Part shown: piece after piece, positions 1-64,000 of the stretch
How positions within the stretch are numbered: the stretch's first letter is position 1
Layout of the letters: every line of letters begins with the position of its first letter
NCBI GenBank assembly: GCA_030037635.1
Contig: JASHQH010000211.1
Location: 1 to 64,000 of the forward strand
Direction of reading: 5' to 3'
DNA from: Acidobacteriaceae bacterium
GTDB taxonomy: Bacteria; Acidobacteriota; Terriglobia; Terriglobales; Acidobacteriaceae
Length of the DNA: 64,000 nt
The notes under the pieces: generated by a model
Database searches by the model: none
Told to the model about the DNA's origin: nothing
What the model saw: only the letters and a program-made list of their open reading frames with translations
Position numbers and translations under genes: made by a program

Positions 1-321
1 CATGAAAATCGGGTAGCCGGGCAGGCGAATCAGCGTGAGGTGGTAGGGATTGTCGAGCGCGTAAGCATGGTTCACCATCAGGTTCTTGGCAATGGTGGCG
101 TAAATCGCGCTGTCGTCGTCGAAGTCCTGGAAATAAGCGACCCAGATGGCGCGCAGTGTAAGGCCGGCGGCCAGCGCGAGAATCAGGCTCCACGTGCCTC
201 TGCGCCGCAGGACCGATCGCAGGCTGCGCAGCAGGTTGTGTGCGCGGAGGCCTGGGCTCGCGGCCGGCGTTCGGGAAGGCAGGAATTGTTGTTTGGCGGC
301 ACTCGACGGTGGCAAGGCCAT
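1..321 (-). CDS. N-terminal part of an integral-membrane glycosyltransferase (GT39/ArnT-like), truncated by the window edge
   Basis: Reverse-strand translation from ATG at 321: MALPPSSAAKQQFLPSR...LALAAGLTLRAIWVAYFQDFDDDSAIYATIAKNLMVNHAYALDNPYHLTLIRLPGYPIFM. It resembles the RLPGYPLFLA region of the 22.1-23.6 kb protein. Confidence 0.7.
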   Translation of the reverse strand, partial: MALPPSSAAKQQFLPSRTPAASPGLRAHNLLRSLRSVLRRRGTWSLILALAAGLTLRAIWVAYFQDFDDDSAIYATIAKNLMVNHAYALDNPYHLTLIRLPGYPIFM

Positions 322-490
322 CGTTCCCTCATTTCGAACGGACAAATGATGGCGTTCTGGGGGTCATCAGCTTACGGGACAAATTCTAGCAATGCGGAGG
401 CGCCGGGCAGGATGCGCTCCAAACCATATCGCGTTCGCTGCCGATAGCGAGCCTCCCGTGTGCGACAATCCTCAACAGACCTTTTTTGCG

Positions 491-1954
491 ATGCGACTTG
501 ATCGGATTTTGCTTGGATTGGCGTCGGGATGTGCACTGATATCCACATGTGCCTGTCCCCAGGCCCCGCCCGCATCGCCCCCGGTTCCGCTGGTTCTGGT
601 GGGTGGCACCATCATCGACGTCACCGACTGGGGCCACTCGGCGCGCGACATTCCCGATGCCATCGTGGTCATCCGCGAGGGCCGCATTACCGATGTCGGA
701 GAGCCCGGCCAGGTGGCCATTCCCAAGGGCGCGCGCCTCATCGACTGCACCGGAAAATTTCTCATCCCCGGCCTCGTCGACGGCTTCGCCGGCATGAACT
801 CCCAGGCCCAGGCTCAGGCCAATCTCTACATGGGCGTCACCACGGTCGTGGCCCGCGCCGATTACGAGCGTGGCTTCATCGATACCAGCGCCCACCCCAG
901 CCCGCATATTTACTTGATTGACTCCATCGGCGTCACGGACAACTGGAGCCTGCTCGCCCGCCGTCCCGATTGGATTTCGCAGTTGCGCGAGGGCGCCCAC
1001 CCTGTCGAGCTCAGCCCTGAGGACACTGCCCGGCAGATGACCGACACCGCGCGCCTGGGCACGCGCGTGCTCTTGCTTACCGCGCATCTCACCGCTGCCA
1101 ACTCGCAGTGGATCATTGCGCGCGCCCACGACATGGGCCTGATTACCTACGCAGCCTTCGTCGCCACTCCCTACCGTGTCGGCGTCGAGGCCGGCGTCGA
1201 CGCCCTGGTCCACATGGACCATTACATTCTCGGCGTCATCCCCGACGAATTGCAGGGCCCCCTGGTCGATGACCCCGACGGCCCCTCGGCCACCACCGCC
1301 TACGACTACTCCGAACGCATTCCGCCCACCGATATCCATGTGCGCGAGTATGCACGTTTTCTGGCCGCGCACCACGCCGCGCTCATGCCCACCTTCAGTC
1401 TTTATTACGCTGAGCTGCCCGGTCATCGCAATCTGTGGCGGGAACCGGCGGCGTCTCTACTCGATCGTGGCCGCATGTTTGACCCCACCGACCCCGCCAC
1501 CGGCGAAATGGTGTACCCATTGCCATCGTGGGCGCGCCATTTGCCTGCTATGGGCCAGCGTTGGATGGAAGAAGATGAGCAAAAAAAGGCGGGGCTGACT
1601 GCGCTTCGTCTCTGGCGCATCAACGAAACCATCTTCTCCGCGTACCCCCACTACCTGGCAGCCTCTGGCGCTGACGCCATGGGCACCATGCCGGGCATTT
1701 CGCTGCACACCGAACTTGAGTTGCTCGTCCGCCTCGGTCTCACGCCGCGCGAAGCGCTGGCCGCGGCCACGAATAATTACGCGCTCCAGTTCGGCTGGAA
1801 CGAACTCGGCCTTATCGCTCCCGGGCGCCGCGCCGACATTCTTGTTGTCGACGCCGACCCCGCCGCCAATATCTGGAACGCGCGGCGCATCTCCAGCATC
1901 ATTCTCGACGGCGAGCCACTTGATCGCGACGCGCTGCTGCACCTTAAGAAATGA
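491..1954 (+). CDS. Amidohydrolase family protein (imidazolonepropionase-like), secreted/lipoprotein-like N-terminus
   Basis: ORF 392..1954; likely ATG at 491 (MRLDRILLGLASGCALISTCAC). LVGGTIIDV...GKFLIPGLVDGFAGMNSQ and PGRRADILVVDADP are typical of amidohydrolases. Confidence 0.8.
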   Translation: MRLDRILLGLASGCALISTCACPQAPPASPPVPLVLVGGTIIDVTDWGHSARDIPDAIVVIREGRITDVGEPGQVAIPKGARLIDCTGKFLIPGLVDGFAGMNSQAQAQANLYMGVTTVVARADYERGFIDTSAHPSPHIYLIDSIGVTDNWSLLARRPDWISQLREGAHPVELSPEDTARQMTDTARLGTRVLLLTAHLTAANSQWIIARAHDMGLITYAAFVATPYRVGVEAGVDALVHMDHYILGVIPDELQGPLVDDPDGPSATTAYDYSERIPPTDIHVREYARFLAAHHAALMPTFSLYYAELPGHRNLWREPAASLLDRGRMFDPTDPATGEMVYPLPSWARHLPAMGQRWMEEDEQKKAGLTALRLWRINETIFSAYPHYLAASGADAMGTMPGISLHTELELLVRLGLTPREALAAATNNYALQFGWNELGLIAPGRRADILVVDADPAANIWNARRISSIILDGEPLDRDALLHLKK

Positions 1955-2066
1955 GGCTCGCCGCCGAGCCCCGCGGGACTGTGGGTTCCTTCAAGCTGTA
2001 TCATCTTAGCCGGAGCGCTCGCCTCGCGAGTTTCTCGGGGAGCCGCTTCACACCAGGGCAAAGGCA

Positions 2067-3779
2067 TTGACCAGCCGCAAAAAACCCGAAGATCTGCGCA
2101 GTTACCGCTGGTTCGCTCCCGACAATATCCGTGGCTTTACGCATCGCTCGCGGCTGCGCCAGCTCGGCTTCGTGCCTGAGGATTTCACAGGCCGGCCGGT
2201 CGTCGCCATCGTGAACACCTGGAGCGAGATCAATCCCTGCCATGCGCACCTGCGCGAGCGCGCCGAGGCCGTCAAGCGCGGCGTCTGGCAGGCCGGTGGG
2301 TTTCCCGTTGAGGTCCCGGCATTCACCATCACTGAAACCTACATGAAGCCCAGCCCCATGCTCTATCGCAACCTGTTGAGCATGGACGCCGAAGAGGCAC
2401 TGCGCAGCCTGCCCGTTGACGGCGCTGTTTTGATGGGCGGTTGCGACAAGACTACTCCCGGCCTGCTGATGGGCGCCATCAGCGCCAACGTACCGTCGAT
2501 TTATCTTCCCGCCGGACCCATGCTGCGCGGCAACTGGGACGGCAAGATTCTGGGCAGCGGCACTGACACGTGGAAGTTTTGGATGGAGCGCGGCGCCGGC
2601 CAGCTTTGCGATGCAGATTTGCGCGGCGTCGAAGGTGGAATCGCGCGCTCGCCAGGGTTCTGCATGACCATGGGTACGGCCTCCACCATGACCGCGGTCG
2701 CCGAAGCGCTGGGCATGACGTTGCCCGGTGCGTCCTCGATTCCCGCGATCGATTCCAACCACGTTCACATGGCCATGGAAACAGGCCGCCGTATTGTCGC
2801 CATGGCGTGGGAGGAGCTGAAGCCTGAAGATATTCTGACGCCTGCCGCTTTCCGCAACGCCATCACCGTCGACATGGCCATCGGCGGCTCAACCAACGCC
2901 ATCATTCATCTGGTTGCCATGGCGCGCCGGCGCGCCATTCATTTGCCGCTTCCGCTGTTCGACGAAATCTCATCGAGGGTTCCGGTTCTGGCCAATATCC
3001 GCCCTTCGGGCGAGTTCCTTATGGAGGATTTCTACTACGCCGGCGGCCTGCGCGCGCTTATGACCCAAATTACCGACCTCCTGGACCTCAACTGCCTTAC
3101 CGTAAGCGGCAAAACCGTGGCGGAAAATCTTGAGGGAGCGCGCATCTTCAACAGCGCAGTGATCCGCGACCGCGCCAATCCCCTCATTGCGAGCGGCGGA
3201 TTGGCCATCCTCCAGGGAAGCCTTGCGCCCGACGGAGCTGTCATCAAAGCCGTTGCCGCTGATCGCCGCTTCTGGAAGCACACCGGGCCCGCCGTGGTCT
3301 TCAAGGACTTCGAGGACATGGAAGCCCGCGTGAACGACGACAACCTTGTCGTAGACGAAAATTCCGTGCTGGTGCTGCAAGGCGCCGGCCCGCAGGGCGG
3401 TCCCGGCATGCCCGAGTGGGGCATGCTTCCCATCCCACGCAAGCTGCTTGAGCGCGGCGTGCGCGACATGGTGCGCATTTCCGACGCGCGCATGAGCGGC
3501 ACCGCTTACGGAGCCTGCGTCCTGCACGTTGCTCCGGAGAGTTACGTCGGCGGGCCGCTGGCACTGGTCCGCGACGGCGACCCCATCAGCCTCGACATTC
3601 CCCATCGCAAGCTCGACCTGCTTGTGCCCGAAGCCGAGCTGGCACAGCGCCGCGCGGAATGGATCCGCCCCGTTCCCAAAGAAACGCGCGGCTACCTGGC
3701 GCTCTATCGCGGCCACGTCACCCAGGCCGACCGCGGTTGCGACTTCGATTTCCTCAGCCCGCTCGCGCCAGCGCTCTGA
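2067..3779 (+). CDS. IlvD/Edd family dehydratase (dihydroxy-acid or sugar-acid dehydratase type)
   Basis: 570 aa; VAIVNTWSEINPCHAHLRERAEAVKRGVWQAGGFPVEVPAFT, LMGGCDKTTPGLLMGA, MAIGGSTNAIIHL, DARMSGTAYGACVLHVAPES. TTG start. Confidence 0.85.
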   Translation: MTSRKKPEDLRSYRWFAPDNIRGFTHRSRLRQLGFVPEDFTGRPVVAIVNTWSEINPCHAHLRERAEAVKRGVWQAGGFPVEVPAFTITETYMKPSPMLYRNLLSMDAEEALRSLPVDGAVLMGGCDKTTPGLLMGAISANVPSIYLPAGPMLRGNWDGKILGSGTDTWKFWMERGAGQLCDADLRGVEGGIARSPGFCMTMGTASTMTAVAEALGMTLPGASSIPAIDSNHVHMAMETGRRIVAMAWEELKPEDILTPAAFRNAITVDMAIGGSTNAIIHLVAMARRRAIHLPLPLFDEISSRVPVLANIRPSGEFLMEDFYYAGGLRALMTQITDLLDLNCLTVSGKTVAENLEGARIFNSAVIRDRANPLIASGGLAILQGSLAPDGAVIKAVAADRRFWKHTGPAVVFKDFEDMEARVNDDNLVVDENSVLVLQGAGPQGGPGMPEWGMLPIPRKLLERGVRDMVRISDARMSGTAYGACVLHVAPESYVGGPLALVRDGDPISLDIPHRKLDLLVPEAELAQRRAEWIRPVPKETRGYLALYRGHVTQADRGCDFDFLSPLAPAL

Positions 3780-3880
3780 CAGCCCAGGTCTCGCTTTCGA
3801 GGCGCGGTATGGCAACAACGCCAACCGGCTCCTTGCCGACTCAGATCATTTACTCTTAAATTCAGCAGCCAATTCCCGCG

Positions 3881-4393
3881 ATGAAGACCCGAAGATCCTT
3901 TATAGACCGCATTGGAGGTCCGCATCACGACCGCTTCCTGCTCCTCATCGCGGTGTACAAGCTGCTCCATGCGCTATTGTTCTTCGCCATCGGCATCGGT
4001 ATTCACCGCCTGCTCCACAAGGACATTGCCGACCAGATCGAAACCGTCGCGCGCCACCTTCGATTCAATCCCGAGTCGCGCCTGGTGGTCTTCGTCCTCG
4101 ACAAAGCCTCACTGCTCAACGGTCCTACGCTGCGCCGCATCAGCCTTGTCGCTTACGGCTATGCCACTGTCACGCTGGCCGAAGGCATTGGCCTCTATTT
4201 CGAAAAAGCGTGGGGCGAATTTCTCACACTGGCCATCACGGCATCGTTTCTGCCCTGGGAAATCTTCGAAATCATTCGCCGCCTCACCTGGGTCCGCGCC
4301 GGGCTGCTGACCATCAATATTCTTGTCTTCCTCTACCTGTTGCGGGTCGTCATCGGCCGCGCCCGGAATCGCGCCAGTGCGCAGAAAAAGTGA
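3881..4393 (+). CDS. DUF2127 family membrane protein
   Basis: 170 aa multi-helix membrane protein: HDRFLLLIAVYKLLHALLFFAIGIG...ITASFLPWEIFEIIRR. Confidence 0.65.
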   Translation: MKTRRSFIDRIGGPHHDRFLLLIAVYKLLHALLFFAIGIGIHRLLHKDIADQIETVARHLRFNPESRLVVFVLDKASLLNGPTLRRISLVAYGYATVTLAEGIGLYFEKAWGEFLTLAITASFLPWEIFEIIRRLTWVRAGLLTINILVFLYLLRVVIGRARNRASAQKK

Positions 4394-4415
4394 TGCCGCC
4401 GGAGGCGCCGACGGC

Positions 4416-5321
4416 TTAGAGCTTCTTCACTGCATGGCCGCCGAATTCGTTGCGCATGATGGCCAGCATGCGGTCAGTAAAGTTGTTCTCTTCGCGCGAT
4501 CGGATGCGCCGGATTACTGACTCGGTGATGACCGGCGCAGACACATTCAGGTCGATGGCTTCGAACACCGTCCAGCGCCCCTCGCCGGAATCCACAACGT
4601 ACGCCTGCAGGCCGTCGAGCGTGGGATTGCCAGCCAGCGCATCGGCAGTCAGGTCAAGGAGCCAGCTGCGAATCACGCTGCCGAACCGCCAGATTTGCGC
4701 GATCTGCGGCAGGTTCAGGTGGAACTCTTCCTTCTTGTCCAGCACCGTGAACCCTTCGGCGTAGGCCTGCATCATGCCGTACTCGATGCCGTTGTGCACC
4801 ATCTTCACAAAATGGCCCGAACCGGCCGGGCCCACGTGCCCCCATCCCTTGTCGGGCGCAGGCGCCAGCGCCTGAAAGATCGGGGTCAGATATTCGACCG
4901 GATCCTTGTCACCGCCGATCATCATGCTGTAGCCCTCTTTCAAACCCCATACTCCGCCCGACGTTCCCACGTCGACAAACTGGAATCCCTTGGCCGTCAC
5001 CTCCTGGTAATGCCGCATCGAGTCCTTATAGTAGGAGTTGCCGCCGTCGATCAGAATGTCGCCTTTATTCAGCAGCGGCTCCAGTTTCTCGATCGTTTCG
5101 TCCACCGGCTTGCCCTGCGGCACCATGATCCAGATGGCTCTCCGGCCCTTGAGGTTCTTCGCCAGGTCCTGCAACGACGAAACACCCAAATTGCCAGCCT
5201 TCGTGAGCCGCGCCACGGCCTCGGCATCGAAATCAAAACCCACCACCTGATGCCCGGCCAGCTTTAGCCGTTCCGCCATATTTCCGCCCATCTTGCCCAG
5301 GCCAATCATTCCAAGTTGCAT
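4416..5321 (-). CDS. gnd: 6-phosphogluconate dehydrogenase (decarboxylating), short YqeC/GndA-type
   Basis: 301 aa; MQLGMIGLGKMGGNMAERL (Rossmann), DGGNSYYKDSMRHY, GPAGSGHFVKMVHNGIEYGMMQAYAEG. Confidence 0.9.
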   Translation of the reverse strand: MQLGMIGLGKMGGNMAERLKLAGHQVVGFDFDAEAVARLTKAGNLGVSSLQDLAKNLKGRRAIWIMVPQGKPVDETIEKLEPLLNKGDILIDGGNSYYKDSMRHYQEVTAKGFQFVDVGTSGGVWGLKEGYSMMIGGDKDPVEYLTPIFQALAPAPDKGWGHVGPAGSGHFVKMVHNGIEYGMMQAYAEGFTVLDKKEEFHLNLPQIAQIWRFGSVIRSWLLDLTADALAGNPTLDGLQAYVVDSGEGRWTVFEAIDLNVSAPVITESVIRRIRSREENNFTDRMLAIMRNEFGGHAVKKL

Positions 5322-5380
5322 AAAACCTCCGCATGACTCTTGTAGGGGAATTTTGAAAAACCGCAGAAATCAACATGTAG

Positions 5381-6019
5381 CTAGGAGCTCGGTGTCAGTA
5401 GCGCTGCACTCAGCACTCCCAATTCTTTCAACTGCGCCCGCAACGCTTCCGCGCCTGTGAACCGGATGGCCTTTATCCCGGCTGCCGCGGCGCCGGCCAC
5501 GTTCTCCTCGCGATCGTCGATAAACAAAACCCGCTCCGGCGGGCTGCCCAGAATATCCAGCGCCCTCCGGTACATGGCCGGCTCCGGTTTGCGCAGCCCC
5601 ACATAGCACGAGCTGAACGCGAGCTTAAAATATTTCCGAAGCCCGAACTTATGAAAGCGATAGTTGTTGGTCTCGCGCGCCTCGTTATTGAGCGCGCCCA
5701 GCATACACTGGTTCGATGCCGAAAGTCCGGCGAGGATTCCCAGCGCACCGCCCGGCAACACTTTCGATTGCTCCAACATGAACGCGACGAACTCTTCGCG
5801 CGTAAACTTGCGTGGCTCATAAAAAACGGCCACATCCAGATACTCATTGAGATTGATCTCTCCACGCTCCCACGCCGCCATCGCCTGCATGTGCCGCGCA
5901 TCGAGCTCTTGAGCGTCCAAACCGAAGCGCGCCACGGCTGCCGCGCGCTCGGCGTGGTCCCAGCCATTCGTCAGCAGCACTCCGCCTACATCAAAAAGGA
6001 TCGCGTCGAAGGGGAACAT
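5381..6019 (-). CDS. HAD-superfamily hydrolase
   Basis: MFPFDAILFDVGGVLLTNGWDH (motif I), KPEPAMYRRALDILGSPPERVLFIDDREENVAGAAAAGIKAI. Confidence 0.8.
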   Translation of the reverse strand: MFPFDAILFDVGGVLLTNGWDHAERAAAVARFGLDAQELDARHMQAMAAWERGEINLNEYLDVAVFYEPRKFTREEFVAFMLEQSKVLPGGALGILAGLSASNQCMLGALNNEARETNNYRFHKFGLRKYFKLAFSSCYVGLRKPEPAMYRRALDILGSPPERVLFIDDREENVAGAAAAGIKAIRFTGAEALRAQLKELGVLSAALLTPSS

Positions 6020-6153
6020 GGTTAGCAAGTTTGCAAGTCAGCGAACGAGCCGGTAAGTCAGAATGGGGATGCGGAAAAACTCGGCCCTGGTGAAATCAGA
6101 AACCATGGTGATTGCAACTCGATGAAGACTCCCGGATGCCGCGCGCGACGGAG

Positions 6154-6636
6154 CTATGCTTTGCTCCTCGAGCCCTCGCCGCACTGATATTTCGCCTCGA
6201 TGGCCAGCACTTTTTTGAACCGGCGTTCAAACCTCGGCTCCTGCACCTGAAATTTTGCTCCCAGAAACGCATGGGCCAGTTCCGGGGCCAGCGCCGATCC
6301 GATAATTCTGGCACCCAGCACCAGTACGTTCATGTCGTCGTGCTCCACTCCCTGGTGCGCTGAGTAGGTGTCGTGGCAAATGCCGGCGCGAATGCCCGGA
6401 ATCTTGTTTGCCGCCACGCACACCCCAACTCCCGAACCGCAGATAAGGATGCCGCGCGCAGCCACGCCGGCCAGGATTGCCTCGCCCACCTTCACGGCGT
6501 AGTCGGGATAGTCGTCCTCGGCCTCGACCTTGTACGCTCCCAGGTCCACTACCTCGTGCCCGGCCGCCGCCAGGATGGCGCGCATTTCCTCCTTGAGCGC
6601 AAATCCGGCATGATCGGAAGCAATAACCAACTTCAC
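6154..6636 (-). CDS. rpiB: Ribose 5-phosphate isomerase B
   Basis: MKLVIASDHAGFALKEEMR...DYPDYAVKVGEAI...GILICGSGVGVCVAANKIPGIRAGICHDTYSAHQGVEHDDMNVLVLGARIIG. Confidence 0.92.
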   Translation of the reverse strand: MKLVIASDHAGFALKEEMRAILAAAGHEVVDLGAYKVEAEDDYPDYAVKVGEAILAGVAARGILICGSGVGVCVAANKIPGIRAGICHDTYSAHQGVEHDDMNVLVLGARIIGSALAPELAHAFLGAKFQVQEPRFERRFKKVLAIEAKYQCGEGSRSKA

Positions 6637-6757
6637 AATAAGTTCCTCTCAAGCGCGAAGTTAGCGCTGTTAGCGGAGTCAGGAAAGCTCCGCGCCGGCA
6701 ACCGCCTTTACGAACTCCGCCAGCACCGCGAACGCGCGCGAAGCGCGGCTAACTCCT

Positions 6758-8770
6758 CTATTTCACCAGCCTCTTCGCCTTTGTAGCTACATTCTCCGCT
6801 GTGAACCCAAGCTCTTTCATCGCCACAGCGCCGGGAGCCGAGGCGCCAAAGCGATCCAGTCCCACCACGTCGCCGCCGCCGCCCACATACTTCCACCATC
6901 CCAGGGTCGCACCGGCCTCCACCGCCAGCTTGGGCACATTCGCCGGCAGCACGCTGGCTTTGTACTCGGCCGATTGCTCTTCGAACAGCCTCCAACTCGG
7001 CATGCTCACCACGCGCACCCTGATCCCTTCGCCCGCCAGCAACCTGGCGGCGCCCAGCGCCACCGACACCTCCGATCCCGTCGCGATGAGCACCACCTGG
7101 GCGTTGGCTGTGTCTTCGAGCACGTACGCTCCCTTGCTCACACTCGCATAGAAGTCGCGCTTGGCTGCATCCAGCACGGGAAGATCTTGGCGCGACAGCG
7201 CAAAGAAGCTGGGGGTCTTGCGTTCCAATGCCAGCCGCCATGCCGCCGCTGTTTCGTTGGCATCGGCGGGCCTGAAATCGGTCATGTGCGGCACCGCGCG
7301 CAAGGCCATCAGGTGCTCGATGGGCTCATGGGTCGGCCCATCCTCGCCCACGCCTACCGAATCGTGCGTGAACACGAAGAGCGAGGGAGCCTCCATGATG
7401 CATGCTATGCGCAGTGCCGGCTTGGCGTAGTCAGAGAACACGAAAAATGTCGAACCGAACGGCCGCAGGCCGCCATGTATCGCCATGCCATTCACTGCTG
7501 CGCACATGCCATGCTCGCGCACACCGAAGAACACGTTGCGTCCCAAGGGGTCGGCGGCAAAATGCGGGCTGTCCTTGAAGATGGTCTTGGTTGAGGCCGT
7601 TAAATCCGCGGCGCCGCCAAACAGCTCCGGCACGTCGGCGGCAATCGCATTCATCACGGTCTGGCCGGCGTTGCGCGTGGCGATGGGCTTCTCCGCTGAA
7701 AAGCTCGGAATCGACTTCTCCCATCCCGCTTTCAGCTTTCCCGCCTGCGTGCGCTCAAACTCCGCCGCCAGATCGGGAAATGCGTTCTTGTAACTTGCGA
7801 AGAGCTGGTCCCATGTCTCCTCAAATTCCGCGCCGCGCTGCACTGCCTGGCGCCAGTTGGCCAGCGCGTCCTCGGGCACGTAGAAATTCTGGCCTTCGGG
7901 AAAGCCGTAGAACTTTTTCGTCGCCGCCGTGTCCGCAGGTCCCATAGCTTCGCCGTGCACCTTGTTGGTGCCCGCGCGGGGGCTGCCGTAACCAATAATT
8001 GTGCGCACCCCGATCAGCGATGGTTTGCCGGTCTGCGCCCTGGCGGCCACAATGGCTTCTTCAATGCCCTCCAGATCGTTGCCGTCCATCACGCGCTGCA
8101 CATGCCAGCCGTAGCCCTCGAAGCGCGTGTAGACATCCTCAGTAAAACTCCACGCCGTGGGGCCATCGAGCGAGATCAGATTGTCGTCGTATAGCACGAT
8201 CAATTTGCCCAGACCCAGCGTTCCGGCGAGCGACGCCGCTTCGTGCGAAATCCCCTCCATCATGTCGCCGTCGCCGCACAGCACATATGTGTGGTGGTTG
8301 ACCACCTCAAAGCGGGACCGGTTATACACCGCCGCCAGATGCTTCTCCGCCGCGGCCATGCCCACTGCCATTGCGAATCCCTGACCCAATGGCCCGGTCG
8401 TCGCCTCAACTCCATCGGTCAGCCCGTATTCGGGATGCCCCGGCGTCTTCGATCCCCACTGGCGAAAACTCTTCAGATCGTCAAGCGTCACTTTGTATCC
8501 GCACAGAAAGAGCGTTCCGTAGAGCAGCATCGAGGCATGGCCGTTCGACAACACAAAGCGGTCCCGGTCAACCCACTTGGAGTGCGCCGGATTGTGCTTC
8601 ATCAACTTGTGAAAGAGCAGATAGGCAATGGGCGCGCAGCCCAGCGGCGCTCCCGGATGCCCGCTCTTGGCCTTCTCCACGCCATCCACGGCTAGAAGGC
8701 GCAACGTATCGATCGAAAGCTGATCAAGTGAGAGAGATGCAATGCTTGAAGCCATAAAATTCTCCGCCAT
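6758..8770 (-). CDS. tkt: Transketolase
   Basis: 670 aa; [84 protein letters not shown]. Start at 8770 or 8755. Confidence 0.93.
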
Positions 8771-8805
8771 TTCCTTTCCGCAATCTGCGCAAACTCAATC
8801 TCGCG

Positions 8806-11280
8806 TCACGGCGCATCGATCTTGACCTTCACATTGTATCCAAGCCAGGCGTTCCGCTCCGGCCAGTGCAGCGTCCACTCCACTGCGCTCGAGCCAGCGG
8901 CAGGCAAGAGATCGGCGCTGAACCCGGCGCTGCCCAGCCCCCGGCTCTGGGCCGATTTCACCGTCTTCCAGCCGTCGTCGGTCCATACCGCCTCGAATGA
9001 GGCGTCATCCAGAATGCGCAATGTCCGGCCCGCATCCATTCTCTGAATCGGCCGCCTGCAGCTGTGGATTTCCAATCCGCGCCGCACTTGCTTGCGCCCC
9101 TCCGGCTCGCAATAGCGCTGGTAAACAGCATCGATGCGGTCGAAGACCTTATTGTCGAAGGCTGAGCGCACCAGCTTGAGATATTCCGCGTGCGCCCATA
9201 CCAGCGGCACCGCCGAGCCCGCGGGCCGTCCCTTCTTCAAATGGTGCTCCGGACAATCGGCCTCATCCCACACCTGCTCCGGAATCAGCCGGCCTGAGGT
9301 CGCAAATGCTTCGTAGGTTTTGATCAGCTGGCCAATGTCGCCCCCAGCCGCGAGTTCGTAGTGCGCGCGCTCGCCAGTCAACAGCGGCCACACACGCCCC
9401 TGACCCCATCCCTGATAGGGTCCGCCATCCGGGCGCTGCCCGTAGCCATCGTGGTTGTAACGCAACCACCCGGGCCCCTGTGGCAGATCGCGCTTGAGCA
9501 CCGCATCTACCACTTTCAGCGAATCCACCACAAGCGGATCGTCGGCGCGGCGCACCCCGTAGCGGACAAGCTCCAAAAAGCCCGCGTCGATAATCTCGCG
9601 CGCCTCAAATTCGGTCGGCGTTCCCGGCTGCTGATTCGTCAAAACGACCAGTTCCTTCCCGCACTCCTCGTGCGCATAGGCCTCGCCGCACTCCGGCGGC
9701 CGGATTCGCATGTAATGCCGCTTCACTTCAGGCAGCAGCACACCGTTATTGGTCACGGTCCAATCTTCGAGATGTCCTTCGACCCAGTCGGCATACTCTT
9801 CGAGGAATTGCGCCAGCTCCGTCGCCTGGTACGCCCGCGCCATCTCGGCTGCGCAGATCAGCCCGCCGATTACTGCCGCCAGAGTTGAAGGCGAGTAACC
9901 CGCGTTCTCCTCCCAGCGATCCTGGTGGGTGATGGGCGCATTCCGCACCAGAGAACCCGCCGCCCGCTCCACAAAAGGGAACATGTGAAGCTTACCCAGA
10001 CCTTCCGACTTCCAGAGCCGCCACGCGAGGATGAGCGGAAACGCCACTTCGTCCAATTGCTTGCCTCGCCAATACGGTGTTCCGTCGATCCAGAAGTTCT
10101 GCGCGAATCCCCCGTCAGGCTGCTGCGTGCACGCCAGATAGACCAGCGCCCGTCGCGCGGTTTCCATACGGCCGCAGGCCATCAGCGCCGTGGCCGTTTG
10201 CACCATGTCGCGTGTCCACACCAGGTGGTAGCCGCCTAGGTCGTCATCTCCCTTCACCTGCCCCCACGGAATCGACGCCGACGCCACAAACGCGCCGGGA
10301 TAGGACTTGTCCTCATGCGTCAGCAGCACCGCGTGGCTGGCTCGAAGCATCTCTCCGCCGTCCTTCGACTTCCCGGCCAGCTGCGCCGGATACTGTACCC
10401 GCCTCCACTGCTCGATGAACCGTTCCGACTGCTCATGAAAGGGCTCCGCAAGCGAGCCCATCATCTTTTGCAAAGCCGTATGATGTCCTTCGCCGACCGC
10501 GATGGCGAGCGTGAACTCCCGCACACCAGGCGCGGAATCGCTTTCGACAACGGCCGTGTTTGCGCCGCCAGGACACTCCAGGTCGATCTCGCCCATCACC
10601 GCCACGTTGCCGTTCGTCGCCGACCCGAACTCCCAATCCATTTTGAAGTTCTGCATCAGGTCCTGCCAGCCGTCGCTCGCACCCACGAATCCGCAGCTCA
10701 TGCGCGTAAATCCGCAACTGGCCGTCATGGCGAGCGACCACTGGTCCCTCCACGCCAGCAAAACATTGTGCCCGGCCAAGTCCAGGGAGCGGGCAGAGTT
10801 GCCCGCGCCGCCGCCGCTCAAATGCGGCGCCAGCAGTGCGTACAACTTCAGCCGCGACACCAGGTCTTCATTTCCCTCCAGGCGCACATGCTGCAGCACC
10901 ACTGCGTGATGCGGGTCGCAGATAATCGCCTTGGTCAGGCTGTAGCGCCCGTCGGGATCGCGATTTACATAGCGCACCCCCGTTGCCTCGGGGTCAATGT
11001 ACTCGAACGTCCTCAGCAGGTCCCGTTTCTCTTCATGAACAAACGTCTCGCCGTCAGTCACCAGAAAGCCCATGTCGCGCGTCTGCGGGTGATCGATGGT
11101 GGGAAAGTAGATCTCGTTGAGGATTCCATGCGAGCAAGTGAACCAGACACAGCTCGAGGCGGCATAGGCCGTCACCACCGCATCCTTGACGCTGGAAGTC
11201 CAGCGCGGCGCCAGGCCAGGCGCACCAAAGGCCTCGCCCTGCTGCTCAAGCCACCGGTACATCGACTGGTCATCTGCCAT
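8806..11280 (-). CDS. Glucan 1,4-alpha-glucosidase / GH15 family glycoside hydrolase
   Basis: Long ORF 8806..11403; likely start MADDQSMYRWLEQQGEAFGAPG at 11280. GYHLVWTRDMVQTATALMACGR, QNFWIDGTPYWRGKQLDEVAFPLILAWRL, GRVWPLLTGERAHYELAAG. Confidence 0.87.
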   Translation of the reverse strand: MADDQSMYRWLEQQGEAFGAPGLAPRWTSSVKDAVVTAYAASSCVWFTCSHGILNEIYFPTIDHPQTRDMGFLVTDGETFVHEEKRDLLRTFEYIDPEATGVRYVNRDPDGRYSLTKAIICDPHHAVVLQHVRLEGNEDLVSRLKLYALLAPHLSGGGAGNSARSLDLAGHNVLLAWRDQWSLAMTASCGFTRMSCGFVGASDGWQDLMQNFKMDWEFGSATNGNVAVMGEIDLECPGGANTAVVESDSAPGVREFTLAIAVGEGHHTALQKMMGSLAEPFHEQSERFIEQWRRVQYPAQLAGKSKDGGEMLRASHAVLLTHEDKSYPGAFVASASIPWGQVKGDDDLGGYHLVWTRDMVQTATALMACGRMETARRALVYLACTQQPDGGFAQNFWIDGTPYWRGKQLDEVAFPLILAWRLWKSEGLGKLHMFPFVERAAGSLVRNAPITHQDRWEENAGYSPSTLAAVIGGLICAAEMARAYQATELAQFLEEYADWVEGHLEDWTVTNNGVLLPEVKRHYMRIRPPECGEAYAHEECGKELVVLTNQQPGTPTEFEAREIIDAGFLELVRYGVRRADDPLVVDSLKVVDAVLKRDLPQGPGWLRYNHDGYGQRPDGGPYQGWGQGRVWPLLTGERAHYELAAGGDIGQLIKTYEAFATSGRLIPEQVWDEADCPEHHLKKGRPAGSAVPLVWAHAEYLKLVRSAFDNKVFDRIDAVYQRYCEPEGRKQVRRGLEIHSCRRPIQRMDAGRTLRILDDASFEAVWTDDGWKTVKSAQSRGLGSAGFSADLLPAAGSSAVEWTLHWPERNAWLGYNVKVKIDAP

Positions 11281-11382
11281 TGGCTTTTTGGTTGCCTGGA
11301 CCGCTTGCGCCCCAGGTGGATTCAGAGTTGCTCTTGGGGGAAGTTGTCCGTGGTTTCCTGATGCCGGTTCGAAATTGGGGCC

Positions 11383-12648
11383 GTGCGTCCCCAAATCCCA
11401 CAACCATTATCGACGTTCCGCCCCGCCCACCGGGTGCGCACGCGGCATTTACCGCATTTTGATCCTAAATCCATCCGCCGAATTCGGGTTATCTACAAGC
11501 CTTTGCCGCCGGAACTGCATCTTACTTCACTAGACCCGCCGCGAGGTCGAGAGAAACCGTGCGTTGGGCCGCAGATACACTATTTTGGGCCACAGATAAA
11601 GTACGCCGGGCCACACAGTTTGCATCAGTTGGACCCTGGACAAGCTTGTCCTGTCGCACTTGCAAGGCCCTTTTTTGAGGTATTGGTCGTGTCGAGCATT
11701 CTGCGAAGCCCCAGGGTGAGAGTCACCCTCTCATCCCTCTTTCAATTTGTCCAGGGAGGCTTGGGCCTCAGCGTAACGCCGGAGCATTTTTACTTCCCGA
11801 TTCCCAGTCTCAAGTCCTTTCGCGGGAAGGATTGGCGCGCTTGCCGTCCCTGCCAGGCCTTCGACTTTCACCTGAGCGAGCAGGTGCAGCGGTTGCAGTC
11901 GGAGCTCCAGCCGTATATCGCAGAATGTGCTTTCTCTGAGCGTGGCCCGCAGGTCGACGGCCAATTCCATTTCAACAACGGATTTTTTGAGCGCATCGAC
12001 GCTGAGATAGCGTATTCTTTCGTTCGCCTCCGCAAGCCCAGGCGCATCGTGGAGGTCGGAAGCGGAAATTCCACTCTGGTGCTGGCAACCGCGGTGCGCA
12101 GAAACACTCGCGAAGGATTCTTCGCCGAGTTCACGTCCATCGAGCCGCAACCCGCGCCTTTCCTCAAGAAAGGCATTCCCGGCCTATCCCAGCTCATCCC
12201 GGAAAAGGTTCAGCACGCACCCCTCGATATCTTTCGCGCGCTCGAGGCTAACGATATTTTGTTCATCGATTCGAGCCACGTGGTGTCTATCGATAGCGAC
12301 GTGCTTCACGAATGCCTCCGGATCCTGCCTGAACTGGCTCCGGGCGTACTCATTCATTTCCACGACATCTTTACCCCCTTCGATTACCCCGAAAAGTTCG
12401 TCAAGACCAACCTGTGTTTCTGGGGCGAGCAATATCTGCTTGAGGCGTTCCTTTCGTTCAATCGCTCTTTCCGGGTGATGTGGTCGGGCAGCGCCATGCA
12501 GCATTTCTATCCCGGGGTGCTCCGCCAGGCCTTTCCGGCCTGGGAAGGCAGCTTTGAGCGCATGCCTTCTTCGCTCAAGGTGTTTGCGCCTTCGCTCGAT
12601 GGCAAAAATGTGTGGCCCTGCAGTTTCTGGATCGAACGCGTGGCCTGA
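11383..12648 (+). CDS. Class I SAM-dependent methyltransferase-like protein (Methyltransf_24 type); true start uncertain
   Basis: ORF contains RRIVEVGSGNSTLVLATAVRRN, FTSIEPQPAPFLK, ANDILFIDSSHVVSIDSDVLHECLRILPELAPGVLIHFHDIFTPFDYPE. Possible starts include TTG 11683 and GTG 11689; the upstream part may be non-coding. Confidence 0.65.
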   Translation: MRPQIPQPLSTFRPAHRVRTRHLPHFDPKSIRRIRVIYKPLPPELHLTSLDPPRGREKPCVGPQIHYFGPQIKYAGPHSLHQLDPGQACPVALARPFFEVLVVSSILRSPRVRVTLSSLFQFVQGGLGLSVTPEHFYFPIPSLKSFRGKDWRACRPCQAFDFHLSEQVQRLQSELQPYIAECAFSERGPQVDGQFHFNNGFFERIDAEIAYSFVRLRKPRRIVEVGSGNSTLVLATAVRRNTREGFFAEFTSIEPQPAPFLKKGIPGLSQLIPEKVQHAPLDIFRALEANDILFIDSSHVVSIDSDVLHECLRILPELAPGVLIHFHDIFTPFDYPEKFVKTNLCFWGEQYLLEAFLSFNRSFRVMWSGSAMQHFYPGVLRQAFPAWEGSFERMPSSLKVFAPSLDGKNVWPCSFWIERVA

Positions 12649-12996
12649 ATGAGCGTGCGAGCGGCCGAATTTGCCTAGTAAAGTGCGCAAGATCAACAAG
12701 TCCTGCGGAATCAACGCAGATGTTCCCTAAAAGGGTACGTTGCACACGTGAAACGTTCCATGATTTGGGTACGTTTGGCCCCCAAATGCTGCATGATCTG
12801 GTTAGGTTTTTGAGGGAGATGTACCGCGCCAGGGCGATTTTGAGGGCAAATGTAACCAAATCTGGTTAGGATTTTGAGCAAAGGTTCGCACCCAGGTTCC
12901 CAAAAGTGTCGCAAGATGGGCCTTAGGGACGTTATTTGACGTCTTTTTGCGCGGGTTTTGCATAGAAAAGCGGAGGAGTTCGCGGGGGAGGATCGT

Positions 12997-13040
12997 CTGG
13001 CGCCCGCCCTAGCAGAGCTAGGACGGGGCACCCCGGCCAG
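12997..13040. repeat. GGGGCAC-type hairpin repeat, copy 1 (overlaps aroB 3' end)
   Basis: CTGGCGCCCGCCCTAGC-AGA-GCTAGGACGGGGCACCCCGGCCAG; inner stem CCTAGC/GCTAGG. Confidence 0.65.
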
Positions 13041-14157
13041 TGGGCCTTGGTCCGTCAGTGCCGGCCCCTACCCTGCTTCGCACCAGCATGTACTTCACCG
13101 CCGCGTCCAGCTCCGCCGCGGTCACATCCTCCACCACGCCTGCGTCGCCGATTCCGATGGGCAGCACGAACCGGCGCACCCCGCCCACATTCTTCTTGTC
13201 CCGAGCCGTGGCGGCCATCACGCGCGCCACGCTCACCTTCAGCCTGGGCAGCGGCCCGTAGCGATAGATCAGCTTCTCCAGCCGCTCCATCTGCGCGCCG
13301 GCAATCGTTCCCCTCCGCCGCGCAACGGCGAGCGCCGCTACCATGCCCCACCCTACTGCCTCGCCGTGCAGCATGGCCTTGTAGCGCGTAGCCTGCTCCA
13401 GCGCATGGCCCACGGTATGCCCGAAGTTCAGAATCATGCGCAATCCGCTCTCGCGCTCGTCCGCGCGCACCACCCCGGCCTTCATCCTGATCGACGCACC
13501 AATCACTCGCTCCAGCGCCCGCGGCTCACGCTCGAGGATCGCGTCCGCGTGCTCTTCCATGAAGCGCACCAGCGCCCGGTCGCGAATGATTCCCGCCTTT
13601 ACGCTCTCCATCAGCCCTGCGCGCAGCTCGCGGCCGGGCAGAGTGCCGAGCGTTTCGACATCGGCAAACACCGCGCGCGGCTGGTGGAATGCACCCACCA
13701 GGTTCTTGCCCTCGGGCAGGTTCACGCCCACCTTGCCGCCGATGCTCGAGTCAACCTGCGCCAGGAAGGTGGTTGGCACCTGCACGTAAGGAATACCGCG
13801 AAGAAATGCCGCCGCCACAAACCCGCCCACGTCGCCCACAATGCCGCCGCCAAAGGCAATCAGCAGCGAACTGCGGTCGCCGCCGGCGCGTACCATCTCG
13901 CGCGCCAGGCGTTCCACCGTGGCCAGGGTCTTGTACCGCTCGCCGGACGGAAGAAAGAGAACGACGGGCGTGTCCGGGAACGACCGCTCCGCGCGATGGC
14001 TCCAAAGGGCCCATATTTCAGGCGAAGTGAGCACAAACAGTCTGCGTGGCAGCCGTCCCAGCGCCCGCTGAATGCGCGGCGCCAGTGTTTCGAGCAACCC
14101 GCTTCCCGCAATGACGTCGTACTTCGCCGATGGCGTGTCGACCCGTATGGTTTGCAC
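13018..14157 (-). CDS. aroB: 3-dehydroquinate synthase
   Basis: [62 protein letters not shown] (as [11 protein letters not shown]...), [12 protein letters not shown]. Confidence 0.93.
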   Translation of the reverse strand: [379 protein letters not shown]

Positions 14158-14436
14158 AGTGATTTCATTTTAGTTGGCTGTGTTAGGAATTCGCCTTGTG
14201 GGGACGCTGCCCAGCCCCGGCTTGCGCCTGGGGCTACAGGTCCGGTCGGATCGCTGGCGCATTGCCCGCAAATTGGGAAGTGGAAAAGCAACTGCAGATC
14301 CTTCGTCGCTGCGCTCCTCTAGATGACAGCGCTTTGGCAACAGCAGTCATACAATGCTATGTTGCGACATCCAGGAGAAGATGAAATCGAGTTCCTGCAG
14401 GTGCGGGTCTGGAAACCCCACGACAGCCGGATGTCT

Positions 14437-15699
14437 TTAAAGGAACCAGATCAGCGGAATCAGCCCGCCCACGGCGAGCGCGACCAGAAACGCCAGGCTT
14501 TCGCGGCCGGTGGTGCGCTCCGAAAGGCTGTATGCGTAGATCCCCTTGATCACGTTGTTGCTGGCGGCTGCGATGAGCACCGCCCCCGCCGCTACCTTCA
14601 CGGGCGTGATGGTCCCCGCGGCCTGCGTCAACCCCATGATGAAGGGGTCGACGTCGCTCACCCCCATGATGGCGGCCAGAGTATCGACGCCCGCGCGCCC
14701 AAGGTAGGTGACCGCCAACTGCGTAAGCACCAGCATGACCAGAAACAGGAGCGCGAACAGGAACGCCGTTCCCAGCTCCAGGGGATTCTTTGGCGCCGCC
14801 TGCTGTTCGATGGCCTGCGCTCCTTTGTCGGCGCGCCGCGTCCAAAGCCAGCCCACCCCGGCCGCCACAATGGCAAGGGTGAGAAACGGCGCCAGCAGCG
14901 GAGCCATCAGCTGCCGGTTGAACAGCGCCAGAAGAATGGCCAGGCGCAGATACATGACGGCCGAGGCCATGAGGATGCTGCCCGAAAACAAATGCGGATG
15001 CTTCTCGACTTTGCCCTGGCGAGCCAGCACCACAGTCGTTACCGTAGACGAATAGGCACCGCCCAGCACCGCGGCCAGCTCAATGCCTCCCTGACCCTTG
15101 GTGAGCTTTTGCAGCACGTAGCTGGAGTAGGAGATGGCGCTGATGGCCACCACCACCAGCCACGTCTTGTAGGGATTGATGTGGAACGAGGTGAATTCCT
15201 GGTTGGGAAGCACGGGCAGAATCACGCCGCTGAGCACCAGGAACTTGGTGAAGGTGAGAATCTCGCTTGCGCCCATGCTGCTACAGAGGCTTTCCAGGGC
15301 GGCTTTCAGTTCCAGCAAAAGCAGGCTGGCAACGGCCAACGTGGTAGCGATCCAGATATGTCCGTAACAAACCAGCGCTCCCACAAGATAGGTGGTCAAC
15401 CCCGACATCTCAGTGGTGACGCCGGCGACCGCGGCTTGTGAGAGCTTGTGCCAGTAGGAGAGCAGCAGAAAGCTGGCGACCACCAGAAAACCCAGGCTGA
15501 CCGGCAGCATTTGCGTGCTCGATACCGTGGCCAGCGAATAACCGAGAAGGCCGATCAGCGGAAAGGTGCGCACACCGCCGAACGAGTAACTTGTTCCCGC
15601 AGCCTTGTGTTCCTCGCGTTCGAGCCCGATGAGGAACGAAAGGAACAGCACCAGAACGATCTTGAATGCCTCCGGCGGCAGGTCCCGGAAGATTTCCAT
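14437..15699 (-). CDS. MgtC/SapB + DUF4010 family membrane protein
   Basis: MEIFRDLPPEAFKIVLVLFLSFLIGLEREEHKAAG...GGVRTFPLIGLLGYSLA...; C-terminal multi-TM DUF4010-like half (GGAYSSTVTTVVLARQ). Confidence 0.75.
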   Translation of the reverse strand: MEIFRDLPPEAFKIVLVLFLSFLIGLEREEHKAAGTSYSFGGVRTFPLIGLLGYSLATVSSTQMLPVSLGFLVVASFLLLSYWHKLSQAAVAGVTTEMSGLTTYLVGALVCYGHIWIATTLAVASLLLLELKAALESLCSSMGASEILTFTKFLVLSGVILPVLPNQEFTSFHINPYKTWLVVVAISAISYSSYVLQKLTKGQGGIELAAVLGGAYSSTVTTVVLARQGKVEKHPHLFSGSILMASAVMYLRLAILLALFNRQLMAPLLAPFLTLAIVAAGVGWLWTRRADKGAQAIEQQAAPKNPLELGTAFLFALLFLVMLVLTQLAVTYLGRAGVDTLAAIMGVSDVDPFIMGLTQAAGTITPVKVAAGAVLIAAASNNVIKGIYAYSLSERTTGRESLAFLVALAVGGLIPLIWFL

Positions 15700-15797
15700 G
15701 TCCCACCCCTTGCCAGTACTGTGATTGGTCTGCAAGACAGCATACACTTCGCCGGCGGCATCCGAGGCAGAAAGCCCTTCGGCCAGAGAGCGAGCCA

Positions 15798-15834
15798 CCC
15801 CAGCGCGCAAAAATCGCGCGCCGGGGACCCGGCA
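15798..15834. repeat. CCCCAGCG...CGCCGGGGACCCGGC hairpin repeat, copy 1
   Basis: CCCCAGCGCGC-AAAAATC-GCGCGCCGGGG followed by ACCCGGCA; same layout as the element inside ddl at 30.6 kb. Confidence 0.65.
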
Positions 15835-15895
15835 GAGAGCGAGGGAGCAAGGGAGCAGGGGTTCGCTCGCTGTTCCCTATTCCCTCGGCGCTGTC
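15835..15895. repeat. GGGANCAAG polypurine repeat, arranged as inverted halves
   Basis: GAGCGAGGGAGCAAGGGAGCAGGGGTTCGCTCGCTGTTCCCTATTCCCTCGGCGC. Confidence 0.6.
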
Positions 15896-16011
15896 TTAAG
15901 GCTTTTCCGGCCAGCCCGCCGGCGTCATCGCCATCTTTTGCGCGCGGGAAGCGTCAAAAGGGGTAAGAACGTCGGCAAGTAACTCGCCCTTTATTCCCCA
16001 AGGGGTGACCG

Positions 16012-17067
16012 TTGCAGACAAAACATATTTTGCAGTCCTGGGGTAAGGTTCTCCGGGGCCAGACCCCGATGCTCTCCATCGAAATCACGCGCGAGTGCCC
16101 GCTGCGCTGTCCGGGCTGCTATGCCTATGGCGAAAACCATCTGGGCGGCGAAGTAACTCTGCGCGAACTTGCCGACAAGCGCGGCGACGAGCTGGTGCGC
16201 GGGGTGATTGGGCTGGTGGACAGGCTGAAGCCGCTGCAGGTGACACTGGTGGGCGGCGAGCCCATGGTGCGCCATCGCGAGCTCAGCCGCATTCTGCCCG
16301 AGCTGGCAAAGCGCGGCGTTTTTACCATGGTGGTCACGAGCGGCATCATTCCCATTCCCATGGAGTGGCTCAGCCTGCCGCGTTTTTTAGTTGCCATCTC
16401 GGTCGACGGCCTGCCTGAGCACCACGATGTGCGCCGTCATCCTGCCACCTACGAACGCATCCTCTCCAACCTTGCCGGCCGCCGCGTCAACATCCACTGG
16501 ACCATCACTGCGCCCATGCTGGGGCGTGAGGGCTACCTGGAAGAATACGTACGCTTCTGGAATGCGCGTCCCGAGGCGCACAAGATCTGGGTGAGCATCT
16601 ATACGCCGCAGCGCGGAGAACAAAGCGCCGAGCGCCTGAGCGAGGCCCAACGCGCACAAGTGGCTCACGAGTTGCCGCGCCTGCGAGGGCTTTATCCCAA
16701 GCTGCTTACGCCCCAGGGCTACGCGCAGGCACTGCTGCACCCTCCGGCTTCGCCGCGGGAATGCGGATTTTCACGCCTCTCAAAGAATTACTCGGCCGAC
16801 CTCAAGACCCAGGTTGAGCCTTGTGTGTTCGGTGGCGATCCCGACTGCTCACAGTGCGGTTGCTCGGCCAGCGCGGCGACGCACTGGATCAGCGGGATAC
16901 GCGTTGCGGGCCCGGTAAAGACCAAACACCTGTTGCGTGGATCGATGATGATCGGCGGCGCCATGGCCCGCCTGCGGCACATCGCTCTTCCCGCCTGGCG
17001 CGAACGCGAAGAGCAACCGGCTCCGTCGCGAGAAGCCAGCCTGGTTCAAATCTCAACCTCCGACTGA
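16012..17067 (+). CDS. Radical SAM protein (HpnH/SPASM-like organisation)
   Basis: TTG start preceded by AAGGGGTGACC. SIEITRECPLRCPGCYAYG (CX3CX2C), LVGGEPMVRHRELSRILPEL, ISVDGLPEHHDVRR; C-terminal CVFGGDPDCSQCGCSASA cysteine cluster. Confidence 0.82.
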   Translation: MQTKHILQSWGKVLRGQTPMLSIEITRECPLRCPGCYAYGENHLGGEVTLRELADKRGDELVRGVIGLVDRLKPLQVTLVGGEPMVRHRELSRILPELAKRGVFTMVVTSGIIPIPMEWLSLPRFLVAISVDGLPEHHDVRRHPATYERILSNLAGRRVNIHWTITAPMLGREGYLEEYVRFWNARPEAHKIWVSIYTPQRGEQSAERLSEAQRAQVAHELPRLRGLYPKLLTPQGYAQALLHPPASPRECGFSRLSKNYSADLKTQVEPCVFGGDPDCSQCGCSASAATHWISGIRVAGPVKTKHLLRGSMMIGGAMARLRHIALPAWREREEQPAPSREASLVQISTSD

Positions 17068-17077
17068 ATCGGTTCGC

Positions 17078-17950
17078 TCACTGGCGGGATTGCTGACTGG
17101 CTGACTCAGAGAGGCGCCGATTCGCGGCACTTGCCACTGCGCACACCGCGAGAATGGCTCCAATCACCATCAGCGAAACGGTCACCGGCACATCGATCCA
17201 GCGCGTGGCAAGCATCTTGAGCGCCGCCAAGGCCAGGATCGCGGCCAGTCCGTAGTGCAGATATCGAAAGCGGTCGAGGATGGCAGACAATCCGAAGTAA
17301 AGTGAGCGAAGGCCGAGAATGGCCACAACATTCGACGTGTAGGCCACAAAGGGATTGTGTGTAACCGAAAGCACGGCAGGAATGGAGTCGGTGGCGAAGA
17401 GAATGTCGGTAATTTCGACTGCGAGAATCACCAGCCAAAGCGGCGCGTGGCCGGATTTTGGGCGCCGGAAGCCGGACATCCAAGATCGGCCGCCGCGCAG
17501 TGTCCGCCAGGCCGCATAGAGCAGCAGTGCGCCGAAGATCCACGTCACCCAGCTGAAATGGCGTAGCAGTGCGATGCCTGCCGCGATAAACGCGGCGCGC
17601 AGGACGAATGCACCCCACACGCCCCACAACAAAACCCGGCGCTCGCGCACAGCGTCGATTTGAAAGGCTCGAAACAGAACCAGAAAGACGAAGAGATTGT
17701 CGACGCTGAGCGAGGCCTCGATGGTGTAGCCGGCCACGAATTCGAGGGCCGCCTGCCGACCCTGCGCAGCGACGATCCAGCACGCGAATCCAGCAGCCGC
17801 CAGCACGAATCCTGCCGTAGCCAGCCATGCGATGGTTGCTCCGCGCCGCGGCTGGCGACGGGGGCCGGCCAGAAACGAGTCGGCCAGCAGCAGTGCACCC
17901 ACCACCGCGTGAAAAACCGCCCACCAGCCCCAGGAAACGCCGGCAATCAT
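17078..17950 (-). CDS. TerC family integral membrane protein
   Basis: AGYTIEASLSVDNLFVFLVLFRAFQI, LVILAVEITDILFATDSIPAVLSVTHNPFVAYTSNVVAILGLRSLYFGLS. Confidence 0.88.
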   Translation of the reverse strand: MIAGVSWGWWAVFHAVVGALLLADSFLAGPRRQPRRGATIAWLATAGFVLAAAGFACWIVAAQGRQAALEFVAGYTIEASLSVDNLFVFLVLFRAFQIDAVRERRVLLWGVWGAFVLRAAFIAAGIALLRHFSWVTWIFGALLLYAAWRTLRGGRSWMSGFRRPKSGHAPLWLVILAVEITDILFATDSIPAVLSVTHNPFVAYTSNVVAILGLRSLYFGLSAILDRFRYLHYGLAAILALAALKMLATRWIDVPVTVSLMVIGAILAVCAVASAANRRLSESASQQSRQ

Positions 17951-17961
17951 AGCTGGATGCT

Positions 17962-18042
17962 ACAAGAAGGCAGGGAACAAGGGAACAAGAAGGCAGGGAC
18001 CAAGAGACTGAGGGACTAAGGGAACGAGAAGACAGGGAAAAG
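17962..18042. repeat. GGGAACAAG polypurine repeat with internal direct repeats
   Basis: ACAAGAAGGCAGGGA at 17962-17976 and again at 17985-17999, embedded in an ~80-nt purine-rich tract. Confidence 0.7.
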
Positions 18043-18120
18043 CAATCGCGCTACCTCTGGACCTCGCCGCGCATCTCTTTACTTGAGGGCCAGCGGATAG
18101 CATCTACAGGTGGGGGATAC

Positions 18121-19512
18121 TTGGTGAGCGAGGGCACACAAGAGTCTGAGGATAGGAATAAGACCGGAGAAGGCAAATCTGCCGCCGGACGTCCTCGCGT
18201 CCTGATCGTGGGCGCGGGCTTTGCCGGTCTGCGCGCGGCTAAAGGCCTCGCGGAGCTGCCTGTGGACGTCACCGTGGTCGACCGCAGCAACCATCACACC
18301 TTCCAACCGCTGCTCTACCAGGTGGCGCTGGCCGCGCTGACGGGCGCCGACATCGCGCAGCCCATCCGGACCATCCTGCGGCGGCAGCGCAACGCCGAGG
18401 TGCTGATGGATGAAGTGGTGGCTATCGACACTGCGGCGCACAACGTGAGCCTGAAGAGCGGCGCGCGCCTGGAATACGACTACCTGGTGCTGGCCACCGG
18501 CGCCACGCACTCTTATTTTGGCCACGACCAGTGGGAGCCGCTGGCTCCCGGACTGAAAACCCTGGAGGACGCCGTGGAGATTCGGCGCCGCGTGTTGCTG
18601 GCTTTCGAACTGGCCGAGCGCCAGATGCTGGAGAAGGGCTGGCATCCTCCGCTGAACTTCGTGGTGATTGGCGCCGGGCCCACCGGCGTGGAACTGGCCG
18701 GCGCCATCAGCGATATTACGCAGCTCTACATGCGTCACGATTTCCGCCACATCGATCCCACAAAGAGCCGGGTGCTTCTGCTGGATGGCGGCAAGCGCGT
18801 GCTGGCCACCTATCCTGAGGATCTCTCCGCAAAAGCCGAAGCCACGCTGCGCCGGTTGGACGTAGAGGTGCACACCAAAACCCCGGTGACAGGAGTCGGC
18901 CCCGGGTGGGTTGAAGCCAATGGCGAGCGCATTGAAGCGGTGGTAACGCTTTGGGCCGCGGGTGTGCAGGCATCTCCGCTGGGGAAAATGCTGGGCACGC
19001 CGCCCAAGGTGAATGTGGACCACCGTGGCTGCGTGATCGTCGACGACCGCCTCAATCCTGCAAGTCTGCCGGAGGTATTCGTGCTCGGCGACCTCGCCCA
19101 CTTCGAGCAGGACGGACGTCAGGTTCCGGGCGTCGCGCAGCCCGCCATCCAGATGGGCAAGCACGCGGCCAAAATGATTGCCGCCGACCTCGACGGCAAG
19201 CCTCGGCCCGCTTTCCGCTACTTCGACAAGGGAGACATGGCCACGATCGGCCGGATGGCGGCCATCGGCGACGTGAAATGGCCGTTCAAAGCGCACCTGA
19301 GCGGTTTCCCTGCATGGTTCATTTGGGTGACGGTGCACATCTCCTTCCTTGTCGGATTCCGCAGCCGCCTCTCCGTGCTCGCCAATTGGGCGTGGATGTA
19401 CTTCACCTTCTCGCGTGGCGCGCGGCTGATTACCGGCGACCAGACCCTGCCCGGCTGGAACGAGCAGACCCGCGCCGGACCGACGCCGGGAGCCAGCAAA
19501 GCGGCAGATTGA
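18121..19512 (+). CDS. NAD(P)/FAD-dependent oxidoreductase, type II NADH dehydrogenase (NDH-2)
   Basis: RPRVLIVGAGFAGLRAAKGLAELPVDVTVVDRSNHHTFQPLLYQVALAALTGADIAQPIR, VIGAGPTGVELAGAI, VFVLGDLAHFEQDGRQVPGVAQPAIQMG. Confidence 0.88.
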   Translation: MVSEGTQESEDRNKTGEGKSAAGRPRVLIVGAGFAGLRAAKGLAELPVDVTVVDRSNHHTFQPLLYQVALAALTGADIAQPIRTILRRQRNAEVLMDEVVAIDTAAHNVSLKSGARLEYDYLVLATGATHSYFGHDQWEPLAPGLKTLEDAVEIRRRVLLAFELAERQMLEKGWHPPLNFVVIGAGPTGVELAGAISDITQLYMRHDFRHIDPTKSRVLLLDGGKRVLATYPEDLSAKAEATLRRLDVEVHTKTPVTGVGPGWVEANGERIEAVVTLWAAGVQASPLGKMLGTPPKVNVDHRGCVIVDDRLNPASLPEVFVLGDLAHFEQDGRQVPGVAQPAIQMGKHAAKMIAADLDGKPRPAFRYFDKGDMATIGRMAAIGDVKWPFKAHLSGFPAWFIWVTVHISFLVGFRSRLSVLANWAWMYFTFSRGARLITGDQTLPGWNEQTRAGPTPGASKAAD

Positions 19513-19565
19513 TGATGCAGCCATTAGCCTGGCGCAGCCGGCTGGAGTTCGGAGGCGGGTTTGGT

Positions 19566-19620
19566 GGCGCCCCCACCCTAGCCGGAAAAGCAAAGGCCCG
19601 GCCAGGATGGGGCACGCCAG
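19566..19620. repeat. GGGGCAC-type hairpin repeat, copy 2
   Basis: TGGCGCCCCCACCCTAGCCGG-AAAAGCAAAGGC-CCGGCCAGGATGGGGCACGCCA, intergenic between ndh and serS. Confidence 0.7.
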
Positions 19621-19657
19621 TTTTCTGATGGCGCTGTTCAACTAAAATAAGGGCAGA

Positions 19658-20986
19658 ATGCTTGACTTAGGATTCGTTCGCGCCAACCTGGGGTTGGTGG
19701 AGAAAAATCTGCGTGACCGCAAGCTTAATCCAACTGAGCTGCTCGGCCACTTTCGCATTACAGATGAAAGACGTCGCGAAGCCATCACGAGGATGGAGAA
19801 CTCCAAGGAGCGCCGAAACAGGCTGAGCGAGCAGGTTGGCGCGCTTAAGAAATCCGGGGAAAACTCTGATGCGCTAACGCTAGAGATTCGGGACCTAAAG
19901 GGCGAAATTGCAGATCTCGAGCAAAGCGCTAACAGCTACGACAATGAGCTGCGCCTTCTTTTGTCCCGCTTGCCCAACATTTTGCGCGACGAGGTTCCCG
20001 CGGGCGCCTCAGAAGCCGATAACAAGGTGGTAAAAGAGTGGGGCGAACGGCGCAGGTTCGACTTCGAGCCCAAACCTCACTGGGAAATTGGCGAAGCGCT
20101 CGGTATTCTCGACCTGGAACGCGCGGCCAAGCTGAGCGGCGCGCGATTCGCCGTGTACATGGGTGCAGGAGCGCGGCTGGAGCGCGCGCTGATCAGCTTC
20201 ATGCTGGATATGCACACGCACAAGCACGGCTACACGGAAGTTTTGCCGCCGTTCATGGTGAACTCAAAATCTCTCTTTGGCACCGGCAATCTACCCAAGT
20301 TTGCCGAAGATCTTTTTCGCTGTTCCGACGCGGATGCCGAAGCCGCATCACGCGGCGAATACAAAGACAACGACCACTGGCTCATTCCCACCGCCGAAGT
20401 TCCGGTTACCAATCTTTTCCGCGACGAGATTCTCGAAGAAGCGCGGTTGCCGATATCGTTCACCGCCTACACGCCGTGCTTCCGTGCCGAAGCCGGCGCG
20501 GCGGGCAAAGACACGCGCGGCATCATCCGCCAGCATCAGTTCCAGAAAGTCGAGCTGGTCAAATTCACGCGGCCCGAAGACTCCGACGTGCAACACGAGC
20601 GGCTGACGCGCGACGCCGAGGAGATTCTCGAGGCTCTGGGGTTGCCGTACCGGCGCGTCCTGCTCAGCACGGCCGACACCGGCTTCTCGTCAGCCAAAAC
20701 GTACGATCTGGAGGTCTGGCTGCCGGGGCAGAATCTCTACCGCGAAATCTCCTCCTGCTCCAACTTCGACGCCTTCCAGGCGAGGAGGGCCAATATCCGG
20801 TACCGTCCGTCCGGGCCCAAGGCCAAGCCCGAGTTCGTGCACACGCTCAATGGCAGCGGCCTGGCTGTGGGCCGCACCTGGCTGGCCATCCTTGAAAATT
20901 ACCAGCAGGCCGATGGGTCGGTTCAGCTCCCTGAAATCCTCCGTCCTTACATGGGCGGAACGGATAAAATTGCTAGGGAGCCCTGA
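19658..20986 (+). CDS. serS: Seryl-tRNA synthetase
   Basis: [21 protein letters not shown]; class II motifs [32 protein letters not shown] and [38 protein letters not shown]. Confidence 0.96.
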
Positions 20987-21402
20987 TGGCATCTTCCACG
21001 TCGAGCGGAGCAGTTACGCAGCCCAAGCACGGTTTCAAGCCGATATTCAGCAGCTATTTCTACTGGACCTTCGAGCGCGGATCGGTTCATTACGACATCA
21101 TGGTGTCGCTGATTCTGCTGTTTATCTTTGTCACGCCGCACTTGTGGAATTACGGAGCCAAGCCGTCGGTGGTGTCGGGTCCAGCGCATCCGCTCCAGGT
21201 TTTGCCCCAGGGCCGCGGCGTGATTGTCACGGTTCAAGCCTCCGACGTGAAGATTCCTCCCAACGCTTCTTCGAGCCAGGTGAAAAGCGCGCTGCGTGAA
21301 GCCATTGAGCCGGTCACCGGCGATGCGGTTTATGTGCAACGCTGGGAAACCGTCACCGACGCGCAGGGACACGTCGCCTGGAAGGTCTGGGCGCATCGCT
21401 GA
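20986..21402 (+). CDS. Conserved hypothetical single-TM protein
   Basis: 138 aa; ATG overlaps the serS stop (TGATG). One hydrophobic segment YDIMVSLILLFIFVTPHLW. Confidence 0.75.
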   Translation: MASSTSSGAVTQPKHGFKPIFSSYFYWTFERGSVHYDIMVSLILLFIFVTPHLWNYGAKPSVVSGPAHPLQVLPQGRGVIVTVQASDVKIPPNASSSQVKSALREAIEPVTGDAVYVQRWETVTDAQGHVAWKVWAHR

Positions 21403-21460
21403 TCCCTTTTTTCGCATCCTCTCAGCGCCCAATCGCGTCCAATACCAATTAAGGAGCTGT

Positions 21461-22129
21461 ATGCATCCAAGCAAGACTCTCTTGGCTATTGCCATCTTTT
21501 TCGCAGCCTGTTTGGCGTTTCCGCCGGCGCGCGGCCAGGACCTCAATACCGTCATTCAGAAACTGAATGCCGCGGCCCGCGGCTTTCACAGTATCTCCGC
21601 AAATGTCGAAGACGATTCAGTGCAAACCGATCCGGTTCCCGATACCGATGTCATGAAGGGGATGGCTTATTACGATCGCAAGGGCAATGATCTGGAGATC
21701 GCTGCGCACTTCACCCAGCACAACGGTCAGCCCAGCGGCAAGACTTACATCTATTCCGGCGGGGTTTTCAGGGTCTCTGATACTGGCAAGGAAAAAGATG
21801 CTAAGGTTTACAGCCAGGCGAGTAAATACGAGAGCTACCTGCTGCTCGGCTTCGGCGCCAGCGGCGACCAGTTGAAAGAAAAATGGGACATGACCTATCT
21901 GGGCCAGGAAACCATCGATGGCATCAACACCGATAAGCTCAAACTCGTCGCTAAGGACCCTGAGGTCCGCAGGAATATTCCCGAAGTCACCATCTGGATC
22001 GATCCCAATCGGGCGATCAGCCTCAAGGAAATCTTCAACGAGGGCCAGGGGCAGTCGTATCAGTGCCATTACACCGACATCAAGGTGAACGGCTCACTGC
22101 CCAAGGATGCTTTCAAGTTTGCCAAGTAG
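21461..22129 (+). CDS. LolA-like outer-membrane lipoprotein sorting protein
   Basis: RBS AAGGAG upstream of ATG 21461; signal peptide MHPSKTLLAIAIFFAACLAFPPARGQDLNTVIQKLNAAARGFHSISANVED...VTIWIDPNRAISLKEIFNEGQGQSYQCHYTDIKVN. Confidence 0.75.
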   Translation: MHPSKTLLAIAIFFAACLAFPPARGQDLNTVIQKLNAAARGFHSISANVEDDSVQTDPVPDTDVMKGMAYYDRKGNDLEIAAHFTQHNGQPSGKTYIYSGGVFRVSDTGKEKDAKVYSQASKYESYLLLGFGASGDQLKEKWDMTYLGQETIDGINTDKLKLVAKDPEVRRNIPEVTIWIDPNRAISLKEIFNEGQGQSYQCHYTDIKVNGSLPKDAFKFAK

Positions 22130-23555
22130 CGCCGGCCCGCATACGGCACAGCGCAATACCTCCCGCGGCAAACAGCATGGGGAAGCACTCCAGCGTGTAG
22201 CGCGCTTCAGGGGCCGCCACGGTAAGCAGGAGTGCGCTGCGCAAAAGCATGTAGGCCAGCAGCGCGGCCCAGAAACGCGGGCGCAAGCATAGGCCGGCGA
22301 TTCCCAGCAGCAAATACAGCGCATTCAATCCTGCATAAGCCCAGCTGAACTCCGTCTCGGTATGGTGATGCGCATAAACCCACCAGTCGAGATCAATATT
22401 CAGATTTTCGACGCGGGGGCGCAGCCACATGTCGGCCACGCGGCCCAGCGGCAGCCAAAGGGTTGAACGCAGTGGATGCGTGGCAACGCGTTCGCCGGCG
22501 AGCCGCGCAAATCCGGAATCGATCCGGGGCGAAATCTCCTCTCCGTTTTTTTCATAGGCCTTGGCCAGCGCTGCCGTTTCCTGGTACTGGGCCGTCGAGT
22601 CGAAGGCACGGCTGGGCAATTCGCTCAAATCCAGCTTGCTTCCGGGCACGTTCCAATAAATCTCATCGGTGGAAACAAAATCGAGGCACCATGTTTTCAC
22701 CCAGCGCTCCCACCCGGGAATCGCGGTTTCGCCGGGATCGTTGGCCGACCGCGGTGCGAGTGGCTCGAAGACATGAAAGATACGCCAGTTGCGCGCGGTC
22801 CACACCGCAAACGGCGCCAGCGCCAGCAAAGCGCAGGCCGCGGTCATGCGCAGCAGCCTTGGGGCCGGAATCGCCCCTTCACCGTTGCGCCGTTGCGCTG
22901 CCATGAGCATGGCGGGAGCGAAGGCCACGGCGGCCAGTACGCCGTCGGGGCGCAAGAGCGCGGCCGTGGTGACCGCGAAGGTGAAGATCAAACCGTGGCT
23001 CCAACGCGGCCGGCCGGCAAAGCGAGCCATGGCCCACATGGCCAGCGCCAAAGCGAAGACCGACATCGTTTCAGTGAGTGGAAACGCCGTATAGGAGGCA
23101 GTGAAGGGACAAAGGCAGCTCAGCCACAGCGTCGCCAGCGCCGCGCAACGCGCATGCGCCGGCGCCACTATGCGCCGCACAAATCCGGCCAGCAGCAAGC
23201 AACTGAGGAGGTCAAGCCCAACCTGGACGCAGATGGCGGCAAAGTAATTGTCGATCCCAAACAGCCTGAAGCACAGGGCAAGGAAGAGCGGATAGCCGGG
23301 CAGCCGGATAAGCGTGGAAACCATCTCCCCGCCCCCGCCGGTCAGGGCAAATTGGCCGTGCAGCAACAGATTCCTGGCCAGGCTGCCATAGACCAGCATG
23401 TCGCCGTTGACCTGAAAGAGGTCATGGACCATCCAAAGCCGCAGGATCAGTCCGGCGGCCAGAGGCAGCGCCACCGCCAGCGCGCCGCCAGCCCACCCCG
23501 CGCTTCCGGGGCGCCGCATCCATGGGGCCGATTGACTCTGTTGAGCGCCTTCCAT
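22113..23555 (-). CDS. GT39/ArnT-like integral-membrane glycosyltransferase
   Basis: Multi-TM; MLVYGSLARNLLLHGQFAL...TLIRLPGYPLFLALCFRLFG. Likely ATG at 23555 (MEGAQQSQSAPWM). Confidence 0.75.
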   Translation of the reverse strand: MEGAQQSQSAPWMRRPGSAGWAGGALAVALPLAAGLILRLWMVHDLFQVNGDMLVYGSLARNLLLHGQFALTGGGGEMVSTLIRLPGYPLFLALCFRLFGIDNYFAAICVQVGLDLLSCLLLAGFVRRIVAPAHARCAALATLWLSCLCPFTASYTAFPLTETMSVFALALAMWAMARFAGRPRWSHGLIFTFAVTTAALLRPDGVLAAVAFAPAMLMAAQRRNGEGAIPAPRLLRMTAACALLALAPFAVWTARNWRIFHVFEPLAPRSANDPGETAIPGWERWVKTWCLDFVSTDEIYWNVPGSKLDLSELPSRAFDSTAQYQETAALAKAYEKNGEEISPRIDSGFARLAGERVATHPLRSTLWLPLGRVADMWLRPRVENLNIDLDWWVYAHHHTETEFSWAYAGLNALYLLLGIAGLCLRPRFWAALLAYMLLRSALLLTVAAPEARYTLECFPMLFAAGGIALCRMRAGATWQT

Positions 23556-23770
23556 ACGATTCGTACTGTGTATATCGCATTTTAGGAGATACCGGCAGAT
23601 GGGACCGGCAATTGGACACCGGAACCGGAGCAACCCAGCGGACACCTAAATGCTGTACCTTGAGGCATTTTCGCCGATTGAGCGCCTCGCTGCCCCCAAC
23701 GGGCCCGCTCGATGCGTGGAATGCATCGCATTTTTTGGGTCCTTTCGCGCGGGAGTCAGCAAAGCCGAGC

Positions 23771-26700
23771 ATGGCAGAACGACAGATTTTCTTCGATCCG
23801 GAACGCAAGCGCTGGAAGCGCCTGCGCCGCATCCTCGACGCGGCCGCGGTGCTTTCCACGCTGGTGGTAGCCGGCTTCATCTTTAATGTGCTGCGCGGCC
23901 AGCGCCTGCCCGAGCTCCTGCTTCCCATTCCCAAGCACAACTACCGTGCGCTGCCGGAACCGTCGATCTTGCTGCACAGCACGAAGAACCTGCGTCCCGC
24001 GCGCCGCAAATCCGGGCGCAAGCCCTCCGACATTCCTCTGAACGAGGGCGAGGGTCTGCGCGCCGCATATTACGTGCAGGACGACGAAGCCAGCTACTCC
24101 TCGCTCAAGGAGCACGTGCACCAGATCGACATGCTCTTTCCGCAGTGGCTGCACGTCGACTCGCCCCAGGGCACGCTGATGATGATGAGCGGTGACAACC
24201 TGCACGAGTACCCGGTCATCCAGGGCGCCACGGTGCACGATCCCGATGACATGAGCAAGGTGAAACGTGTGATCGCGGCCGCCCGCACCGACACCGAAAT
24301 CTTTCCCCACCTCAACAACTTCAACCCGCACACGCAAAGCTGGGACGCCGGCGTGGGCGGGGTGCTGGCCGACGAGCAAAAGAGCGCCGCACTGCGCCAG
24401 CAGATCATGCGCTTTCTCACTGCCTTTCCCGTCTATCGCGGCCTTTCGCTCGACATCGAATCCATCCCCGACGCCGACGATGCGGCTTACGTCAACTTTG
24501 TCAAGGCGCTCTACGCCCAGATGCACCCGCGCAACCTGCGACTCTACGTCAACGCGGCCGTGGCCACCAGCGACAAAGATCTCCAGACCATCGCCGCCAA
24601 CTCCGATGGCGTGGTGCTGATGAATTACGACCAGCATCAGACCACGAGCGATCCCGGCCCTGTCGCCGCGCAATCCTGGTTCGTGGCCAACCTGGTCCGC
24701 GCGCTCAAGGTGGTTCCCAAGGAAAAGCTCATCTGCGCGGTGGGCAACTACGGCTATGATTGGACGCTCTCTATCCCCAACGCCAAAGATCGCAAGCATC
24801 GCAAGCCGCAGGTGGTCTTCACTGAGGATCTTTCTGTCTCCGACGCATGGGAGCGAGCTTCCGACGCCGACGCCGACCTCGGCCTCGACTACGACACCCT
24901 GAATCCGCACTTCGAATACATCGACGAGGACAACAACCAGCGCCACGACGTGTGGTTTCTCGATGGCGTGACCATCCTGAACGAGCTGCGCGCCGCCCGC
25001 GAGCTGGGCGTGGAGACCTTTGCGTTGTGGCGCCTGGGCGAGGAAGACAGCTCACTGTGGAATGTGTGGGACGCGCCGCGCAGTCCCGATTCGCTTCATG
25101 CGCTGGGTACCGTGCTACCCGGCCACGATGTCGACACCGAGGGCGATGGCGATATTCTGCGCATCACCGGCCTGCCACAGCCCGGCCGGCGTAGCGTGCA
25201 AATCGACGACGACGAGCCTGACCCGCGCAAGAAACTCATCATCGACGAGCACATGGACGTTTATCCGCGCACCTACACCATCGAGCAGTATGGATACCAT
25301 CCCAACGAGGTCGCATTAACTTTCGACGACAGCCCCGATCCTGCGTGGACTCCAAAGATTCTGGACATTCTGAAAGCCGAGCACGTCAAAGCCGCCTTCA
25401 TGGCCATCGGCTCGGAGGCCGCGCAGCACGTAGGCCTTTTGCAGCGCATCGTCCGCGAGGGTCACGAGATCGGCAATCACACCTGGACGCATCCCGACAT
25501 CCGCGATATCTCAACCCGGCAGCTCGATCTGGAGATCACTCTCACCGAGCGACTGTTCGAAAGCAAACTGGGCGTGCAACCGCTCTACTTCCGGCCTCCC
25601 TACGACATCGACGAAGAACCTGACACCGACGACGAGGCCGGACCCGCCTGGCACATCCAGCAGATGGGTTACATCATTATCGGCAGCAAGATCGACACCG
25701 ACGACTGGGACGAACACCCGCGGAAGACGCCGCAGGAGATTATCCAGTCGGTTTTCGCTCAACTCCAAACCATGAAGACCAAGCCGCAGTTCAGCGGCTC
25801 CATCATTCTCATGCACGACGGCGGGGGCGACCGCTCAGTCACCGTGGCTACTTTGAAACCGCTGATCGAGGCGCTCCGGGCCCATGGCTACACCATCGTT
25901 CCCGTCTCCGCTCTCATGGGCAAAACCACCGCGCAGGTGATGCCCCCGCTCACTTTCTGGCAGCGCATGCGCACCCTCCCCGACTCGATCGCCTTTTCGG
26001 TTGTCGATATCATCGGCAACTTCATCGTCATGGTCTTCTTCTTCGGCGATATTCTCATGAGCGCGCGCCTGGTCATCGTCGGACTCTTCGCCGTCATTGA
26101 TCGCCTGGTGAAGCCTCGCCCGTTCCCCGCACATGGTTACCATCCGCGGGTGGCGGTGCTCATCCCCGCCTATAACGAAGAACTGGTCATCGTTCGCACC
26201 ATACGCTCCGTGCTCAATTCGGACTACGACAATCTCCACATCATCGTCGTCGACGATGGATCGCAGGACCGCACCGCCGAGGTGGCCGCTGGAGCCTACG
26301 CGCAGGAGATCGCCGCAGGGCGGTTGCAGATCCTTACCAAGAGCAACGAAGGCAAGGCTGCCGCGCTGAACTACGCACTGGCGCGGATGAACGACGAGAT
26401 CTTCGTGGGCATCGACGCCGATACGGTGATTGCCGCCGACGCCATCTCCAAGCTCGTTCCCCACTTCGAAGATCCGACCATCGGCGCTATCGCCGGCAAC
26501 GCCAAGGTGGGCAACCGCGTGGGCCTGTGGACGCGCTGGCAGGCCCTTGAATACATCACCAGCCAGAACTTCGAGCGCCGCGCCCTTGACCTGTTCCACG
26601 TGGTCACGGTGGTTCCCGGCGCTATTGGCGCCTGGCGCACTGCGCCGGTGAAGGCTGCCGGCGGCTATCCGCTGAATACCGTCGCCGAAGACGCCGACCT

Positions 26701-27298
26701 GACCATGGGCCTGCTGGAGCAAGGATTCAAGGTGGATTACGAGGACCGCGCCCTGGCCTACACGGAAGCGCCAGCCAATGCCCGTGGCCTGATGCGCCAG
26801 CGCTTCCGCTGGTCCTTCGGCACGCTGCAGGCGGTTTGGAAGCATCGCGCCGCGTTCGTGCGCAACAAGGCCATGGGCCTTTTCGCGCTGCCCAACATCC
26901 TTATTTTCCAAATGCTGCTGCCCCTGGTTTCGCCGTTCATCGACATCCTCTTTGCCTGGGGCATCGTCAACTTTCTCATCAACCGCCATTACCACCCTGA
27001 AGCCGCTTCCGCAGCCAGTTTCCAGAGGCTGGTGGTCTACTTCCTTGGCTTCCTGCTCATCGACTTCATCACTTCCACGGCGGCCTTCAGCCTGGAGCGG
27101 CGTCACCCGGCCAACAAGGGCGACTTCTGGCTGCTCTTTCACATCTGGCTGCAGCGCTTCGCCTACCGCCAGCTATTTTCCGTGGTCCTGTTCAAGACGC
27201 TCAAGCGCGCCATCGACGGCAAACCATTCAACTGGAACAAACTGGAGCGGACCGCGCGAATGAGCAAAGGGGCGGCAGCGCTTGTGGAGGCCCGGTAG
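23771..27298 (+). CDS. Tri-modular polysaccharide enzyme: GH18-like domain + NodB/CE4 deacetylase + GT2 processive synthase
   Basis: Likely start MAERQIFFDPERKRWKR at 23771. GH18-like GLSLDIESIPDADDAAYVNFV; NodB ALTFDDSPDPAWTP and HEIGNHTWTHPDI; GT2 VAVLIPAYNEELVIVRTI, VVDDGSQDRT, VAEDADLTMGLLEQGF, RQRFRWSFG; C-terminal TM helices. Confidence 0.9.
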   Translation: MAERQIFFDPERKRWKRLRRILDAAAVLSTLVVAGFIFNVLRGQRLPELLLPIPKHNYRALPEPSILLHSTKNLRPARRKSGRKPSDIPLNEGEGLRAAYYVQDDEASYSSLKEHVHQIDMLFPQWLHVDSPQGTLMMMSGDNLHEYPVIQGATVHDPDDMSKVKRVIAAARTDTEIFPHLNNFNPHTQSWDAGVGGVLADEQKSAALRQQIMRFLTAFPVYRGLSLDIESIPDADDAAYVNFVKALYAQMHPRNLRLYVNAAVATSDKDLQTIAANSDGVVLMNYDQHQTTSDPGPVAAQSWFVANLVRALKVVPKEKLICAVGNYGYDWTLSIPNAKDRKHRKPQVVFTEDLSVSDAWERASDADADLGLDYDTLNPHFEYIDEDNNQRHDVWFLDGVTILNELRAARELGVETFALWRLGEEDSSLWNVWDAPRSPDSLHALGTVLPGHDVDTEGDGDILRITGLPQPGRRSVQIDDDEPDPRKKLIIDEHMDVYPRTYTIEQYGYHPNEVALTFDDSPDPAWTPKILDILKAEHVKAAFMAIGSEAAQHVGLLQRIVREGHEIGNHTWTHPDIRDISTRQLDLEITLTERLFESKLGVQPLYFRPPYDIDEEPDTDDEAGPAWHIQQMGYIIIGSKIDTDDWDEHPRKTPQEIIQSVFAQLQTMKTKPQFSGSIILMHDGGGDRSVTVATLKPLIEALRAHGYTIVPVSALMGKTTAQVMPPLTFWQRMRTLPDSIAFSVVDIIGNFIVMVFFFGDILMSARLVIVGLFAVIDRLVKPRPFPAHGYHPRVAVLIPAYNEELVIVRTIRSVLNSDYDNLHIIVVDDGSQDRTAEVAAGAYAQEIAAGRLQILTKSNEGKAAALNYALARMNDEIFVGIDADTVIAADAISKLVPHFEDPTIGAIAGNAKVGNRVGLWTRWQALEYITSQNFERRALDLFHVVTVVPGAIGAWRTAPVKAAGGYPLNTVAEDADLTMGLLEQGFKVDYEDRALAYTEAPANARGLMRQRFRWSFGTLQAVWKHRAAFVRNKAMGLFALPNILIFQMLLPLVSPFIDILFAWGIVNFLINRHYHPEAASAASFQRLVVYFLGFLLIDFITSTAAFSLERRHPANKGDFWLLFHIWLQRFAYRQLFSVVLFKTLKRAIDGKPFNWNKLERTARMSKGAAALVEAR

Positions 27299-27470
27299 CG
27301 GTTCCGCTTGTGCATTCGCTTTCTCGATAACCAATGACCGCTGTGATCCTGAGCGGAGGATCTGCGGTTCTTTTTGTCCGCGGTTCAAGTCCTTTCGGTG
27401 GTAAAAAGGATAGACACAGGCAAGCACGCCCGTTTTCATCCCCAACGTCTCGCGCTCGCGAGGGGATTCG

Positions 27471-29288
27471 TTGATGCGTCCGCTCCAGATCGCTTCTCTC
27501 GTCGCTGTTCTGCCGCTGCTCTTCGCGGCATCGGCCGCTCACGCTCAAACAGCTCCGGCTCCGTCCCAGCCCGCAATTCGCACCGGCGCCAATCTTGTTC
27601 TCGTGGATGTTGTGGCCACCGATCACGATCAACCGGTGCTCGGGCTGGATCGAAAAGACTTTCACATTTTTGAGGATGGCAAAGAACAGGCCATCTCGTC
27701 GTTCGAAGAACATCGGCCTGCCGCCGCCCTTCCCGTCTACCTGAGCTCGCCGTTGCCTGCCAATACCTGGTCGAATCTGCCGGCCTACTCGAAATCAAGC
27801 GCGGTCAACGTGCTCCTTCTCGATGCGCTGAATACGGGCGTAAGTGATCAGCTGCGCGTGCGCCAGAAGATGATCGACTACCTTGCCGCGGTAAAACCGG
27901 GCACGCCGCTGGCCATCTTCGCGCTTTCGTCGCAACTGCGCCTGGTAACGGATTTCACTACCGATCCGGCCGCGCTGGCGAAAGAATTGAAGAATCCCAA
28001 AGCCACCCCCGGGGACTCGCCGTTGCTGGACACGCAGCCAACAACCGCCCTCAATGCCGCTCAAGTCAGCGCCGTAGGAAACTCGCTCACGGAACCGAGC
28101 GGCAACCCTCCTGCCCGCGGCGCCGGCCTGAAGAATGTGGCCAGCTCCAGTCCGGGCATGGATGCCGTTGGTCAACTGCAGCAGTTCCAGGCGGACCAGG
28201 GTGCGTTCCAGACCGATGTCCGAGTGAAAATCACGCTCGGCGCCATGCAGCAGCTTGCCGGCTACCTCCGCGGCATCGACGGGCGCAAAAATGTCATTTG
28301 GTTCTCTGGATCGTTCCCCCTGACCCTCTTTCCGGATTCATCGTCCCCCTTGGAATTCGCGAACGTAAACTCCTACCGCGAGCAGATTGAAAAAACGGCC
28401 AACCTGCTGACGGCGGCGCGCATAGCCATTTACCCCGTGGACGCGCGTGGGTTGATGGTGGCTTCAGAATTCAATGCCACAAACCGTCTGCCTACGCCCC
28501 AACAACAACAGAGCCTGAACCATGTGAAGGCAGACGAAGACTTTCACAACGCACAGGCCTCGATGCAGATGATGGCCGAGGAAACCGGAGGCCGCGCTTA
28601 CCTTGACTCGAACGATCTGGATCAAGCGGTGGCTGATGCCGCCCGGAACGGTTCCAGCTACTACACCATCACCTACGTGTTGCCCAGCGAGCGCCTCGAT
28701 GGCAAGTATCACAAAATTGAGGTTCGGGTAGACGGCGAGCGCAGATTGAAGCTCGCCTACCGGCGCGGTTTTTACGCCGATGCAGGCGGCAATCCCTCAT
28801 CCGGCGGCGCGCAGAACAACGTGTTTCGAACGGCTCTGGAAGCCGATGCTCCTGAGGCGACCGCGATCCTCATCAAGGCGCGCGTTTTGCCGGCAACCGA
28901 TCCGGTCTTCAGCGGTGTGAACCTTCCTGGCGGCTCGGCGGGACAGAACTATGCCTCGTTCGCCGGCGCGCCTCACCGCTACATGATCGACCTCACCATC
29001 GACCCCAACGGCCTGGCGTTCAGCACCACCCCCGCTGGAGACCTGAAGGCATCCATCGAACTCGCCATGATCGCTTACGGAGTCGACGGCCGCCACCTGA
29101 ACGACTATGCTCACGGATTCGAGCTGGGCTTCAAGGCGGCGCAGGCCGAGAAGCTGAAGGCGTCGGGCATTACGGTGCGCCTGCCCTTCGACCTGCCTTC
29201 CGGCGAAGTCGATCTTCGCATCGGCGTCCACGATTTGAACGCCGACCGCGCCGGCTCTGTCGATATTCCACTGAAAGTGGCGCAGTAG
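27471..29288 (+). CDS. Secreted VWFA-related domain protein
   Basis: Signal peptide; VLVDVVATDHDQPVLGLDRKDFHIFEDGKEQAISSFEEH, VNVLLLDALNTGVSDQ, GGRAYLDSNDLDQAVADAARNGSSYYTITYVLP. Confidence 0.8.
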   Translation: MMRPLQIASLVAVLPLLFAASAAHAQTAPAPSQPAIRTGANLVLVDVVATDHDQPVLGLDRKDFHIFEDGKEQAISSFEEHRPAAALPVYLSSPLPANTWSNLPAYSKSSAVNVLLLDALNTGVSDQLRVRQKMIDYLAAVKPGTPLAIFALSSQLRLVTDFTTDPAALAKELKNPKATPGDSPLLDTQPTTALNAAQVSAVGNSLTEPSGNPPARGAGLKNVASSSPGMDAVGQLQQFQADQGAFQTDVRVKITLGAMQQLAGYLRGIDGRKNVIWFSGSFPLTLFPDSSSPLEFANVNSYREQIEKTANLLTAARIAIYPVDARGLMVASEFNATNRLPTPQQQQSLNHVKADEDFHNAQASMQMMAEETGGRAYLDSNDLDQAVADAARNGSSYYTITYVLPSERLDGKYHKIEVRVDGERRLKLAYRRGFYADAGGNPSSGGAQNNVFRTALEADAPEATAILIKARVLPATDPVFSGVNLPGGSAGQNYASFAGAPHRYMIDLTIDPNGLAFSTTPAGDLKASIELAMIAYGVDGRHLNDYAHGFELGFKAAQAEKLKASGITVRLPFDLPSGEVDLRIGVHDLNADRAGSVDIPLKVAQ

Positions 29289-29309
29289 ACCGTTGGCTGT
29301 CCCCGGTCT

Positions 29310-29822
29310 TTACGGTCCCAGATACAGCTCCACTCCCGGCGGGGCAAAACTCAGGGTGTGGTTCCTGGGATCGTAGTCGAGGTCGAGTGCGTCTTTGGTG
29401 CCGGTCCGGCCGTTGATGATCACGGCCACCAGCAGGCCGTTGCCGTAGCGGGCCGCTTCCGCGATCCGGTGGTTGTGGATGGGGCCATATTCGTTGTCGG
29501 GACTCATGGGGCCCCAGTCGTCCTGGAAGCGGGCGAAGGTATAGGTGCCGTACTGCGCTGCGTGCTGCTGCCAGTTCGGGTCGTGTAGCCAGATGCCGTA
29601 CGCCTTCGCCAGGTCGTTGGCCTCGACAGCGGTCATGAATTTATTCGCCGTGGCGCGGCCGAACCAGTAGCGGTTCCAGAACCAGGGCCAATCCACCGGC
29701 CGGCCGGCCACAAGCCACCAGATGATGAAGAGCAAGACAACGGCGGCCGCCGAGCATTTTAGGATGAGCGCATTTCGCTGCGACCGTGCGGCATCGAACT
29801 TTGGAGCATCAAGCAAAGTCAT
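29310..29822 (-). CDS. Conserved hypothetical membrane-anchored protein
   Basis: 170 aa with one N-terminal TM (LKCSAAAVVLLFIIWWLVAG). Confidence 0.65.
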   Translation of the reverse strand: MTLLDAPKFDAARSQRNALILKCSAAAVVLLFIIWWLVAGRPVDWPWFWNRYWFGRATANKFMTAVEANDLAKAYGIWLHDPNWQQHAAQYGTYTFARFQDDWGPMSPDNEYGPIHNHRIAEAARYGNGLLVAVIINGRTGTKDALDLDYDPRNHTLSFAPPGVELYLGP

Positions 29823-30004
29823 GAGATTTGCCTCGGAAACAAGGATACGGCACAGGAGCAGGACTCAGGAGTCAGGTCACGTCAGCAAGCCAGCGAGCCG
29901 GCGAGTCAGCGCCCGGCTCCTGTTGATTTAGACACCAGCGATTGTTCGGCAGTTCCCCGGGGGTCTGACTGCATGGATTTGTAGCTTTGGGCCTCGTGCT
30001 GTCT

Positions 30005-30047
30005 CCCACACATTCGCCGAAAGAGTGGGCGAATGGATGGGGCACGC
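30005..30047. repeat. GGGGCAC-type hairpin repeat, copy 3
   Basis: CCCACACATTCGCC-GAAAGAGTG-GGCGAATGGATGGGGCACGC; different inner stem CATTCGCC/GGCGAATG. Confidence 0.65.
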
Positions 30048-30124
30048 AGAGTTCTCTTTCAAGCGGCCGGAGGCCTGGCTTCCCAAGCTCTCAATCACCA
30101 TGATGACACCATGATGAAGCCTAT

Positions 30125-30180
30125 CTGTTCCCTGCTTTCTCGTTCCCTTGGTCCTTTGGTCCCGGTTCTTACTCCCTGCT
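30125..30180. repeat. GGGAACAAG polypurine repeat (pyrimidine strand on +), overlapping ddl 3' end
   Basis: TGTTCCCTGCTTTCTCGTTCCCTTGGTCCTTTGGTCCCGGTTCTTACTCCCTGCT. Confidence 0.6.
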
Positions 30181-31377
30181 GTACGTCGTCCGATTCTTTT
30201 CCCCCTGCCGCTCCAGCGCCAGTTCGATCAGCCGCGTGATGAGGTCCTTGTAGCTGAGTCCCGAAGCCTCCCAAAGCTTGGGATACATGCTGATGCGCGT
30301 GAATCCCGGCATCGTGTTTACCTCGTTCACAAAAATGCGGCGTTTGCCGTCCGGTTCCATCAGGAAATCGACGCGTGCCAGCCCCGCCAGGTCGCACGCC
30401 TTGAACGCCGTCACCGCCATCTGCTGAATTCCGCGGCTCTGAGCGCGCGAAATCGGCGCGGGAATCACGGGCACAGACCCCTCGGACAAATATTTGGCCT
30501 CGTAGTCGTAGAATTCCTTGCCGGGAATGATCTCACCCACCACGCTGGCCTGCGGATCGTCGTTGCCCAGCACGGCAACCTCAAACTCCCGCGCCTGCGC
30601 AGCTTGACCGCCGCGACTGGCCTTGCCGGGGTCCCCGGCGACAGGTCTTCGTCGCTGGGGTGACTTGCCGCCTACGCCTTGCTCCACAATCAGCTTGCGG
30701 TCGTACCTGGCCGCCAGGGTCAGCGCCGGCCCCAATTCTTTGCGGTTGTGCGCCTTGGTGATGCCCACCGACGAGCCCAGGTTCGCCGGCTTCACGAACA
30801 TCGGGTAGCGGAGCGCCCGCTCGATCTGTGCCACGGCCTTGCGCGGCGAGTTTTCCCAATCCGAGCGCAGCAGCGTGACGTGCTTGACGATAGGCAGCCC
30901 GGCCTGCGCGAACAGGCGCTTCATCACGTCCTTGTCCATTCCTGCCGCCGAGCCCAGCACGCCTGACCCCACATAGGCAATCCCGGCCAGCTCAAACAAT
31001 CCCTGAATGGTGCCGTCTTCGCCAAACGTGCCATGAAGCACTGGAAAGACGACGTCGATCGCCCCTCCTCTTGGGCCTTGCGCACCCGGCTCGGGAGTCA
31101 GCAGCGTGGGAATGCCCTCGTGCAGCAGCTTGGCACCCGGCGTCGCCTCGGGATCGCCGGCCCGCAGCCGCCGCCCAACCTCGCTTGTGTCGCCAGAGAG
31201 AAGATGGTTCGCATCCGCGGCAGCCAGCCATCGGCCCTCCTTGGTGATGCCGATGGGCGTCACGTCGAACTTCTCGCGGTCGATCGCGCCCAGAACCGAC
31301 GCCGCCGACAGCAGTGAGACCTCGTGCTCGCCGCTACGCCCGCCAAAAAGAATGCCTACCCGCAGTTTTTTTGCCAT
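30169..31377 (-). CDS. ddl: D-alanine--D-alanine ligase, with an in-frame insertion
   Basis: MAKKLRVGILFGGRSGEHEVSLLSAASVLGAI, VVFPVLHGTFGEDGTIQGLFELAGIAYVGSGVLGSAAGMDKDVMK, FVNEVNTMPGFT. Insertion GGKSPQRRRPVAGDPGKASRGGQAAQ lies between VEQGV and AREFEVAVLGNDDP. Confidence 0.92.
   Translation of the reverse strand: MAKKLRVGILFGGRSGEHEVSLLSAASVLGAIDREKFDVTPIGITKEGRWLAAADANHLLSGDTSEVGRRLRAGDPEATPGAKLLHEGIPTLLTPEPGAQGPRGGAIDVVFPVLHGTFGEDGTIQGLFELAGIAYVGSGVLGSAAGMDKDVMKRLFAQAGLPIVKHVTLLRSDWENSPRKAVAQIERALRYPMFVKPANLGSSVGITKAHNRKELGPALTLAARYDRKLIVEQGVGGKSPQRRRPVAGDPGKASRGGQAAQAREFEVAVLGNDDPQASVVGEIIPGKEFYDYEAKYLSEGSVPVIPAPISRAQSRGIQQMAVTAFKACDLAGLARVDFLMEPDGKRRIFVNEVNTMPGFTRISMYPKLWEASGLSYKDLITRLIELALERQGEKNRTTYSRE
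30625..30660. repeat. CCCCAGCG...CGCCGGGGACCCCGGC hairpin repeat, copy 2, inside ddl coding sequence
   Basis: Minus-strand reading CCCCAGCGAC-GAAGACCT-GTCGCCGGGGACCCCGGCAAGG; GCCGGGG-T-CCCCGGC palindrome at 30625-30639. Confidence 0.7.
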
Positions 31378-31421
31378 TGTGACGATTCTATTCGCTATGT
31401 TGAATTAGCCGTCTCGCTAAT

Positions 31422-31449
31422 ACTCAGCGGGTTTCACTCAGCGGGTTTC
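31422..31449. repeat. Perfect tandem 14-bp repeat upstream of the tcmP remnant
   Basis: ACTCAGCGGGTTTC at 31422-31435 and 31436-31449. Confidence 0.85.
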
Positions 31450-31992
31450 TCAGCAATTATTCCGCTTGACTAAAAGAGAACAAAAGGCGAACATTTGCAT
31501 GATGGACTCAGAACTAAAGATCGATGAAGTAGGCTATTGGACCGAGATTAAGCTCGCGATTCTCGACGAGTATGCCAAACCGTACAATCAGATTCTGCAC
31601 GCGCGAAAACTAAGAACGATCTACATCGACGCCTTCGCAGGAGCTGGTCACCATCGCGCTAAGGGCAGTAATAGGATCATCGAAGGCAGTCCCGTAAGAG
31701 CGCTTAACGTTTCGCCGCCTTTTGATCTCTTGCACCTCATCGACGTGGATCAAGCCCGGACTCGGGAGCTCGCACGCATCGCCGCGGGGAGAAAAAACGT
31801 AAAAGCCCACACCGGAGACTGCAACCGGGTGCTGTTGAGGGATGTATTTCCGGCTATAAGCTTCACAAATTACGAGCGAGCCCTTTGCATTCTAGTCATT
31901 ATGGAGTGACCGGTTCCCTGCGCGATGCGTGGGTTAGTCTGTGAGACCTGAAGGCAGCACAGATCAGAGCCACAAGCGGAGAGGAACCGGCC

Positions 31993-33120
31993 ATGAAGGA
32001 AAAGGTACGATTTTTGGGCATGGATGTCCATGCGGAGACGATTTCCGTCGCTGTAGCGGAAGCCGATGGAGAGGTACGAAGCTTTGGCACGATAGCCAAC
32101 CGCGCGGAGTCGATCCGCAAGCTGATTAAGAAGCTGGGTCCAGTGGAGCAGCTGCGAGCCTGCTACGAGGCCGGTCCCACCGGCTATGTTCTCTACTGGC
32201 AGTTGAGCGAACTTGGGGTAGATTGTGCGGTCATTGCGCCGACTCTGGCCCCGGTGAAGGCGGGGGATCGGGTCAAGACCGACCGACGGGATGCGGAGCG
32301 GCTGGCACGCAGCCACCGGGCCGGCGACCTGACGGCGGTCTGGGTTCCCGATGCGGGCTGCGAAGCGCTGCGCGACCTGGTACGGGGGCGTGAAGCGGCC
32401 AAGCAGGATCAGTTGCGTGCGCGTCACCGGTTGAGTAAGTTTCTTTTGCGCCAGGGACAACGCCCGGCGCGCGGGGTGAAGGCCTGGACCGTGGCCTACA
32501 TGAGCTGGGTTCGGCAACTTCGCCTTGCCCAGCCGGCACAGGATGCAGTCCGGCTGGACTACCTGCACGAGGTGGAACACATGTCGGAGCGGATCAAGCG
32601 GCTGGAAGAGGCGATCCGTGAAGCGGTCCAACAGGCGCCGCCGCCGATGCAGGCGGTTGTTCAGAGACTGCAGGCGCTACGCGGCATTGCACTGATCTCG
32701 GCCGTCACGATCGCCTCCGAGATCGGCGCGGTTTCTCGCTTCCCCAACGCACGGCAGTTGATGAGCTACAGCGGCACGGTGCCCAGTGAGAACTCCAGCG
32801 GCAAGCGTACACAACGCGGCGGGATTACCAAGTCGGGCAACGCGCACCTCAGGCGCATCCTGGGAGAAGCGGCCTGGAGTTATCGACGCCAGCCTGCCGT
32901 AGGGCCGGCGTTGCGCAAGCGGCAGGAGGGCGTGCCGGAACCGATCCGGCAGATTGCCTGGAGGGCGCAGATACGACTTTCCAAGCGTTATGCCCGGCTG
33001 GCAGCCGCGGGCAAGGATCAGAGGAAGATCGTTACTGCGGTGGGCCGCGAGTTGCTGGGTTTTGTCTGGGCGATCGGCCTCCGCGCAGAAGCATCTGTGC
33101 AACAGACAATTGCCGCCTGA
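31993..33120 (+). CDS. IS110/IS1111-family DEDD transposase (Tnp_IS116/IS110/IS902 C-terminal domain)
   Basis: FLGMDVHAETISVAVAE (D), CYEAGPTGYVLYWQL (E), VKTDRRDAERLAR (DxxD); C-terminal LQALRGIALISAVTIASEIGAVSRFPNARQLMSYSGTVPSENSSGKRTQRGGITKSGNAHLRRILGEAAW. Confidence 0.95.
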   Translation: MKEKVRFLGMDVHAETISVAVAEADGEVRSFGTIANRAESIRKLIKKLGPVEQLRACYEAGPTGYVLYWQLSELGVDCAVIAPTLAPVKAGDRVKTDRRDAERLARSHRAGDLTAVWVPDAGCEALRDLVRGREAAKQDQLRARHRLSKFLLRQGQRPARGVKAWTVAYMSWVRQLRLAQPAQDAVRLDYLHEVEHMSERIKRLEEAIREAVQQAPPPMQAVVQRLQALRGIALISAVTIASEIGAVSRFPNARQLMSYSGTVPSENSSGKRTQRGGITKSGNAHLRRILGEAAWSYRRQPAVGPALRKRQEGVPEPIRQIAWRAQIRLSKRYARLAAAGKDQRKIVTAVGRELLGFVWAIGLRAEASVQQTIAA

Positions 33121-33466
33121 AAGCAAAGACAACTGCAAAGGCAAAGACTTTTCCAAAGAATGAAAAAGCCAAAACACAGATGATTGGCGCCACCCAATTC
33201 GAGGACAGAGCCAGCTGCAGCCGGGGCACACACGAAGGAGAATCCTCGCAGGCTCTATGCGACAGGCTCAGCCGGACTCGCGACTCTAGTCAGAGGCAGC
33301 TTCCGACGGATCATGACCATGCGGTTCCGACCCGCGAATATCAGACTGATCAATCGTCGACTACTCTGCTTCGGCTGCCGCTGGCCCTGTCCTTGATAAC
33401 GACAAAGGCAACAACAAAAAAACAACCCCACAAGGGCGCAGCTATTGACAGGGTGACTCCATATCA
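33121..33466 (+). ncRNA. Candidate bridge/seek RNA region in the 3' non-coding end of the IS
   Basis: 346-nt non-coding right end versus 98 nt on the left. Stem CGACG-GATCA (33304-33313) / TGATC-AAT-CGTCG (33347-33359) encloses a loop with CCATGCGGTT (33317-33326), which matches target flank CCATACGGTT (33470-33479) at 9/10. Confidence 0.4.
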
Positions 33467-33904
33467 GATCCATACGGTTTACACCTCGAATGGCAGGTGA
33501 TAGAAGCAGCCGGAAAATCGGGTGTGGTCGAGATTTTCTTAATTTCCCCGTCATGGATATGAATATGAATGTTTTTTGGGCTAATCCTGGCAGGGTGTCG
33601 GGCGCGAATCAAGAACGCATGAGCAAATTTTGGGGGGACGAAAGTTGGAGGGAAGCCTTTTACGAACCAGTTCAAGGGCTGTTTGGACCAATGGAGGAGA
33701 AGAATCCCATCGGGGATGTGGTTAGGGCCTTTCAAGCCCGTCTCAAGCGCGTCGCTGGTTTCGGCTTCGTGCCCGATCCCATGCCGATGAGAAACTCCAA
33801 GGAAGCGATCGTCTACTTTCTGTTCTTTGCAGCCCACAAACCGGTCGCGGCCGAAATAGTGGAAGATATTTTCAAAAAGTATGAGCTTTATGGGAGGAGG
33901 TTAG

Positions 33905-34732
33905 ATGGCTGAGCACTCCACTATCGAATGGACTGACGCCACCTGGAATCCTGTGCGTGGTTGCACGAAGATCAGCCCCGGCTGCAAACACTGCTATGCA
34001 GAGGTTTTTGCGGAGCGGTTTCGCGGCGTGGCTGGTCATCCCTATGAGCAAGGCTTCGACCTACGCCTCGTCCCCGAAAAGCTCGCTGAGCCCCTGCGCT
34101 GGCAAACGCCGAAGATGATCTTCGTGAATTCCATGAGCGACCTTTTCCACGACGGAGTGCCGGACCACTACATCGAAGCTGTAGCGACGGTTATGGTCAA
34201 GGCCAATTGGCATACCTATCAGATCCTGACCAAGCGGTCTGCGCGCATGGCGAGCCTTCTTCATGGGCGACTTCGGTTCGCGGCAAAATCCGGGCACATC
34301 TGGTGGGGGGTCAGCGTGGAGAACCGTGAGTACGGCCTTCCCCGCGTGCGCGATCTTTGCGATTCACCCGCACGCGTGAGATTTTTGTCGATTGAACCTC
34401 TTCTCGAAGGGCTTGGCCGCCTGAGCCTCTCGGGCATTCACTGGGTAATTGTGGGAGGGGAGAGCGGCAACGGCGCCCGGCCGCTGAAAAAAGAGTGGGT
34501 CACCTCGATTCGCGACCAATGCGATAACGCCAGAATTCCCTTCTTCTTCAAACAGTGGGGAGGCGTGCGTAAAAAGCGGGCTGGGCGAATGCTCGACGGT
34601 AAAACCTACGACGGTTTTCCAGCGCGCGTCAGCAATCCGGTCTCGCCTGCCGCAACAGCTCTCGGCTGGGCGCGTGAAATCCGCGAAAAGTACGACTCGT
34701 CGCTGGCGGAGCTTTTGCCCGTATTGGCGTAA
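33905..34732 (+). CDS. DUF5131 / phage Gp37-Gp68 family three-Cys-motif protein
   Basis: MAEHSTIEWTDATWNPVRGCTKISPGCKHCYAEVFAERFRG, MIFVNSMSDLFHDGVPDHYIEAV, HTYQILTKRSARM, HIWWGVSVENREYGLPRVRDL, FLSIEPLLEGLG, HWVIVGGESGNGARPL, FFFKQWGG. Start overlaps the tcmP stop by 8 nt. Confidence 0.93.
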   Translation: MAEHSTIEWTDATWNPVRGCTKISPGCKHCYAEVFAERFRGVAGHPYEQGFDLRLVPEKLAEPLRWQTPKMIFVNSMSDLFHDGVPDHYIEAVATVMVKANWHTYQILTKRSARMASLLHGRLRFAAKSGHIWWGVSVENREYGLPRVRDLCDSPARVRFLSIEPLLEGLGRLSLSGIHWVIVGGESGNGARPLKKEWVTSIRDQCDNARIPFFFKQWGGVRKKRAGRMLDGKTYDGFPARVSNPVSPAATALGWAREIREKYDSSLAELLPVLA

Positions 34733-34739
34733 GCGCCCC

Positions 34740-35726
34740 TCACAGGATCTTCTTCCCAAATGCCGAGCAGGCCAGTTGCACGGCGAGATCGGCGGTGCGG
34801 TTGTGCTCGTCGATCACCGGGTTCACTTCCACGATCTCGAAGCTGAGCAGGCGCCCGTGATCGGCAACAATTTCCATGGCCAGGTGCGCCTCGCGGTAAG
34901 TGGCTCCGCCGCGGACCGGCGTGCCCACCCCGGGCGCTTCTTCAGGATCGATCCAGTCCATATCCAGCGACACGTGATAACCCGCGGTCCCGCGGCCGGC
35001 CGCGCGCAGCGCCTCCTCCATCACCGTGCGCATGCCGCGCTCGTCGATGTCGCGCATGGTGTAGACCTCGGTCATGCCGGCGCGGTGCAGATTTTCACGC
35101 TCGGCCGCATCGATGTCGCGCACGCCGATCAGCACCGCGTTCTCAGGCGCGATCTTGGGCGCGTAGCCGAAGATATTCTTAAGCGGCTCCGGCCCCAGGC
35201 CCAGCAGCGCGGCCAGCGGCATGCCGTGCACGTTGCCCGACGGCGAGGTTTCCGGGGTGTTGATGTCGGAATGAGCGTCGATCCAGAGCAGCCCGACTTT
35301 CTGTCCGCGCCGGCGATAAAATTCGGATACGCCCGACACCGAGCCGGCAGCCAGCGAATGGTCGCCACCCAGAAGGAGCGGCGTCATCCCCGCCTCCAGC
35401 GAGGCCACTACGGCCTCGGCCGTGCGCGTGCAGGTTTCCGCAATCTCCTTCAGGTAGTGTGCGGCCTTATTTCCAGGGGCTTGCGTCTCGGCAATCTTCA
35501 CGCGGATGTTGCCGCCATCGGTGACGGGAAGGCCGAGAGCCTCAAGCCGTGCTTCGAGCCCGGCAACGCGCACCGCCGATGGCCCCATATCCACGCCGCG
35601 CCGGCTCGCACCCAGATCCAAGGGCACGCCGATAATCCGAATGCGGTGAGCAGGTTGCGCCGGCACGCCGGCGTCTGGAGATCCTTGGCGCCTGACCGGG
35701 ATCGATGATGGTTTACGCTTCGTCAT
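34740..35726 (-). CDS. rocF: Arginase
   Basis: RIIGVPLDLGASRRGVDMGPSAVRVAGL, LLLGGDHSLAAGSVSG, GLLWIDAHSDINTPETSPSGNVHGMPLAALLG, HVSLDMDWIDPEEAPGVGTPVRGGATYREAHL. Confidence 0.93.
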   Translation of the reverse strand: MTKRKPSSIPVRRQGSPDAGVPAQPAHRIRIIGVPLDLGASRRGVDMGPSAVRVAGLEARLEALGLPVTDGGNIRVKIAETQAPGNKAAHYLKEIAETCTRTAEAVVASLEAGMTPLLLGGDHSLAAGSVSGVSEFYRRRGQKVGLLWIDAHSDINTPETSPSGNVHGMPLAALLGLGPEPLKNIFGYAPKIAPENAVLIGVRDIDAAERENLHRAGMTEVYTMRDIDERGMRTVMEEALRAAGRGTAGYHVSLDMDWIDPEEAPGVGTPVRGGATYREAHLAMEIVADHGRLLSFEIVEVNPVIDEHNRTADLAVQLACSAFGKKIL

Positions 35727-36075
35727 GGCGGCCTTCCCAGTTTAAAACCCCAGCCCGATGCTTTTCTTACCCTTTCCGGGTAGCCAATCCCCCTGCGCGG
35801 GGAACGCGATCCGCCGGCCCTCCACCGGGGAAGTTCCCTGGCTCCCAAAATCTTCCTGTTTCCAGGTACATTTCCCGGCCCGGATGCCCTTCCCGGGAGA
35901 TCGTCCAAATGCCAACAAAAGTGTTATTTTCAAATGTTTCCGGGCAGATAAGATAACTGCAGGTCAAACCCATAATTCCCACCTGGGGAGCTTACCCCGC
36001 TGTTCGACCTCTCCTTGCTGCGGGGCGGGAGCTGCGCGAACAGACCGCACGAGTGGAGACCGCTTGGGTGGCACG

Positions 36076-38406
36076 ATGTTCGACTCGATGAAACGACTGG
36101 TCTCTACGGCCGCGATTTTGCTTTCAGCGCTTCCCCTGGCACAGGCAGCTACACCAGCCCCTCTGACCACGCTGCACTCCATCGCCGCCCTGACCAACGC
36201 CGAAGCCAGCCAACACCAGCCTGTCGCCTTCGAAGCCACCGTCACTTACTACCGGGGCGATGAAAGAAATCTGTTTGTTCAGGACGGCGGCGACGCCATT
36301 TATGTCGATGCCGGCACCGATCTGAATCTCGTTCCCGGCGATCGGGTTCTGGTGCGGGGAACCGTGCGCGCAAGTTTCCGGCCCTACGTGCAAAGCAACG
36401 ACATCACGCGCGTAGGTCACGGCGCGCTGCCTGTTCCGCTCCGGCCCACGTTTGACCAGATGGTCCGGGCGGAGACCGATTGCAAGTACGTCACCGTTCG
36501 CGCCCGCGTTCGCTCCGACGACCTGATTCCGAGCCCACCTTCCGGGACCCCGACAATTCTGCTGCAGATGTTCGTGGATGGGGGAGAGGTAGACGTGAAC
36601 GTCGACAGCGCCGATGAGAATGACCTCAAGGGCCTGCTCGACGCCGAGGTCGACGTAACGGGCGTGGCGTCAGAATATTTCGATAACAAGATGCAGCAAA
36701 CCGGCATTCTGCTTCACGTGCAGTCGATGGCCGGCATCAGGATTCTCAAGCACACCGGTTCTGACCCCTGGTCCCTGCCGGTTACGCCGATGGACCGGAT
36801 CATTGAGGGCTACCGGCCAGTGGAAGACTCGCAGCGGCTGCGCATTGAGGGGATCATCACCTACTATGAGCCGGGAGTAGCCCTGGTATTGCAGGACGGC
36901 GCCAAAAGCCTATGGATCGCTACTCGAAGTTACGGCCCGCTGCGCATTGGCGATCGTGCCAGCGCCATTGGATTTCCCGATGTACAGAATGGTTTTCTCA
37001 CCCTGACGCGCAGCGAAATCCACGACACTTCGATTCAGGCGCCGGTGAATCCCTCCCTTTTCACGTGGCGCGACCTCGCCCTGGGCGGTAACAGTGCAGC
37101 GAGCCATAGCTTCGATCTTGTGTCCATTGAGGGTCAGGTGGTGGCCCAGGTGCGTCTCGCCACGCAAGATGAATATGTCCTGGAGCACAGCGGGTATCTG
37201 TTTTCGGCCATCCTGCGTCATCCGGGACCGTCGAATCACACTCCGCTTCCCCCTTTGAAACAGGTCCCGCCCGGCTCGCGTATCCGTGTCACCGGCATTT
37301 GCCTGCTCACCGACGCAAACCCCTTCAATGGCGAAGTTCCCTTCAACATCCTGATGCGCAACGACGACGATATCCAGATCGCGGCCCGTCCGCCCTGGCT
37401 GAACGTTGCTCACGTCACGGCGCTTGCCACTTTGCTTCTCCTTCTGGCTCTGCTGCTGGGTGCGCGAGGCTGGTTGCTGGAACGGAAAACCCGCCGCCAG
37501 ATCGTTTCGCTGGCTTATGTTGAGCAACGCCGCAGCAAGATTCTGGAAGACATCAACCACTCGAAACCATTGGCCGCGATTCTTGACCGGATCACAGAGC
37601 TGGTATCGATGCGCCTGAATGGAGCGCCTTGCTGGTGTCAAGTTGCCGAAGGAGCCATGGTCGGGAACCGGCCCCAGCGCCTTGATCCCGCCTCGCTGCG
37701 CACCGCCGAGCAACCGATTGAATCACGTTCCGGTGCGCCGCATGGCTGCATCTATGCCGCCTTCAACGCCCGCACCAAACCACGCAACGACGAAAAAGAG
37801 GCGCTGGCCATGGCCGCCGAATTGGCCACGCTGGCCATTGAAACCTCCCACCTCTACTCCGACCTGGTGCACCGCTCCGAGTTCGATCTGCTCACCGACG
37901 TGCAGAATCGCTTTGCCATGGAGAAGACGCTGAACTCGATGATGATCGACGCGCGCCAGTCGTCAGGCAAATTTGGAGTGATTTTCGTCGACCTCAACGA
38001 ATTCAAGCAGGTGAACGATCTCCACGGCCACCTGGTGGGAGACCGGTACTTGCAGGAGGCGGCGAAGCGCATGAAACATCAACTGCGGCCCGGCGACACG
38101 CTGGCGCGGCTGGGCGGAGACGAGTTCGCAGCCTTGATCCCTGACGTGCACAGTCGCGCTCAGGTGGAAGAAATCGCAGCCCGCCTCGATCGCTGCTTCG
38201 ATAAACCCTTTTTGGGAGACGGCTTCGTGCTGCGAGGCTCGGCCAGCGTGGGCGTGGCTCTTTACCCTGAGGACGCCTCTTCAGCTGACAGCCTGATGCA
38301 CGCCGCCGATGCCGCCATGTATGTTGCCAAGTACACCCGGTCAGGCAAAAGCCACACAGTGGAAGTTCTGCCCGACGACGCATTAGCGCGGAAGGGCAGC
38401 CGCTAA
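36076..38406 (+). CDS. Diguanylate cyclase (GGDEF) with a large N-terminal periplasmic OB-fold-like sensor region and TM helix
   Basis: Start MFDSMKRLVSTAAILLSALPLAQA; TM HVTALATLLLLLALLLGARGWLL; RPGD-TLARL-GGDEF gives an intact active site and an RxxD I-site at -5. Confidence 0.85.
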   Translation: MFDSMKRLVSTAAILLSALPLAQAATPAPLTTLHSIAALTNAEASQHQPVAFEATVTYYRGDERNLFVQDGGDAIYVDAGTDLNLVPGDRVLVRGTVRASFRPYVQSNDITRVGHGALPVPLRPTFDQMVRAETDCKYVTVRARVRSDDLIPSPPSGTPTILLQMFVDGGEVDVNVDSADENDLKGLLDAEVDVTGVASEYFDNKMQQTGILLHVQSMAGIRILKHTGSDPWSLPVTPMDRIIEGYRPVEDSQRLRIEGIITYYEPGVALVLQDGAKSLWIATRSYGPLRIGDRASAIGFPDVQNGFLTLTRSEIHDTSIQAPVNPSLFTWRDLALGGNSAASHSFDLVSIEGQVVAQVRLATQDEYVLEHSGYLFSAILRHPGPSNHTPLPPLKQVPPGSRIRVTGICLLTDANPFNGEVPFNILMRNDDDIQIAARPPWLNVAHVTALATLLLLLALLLGARGWLLERKTRRQIVSLAYVEQRRSKILEDINHSKPLAAILDRITELVSMRLNGAPCWCQVAEGAMVGNRPQRLDPASLRTAEQPIESRSGAPHGCIYAAFNARTKPRNDEKEALAMAAELATLAIETSHLYSDLVHRSEFDLLTDVQNRFAMEKTLNSMMIDARQSSGKFGVIFVDLNEFKQVNDLHGHLVGDRYLQEAAKRMKHQLRPGDTLARLGGDEFAALIPDVHSRAQVEEIAARLDRCFDKPFLGDGFVLRGSASVGVALYPEDASSADSLMHAADAAMYVAKYTRSGKSHTVEVLPDDALARKGSR

Positions 38407-38490
38407 ACGAAAAGCTTTACTGCGAGTTCCACCCTTCTGTGCAGCTCGCGATGGTGCGTTCGAATTCCGGAACGCTCTAATTCGGTGCAG

Positions 38491-38519
38491 AAAAAAGGCC
38501 CGGCATTCTGCCGGGCCTT
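38491..38519 (-). terminator. Rho-independent terminator of the rpl-rpo operon
   Basis: On the minus strand AAGGCCCGGCA-GAA-TGCCGGGCCTT followed by a TTTTTT run, immediately downstream of the rpoC stop. Confidence 0.9.
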
Positions 38520-38547
38520 CCAATCACTAGACAACTGACTGCTGCTG

Positions 38548-42738
<4,191 letters not shown>

Positions 42739-42757
42739 GGTGACCCTCCGGTTTCCA

Positions 42758-42937
42758 GCTGCTAGCGTCCGGCTGCTAGCTGCCAGCTCTTGGCTTCCCG
42801 GGCTTAGGAAGCGGTTCACTTTCCGGCGGAATGTGCTCGCCAGATTTACGGCCTGCACATTCCGCAAAATTCTCAGATCGCCTCGGCTGCCGGGCCCCGC
42901 CCCATGAAGCTAGAGGCTGGGAGCCAGCAGCTACAGG
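42758..42937. repeat. GCTGCTAGC-type direct/inverted repeats in the rpoB-rpoC spacer
   Basis: GCTGCTAGC at 42758-42766 and 42772-42780; related AGCTAGAGGCTGGGAGCCAGCAGCTACAGG near 42908-42937. Confidence 0.45.
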
Positions 42938-42941
42938 CCGT

Positions 42942-47423
<4,482 letters not shown>

Positions 47424-48198
47424 GATCACTCCTGAGCCTCGTCGCTGCGGCGGGCCCAAATTTTGGGGCCGCGCCGCGCCGCCGCCCCGAGTCTCATTGG
47501 CGCCGGCGAATTACCGAAAAAATCGAAGATACGGTCGAGCGGGGCCTGCGATGCCAGTCCCGCTCATCCATCGCCGGCTGCCTCGAACATTCGTTTGAGG
47601 CATGCCGGTCAGAACCCAAGCCAGGAGGGTTCCTGTGAGAGCCGCGTCAAAAACGCGTGGTAAAGATTGCAGTGCGTCGGGCAGTTGCGCTAGACTGCGC
47701 ACAATTGGATGATGCGAGTGCGACGGCTAAACCTGAAATCAAGGGCAAGACCGTAACGGGAAGTTGTGCGTTTTCCTCACCAGATCCTGAAAAAATCCCT
47801 TGTTCACCGCGCCGGAAAGACACAAAATGCCCGTAAGGACGCAATGCCTCACGAGCGCGGCTTATCGCCTGTGCCCTCTTCCGACTTTTCTTCCATTGCC
47901 CTCGCCGATCGCAAAATCCGCTTCCGCCGCGAATTGCCAGTTGCCCGACCCGATCAACGACCGCCCCGCCTGACTCAAGGCTTGCCATTGACCCTAAAGA
48001 ACTTGTCTGATTCTTGATGCCTGCCCTCAAGGCCTTTACTGTTGCCTGAGCGGCAAACCCCGCCTAAATGCCACGCGCCGCTTGAACGCCCCCTCGCCAT
48101 TCCGCCTACCAGACAATCAGGCGAAACCGCAGGACGCGCAATCTCTATCGTAACGCGTCCCGGCGTCTCTTGCAAGTGTCGTGCCGTTTACCCGGCCC

Positions 48199-48576
48199 TT
48201 ACTTAACTTCGACCGTCGCCACGCCCTCAAACTTCTTCCGGATGGCCTCGGCTTCTTCCTTGGTCGCGTTTTCCTTGATGGGCTTCGGAGCCCCGTCGAC
48301 CAGGTCTTTGGCTTCTTTCAGGCCCAGCGAGGTGACTTCGCGTACCGCCTTGATGGTGTTGATCTTATTGGCGCCGGCGTCCTTCAGGATGACCTGGAAT
48401 TCGGTCTTTTCCTCCGCCGCGGGAGCTGCCGCGCCTGCCGCCGCTCCGCCGCCGGCAACCACTACCGGAGCCGCAGCCGACACGCCAAGCTTCTCTTCCA
48501 ACGTTTTCACAAGAGCCGCCGCATCCAGCAGGCTCAGACTCACGATCTCTTCAACTAACTCTGGACGAACCGCCAT
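48199..48576 (-). CDS. rplL: 50S ribosomal protein L7/L12
   Basis: [26 protein letters not shown]...[70 protein letters not shown]. Confidence 0.95.
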
Positions 48577-48747
48577 GTTCTTCTCCCAACCTTGTTTGAA
48601 TTCGTGTTACCCCGGTCGCTCCGCCAAGCCAAGAAAGTTTCCGTTGCGCCAGACCAGCGCCCTTTCTTCCAGCTTCCCGACCAAAACCCATACCAAAACT
48701 CTGAGTGCTCCACCCTCGCCTTTGTTTGCGGCTAAGGTGGGGGCGGC

Positions 48748-49287
48748 TTATGCCGCGCCCGTAAACTTTTCCTTCTCCACTCCCTGGCCAAGCACCACTG
48801 CCAGGTCACGTCCAGCGGCATTCAGCACCGTCACCAGCCGCTGCGCCGGAGCATTTATCAGGAAGAGCAGCTTGGAGAAGATCTCTTCCTTGCCGGGCAA
48901 GGTCGCCAGCGCCTTCACTTCGTTCACGCTCAGCAGCTTGCCGTCAACGATGCCCAGCTTGAACTGAAATTCCGTCGCGTTCTCGCCCGCCCACTTGGCG
49001 AAGACTTTGGCCAGCGCCACGGGATCGCCCGCAGTAAACGCCACCGAGTTCACGCCCTTCAAGCCTTTCAGCGCCGCTTCAACCTGCGTCCCGGTGCCCG
49101 AAATCGCGGCCAGCTTGTTCTTCACTACGCGATACTTGCCGCCGGCCTCGCGAATCACCTTGCGCAGCTCGTAGTCCTTGGCGACGGTGAGCTTGCTGAA
49201 CGTGCCGATAATCGCGGTCGTTGAGGACTGCAGCTCGCCGGCCAGTCCCTTTACCTTCTCCGCCTTTTTCGCTTTTGAAATTGCCAT
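48748..49287 (-). CDS. rplJ: 50S ribosomal protein L10
   Basis: MAISKAKKAEKVKGLAGELQSSTTAIIGTFSKLTVAKDYELRKVIREAGGKYRVVKNKLA. Confidence 0.93.
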   Translation of the reverse strand: MAISKAKKAEKVKGLAGELQSSTTAIIGTFSKLTVAKDYELRKVIREAGGKYRVVKNKLAAISGTGTQVEAALKGLKGVNSVAFTAGDPVALAKVFAKWAGENATEFQFKLGIVDGKLLSVNEVKALATLPGKEEIFSKLLFLINAPAQRLVTVLNAAGRDLAVVLGQGVEKEKFTGAA

Positions 49288-49476
49288 TTTGCGCTCCGCA
49301 CAGTGAACGGTGATCAGAATCCTCGAAACGACGCCCCAATCGACCGTTCTCCGCCTTTCAATCTCTCCACTCTTAAGCTCTGTCTTCATCCTCGCCGGGC
49401 TGAATCATCAAATGATCAAGCCAGTTAGCCGGGCCGCAGCCCCTGATCACTGATCGCGGCTCCCTGACCGCCGGCT

Positions 49477-50184
49477 TTACTTCTTCCCTGCCGCGTCCGC
49501 AATCTGCGAATCCAGCGGCACGCCCGGTCCCATCGTCGAGCTCAGCGTGACGCTCTTGATGTACTTGCCCTTGGCCGCCGAAGGCTTGGCGCGCACGATC
49601 GATGTAATGACCACGGTCGCATTGTCGATCAGCTTTTGCGGGTCAAAACTGAGTTTTCCCACCGGAACGTGCACCAGGCTGGTCTTGTCGGCGCGAAACT
49701 CCACTTTGCCGGCCTTGATCTCCTTCACCGCCGCACCCACATCCATGGTCACGGTCCCGGTCTTGGGATTCGGCATCAGGCCCTTGGGCCCCAACACCTT
49801 GCCCAGCCGTCCCACTACCTTCATCATGTCGGGCGTCGCAATCAGTGCATCGAAGGCCGTCCAGTTTTCTTTCTGGATTTTCTCAACCATCTCCTCGCCG
49901 CCCACAAAGTCGGCGCCCGCCGCGGAAGCTTCCCTTTGCCGGTCGCCGGCGGCGATCACGGCCACCACTTTTGTTTTGCCCAGCCCGTGCGGCAGCACCA
50001 CGGTGCCGCGCACCATCTGGTCGGCGTGGCGCGTGTCCACACCCAAACGCATGGTCAGATCGACCGTTTCGTCGAACTTGGCGTACTTGACTTGCTTAAG
50101 GAGATTGACTGCTTCAGGCAGCGGATACGCCGGCTTGGTGACAGCGGCGCGCGCCTTCGCAATGTTCTTGCCAGGATGACCCAT
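49477..50184 (-). CDS. rplA: 50S ribosomal protein L1
   Basis: [85 protein letters not shown]. Confidence 0.95.
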
Positions 50185-50795
50185 GCTTCCCTCGTCTCCC
50201 ACCGCTCTCACCAGCCCGTCTTTGCGGGACTCCCGGCCGGAGGGGCAGCCTTTTCGGACCGCTTCACCTTGCCTGCAGGAGCTGAAAGCCGTGGTGCAAT
50301 TGACAGCGCAGGGATCCCCTCCTGCGCAACAGCATCAATAGTAAGGGATTGGGCGCGGAATTGCAAACTGCAGAAGAGTTCCTTTGCGCGTGGCGCCCAC
50401 CACACCTCAAAACAGAATTTCGACTGTAGAATGAGCGCGCCTTCTTTGCGTGTGTGGGAAGCGGTGACGAAAGATCGGTCCGGAAGATAGGGCCGTCGGT
50501 CCGCGGGCCGCTAAAACGACCTGCGGGCCGTGCCAACGCGAATGAGGTGAGGACGATTGGATGAGAAATCGTCCTGGACGCGAGTAGCAATTCACATCGC
50601 CGTTGACTGGCGATTCGTGCTTGCTCTCGTGATCTTCGTCCTGGTGCTAACTGCTGAAGTAGCCAAACTCCCAGGAGGGATCATCCCTTCCGGGACACAT
50701 CAAGCATAGCAAAATCGTTGACTTCTCATTGCGTTTATCGGCAACCGAGCGGCGATCCTTACCCAGTTAACCGCCAGCGGCCCAGGGGTAGACCT

Positions 50796-51449
50796 TCAAT
50801 TGCCCGATGGCGTCCCAGCGGTCTCGGCAGCGCTCTCGGTTGGATCGGGTTCACTGGCAACGCGCGTGTGCTTCCTGGCCTGCACGTTTACTGTCAGCAG
50901 CGGCGCAAACGGCAATTCGCTCTGGTGCAAATAGAGAACCGGCCGCAACGCGCGCGGCGCCTGAGCCACGTCTTCCGGCTTGGGAACGGTTCTGCCGCTT
51001 TTCAGATTGAAGAACGCCGATGATCTCTCACTGAATCCGCCTCCGGACACGTACCCCTCCGCACGATAGCCCCATCCCAGCGGCGTGCGAATCTCCAATC
51101 CCACGCTTTCGAGCGCGCCCTGGCTGTCGAAGCAGTAGCGCGTATACATCCAGAAGTCCTGTCCCGGCTCGACGATTGCCACGGATTGATTCTTACCGTG
51201 ATCCTGCCAGATCTGCGCCCACATCCCGCTGTCAGGCACGAGATGCGGAGCTTCGTCGAGGCTTGAGTACTCGCGCCAGTCGCTCAGGATGCTGGTTTTG
51301 GCGAACGTGCGTGCGCTTGCAGGAACTTTTGCTTGTACATGGCAGGAAGGCGCAGCCGCCGCGACCGGGGCAACGCCGATCGCCAGCACGGAGAGAACCA
51401 AGGCAACTCTATTTCGACTCATGGGCCGCATCATGTCATGCGGCCTCAA
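50796..51449 (-). CDS. Hypothetical secreted protein, paralog A
   Basis: Signal-peptide-like N-terminus; shares SDWREYSSLDEAP / YTRYCFDSQGALESVGLEIRTPLGWGYRAEGYVSGG / PRALRPVLYLHQSELPFAPLLTV / PTESAAETAGTPSGN with 51595..52245. Confidence 0.7.
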   Translation of the reverse strand: MRPHDMMRPMSRNRVALVLSVLAIGVAPVAAAAPSCHVQAKVPASARTFAKTSILSDWREYSSLDEAPHLVPDSGMWAQIWQDHGKNQSVAIVEPGQDFWMYTRYCFDSQGALESVGLEIRTPLGWGYRAEGYVSGGGFSERSSAFFNLKSGRTVPKPEDVAQAPRALRPVLYLHQSELPFAPLLTVNVQARKHTRVASEPDPTESAAETAGTPSGN

Positions 51450-51594
51450 ACTGATAAATACTACACGCGGGCCAACCCACCCTCCCCGCTCGATTGCGCT
51501 CCACGGACCCGGTGGTCACCGCGCTTTCGATGCCTTCCGTAACGAACGCTGCTCAAGTCGTTTGTTTCCACGTCCGACGGACGGCTCGCAAATC

Positions 51595-52245
51595 TTAATT
51601 GCCCGATGGCGTCCGAGGGGCTTCGGCAACGCTCTCGGTTGGGCCTGGAGCGCTCACCGCGCGTGGGTGCTTCTTGGCCTTCGCAGTCACTGTGAGCAGC
51701 GATGCGAACGGCAGATCGTCCTGGTTCAAATAGAGAACTGGCTGCAAGGCGCGCGGCACGCTTTCCACGCCGCCGGGCCTGGGAACCGTCTTGCCGTTTC
51801 CCACGTTGAAGAACTCCGACGTGGTGGCAAGGAACGTGCCGCCGGAGACCGACCCTTCTACACGATGGCCCCAACCCAACTGGGTCTCAATCTCGAAGCC
51901 CACGCCGTCGAGGTTGCCTGCCTCGTCAAAGCAGTAACGGGTAGATATCTTGAAGTTCTGGCCGCGCTCGACCAGATAGGCGGAATTGATCTTCTTGTTA
52001 ACCTGCCAGAATTCTCCCAGCATTTCGCCCTTCATGCTGAGCGCCGGGGCGTCATTCAGCGTGCGGTATTCACGCCACTCGTTTTGGCCGCCTGAATTGG
52101 CAAAGATGCGGGTATCCCAGGGAGCAGTGGTCTTCATCGGGCAGACGGAAGATGCCTTCGCCATCTGCGCCAGCCCCAGCACTAAGACAACCATCGCGCA
52201 ACCCAGGATTTTCTTCTTCATGATGGATCCAAGGGGGTATTCCAA
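51595..52245 (-). CDS. Hypothetical secreted protein, paralog B
   Basis: Signal peptide MKKKILGCAMVVLVLGLAQMAKAS; NEWREYRTLNDAP / STRYCFDEAGNLDGVGFEIETQLGWGHRVEGSVSGG / PRALQPVLYLNQDDLPFASLLTV / PTESVAEAPRTPSGN. Confidence 0.72.
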   Translation of the reverse strand: MEYPLGSIMKKKILGCAMVVLVLGLAQMAKASSVCPMKTTAPWDTRIFANSGGQNEWREYRTLNDAPALSMKGEMLGEFWQVNKKINSAYLVERGQNFKISTRYCFDEAGNLDGVGFEIETQLGWGHRVEGSVSGGTFLATTSEFFNVGNGKTVPRPGGVESVPRALQPVLYLNQDDLPFASLLTVTAKAKKHPRAVSAPGPTESVAEAPRTPSGN

Positions 52246-52463
52246 TTCCGCTGTTTTTCTACCTTATAGATAAATCCGATACCACTTTTGTGCTACTCTC
52301 CATCGTTATCTCAGGCGTCGAACTTAAGTCACTCGAAAAGTGCGCATAGGTAACTCATGTGTGGGTACTTCGCGACTTGGACGGCTCAAATCCGTAAGGC
52401 TCGGCTGTGGATGGCGCTCCAACGCTACACTAGATTCAGGACCCTTCCCGCCGGATCGCAGCC

Positions 52464-55043
52464 TTGCACTCCCTCCTCGCCCATTTGAATCCTGAACAGC
52501 GCGCCGCGGTCGAGGCGACGGAGGGCCCATTGCTTATCCTGGCCGGCGCGGGCTCGGGCAAAACCCGCGTCATCACCCACCGCATCGCCTGGCTCATCCG
52601 CGAGAAAAATGTGGCGCCTGACTCCATCCTTGCCGTCACCTTCACCAATAAAGCGGCGGGCGAAATGGCCGAGCGCGTTGACGAGCTTCTCGGCCACTCC
52701 TCGTTGGCCAAGCCCCTCATCTCGACGTTTCACTCCTTCTGCGTACGCATCCTGCGCCGCGACATCGAGGCGCTGAAGATCGGCGACAAAGGCCTCTCCC
52801 GGGCCTTCACCATCTTCGACGAAAACGACCAGCAGGGCCTGATCAAGCAGATCATGAAGCGCATGGGGCTCGACACCAAGCAGCTGACTCCGCGCACGGT
52901 GCAGAGCCGCATCTCCTGGGCCAAAAATCACATGGTCGATCCCCAGGATTACTTTCTCGGATCCAAGGACCCGATCAGCGAACGCGTCGCGCACATCTTC
53001 CAGGCTTACCAGGCAGAGCTGCGCAAGAACAACGCCATGGACTTCGACGATCTGCTGCTGGAAGCGGTGCGGCTGCTTAAATCGTCTTCCCAGGTGCGGG
53101 AGCGGTATCAGCATCACTATCAATATCTGCTGGTCGACGAGTACCAGGACACCAACCGCCCGCAGTACGAGCTGATGAAGCTGCTGGCCGGCGAGCACAA
53201 GAATGTCTGCGCGGTGGGCGACGAGGACCAGAGCATTTACTCATGGCGCGGCGCCGACATCCGCAACATTCTGGAGTTTGAGAAGGACTTTCCCAATGCC
53301 CGCATTATTCGCCTCGAGCAAAACTACCGCTCTACGCAGAACATTCTGGAGGCGGCCGGCGCCGTGGTTGCTAACAACGTCCGGCGCAAGGGCAAGAAAC
53401 TCTGGACGGAGCGCCAGGGCGGCTCGATGATCGGCTATTATGAAGCGCCCGACGGCGAGAACGAGGCTCTTTTCATCGCCGACAAAATCCAGGCGTTTCT
53501 GCGCCAGTCGGAAGATTCCTCCGAAACACGGGGCCGCGGAGCGGCGGTGCTGTATCGCATCAATTCGCAGTCGCGCCTCATTGAAGAAGCCATGCGCCGC
53601 TACAACATCAGCTACAGCATGGTCGGCGGCTTCAGCTTCTACGAGCGCGCCGAGATCAAGGACTTGCTCGCCTACCTGCGCCTGGTCCGCAATCCGCACG
53701 ACTCCATGGCCCTGCAGCGAGTCATCAACACTCCGGCGCGCGGCATTGGCAAAACCACGCTTGAAACGGTGGAGCGGTTGGCGCTCGAAACCGGGCAGTC
53801 GACCTGGGACGCCATCGGGGCGGCCGTCGCCAACCGTCTTATCCCGGCGCGCGCGCTCATGGCTCTCGAATCCTTTCGGCAGCTCATTCTCGACGCGCAG
53901 GCCATGATGGATCCGGACTTCGCGGGCAAGCTAGCCGCCGACGTTGCCGAATCCACGGCCAGCCAAGCCGACACGGGGTTCGATTTCGGCGTGGCTGCAA
54001 GGGAGCAAGAAAACGGGGATCAAGCGAGCGAGGGAACATGGGAACAAGGCGACGACGAAGGCGAGGAGGACGAGGAAACCGGATTCCGCTCGCCTGGTGA
54101 CGCTGCCACCCTCCCCGAACTTATCCGCTTCATCATCGATCGCACCGGCTACATCAAAGCTCTCGAAGCCGAAGGCACACCCGAGGCCTTCAGCCGGATT
54201 GAGAACCTGAAGGAGCTTGCCAACGCCGCGCACGACGCCGAGGAACGGGGCGAAACGCTCGCCGAGTTTCTCGATCACGCCGCGCTGGCCTCCGACACCG
54301 ACCAGTTCGATCCCAATGCCCGGGTCACCCTCATGACCCTGCACGCAGCCAAGGGCCTCGAATTTTCGCTGGTTTTTCTCGCCGGCATGGAAGAGGGCCT
54401 GTTTCCTCACTCGCGCACGTTGAGCGATCCGGAGGGAGATCTTGAAGAGGAGCGCCGTCTCTGCTACGTAGGCATGACGCGCGCCATGAATACGCTCATC
54501 CTCACGCGCGCCCACTATCGGCGACGCTACGGCGCCGACATTCCTGAGGCCAGCATTCCCTCGCGCTTTCTTGAGGAGGTGCCCGAACAGCTGATCGAAA
54601 ATCTCAGCGTTCGAAGCCCACGATGGTCGACGCCTGCCTACAGGCCTTCCTACGGCGCGGCCCATTCGCACCGCCGCGACCCCAGCGGTTCGCACTTCAA
54701 CTACGAGGATGAGAGCCAGGAGATCCCGCACGCAGCCGGGTCAGGCTCCTCGGCCGGCCGCGGGGCTCGCCCGGAGTGCTCGGTTGAGAACATCGCTCGA
54801 TTTTTCGGCAGCAGATCGGGCAGCGCTGGTTCCGGTTCCTTCGCGCGGCCTCCCATGGACATCCCAGCAACCAACGGCGCCTCCGGCCTGAAAAAAGGCC
54901 AGCGCGTGCTGCACGCCAAGTACGGCGAAGGCACCGTGCTGGTGCGCGAAGGCGAGGGCGAAGACGCCAAGCTCACCGTTCACTTTGCCCGCCACGGCAT
55001 CAAGAAGCTGATGGAGAAGTTCGCCAACCTGCGCAAAGCCTGA
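52464..55043 (+). CDS. pcrA: UvrD/PcrA-type ATP-dependent DNA helicase with an in-frame acidic/polypurine insertion
   Basis: LNPEQRAAVEATEGPLLILAGAGSGKTRVITHRIAWLI, VTFTNKAAGEMAERV, VDEYQDTNRPQYELMKLL, VGDEDQSIYSWRGADIRNIL, VTLMTLHAAKGLEFSLVFLAGMEEGLFPHSR. Confidence 0.95.
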   Translation: MHSLLAHLNPEQRAAVEATEGPLLILAGAGSGKTRVITHRIAWLIREKNVAPDSILAVTFTNKAAGEMAERVDELLGHSSLAKPLISTFHSFCVRILRRDIEALKIGDKGLSRAFTIFDENDQQGLIKQIMKRMGLDTKQLTPRTVQSRISWAKNHMVDPQDYFLGSKDPISERVAHIFQAYQAELRKNNAMDFDDLLLEAVRLLKSSSQVRERYQHHYQYLLVDEYQDTNRPQYELMKLLAGEHKNVCAVGDEDQSIYSWRGADIRNILEFEKDFPNARIIRLEQNYRSTQNILEAAGAVVANNVRRKGKKLWTERQGGSMIGYYEAPDGENEALFIADKIQAFLRQSEDSSETRGRGAAVLYRINSQSRLIEEAMRRYNISYSMVGGFSFYERAEIKDLLAYLRLVRNPHDSMALQRVINTPARGIGKTTLETVERLALETGQSTWDAIGAAVANRLIPARALMALESFRQLILDAQAMMDPDFAGKLAADVAESTASQADTGFDFGVAAREQENGDQASEGTWEQGDDEGEEDEETGFRSPGDAATLPELIRFIIDRTGYIKALEAEGTPEAFSRIENLKELANAAHDAEERGETLAEFLDHAALASDTDQFDPNARVTLMTLHAAKGLEFSLVFLAGMEEGLFPHSRTLSDPEGDLEEERRLCYVGMTRAMNTLILTRAHYRRRYGADIPEASIPSRFLEEVPEQLIENLSVRSPRWSTPAYRPSYGAAHSHRRDPSGSHFNYEDESQEIPHAAGSGSSAGRGARPECSVENIARFFGSRSGSAGSGSFARPPMDIPATNGASGLKKGQRVLHAKYGEGTVLVREGEGEDAKLTVHFARHGIKKLMEKFANLRKA
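53998..54083. repeat. GGGANCAAG polypurine repeat embedded in pcrA coding sequence
   Basis: AAGGGAGCAAGAAAACGGGGATCAAGCGAGCGAGGGAACATGGGAACAAGG, similar to the 15.8 and 18.0 kb intergenic copies. Confidence 0.6.
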
Positions 55044-55141
55044 ATCTCGGCGGGTGTCCCCTGTCCCGCGCCCTCGTGGACCGGGAGCGCCGCGTTGGGA
55101 CACCGCGACGATCGCATCCCTTCCGTTAGACTGAAAGCGCA

Positions 55142-56287
55142 ATGCAATCGCGCAAAAACCTTGAGATGGCGCAGCGGATCGCGTTGCTTGCTTTCGCCTG
55201 CGCTGTCACGTCAATCTTCACAGCCTGCGGCATGCCGGGCGCGCCTCAGCCGCCCTCCCTCAATCTGCCTGCTCCCGTCAACGATCTCTCTGCCGTGCGC
55301 ACCGGCAACCAGGTGGCGCTCACCTGGACCATGCCCACCAAGAACACCGATAAAACCGTGCTCAAGGGCAACATAACGGTGCGCGTGTGCCGCAATGAAT
55401 CCGCCTCAACAAGCTGCGCCGTCACCACTACGCTCCAACTGGCTCCCGGCGCAAACGGAAGCTTCACCGACACGCTGCCCGCGCCACTCGCTTCGGGAAC
55501 TGCGCGCGTTCTCAACTATTCCGTTGAGCTCGACAATCGCAAAGGCCGTTCCGCCGGTCTGTCCAACGCCACGCAAATTCTCGCCGGCAAGGCGCCCACG
55601 CCGGTCACCGGCTTGACCGCCGAAATGCGCCGCAACGAGGTCCTGCTTCGTTGGGAGGCTGCGCCGTCCGGCTCGTCTCCCGCGGCCATCCGGCTGGTGC
55701 GCAAGCGGCTCAGTCCGCCCGCTCAAAAGCCCGGCCCGCAAAACACCACCCAAGGCTTGCTTGCGCCTCCTGCCGAGCCGGCTGAGCGAACCCTCCTGGT
55801 TGAGGCCGAGGCGAACACCGATCGCGCTCTTGATGCAGACATTCGCATCGGCGAAACGTACGAATATCGCGCGCAGCGCGTGGCTCGCGTGACCGTGAAC
55901 GGCCAGACGCTCGAGCTTGCGTCAGAGCTTTCGCCTCCGCTGCGTGTCGAAGCCATCCAGGAGTTTCCTCCAGCCGTGCCCAAGGGCCTGGCCGCTGTGG
56001 CCACGCCTGGTGAAAACGGCGCCGGCCCGGCGATCGACCTGAACTGGCAACCCAACACTGACCCCGATCTGGCAGGCTACATCGTCTACCGGCGCGAACC
56101 CGGAGCGTCAGGCGCGGAGGCAGCGTGGCAGCGCATCTCGCCCGCGCAACCGGTTGCCGAACCGGCATATCACGATGACCATGTGCAGCCCGGCCACACC
56201 TATGCCTACGCCGTGAGCGCCATCGACCTGGAGGGCCATGAAAGCGAGCGCTCAGCCGAAGCCCAGGAGACGGCCGCTTCACCATAG
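55142..56287 (+). CDS. Fibronectin type III domain lipoprotein
   Basis: Lipobox-like IFTACGMPGAP; FnIII-like segments (PVNDLSAVRTGNQVALTWTMP; TPVTGLTAEMRRNEVLLRWEA; DLNWQPNTDPDLAGYIVYRREPG). Confidence 0.75.
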   Translation: MQSRKNLEMAQRIALLAFACAVTSIFTACGMPGAPQPPSLNLPAPVNDLSAVRTGNQVALTWTMPTKNTDKTVLKGNITVRVCRNESASTSCAVTTTLQLAPGANGSFTDTLPAPLASGTARVLNYSVELDNRKGRSAGLSNATQILAGKAPTPVTGLTAEMRRNEVLLRWEAAPSGSSPAAIRLVRKRLSPPAQKPGPQNTTQGLLAPPAEPAERTLLVEAEANTDRALDADIRIGETYEYRAQRVARVTVNGQTLELASELSPPLRVEAIQEFPPAVPKGLAAVATPGENGAGPAIDLNWQPNTDPDLAGYIVYRREPGASGAEAAWQRISPAQPVAEPAYHDDHVQPGHTYAYAVSAIDLEGHESERSAEAQETAASP

Positions 56288-56310
56288 CGAGACGCGAGGA
56301 GGGTTTCTCG

Positions 56311-57129
56311 ATGAAATACTGCCGGTTCCTGTGGAACGGCCAAAGCATGTACGGCGCGGTGGAAATGCACGCCGGCGAATTGCGTATCATTTCCCTCATC
56401 GACGCGCCGGAGGAAGACCTCGTCTACCGCATCGAACACGGCGGCGCACCTGCCGGCAGCTTCAACTTCGAGCCCATGCCGTTCAGCCGGGCGGATTTGC
56501 TGCCGCCTGTCAAACCAACAAAAATCATCTGCGTCGGCCGCAACTATCGCGAGCACGTAAGCGAGCTCGGCAACCAGCTGCCGGCCGAACCGCTGCTTTT
56601 CTTCAAGCCGCCATCCTCGCTGCTGCGTCCCGGCGGCGCGGTGCGGCTGCCCTTGGTGTCGGAGCGCGTGGACTTCGAGGGCGAACTGGCGCTGGTCATC
56701 GGCCGCCGCGCCCGAGCCCTCAAGCCCGAAGACGACTGGCGCAAAATCGTCCGCGGCTTCACGCTGGCTAACGACATCACGGCCCGCGACCTGCAAAAGA
56801 AGGACACACAGTGGACACGCGCCAAGGGCTTCGACACTTTTTGCCCCATAGGCCCGTTGGTCAGCGACGAGCTCGACCTCGACGGCGGGGTCACAATCGA
56901 AACGCGGGTCAACGGCGAGCTGCGCCAGAGCGGCTCCTCGCGCGACTTCATCTTTCCGGTCCCGGCTTTGCTCAGCTACATTACCGCGGCCTTTACGCTT
57001 GAGCCGGGCGACCTGATCCTCACTGGAACTCCGTCGGGCGTCGGCCCGCTCGCCTCCGGCGATGTCGTCGAAGTCTCGATTCCCGGATTCGGTGTGCTTT
57101 CAAACGCCGTCGAAACGGAAACGGCGTAG
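56311..57129 (+). CDS. Fumarylacetoacetate hydrolase family protein
   Basis: KIICVGRNYREHVSELGNQLPAEPLLFFKPPSSLLRPGGAVRLP, FEGELALVIGRRAR, ANDITARDLQKKDTQWTRAKGFDTFCPIGP, GDLILTGTPSGVGPL. Confidence 0.9.
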   Translation: MKYCRFLWNGQSMYGAVEMHAGELRIISLIDAPEEDLVYRIEHGGAPAGSFNFEPMPFSRADLLPPVKPTKIICVGRNYREHVSELGNQLPAEPLLFFKPPSSLLRPGGAVRLPLVSERVDFEGELALVIGRRARALKPEDDWRKIVRGFTLANDITARDLQKKDTQWTRAKGFDTFCPIGPLVSDELDLDGGVTIETRVNGELRQSGSSRDFIFPVPALLSYITAAFTLEPGDLILTGTPSGVGPLASGDVVEVSIPGFGVLSNAVETETA

Positions 57130-57138
57130 GACCGCCGG

Positions 57139-57168
57139 GGATGCAACCGGCTTTCACCCGGCGCATCC
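57139..57168. other. Hairpin between the FAH-family gene and tal
   Basis: GGATGC-AA-CCGG-CTTTCAC-CCGG-C-GCATCC; no following T-run. Confidence 0.45.
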
Positions 57169-57231
57169 TAAGGAGGGGGTAAACTGTTGCAGTAGGAAGC
57201 GGGCTGCCCCCTATTCCCCGGAGGAGAAAAC

Positions 57232-58233
57232 ATGCCGGAAAATCTTCTTGAGCAGTTGCGGAAATATACGGTTGTGGTTGCCGATACCGGCGACATGGAC
57301 GCCATGGAGCAGTTTCACCCCCAGGACGCGACCACCAATCCCTCGCTGATCACCACGGCGGCGCAGATGCCCCAATATCAGCCTATTGTGGACGGCGTTT
57401 TGCGGGATGCGCGCAAAGAGCTGGGCGAAAGCGCGACCGATCAGGCCGTCGCCAACCTGGCTTTCCAGCGCCTGGCCATCGCCTTCGGCAAGAAGATTCT
57501 CAAGATTATTCCCGGCCGCGTTTCCACCGAGGTGGACGCGCGCCTTTCCTACGACACCGAGGCCACCATCGCTCAGGCACGCAGCATCATCGCGCAGTAC
57601 GATGCCGCGGGCATCGGCCGAGATCATGTGCTCATCAAGATCGCTTCCACCTGGGAGGGTATTCGCGCCGCCGAAGTCCTCGAGAAGGAAGACATCCACT
57701 GCAACCTGACACTTCTTTTCGGCTTGCATCAGGCCATCGCGGCGGCCGACGCCGGCGTCACACTCGTTTCGCCTTTCGTGGGCCGCATCCTGGACTGGTA
57801 CAAGAAAGACACCGGCAAGGATTACCACGGGGCCGATGATCCCGGCGTTCAGTCGGTCACGCGCATCTATAACTACTTCAAGAAATTCGGCTATAAAACC
57901 GTGGTCATGGGCGCCAGCTTCCGCAATATCGGCGAAATCTGCGAACTCGCCGGCTGCGACCTGCTCACCATCTCGCCGCAATTTCTCGGCGAGCTTGAGA
58001 ATACGCAGGGCGATCTGCCGCGCAAGCTCGATCCTGAAAAAGCCAAGGGCATGGCCATCGAGAGAATCATCGTGGACCACGCCACGTTCGTCCGCATGCA
58101 CGCTGCCGACCGCATGGCTACCGACAAATTGAAGGAAGGCATCGAAGGCTTTTCCGCCGCGCTGGTCAAACTGGAATCGCTGCTTGCCAAGCGCCTTGCC
58201 GAGCTGGAGTCGCGCACGCCCGCTGCGGTCTGA
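57232..58233 (+). CDS. tal: Transaldolase (TalB type)
   Basis: [99 protein letters not shown]. Confidence 0.94.
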
Positions 58234-58287
58234 CCCACGCAGGATTGCTGCACGCTGAGGAGCGGGGTTCGGAGCTTGGGAAGGTCT

Positions 58288-58338
58288 CGCCCCAACCCTA
58301 GCGGGAAGAACAAATGCCCGGCTAGGATGGGGCACTCC
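58288..58338. repeat. GGGGCAC-type hairpin repeat, copy 4
   Basis: CGCCCCAACCCTAGCGGG-AAGAACAAATG-CCCGGCTAGGATGGGGCACTCCG in the convergent tal / Rieske intergenic region. Confidence 0.7.
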
Positions 58339-58352
58339 GCGGTTTGCTTCGC

Positions 58353-59435
58353 TCAGGACCGCCAGCGCAACTCTACAGGCCCGTCCATGGGGTGCTTGGC
58401 TGCGGCTCCCGTCGCCGCGGCATCCAGCCGCGCCTGCTTCAGCGCCAGGTACCACTTGGCCGGCTTGTCCGCGTCGTCAATCAGCATCAGCGTGGGACTG
58501 TGCTTCAGCCCTTCGGCCTGCTGAATCATCGTCTCCTGGTCCTGCCGCACGAACCGCGCTCCAAAAAACCTGGCGATGGGAGTCACAAGCGGTACGTGGT
58601 AAAACACGTTCCACGCTGCTACCACGTCGATGCGGCAGGTTGAGCCGGTCACAGGCGTCACCGTGGTCAGGCTCGCAAACCACTTTTCTCCGCAGCGAAT
58701 CGTCTCGGTGCGCCGATTGGGCAGCACAAAATCGATCGTTGTTTCGACCGGCTGCCCATAAACTCCGAGTAATTTGTACGGCGCCGAGTTGCGGCTGGGC
58801 GCGTGAGCGCTCATGCGAAATCCCTCGGGAATCGGTTCGAAGCGCTTGCTCTTCTCGTGGATGCTGGCCCGCGACCGCCACCACCACGCCTGATGCACAA
58901 ACGGCCCGTGCGCCGGATCCATGAGGCCGATGATCCCGTGATCCACATTGCAGGGAAGATCGGCCGTAAGATGTGCTGTCCGGTATTTCGGCCCAAACTT
59001 GGGCACCTCGGGCACCGGCTTCCGTTCGGCCGCTTCGCTTCTTCGCCCGCTTCCCGGGCTGGGAACATAGACCCAGGCGTGCCCGTCCCGCTCTTCACAA
59101 GCGAAGGCTGTGGCATAGATGCGCGTCGCGTCCAACCGGTCGTGGCTCGTGAGCGAAGGAATCAGCGCGCACTGACCGCTGCACGGTTCAAACTCCCACC
59201 CGTGGTAGCGGCAGGTCACATGTTGGCCATCGAACCATCCGTAGCTAAGCGGGATGCCGCGATGCGGGCAACTATCGCGCAACGCGAAGAGCCGTCCGTC
59301 CCGGCGACGTCCCAGTACCAGGGGGATCTCCAGCAGCGTGGCCGTGGCCAGCGTGCCGCGGCGAAGCGCGGCACTGCGCATCGCCGGGTACCAGTCGTCG
59401 TACAGCAACGTCGTTCTCGGCCCTTCGGCTGTCAT
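58353..59435 (-). CDS. Rieske-type aromatic ring-hydroxylating oxygenase alpha subunit-like protein
   Basis: Rieske motif CPHRGIPLSYGWFDGQHVTCRYHGWEF; Fe-site-like region CNVDHGIIGLMDPAHGPFVHQAWWW. Confidence 0.85.
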   Translation of the reverse strand: MTAEGPRTTLLYDDWYPAMRSAALRRGTLATATLLEIPLVLGRRRDGRLFALRDSCPHRGIPLSYGWFDGQHVTCRYHGWEFEPCSGQCALIPSLTSHDRLDATRIYATAFACEERDGHAWVYVPSPGSGRRSEAAERKPVPEVPKFGPKYRTAHLTADLPCNVDHGIIGLMDPAHGPFVHQAWWWRSRASIHEKSKRFEPIPEGFRMSAHAPSRNSAPYKLLGVYGQPVETTIDFVLPNRRTETIRCGEKWFASLTTVTPVTGSTCRIDVVAAWNVFYHVPLVTPIARFFGARFVRQDQETMIQQAEGLKHSPTLMLIDDADKPAKWYLALKQARLDAAATGAAAKHPMDGPVELRWRS

Positions 59436-59666
59436 GCTCTTCTCCAGAGTCGGCAGGCGCTCTAGTCCAACTCACCATACCACCCCCGCCGCGCCCGCTG
59501 CGACTTTCGCGTAAGGTTGCCCGCCGGGCGAGGCGCGCGCCGCTTTTTTTGAGCACGAACGCGAGGCACATTATTCCGCACTTATTTTCAGCCTGTGCAG
59601 AGCCGTGTTCCCCATCCGTAATTCGCAAATGAGTTACCTTTTGCAAACAAAATTTCCATTCCCCTC

Positions 59667-59694
59667 TTGTCAAACGCAACCTTTCCGATAATCT
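59667..59694 (+). promoter_or_regulatory. Candidate sigma-70-like promoter upstream of the 59884 gene
   Basis: TTGTCA - 16 nt - TAATCT in an AT-richer intergenic region. Confidence 0.3.
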
Positions 59695-59883
59695 CGGTGT
59701 TACAGCGAAGTACAACGGGCCGTGGCTGGCACCTTCCCCGCGCCGCTCGAACCGGAACAGCCAGGGCCTCAAGCCAAATCGGGCTGCTCGCGCACAGCCG
59801 TAGTTGGACTTGGTCGGCACCGGGGTGAATTGCATCTAACGAAATCAAGGGAGGATGCAATCCTGGGAGCCGCGCGTTAGGAG

Positions 59884-60432
59884 GTGTCTATGCAAGCACA
59901 GGCTCATCCGCTCGAACCCTTCTTCCAGCAGGCGGTACGGAATAGCTACGAGGGCAAGCTTGGATTGCACGACCCTGACGTCACCAGCTACGTGGCGCAT
60001 CTGCTTTGCGAGTTCTGCAATGCCGACAAGCTTTTCTCCATGCGCGACCAAACAGGGCGGCCCATCGAGGAACTCGAGGAAATGGTGCGCGCGGCCGACC
60101 CGGTGAACGGCTCGGCTGCCTCATTCGATCAGGAGCGCGCACTGCGCAAGCACATCGGTGATTATTCGCTCTTTGTGGCCGGAATGTATCCCGAAATCAC
60201 CGGTTCGAACCGCCGCACCCGCAAGCACTATCCCAGCCTTGAGGAGCTCATTCACGCCGGCAAGGAGAGCTACTTTATCGTCAGCCAGTTCAACTTGTTC
60301 GAGTACGAGCAAGAGGCGCCGCTCTTCGCGCGGCTCTCTGACCGTTTTGAGCGCTGGCTGCTGGGACTGACGCTGGTGCGCGATGAACTCGGGCCCCACA
60401 AGCCACCTGAGCTTCCGCTGCGCGTGAATTAG
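59884..60432 (+). CDS. Conserved hypothetical protein
   Basis: 182 aa ORF, RBS-like AGGAGGTGT just upstream; GTG 59884 or ATG 59890. Confidence 0.7.
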   Translation: MSMQAQAHPLEPFFQQAVRNSYEGKLGLHDPDVTSYVAHLLCEFCNADKLFSMRDQTGRPIEELEEMVRAADPVNGSAASFDQERALRKHIGDYSLFVAGMYPEITGSNRRTRKHYPSLEELIHAGKESYFIVSQFNLFEYEQEAPLFARLSDRFERWLLGLTLVRDELGPHKPPELPLRVN

Positions 60433-60609
60433 ATCCCTCGGCGCCCACGCCGCGGTTGCCGCATCCTTTCGCGTCTTGCGCGAAAGGGCGGGACCGCAAT
60501 TCCTTTCTCAATCGCTGCAGAAGAGCCGCTCTTCTGTTCCGTTCCAAGCTTCCTGCTGCCTTGATCGACTCGACCCTTGCATGGATACTGGGAGAGGCGA
60601 GGTCATGGT

Positions 60610-61281
60610 ATGAGCGAATATGCAACGTTGCGCGCCTCCGACGGTCACAGTTTTTCAGCCTACGTGGCTCGGCCGTCGGGCGAACCCTTTGCCGGGCTGG
60701 TTGTCATTCAGGAAATCTTCGGCGTCAATGCGCACATCCGTTCAGTGGCCGACGGCTACGCCCGCGACGGATTTTTCGCCGTCGCGCCCGCGCTCTTTGA
60801 TCGCATACAGCCCAGCATTGAGTTGGACTACCAGGGCGAAGACATGCAAAAGGCAATGAGCCTCATTCCCAGGCTCAACATGGAAAAAGCGCTCGCCGAT
60901 GTGGCCGCTTGCATTGATTTTGCCGCGTCCTCTACTGGAAAGAAGGTGGGCGTGGTCGGATTCTGCTGGGGAGGATCGCTGGCCTGGCTGGCCGCCACGC
61001 GCCTGCATCCCGCCGTGGCCGTCGGCTATTACGGCGGACAAATCGGCAACTATGCCACGGAGACGCTCTCCGCACCTGCCATGCTCCACTTCGGCCGTCA
61101 GGATACGCACATCCCTCCCGAGGTTGTCGAAAAGGTGCGTGCCGCGCATCCCGAAGTCGAGATCTACTGGTACGACGCCGGCCACGGATTCAACTGCGAT
61201 GCTCGCGCCAGCCACGACGCGGCCGCAGCCAGGGAGGCCCGCCAGCGCACCCTCGCGTTCCTGAAAAAGCATCTGGCTTGA
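60610..61281 (+). CDS. Dienelactone hydrolase family protein
   Basis: GLVVIQEIFGVNAHIRSVADGYARDGFFAVAPALFDR, KVGVVGFCWGGSLAWLAA, YDAGHGFNCD. Confidence 0.9.
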   Translation: MSEYATLRASDGHSFSAYVARPSGEPFAGLVVIQEIFGVNAHIRSVADGYARDGFFAVAPALFDRIQPSIELDYQGEDMQKAMSLIPRLNMEKALADVAACIDFAASSTGKKVGVVGFCWGGSLAWLAATRLHPAVAVGYYGGQIGNYATETLSAPAMLHFGRQDTHIPPEVVEKVRAAHPEVEIYWYDAGHGFNCDARASHDAAAAREARQRTLAFLKKHLA

Positions 61282-61365
61282 GGGAGCCGCAACACAGGTC
61301 ACGGCGGTTTCCGATCGTCCCCAATCCGGAACCGCCGCAACTGTCTTGGAGCTGCGAACTGCGAA

Positions 61366-61731
61366 CTATTCGCTCCACACCGCCAGCAGGTTTCCCACGC
61401 CGTCGGCAAAATGAAAGCGCCGTCCACCGGGAAACTCGAACGTCGGCACAACGATGGTGCCGCCGCCCCCGACAATCGCTGCTTCGGTGGCCTTCAAATT
61501 CGCCGAGTACAACACCACCAGCGGTGCGGCCTCGCCGGCTTTTTCGTCTGGACGGCAGGTGCGAAAGCCTCCGTTAACGCCCGCACTGGCAGCGTCGAAG
61601 CTGGAGTAATCGGGCCCGTAGTCCGTAAATCTCCAGCCAAACACGCTCGCATAGAACTTCTTGGCGCGCGCCACGTCGGTGGCGGCGAATTCAATGTAGT
61701 CGATCTTGTGATGATTTCCTGCTGAACTCAT
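61366..61731 (-). CDS. VOC (glyoxalase/bleomycin-resistance) family protein
   Basis: MSSAGNHHKIDYIEFAATDVARAKKFYASVFGWRFTDYGPDYSSF...GGTIVVPTFEFPGGRRFHFADGVGNLLAVWSE. Confidence 0.88.
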   Translation of the reverse strand: MSSAGNHHKIDYIEFAATDVARAKKFYASVFGWRFTDYGPDYSSFDAASAGVNGGFRTCRPDEKAGEAAPLVVLYSANLKATEAAIVGGGGTIVVPTFEFPGGRRFHFADGVGNLLAVWSE

Positions 61732-61975
61732 GGCTTATCTCCTCCTGGTTTGACTGGCGTGGAGTGGAGGGAACGGTGGCAGGAATCGAAGGCGCGAGCA
61801 CACCCTTCCCACATGCTCTGATACGCCTCCATCCGCAATCCCTCAAGAGCCGAAGAGTGCAGGTAGAGCCCGCTTGCCTTGCTGCGCGGACTGCCGAGGT
61901 ACGCTCCCACCCTAACAGACCAGCCCGCACCCTGCGCAACAGGTTTCCTTCGCTTTAGCCTGCCGCCTTAGCCCC

Positions 61976-62030
61976 GCAGTCTCTGCTTCTTTGGTCCCTG
62001 TTTTCTGTTCCCTAATTCCCAACCCCTGCC
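61976..62030. repeat. GGGAACAAG polypurine repeat (pyrimidine strand on +), overlapping MFS gene 3' end
   Basis: CAGTCTCTGCTTCTTTGGTCCCTGTTTTCTGTTCCCTAATTCCC; reverse complement resembles the 18.0 kb copy. Confidence 0.55.
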
Positions 62031-63298
62031 TTTCCCCAATCCACCGGCTCCACGCGCCGCACCAGCAACCCCCATGACAATCCGCCGATCAACGCCACTA
62101 CCCCTGCCACGGCAAACGCCGGGCGCATGCTTCCGCACTTCTGCAGAATCCAACCCGTCAGCACCGATCCGGCAATCCCCGAGAAATTCGCCACGCCATT
62201 CTGCAGGCTCGACCAACGCCCCGCCATCACGGGCCCGGCCAGCGTTTGCGTCACCGCCCAGTGGTTCGATGCATACGCTCCCTGCCCCATGCACGCAACT
62301 ATCAATATAGATAGCGCCAAATCCGGATGCCCCCGCACTATCGAGAAGACGATCAGCGTCGAGGCCAGCACCAGTCCTCCCGATGCCAGCGTTCTGCGCA
62401 CGAAGGTCGGCGAGGCCCCGCGCGCAATGAGCCAATCCGACGCAAACCCGCACACCAGTGTCGAGCACGCAATCACGAAAAACACCGCCGACACCAGCCG
62501 CGACATGGCGCCGGTGGAAAGGTGCACCTCCAACTCCAGGTACGCCGGCAGCCAGCTCAGCAGGAAATAGTAGAAGTAGTTGCCGCAGAAATGGCCTATA
62601 AACGACCCCCAGGCACAGGGCATGCGCAGCATCCTGGCAACCGACGGCTCGGCTCCGTCCCGCTTCAAAATGGCCGCGGCTTCCGGCGTACGCGCAACCG
62701 CAGCCTCTTCGCCGCGCGGCATGGCCCAGTACCAAAGCGGCAGCCATGCCAGCGCGCCCAGCCCGAAGAATCCAAACATCGTTCTCCATCCGAAGTGCAC
62801 CAGCACCGCGCCGCCCACAAACGCGCCTGCGGCCGGACCCAGCTTCGTGCCCGCGTCGATGAGCGCATTGGCGCGCCCGCGATGCTCCTGCGGCATGGCG
62901 GCAAACACACGCGAATAGCAGGGATACGCAACTGACTCGCCCAGCCCCAGCAGCAGGCGCAGCGCAAACAGCGCCGCAAAGCTCGCCGTCAGCCCCGTCG
63001 ACGCCGTTGCCAGCGACCAAAGCAGATAGCCGCCGAACAACACCCATCCCGCGTGAAAGCGGTCAGCGAGCAAGCCGGCAAGGCCCACCACTTGCACCAG
63101 CGCGTAGGTCCAGAAGAACGCTCCCAGCAGCTCTCCGGCGCGAAACGGCGAAAGCGCAAACTGCTTCTCCAGAATCGGCACTGCCAGGGAGAGATTGCTC
63201 CGGTCGGCATAGTTGACGAACACCGAGGCGACGAGGAGAAGAACGACGATCCACTCCCGGCGCGACATCCCGGCGCGATTCGCCACGGCTTCAGCCAT
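62012..63298 (-). CDS. MFS transporter (ACS/hexuronate-type)
   Basis: Likely start MAEAVANRAGMSRREWIVVLLLVASVFVNYADRSNLSLAVPILEKQF at 63298; GLGESVAYPCYSRVFAAMPQEHRGRANALIDAGTKLGPAAGAFVGG. Confidence 0.85.
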   Translation of the reverse strand: MAEAVANRAGMSRREWIVVLLLVASVFVNYADRSNLSLAVPILEKQFALSPFRAGELLGAFFWTYALVQVVGLAGLLADRFHAGWVLFGGYLLWSLATASTGLTASFAALFALRLLLGLGESVAYPCYSRVFAAMPQEHRGRANALIDAGTKLGPAAGAFVGGAVLVHFGWRTMFGFFGLGALAWLPLWYWAMPRGEEAAVARTPEAAAILKRDGAEPSVARMLRMPCAWGSFIGHFCGNYFYYFLLSWLPAYLELEVHLSTGAMSRLVSAVFFVIACSTLVCGFASDWLIARGASPTFVRRTLASGGLVLASTLIVFSIVRGHPDLALSILIVACMGQGAYASNHWAVTQTLAGPVMAGRWSSLQNGVANFSGIAGSVLTGWILQKCGSMRPAFAVAGVVALIGGLSWGLLVRRVEPVDWGKAGVGN

Positions 63299-63443
63299 CG
63301 TCTCATCGTACTCTAGAAAATTCTCGCGGCAGCGCCGCTGCCATCCAAAAGTGGACTCATGCTGGCTCCGTATTGGCGCATGTGCGCTCGGCCAGCGCCG
63401 CCGTGGGATACTCGTCTTTTGAGGCTTGCGGAGGGTCTTCGCT

Positions 63444-64000
63444 ATGAGCACAGATTTTTCAGGAAAAGTGGTTTTGGTTGCCGGCGGCACTGGCGGGCTG
63501 GGACAAGCCGTCGCTCTCGCCTTCCTCAAGCAGGGCGCCAACGTGACAGTCAGTTGGATTGTCGAGAGCGAATTTCAGGCCCTGACGAAATCTGCTGCCA
63601 ATTATGCGAGCCGGCTGACCGGATTTCATGCCGACGTGACTGACCCGCAGGAGGCGCAGGCTTTCGTGCAGCAGATTCTGTCTCGCTCGAGCCGGATAGA
63701 CGTGTTGGTGAACGCGGTCGGCGGCTACGCAGGCGGCATTCCACTTTGGGATTTGCAGCCCGAGGTGTTCGAGCACATGCTGGATCTGAATCTGCGCGCG
63801 GCCTACGCGCTGGCTCGCGCCGTTGTTCCGCACATGATCGCGCGCAAATCCGGCGCCATCGTCAACGTTGCAGCCAAGGCTGCCTGGGATCACGCCGCCG
63901 GCGCATCGGCCTACGCCGCCTCAAAGGCCGCCGCCGTGGCCCTCATCGACTCGCTCGCCGCCGACTTGCTGGGCAGCGGCGTCCGCGCCAATACCATCCT
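63444..64000 (+). CDS. SDR family oxidoreductase, truncated by the window end
   Basis: MSTDFSGKVVLVAGGTGGLGQAVALAFLKQGANVTVSW...VNAVGGYAGG...AYAASKAAAVALIDSLAADLLGSGVRANTI (YxxxK). Confidence 0.9.
   Translation, partial: MSTDFSGKVVLVAGGTGGLGQAVALAFLKQGANVTVSWIVESEFQALTKSAANYASRLTGFHADVTDPQEAQAFVQQILSRSSRIDVLVNAVGGYAGGIPLWDLQPEVFEHMLDLNLRAAYALARAVVPHMIARKSGAIVNVAAKAAWDHAAGASAYAASKAAAVALIDSLAADLLGSGVRANTI

Follow-up and report, generated by a model that had tools for sequence, protein, structure and literature searches.

A decayed TcmP/DUF5131 gene pair in a soil acidobacterium, and the exchange of TcmP types beside near-identical DUF5131 proteins

Between the genes for D-Ala-D-Ala ligase (ddl) and an arginase-family protein of an Acidobacteriaceae bacterium lie sequences encoding TcmP and DUF5131, which raise the question of whether this pair can still work here and what such a pair does where it is intact. 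The host is a soil acidobacterium; the source genome is a 4.77-Mb draft, and its nearest named relatives are Acidobacteriaceae MAGs. The window, meaning the whole stretch of 64,000 nucleotides that was analysed, contains the following features at this locus:

30169–31377, minus strand: ddl (D-Ala-D-Ala ligase), the core gene at the left border (PF07478, E 2e-69; PF01820, E 1e-35).
31499–31893, plus strand: 5′ part of tcmP, PDC-M41A type, with motif I YIDAFAGAG; interrupted (TIGR04474, 89 bits; PDC-M41A, E 1.4e-27).
33466–33912, plus strand: 3′ part of tcmP, PDC-M41A type (TIGR04474, 50.2 bits against a model cut-off of 53 bits; PDC-M41A, E 1.9e-34).
33905–34732, plus strand: DUF5131 (Gp37/Gp68 family) gene, intact, 275 aa (PF07505, E 2.2e-97; PDC-M30B, E 6e-102; PDC-M41B, E 1.6e-101).
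33962–33997, plus strand: three-Cys motif of DUF5131, C20-X6-C27-X2-C30-Y31.
34740–35726, minus strand: arginase-family gene, the core gene at the right border (PF00491, E 8e-76).

An earlier note on this DNA had described a compact two-gene module between these two core genes. Its placement of the locus is correct, as are the 8-nt overlap between the tcmP stop codon (33910–33912) and the DUF5131 start (33905) and the 7-nt spacing between DUF5131 and the convergent arginase gene, and both family names are borne out by the TIGR04474 and PF07505 matches listed above. An Rfam scan of the locus returned no match. The compact module itself did not survive, as an IS110-family element splits tcmP and the reading frame changes near 33540. 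The module start given as 31466 is probably also wrong, since the homologues begin at the ATG corresponding to 31499. The inserted element comprises the following parts:

31894–33465, plus strand: IS1111-type (IS110 family) insertion sequence of 1,572 bp, without target duplication, with left and right extensions of 7 and 3 bp.
31901–31911 and 33452–33462: subterminal inverted repeats ATGGAGTGACC and GGTGACTCCAT, paired at 10 of 11 positions.
31993–33120, plus strand: DEDD transposase gene (PF01548, E 7e-17; PF02371, E 2.5e-21; NF033542, E 1.2e-71).
33121–33451, plus strand: long non-coding region 3′ of the transposase gene, placed as in the IS1111 group.

The ends of IS1111-group elements follow a rule of 7-bp left and 3-bp right extensions (PMC11187229). 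The element in the window shares these extensions with that RNA-guided group, together with the DEDD transposase, the subterminal inverted repeats, and the downstream non-coding region, and no difference from the group was found. By analogy, the non-coding region is expected to encode a guide (seekRNA or bridge RNA); a search for a guide match between this region and the target returned short shared k-mers only, not clearly above chance. The genome holds this single full copy and no second one, and a relic corresponding to positions 33287–33393 of the RNA region lies elsewhere in it, with 81% identity. Same-site targeting was also considered for the tcmP of another genome (G249, locus L316) and rejected: the IS110-family element found there is unrelated (transposase identity 29%) and lies 8–9 codons further on, so its target is not the same.

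The flanks of the insertion, ...TGCATTCT on the left and AGATCCATACGG... on the right, place its entry point directly 5′ of the DPYG codons (33467–33478), the equivalent of methyltransferase motif IV, whose frame differs from that of the listed open reading frame. The second lesion lies downstream of the element, where the 3′ part of tcmP reads SDPYGLHLEWQVIEAAGKSGVVEIFL / DPYGLHLEWQVIEAAGKSGVVEIFL in frame 0 and then, near 33540, LNFPVMDMN in frame 2. Given the insertion and the frame change, no TcmP can be made from this copy, and the system is dead here or down to DUF5131 alone. Intact tcmP copies are present in relatives L238 and L262, and the aligned N part of the window gene is 78% identical to the TcmP of L005 and 63% identical to that of L262. 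An intact DUF5131, with tcmP sequence upstream in the right order and the expected 8-nt overlap, might suggest a working two-gene system, but with an insertion at an active-site motif and a changed frame, such a reading of the window is extremely improbable. What remains at this variable site of the chromosome is a decayed TcmP/DUF5131 copy (PDC-M41), disabled by the IS1111-type insertion and the frame change.

The structure of TcmP was modelled on an intact homologue of the same TcmP type (L023), in place of the broken window gene. The SAM-dependent methyltransferase fold suggested earlier is supported by this model (pLDDT 95): RlmJ or the Legionella DUF519 homologue accounts for each of its 14 best PDB matches (E 3e-9 to 2e-7), and the next methyltransferase follows at E 2e-5. 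The TcmP family profile likewise finds RlmJ among the PDB sequences (E 0.006), hhalign agrees, and E. coli RlmJ is a weak match of TIGR04474 that stays under the model cut-off (E 0.0012); no TcmP matched PF04378, the RlmJ family, at E ≤ 0.1. With RlmJ, the 23S rRNA m6A2030 methyltransferase, TcmP shares the predicted fold, motif I (Y[IL]D.[HF]AG.G), a conserved Lys and Asp, and a GSPL segment, but the two are only about 14% identical, motif IV is DP[YFWT][GD] or DQxG in TcmP and DPPY in RlmJ, and some TcmPs carry a C-terminal wHTH (PF22560). Among 100 TcmP homologues, the motif-IV Asp is present in all and the N-terminal Lys in 97; motif IV is mostly DPx[GD] or DQxG (e.g., DPYG, DPFD), and the DPPY of amino-methyltransferases was not seen. 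A DPFG motif is known from the tRNA methyltransferase Trm1. The retention of the Asp and Lys and the absence of DPPY indicate a methyltransferase-like protein with probably active residues that is not an RlmJ, and structure prediction supports placing TcmP among the enzymes with a class I SAM-dependent methyltransferase fold, as a relative of this rRNA methyltransferase. Of the two methyltransferase-like elements pointed out earlier, YIDAFAGAG is indeed motif I, but FLNFP is not an NPPY-type catalytic loop, the place of motif IV being taken by DPYG.

The CX6CX2C spacing of the DUF5131 cysteines is as previously read, and C20, C27, C30, and Y31 are kept in all of 57 homologues, one of which has three extra residues between the cysteines. 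The best PDB fold match of the DUF5131 model (pLDDT 93) is spore photoproduct lyase (SPL), a weak match (E 6e-4), and the DUF5131 profile matched neither the SPL profile (hhalign probability 0.2) nor any PDB sequence, so it is the fold that carries the suggested kinship with SPL. The window protein has no match to PF04055 at E ≤ 0.1 and matches TIGR04471 weakly. Like SPL and the radical-SAM proteins PA0069, Rv2578c, and rSAM_mob_pair, DUF5131 is predicted to have a TIM-barrel-type fold with an N-terminal three-Cys motif followed by Tyr, but the cluster motif in those proteins is the CX3CX2C of radical-SAM enzymes and not CX6CX2C. The strongest hint came from two TcmPs without DUF5131 (L305 and L312), which pair instead with genuine radical-SAM proteins; one of the two is encoded next to BREX genes on a Nostoc plasmid, and its radical-SAM partner matches PF04055 at E 1e-9. 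In L305 (genome G484), the only TcmP away from a contig edge without DUF5131 in the 297 Acidobacteriota genomes surveyed, the radical-SAM protein that follows (P0002) matches PF04055 (1e-7) and also, weakly, PF07505 (0.003), and hhalign aligns its cluster cysteines with the three-Cys motif of DUF5131 (probability 34). The partner of TcmP therefore appears to be a radical-SAM-type protein, and DUF5131 itself is very probably a divergent radical-SAM enzyme with a predicted iron–sulphur cluster, in keeping with the metal-cluster nature proposed for it.

The resemblance to SPL would also fit a nucleic-acid repair module, in which DUF5131, as an SPL-like lyase, would undo damage to DNA or RNA, TcmP would mark or find the lesion, and phages and plasmids would carry the genes for damage tolerance; an S24-family peptidase gene adjoins the pair on a Comamonas plasmid, and radC genes lie near it on a Sulfitobacter plasmid. 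Set against this are the weak fold E-value and the missing SPL profile match, and damage repair leaves unexplained both the rapid exchange of TcmP and the restriction, BREX, Hachiman, and Hna neighbours described below, so we regard this explanation as very unlikely.

The two families are closely associated. In a set of 80 genome loci retrieved by DUF5131 similarity, TcmP adjoins DUF5131 in 52 of the 65 loci with enough flank, upstream, downstream, or convergent, a figure biased by the way the loci were chosen. The survey of 297 Acidobacteriota genomes is free of that bias: DUF5131 is present in 35 of the 39 genomes that encode TcmP (odds ratio 124, p 3e-28), and 39 of the 43 TcmP loci adjoin DUF5131, three of the four exceptions lying at contig ends. 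The co-occurrence is conserved across phyla, and the pair is widespread, being found in 35 of the 297 genomes, on plasmids, and on some viral contigs. DUF5131, by comparison, stands alone in 18 of its 62 loci in the 297 genomes and in 47 of 61 well-flanked loci on viral contigs. An apparently broken TcmP beside an intact DUF5131 occurs in six loci of the 297-genome sample (the window, G345, G255, G352, G010, and G249), and no internal stop was found there in a DUF5131 adjacent to TcmP.

This asymmetry would be expected of a toxin–antitoxin-like abortive system, in which TcmP is a harmful RNA- or DNA-modifying effector, DUF5131 prevents or reverses the damage, and a lone DUF5131 serves phages as an antidote: a TcmP lacking any radical-SAM neighbour is very rare, the broken partner is TcmP in all six loci, the genes overlap, and a ParE-type toxin gene occupies the same site in a relative. 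A DUF5131 with an independent function would, however, lead to the same asymmetry, and misassembly of MAGs may account for some of the TcmP frame changes. Both proteins are enzyme-like with conserved active sites, and the swapping of a toxin while its antitoxin is kept would be unusual for such pairs. An abortive system of this kind is therefore rather unlikely in our judgement.

In many relatives, the ddl orthologue adjoins the arginase gene across a gap of 28–164 bp, and the gap is nearly empty (6–164 bp) in L166, L177, L182, L192, L241–L243, L251, L254, L255, L258, L260, and L261. The TcmP/DUF5131 pair occupies the site in the window, L004, L238, and L239; in L262, the pair lies next to ddl, and in L250, DUF5131 lies next to arginase at a contig end. 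Elsewhere, the cargo comprises a ParE toxin gene with a ParD-like gene (L226), a HigBA-like pair (L173, read by eye), an SDR gene (L256), DUF1275-like genes (L171, L174, and L181, read by eye), and VOC-like genes. The SDR, VOC-like, and DUF1275 cargo led to the rejection of the site as a dedicated defence hotspot.

It is at this site that the two halves of the pair part company. The DUF5131 proteins found there are 80–85% identical to one another, whereas the TcmPs beside them fall into three types that are only about 27–30% alike. The window, L238, and L262 have type T2. L004 has type T1, and the relatives of its TcmP are found with DUF5131s of only 66–70% identity; L239 has type T5, with 63% identity between its TcmP and that of L006. 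When the window is compared with L004, the DNA is homologous across ddl and again from the DUF5131 start through arginase, with tcmP left out. With TcmP types defined by BLAST clustering at 35%, the type changes 31 times on the DUF5131 tree, against a minimum of 10, and holding the DUF5131s of each TcmP type together is rejected (AU p 2e-6, 7e-85, and 3e-7) in tests on quick trees with SH-aLRT support, the groups having been named after the first tree was seen. The same swapping, with changes in gene order as well, occurs in a well-supported DUF5131 clade with Verrucomicrobia loci (L023, L027, and L030). From these sequence comparisons, the new observation is an exchange of TcmP types at one fixed site beside near-identical DUF5131s, with co-inheritance rejected by the trees.

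The earlier description of the pair as a candidate uncharacterised system holds insofar as a search of open-access papers turned up no experimental work on TcmP or DUF5131, but the pair is not new as a candidate. In PADLOC-DB 2.0, the window TcmP fragments match PDC-M41A, and DUF5131 matches PDC-M41B and PDC-M30B equally, so the pair is already listed as a phage-defence candidate; the adjacent genes of relatives at ddl–arginase match too. Unlike a complete PDC-M41 pair, the copy in the window has only DUF5131 intact. Among 100 P. aeruginosa strains, 32 were predicted to carry PDC-M30, and 68.8% of these 32 were phage-resistant, a correlation only (PMC10855318). In S. meliloti, a TcmP gene adjoining the Hna defence helicase is up-regulated together with Hna (PMC12445080).

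The defence or mobile context suggested earlier is supported by neighbours on plasmids; a defence function itself would follow from guilt by association. None of the outcomes that the note had named as refuting its proposal was observed. The pair adjoins a type IIG restriction enzyme on a Leptospira plasmid, an N6-methylase/AAA/McrC cluster (McrBC-like) on a Nocardioides plasmid, Hachiman HamA/HamB on an Agrobacterium plasmid, and Hna on an S. meliloti plasmid, and TcmP with its radical-SAM partner adjoins BREX on the Nostoc plasmid; on both the Agrobacterium and the S. meliloti plasmids, one DUF5131 is accompanied by two different TcmPs. The remaining plasmid contexts are neutral, several being without defence genes. 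These last contexts and the varied ddl–arginase cargo (SDR, VOC-like, DUF1275) would suit an accessory pair that serves some purpose other than defence, such as regulatory RNA modification, spreads with mobile DNA, and meets defence genes through shared mobility. That explanation is improbable, however, as McrBC-like, type IIG, BREX, Hachiman, and Hna genes directly adjoin the pair on unrelated plasmids and PADLOC lists it by guilt-by-embedding.

Two SAM-using enzymes with overlapping genes, a variable TcmP that needs a radical-SAM half, and neighbours directed against foreign DNA suggest a nucleic-acid-modifying module in which TcmP sets the target. The best explanation, to which we give about an even chance, is that the pair, decayed here, is in its intact form a defence module of two SAM enzymes that modify nucleic acid, with an exchangeable TcmP. 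Both enzymes would act on the same nucleic-acid target; TcmP, as the exchangeable, target-defining half, would recognise or methylate it, and DUF5131 would either act on the same mark by radical chemistry or reverse it, with protection from phages or other invading DNA as the result. The module may act by marking self, by spoiling the nucleic acid of the invader, or as a toxin reversed by DUF5131. Profile and PADLOC searches found no nuclease component of restriction–modification in the pair. Against the module as proposed stand the absence of DPPY from TcmP, the absence of PF04055 and CX3CX2C from DUF5131, and the non-defence cargo at ddl–arginase; the PDC status is itself guilt by association.

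PADLOC treats PDC-M41 and PDC-M30 as separate, whereas here their B proteins score alike, share a site, and pair with interchangeable A proteins; the split follows TcmP type only, so the two look like one system with an interchangeable TcmP. More tentatively, and with some doubt on our part, the two entries may form a single defence system built on a conserved radical-SAM enzyme, either DUF5131 or a different one, that can team up with each of more than 10 exchangeable TcmP types to make an undescribed nucleic-acid modification with a role in immunity; phages would then carry just the radical-SAM half, as a means of countering or exploiting the system.

The locus itself is a decayed copy of a known kind of candidate, and the pattern of exchangeable partners is the more interesting part. 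It suggests that the catalogue entries PDC-M30 and PDC-M41 be merged, and the loci at the same site with swapped partners offer a natural set for mix-and-match experiments. The halves are likely SAM enzymes of different chemistry, with a partner slot that is radical-SAM-like even where DUF5131 is absent, which turns an annotation gap into a biochemical question: which mark TcmP and its partner make or remove.

A second, independent case of tcmP interruption is found in a genome of a different Acidobacteriota family (locus L316, G249:C204, bases 1414-3920), where the gene is split by an IS110-family element that is unrelated to the one in the window and is inserted 8-9 codons past the motif-IV codons; the near-identical locus L041 carries a tcmP without interruption. 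The putative guide-RNA region of the window element has an orphan relic of 81% identity at G000:C158:2181-2288 (locus L003), which lacks a matching transposase and may mark a conserved RNA core.

The gap between ddl and arginase holds other cargo in a same-genus genome (locus L224, G083:C34, bases 3712-4584), where it contains a two-gene unit, possibly toxin-antitoxin-like, whose 194-aa protein (YHGCDREFGERLLSG..GPGVYFWE) matches the PD-T4-9_A profile weakly (E 1e-4). The window Ddl itself (gene 30169-31377) contains about 20 extra residues, SPQRRRPVAGDPGKASRGGQ, in its ATP-grasp region after IVEQGVGGK; most same-genus relatives lack this segment, and partial, shorter inserts occupy the position in L240 and L241. 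A separate window ORF (16009-17064, plus strand), in which the canonical motif CPLRCPGCY was read by eye, looks from that reading alone like an ordinary radical-SAM protein.

A TcmP-TcmP-DUF5131 cassette is common to two plasmid loci, L310 and L313 (S. meliloti pSymA and Agrobacterium pAt), and is neighbored by Hna on pSymA and by Hachiman on pAt. The long TcmP types, as in L239 and L313, end C-terminally in a GMT-wHTH domain (PF22560), which is a possible nucleic-acid-binding specificity module.

What the first reader, a model, noticed from the sequence alone, without database searches (positions are those of the whole stretch)
33121..33466. Candidate bridge/seek RNA in the IS right end, with a loop matching the insertion-site flank
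The 3' non-coding end (346 nt) is much longer than the left end (98 nt). From established knowledge, IS110-family elements encode guide RNAs in a non-coding end, reported on the transposase 3' side for IS1111-type elements. A stem CGACG-GATCA / TGATC-AAT-CGTCG (33304-33359) closes a 33-nt loop containing CCATGCGGTT. This matches the right flank of the target, CCATACGGTT (33470-33479), at 9/10, and the mismatch becomes a G:U pair if the RNA pairs with the bottom strand. A second guide was not convincingly found; only GAAT in GCGAATATC resembles the reverse complement of the left flank GCATTC. A chance match of this length is not negligible.
Basis: partly seen in the sequence, partly recalled or inferred. 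Interest (0 to 1): 0.7.

Follow-up and report, generated by a model that had tools for sequence, protein, structure and literature searches.

The report
Bridge RNA of an IS110-family element

Summary
The insertion sequence (31896-33467; IS110-family transposase 31993-33120) interrupts a tcmP gene. Its 3' non-coding end encodes a conserved structured RNA (33199-33396): 51 paired positions across 36 relatives, 15 with compensatory double changes. That loop is nearly invariant in 59 copies inserted at different sites, and it fits their own flanks no better than shuffled flanks (2.98 against 2.99 of 10). It contains AATATCAG, matching the element's right terminus CATATCAG, so it is most likely the donor-binding loop. 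The target guides lie in the preceding hairpin. In an unbiased scan, RNA 33251-33254 are complementary to right-flank positions +4..+1 (z 4.7-8.0), and RNA 33286-33287 equal left-flank positions -2 and -1 (25/27 and 27/27). For 28 distinct guides, own right flanks match 3.82 of 6 against 2.01 shuffled (0/20000). The window copy fits 5 of 6 informative non-core positions. This is a new member of the known RNA-guided IS110 family, arranged like IS1111 elements but with a transposase from a separate lineage (nearest named: ISSso6, ISEc45, 44% identity).

The parts
31896..33467 (+). IS110-family insertion sequence, 1572 bp counting the right-hand AG; core dinucleotide AG at 31894-31895 and 33466-33467
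   Evidence: Ends conserved in relatives; joining the flanks restores the tcmP reading frame ALCILDPYGLHLEW, uninterrupted in 11 homologues
31993..33120 (+). IS110-family RNA-guided transposase, 375 aa (DEDD N-terminal domain and Transposase_20 domain)
   Evidence: PF01548 E 6.7e-17, PF02371 E 2.5e-21; NF033542 E 1.2e-71; distant match to IS621 and ISCro4 structures
31900..31911 (+). left subterminal inverted repeat TATGGAGTGACC
   Evidence: 11/12 against the reverse complement of 33452-33463; conserved in relatives
33452..33463 (-). right subterminal inverted repeat (GGTGACTCCATA on the + strand)
   Evidence: conserved GGTCACTCCATATCAG in relatives
33199..33396 (+). bridge/seek RNA: outer stem plus target-binding hairpin plus donor-binding hairpin
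   Evidence: fold z -4.18; 51 consensus pairs, 15 with double compensatory changes, 96.6% of cells paired against 32-38% when slid
33199..33227 (+). outer stem, 5' arm (partner 33368-33396)
   Evidence: 13 of 19 pairs of this helix show compensatory double changes
33368..33396 (+). outer stem, 3' arm
33244..33296 (+). target-binding hairpin: CCTC/GAGG stem, internal loop carrying both guides, inner TGCG/CGCG stem
   Evidence: consensus structure
33249..33256 (+). right-target guide CAGGCT plus CT (core complement); [quoted passage not shown]
   Evidence: RNA columns 33251-33254 complementary to flank +4..+1, z 4.7-8.0, 0/2000 permutations; 28 distinct guides 3.82/6 against 2.01, 0/20000
33283..33289 (+). 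left-target guide ACTCT plus AG (core); [quoted passage not shown]
   Evidence: RNA 33287 and 33286 equal flank -1 and -2 in 27/27 and 25/27; 15 distinct guides 2.87/5 against 1.84, 3/20000
   Evidence: nearly invariant across elements with different targets; fold
33337..33344 (+). left-donor guide AATATC plus AG; ATATCAG is identical to the element's right terminus 33461-33467
   Evidence: RNA AATATCAG and terminus CCATATCAG are nearly fixed in relatives; one parallel change CAG to CGG in both RNA and terminus in L140; also in Shigella ISSso6
33314..33318 (+). tentative right-donor guide TGA-CC (complement of the left terminus AG-TCA)
   Evidence: sequence only; TCA of the left end is nearly fixed, so no covariation test was possible
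33445..33450 (+). TTGACA, -35-like box completed by the left end (TCATTAT) in a circular intermediate
   Evidence: TTGAC within 32 nt of the right end in 57 of 59 elements; role inferred from circle-junction promoters of known members (PMC11187229)
31466..31895 (+). 5' part of the interrupted tcmP gene (target gene)
   Evidence: TIGR04474 E 1.5e-24
33468..33912 (+). 3' part of the interrupted tcmP gene (also carries a later frameshift)
   Evidence: joined translation against homologues L172-L182

Best explanation
The 3' non-coding end of this IS110-family element encodes a bispecific guide RNA (bridge RNA or seekRNA), about 198 nt (33199-33396), that the 375-aa transposase uses to choose both its target and its own ends. 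Shown by comparison: the RNA has an outer stem and two hairpins, and the internal loop of the first hairpin carries the target guides. Inferred from known members: the element excises as a circle, the joined ends make a promoter for transposase and RNA, and the RNA-protein complex recombines the circle into a target with an AG core, without duplication beyond the core.
For: Unbiased scan of RNA columns against flank positions (51 right and 27 left flanks): the four strongest right-flank signals form one antiparallel complementary diagonal, and the two strongest left-flank signals are -2 and -1. Own against shuffled flanks: 28 distinct right guides z 8.0, 0/20000; 11 guides more than 2 bases apart, 1/20000; 15 left guides, 3/20000. 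Natural retargeting: L094, 98% identical to the window over the RNA, has guide CAGGCC-CT and flank GGCCTG, a perfect fit. Conserved structure with compensatory changes. Insertion point verified against uninterrupted homologues. The window's own site fits 5/6 informative non-core positions; 0.19% of AG-core sites do as well. The same RNA layout occurs in Shigella ISSso6, 44% transposase identity, whose guide GTTAGCG-CT fits its right flank CGTTAAC at 6 of 7.
Against: No transcription or activity data. The window's own guide fit is imperfect: 3/6 on the right guide (plus core) and 4/5 on the left, and with G:U allowed over all 11 non-core positions it is not exceptional (5% of AG-core sites). 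The donor-loop role rests on sequence identity and one parallel change; the right-donor guide is unproven. Elements share ancestry, so permutation values are optimistic, although the result holds for guides more than 2 bases apart. Rfam has no matching model.
Confidence: 0.93

Rival explanations
1. One reading: the 33304-33359 loop is the target-binding loop, with CCATGCGGTT pairing to the right flank.
For: 9/10 match, 10/10 with G:U, to the window's own right flank.
Against: In 59 elements the same RNA segment matches its own flank 2.98/10 against 2.99 shuffled. The loop is nearly invariant while targets vary. About 1.5% of random 20-mers match as well. A different segment tracks the flanks.
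Confidence: 0.02
2. The second hairpin is a protein-binding scaffold of the RNA rather than a donor-binding loop, and the ATATCAG identity with the terminus is accidental.
For: Its near invariance also fits a transposase-binding element. The seekRNA paper (PMC11187229) reports target matches in its seekRNAs.
Against: Seven identical bases in a position equivalent to the left-donor guide, retained in ISSso6 whose inverted repeat is otherwise different; a parallel CAG to CGG change in L140; IS621 has the same two-loop layout with a donor loop second (PMC11208160).
Confidence: 0.12
3. The conserved 3' region acts mainly as DNA (ends, attachment sites) or as a terminator/UTR, and the flank correlation is inherited ancestry.
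For: Related elements share both flanks and guides in one subclade (TAAC|AG|GCC).
Against: Compensatory changes in the outer stem; the correlation survives with one element per distinct guide and with guides more than 2 bases apart; the right-flank signal is strictly antiparallel and complementary while the left-flank signal is parallel and identical.
Confidence: 0.03

Closest known systems
IS1111-type seekRNA elements (ISEc11, ISPa11, ISKpn4; PMC11187229)
   Same: RNA encoded 3' of the transposase gene; subterminal inverted repeats; top-strand guide 5' of the bottom-strand guide; short matches overlapping at the insertion point; circle-junction promoter motif.
   Different: Transposase is 375 aa rather than 330-350 and only 23-24% identical to the IS1111-family reference IS4321 and its relative IS5708, in a separate clade; motif GTVPSENSSG lacks the L of GL-P----SG; a donor-binding loop is apparent here.
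IS621 bridge RNA (IS110 group; PMC11208160, PMC11208158)
   Same: Two internal loops, target-binding first and donor-binding second; [quoted passage not shown] guides on opposite DNA strands.
   Different: IS621 encodes its RNA in the left end and has the guides in the opposite order (left-target guide first); transposase 29% identical.
ISSso6 / ISEc45 (Enterobacteriaceae, IS110-like)
   Same: Nearest named elements by transposase (44%). ISSso6 has the same donor hairpin sequence (83% over 42 nt), terminus CATATCAG and a guide fitting its flank.
   Different: Different subterminal repeat sequence and target; the donor-hairpin motif was not found in the ISEc45 copy examined.

Membership tests
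IS110 family (broad, RNA-guided DEDD transposase) | DEDD N-terminal and Transposase_20 C-terminal domains | tested here: met
   PF01548, PF02371; NF033542 241.7 bits against cut-off 140
IS110 family (broad, RNA-guided DEDD transposase) | Structured guide RNA in a long non-coding end, with segments complementary to both strands of the target | tested here: met
IS110 family (broad, RNA-guided DEDD transposase) | Insertion at a core dinucleotide without longer target duplication | tested here: met
   AG on both sides; tcmP frame restored on joining
IS110 family (broad, RNA-guided DEDD transposase) | RNA is expressed and bound by the transposase | not testable with these tools
   needs RNA-seq or co-purification
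IS1111 group | Subterminal inverted repeats of 7-17 bp | tested here: met
   TATGGAGTGACC, 11/12 against the right end
IS1111 group | Guide RNA downstream of the transposase gene | tested here: met
   347-nt right end with the RNA; 97-nt left end
IS1111 group | Top-strand guide located 5' of the bottom-strand guide | tested here: met
IS1111 group | Transposase in the IS1111 clade (330-350 aa, GL-P----S(T)G motif) | tested here: not met
   375 aa, GTVPSENSSG, 23-24% identity to IS4321/IS5708, separate branch; hence filed as IS110 family that works like IS1111, not as a strict IS1111 member
Bridge RNA with donor-binding loop (IS621 type) | Second internal loop complementary to the element's own ends | tested here: inconclusive
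   Left-donor guide AATATCAG repeats the right end; right-donor guide only TGA, no covariation available

The most novel reading that the evidence does not exclude
The element belongs to a third transposase lineage (acidobacterial elements plus ISSso6/ISEc45-like ones) in which an IS1111-like RNA arrangement evolved or was kept apart from the IS1111 clade. Its target and donor hairpins share a layout (core dinucleotide, ATGCG inner stem, ACYCGCG, guide, AG) that could reflect duplication of one ancestral guide hairpin. The layout is clear, but the sequence similarity between the two hairpins is only marginal.
Probability: 0.25. Interest if true: 0.5.

Novelty: new member of a known kind. Interest (0 to 1): 0.36.

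Why it matters
The family offers dozens of naturally retargeted copies in acidobacteria, with target guides and flanks that can be read side by side. This independently supports the bridge/seek RNA model in a lineage that I did not find described in the papers read, and gives a compact set of candidate programmable recombinases with the guide positions already located. It also shows how a plausible 9/10 loop-to-flank match in a single copy can point at the wrong loop.

Tried and rejected
Rfam scan of the element: one sub-threshold hit (isrK) outside the element, nothing else. The first test of that loop used a shifted register and was repeated correctly. Covariation of the donor hairpin with the left end: only background signals. 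Common origin of the two hairpins by sequence: not convincing, 4-14% of shuffles as good. Sigma-70 promoter inside the element: none. The two hairpins folded alone are not clearly more stable than shuffles; the evidence for the target hairpin is conservation, not energy. The donor-hairpin motif was searched for and not found in the 46-48% identical acidobacterial elements, the ISEc45 copy or the Bradyrhizobium element, so the RNA of those is undescribed here.

Full report
The element. The transposase at 31993-33120 (375 aa) matches DEDD_Tnp_IS110 and Transposase_20 and NCBIfam NF033542, 'IS110 family RNA-guided transposase'. The ends are conserved in relatives: left AG|TCATTATGGAGTGACC, right GGTGACTCCATATCAG|. 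The element is 31896-33467, with an AG dinucleotide at both junctions and a 12-bp subterminal inverted repeat (11/12). Joining the flanks at one AG gives ALCILDPYGLHLEW, the conserved motif of TcmP (TIGR04474), which is uninterrupted in eleven acidobacterial homologues. The insertion point is therefore secure.

Right end 347 nt, left end 97 nt, the 33304-33359 stem and the 9/10 match all exist. The match is weak evidence: 1.5% of random 20-mers in the window match the loop as well when any 10-mer, either strand and G:U are allowed.

Relatives. A genome-collection scan (31 loci), a sampled order-level search and DNA searches of the family and genus gave about 65 distinct copies of the right end, nearly all in acidobacteria; 59 have a readable right flank and 27 distinct left flanks were read. 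They sit in many different sites.

The RNA. The alignment of 36 right ends gives a consensus of 51 pairs. 96.6% of cells are paired against 32-38% when the structure is slid by 1-3 columns, and 15 pairs have compensatory double changes with none of 500 shuffles reaching that. The compensatory changes are mostly in the outer stem (33199-33227 with 33368-33396), with single cases in the inner target stem and the donor stem. The window RNA folds at z -4.18. Inside the outer stem lie two hairpins with the same plan: an internal loop whose two strands flank an inner TGCG/CGCG stem.

Which segment reads the target. I scanned every RNA column against flank positions 1-12 on each side, for identity and complementarity. 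For the right flank, the four strongest signals are RNA 33253, 33252, 33251 and 33254, complementary to +2, +3, +4 and +1 (z 8.0, 6.6, 6.0, 4.7; 0/2000 permutations each), one antiparallel diagonal. For the left flank the two strongest are RNA 33286 = -2 (25/27) and 33287 = -1 (27/27). Scored as whole guides, own right flanks match 3.82 of 6 positions against 2.01 for shuffled flanks over 28 distinct guides (0/20000), and 4.09 against 1.88 over 11 guides more than two bases apart (1/20000); left guides 2.87 of 5 against 1.84 (3/20000). L094, 98% identical to the window over the RNA, carries CAGGCC-CT where the window has CAGGCT-CT, and sits at GGCCTG, a perfect fit. Three elements with GT in place of the CT core complement (L101, L152, L155) have altered sequence at the right core; L155 reads AC there, as expected.

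Its 3' strand, AATATCAG (33337-33344), repeats the element's right terminus CATATCAG, and both are nearly fixed in the family. L140 shows the same A-to-G change in both (RNA AATATCGG, terminus TATCGG). Shigella ISSso6, at 44% transposase identity and with different subterminal repeats, keeps the hairpin (83% over 42 nt) and the CATATCAG terminus. By analogy with IS621, where the second internal loop binds donor DNA (PMC11208160), this is most likely the donor-binding loop. The partner guide for the left end (TGA against TCA) is only suggestive.

The window copy. Its right guide CAGGCT fits the flank ATCCAT at 3 of 6 positions plus the core; its left guide ACTCT fits ATTCT at 4 of 5. On the six positions that the family scan singles out, it fits 5 of 6, which 0.19% of AG-core positions in the window achieve. 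With G:U and all 11 non-core positions it is unremarkable (5%). The window insertion therefore agrees with the guides but would not have revealed them alone.

Expression. TTGACA at 33445-33450 is 17 nt from the left-end TCATTAT in a circularised element, and TTGAC is found near the right end in 57 of 59 copies. Junction promoters of this kind are described for known members (PMC11187229). No promoter of this type was found inside the linear element.

Classification. Subterminal repeats, downstream RNA and guide order (top-strand guide first) are the IS1111 arrangement described in PMC11187229 and PMC11208160. The transposase, however, is 375 aa, has GTVPSENSSG in place of GL-P----SG, and lies outside the clade of IS4321, IS5708 and ISShdy1, at 23-24% identity. 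It is filed as an IS110-family element that works like IS1111 elements, in the neighbourhood of ISSso6 and ISEc45. PMC11187229 already notes IS110-group elements with a downstream non-coding region, so this is a new member of a known kind.

Limits. There are no expression or activity data. Elements share ancestry, so permutation numbers overstate independence. Flanks were located by pattern and not curated by hand for every copy.

Noticed in passing
L005, L007, L008, L011, L019, L045, L054, L061, L073, L127; e.g. L011 around 4466: One subclade of these elements (left guide TAAC-AG) sits repeatedly in a longer conserved site, about CTCAAnTGnnGnTAAC|AG|GCCnAnnCACTCATTGA. Seven of eight acidobacterial genomes searched hold matches (about 4-14 each, up to 2 mismatches; backward control at most 1 in any), many of them without the element, so it seems to target a dispersed repeat of unknown nature.
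   Followed up: partly
G000:C158:2181-2288 (L002): A remnant of the same RNA (donor hairpin intact, target hairpin altered, terminus ATATCAA) elsewhere in the window's genome; the transposase search found no partner there.
   Followed up: partly
window 33468-33560: The interrupted tcmP gene also carries a frameshift just after EIFL, so it is broken twice.
   Followed up: partly
window 33905-34732: Gene next to tcmP weakly resembles radical SAM mobile pair protein A (TIGR04471, far below cut-off); possibly the three-Cys-motif partner of TcmP.
   Followed up: no
window 30169-31377 (- strand): D-alanine--D-alanine ligase gene with an apparent in-frame insertion of about 20 residues between the two matched stretches (residues 238-257).
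   Followed up: no
L101, L152, L155: Elements whose right guide ends in GT instead of CT have AC/AT/AA-like sequence instead of AG at the right core, suggesting the core dinucleotide can change together with the guide.
   Followed up: partly
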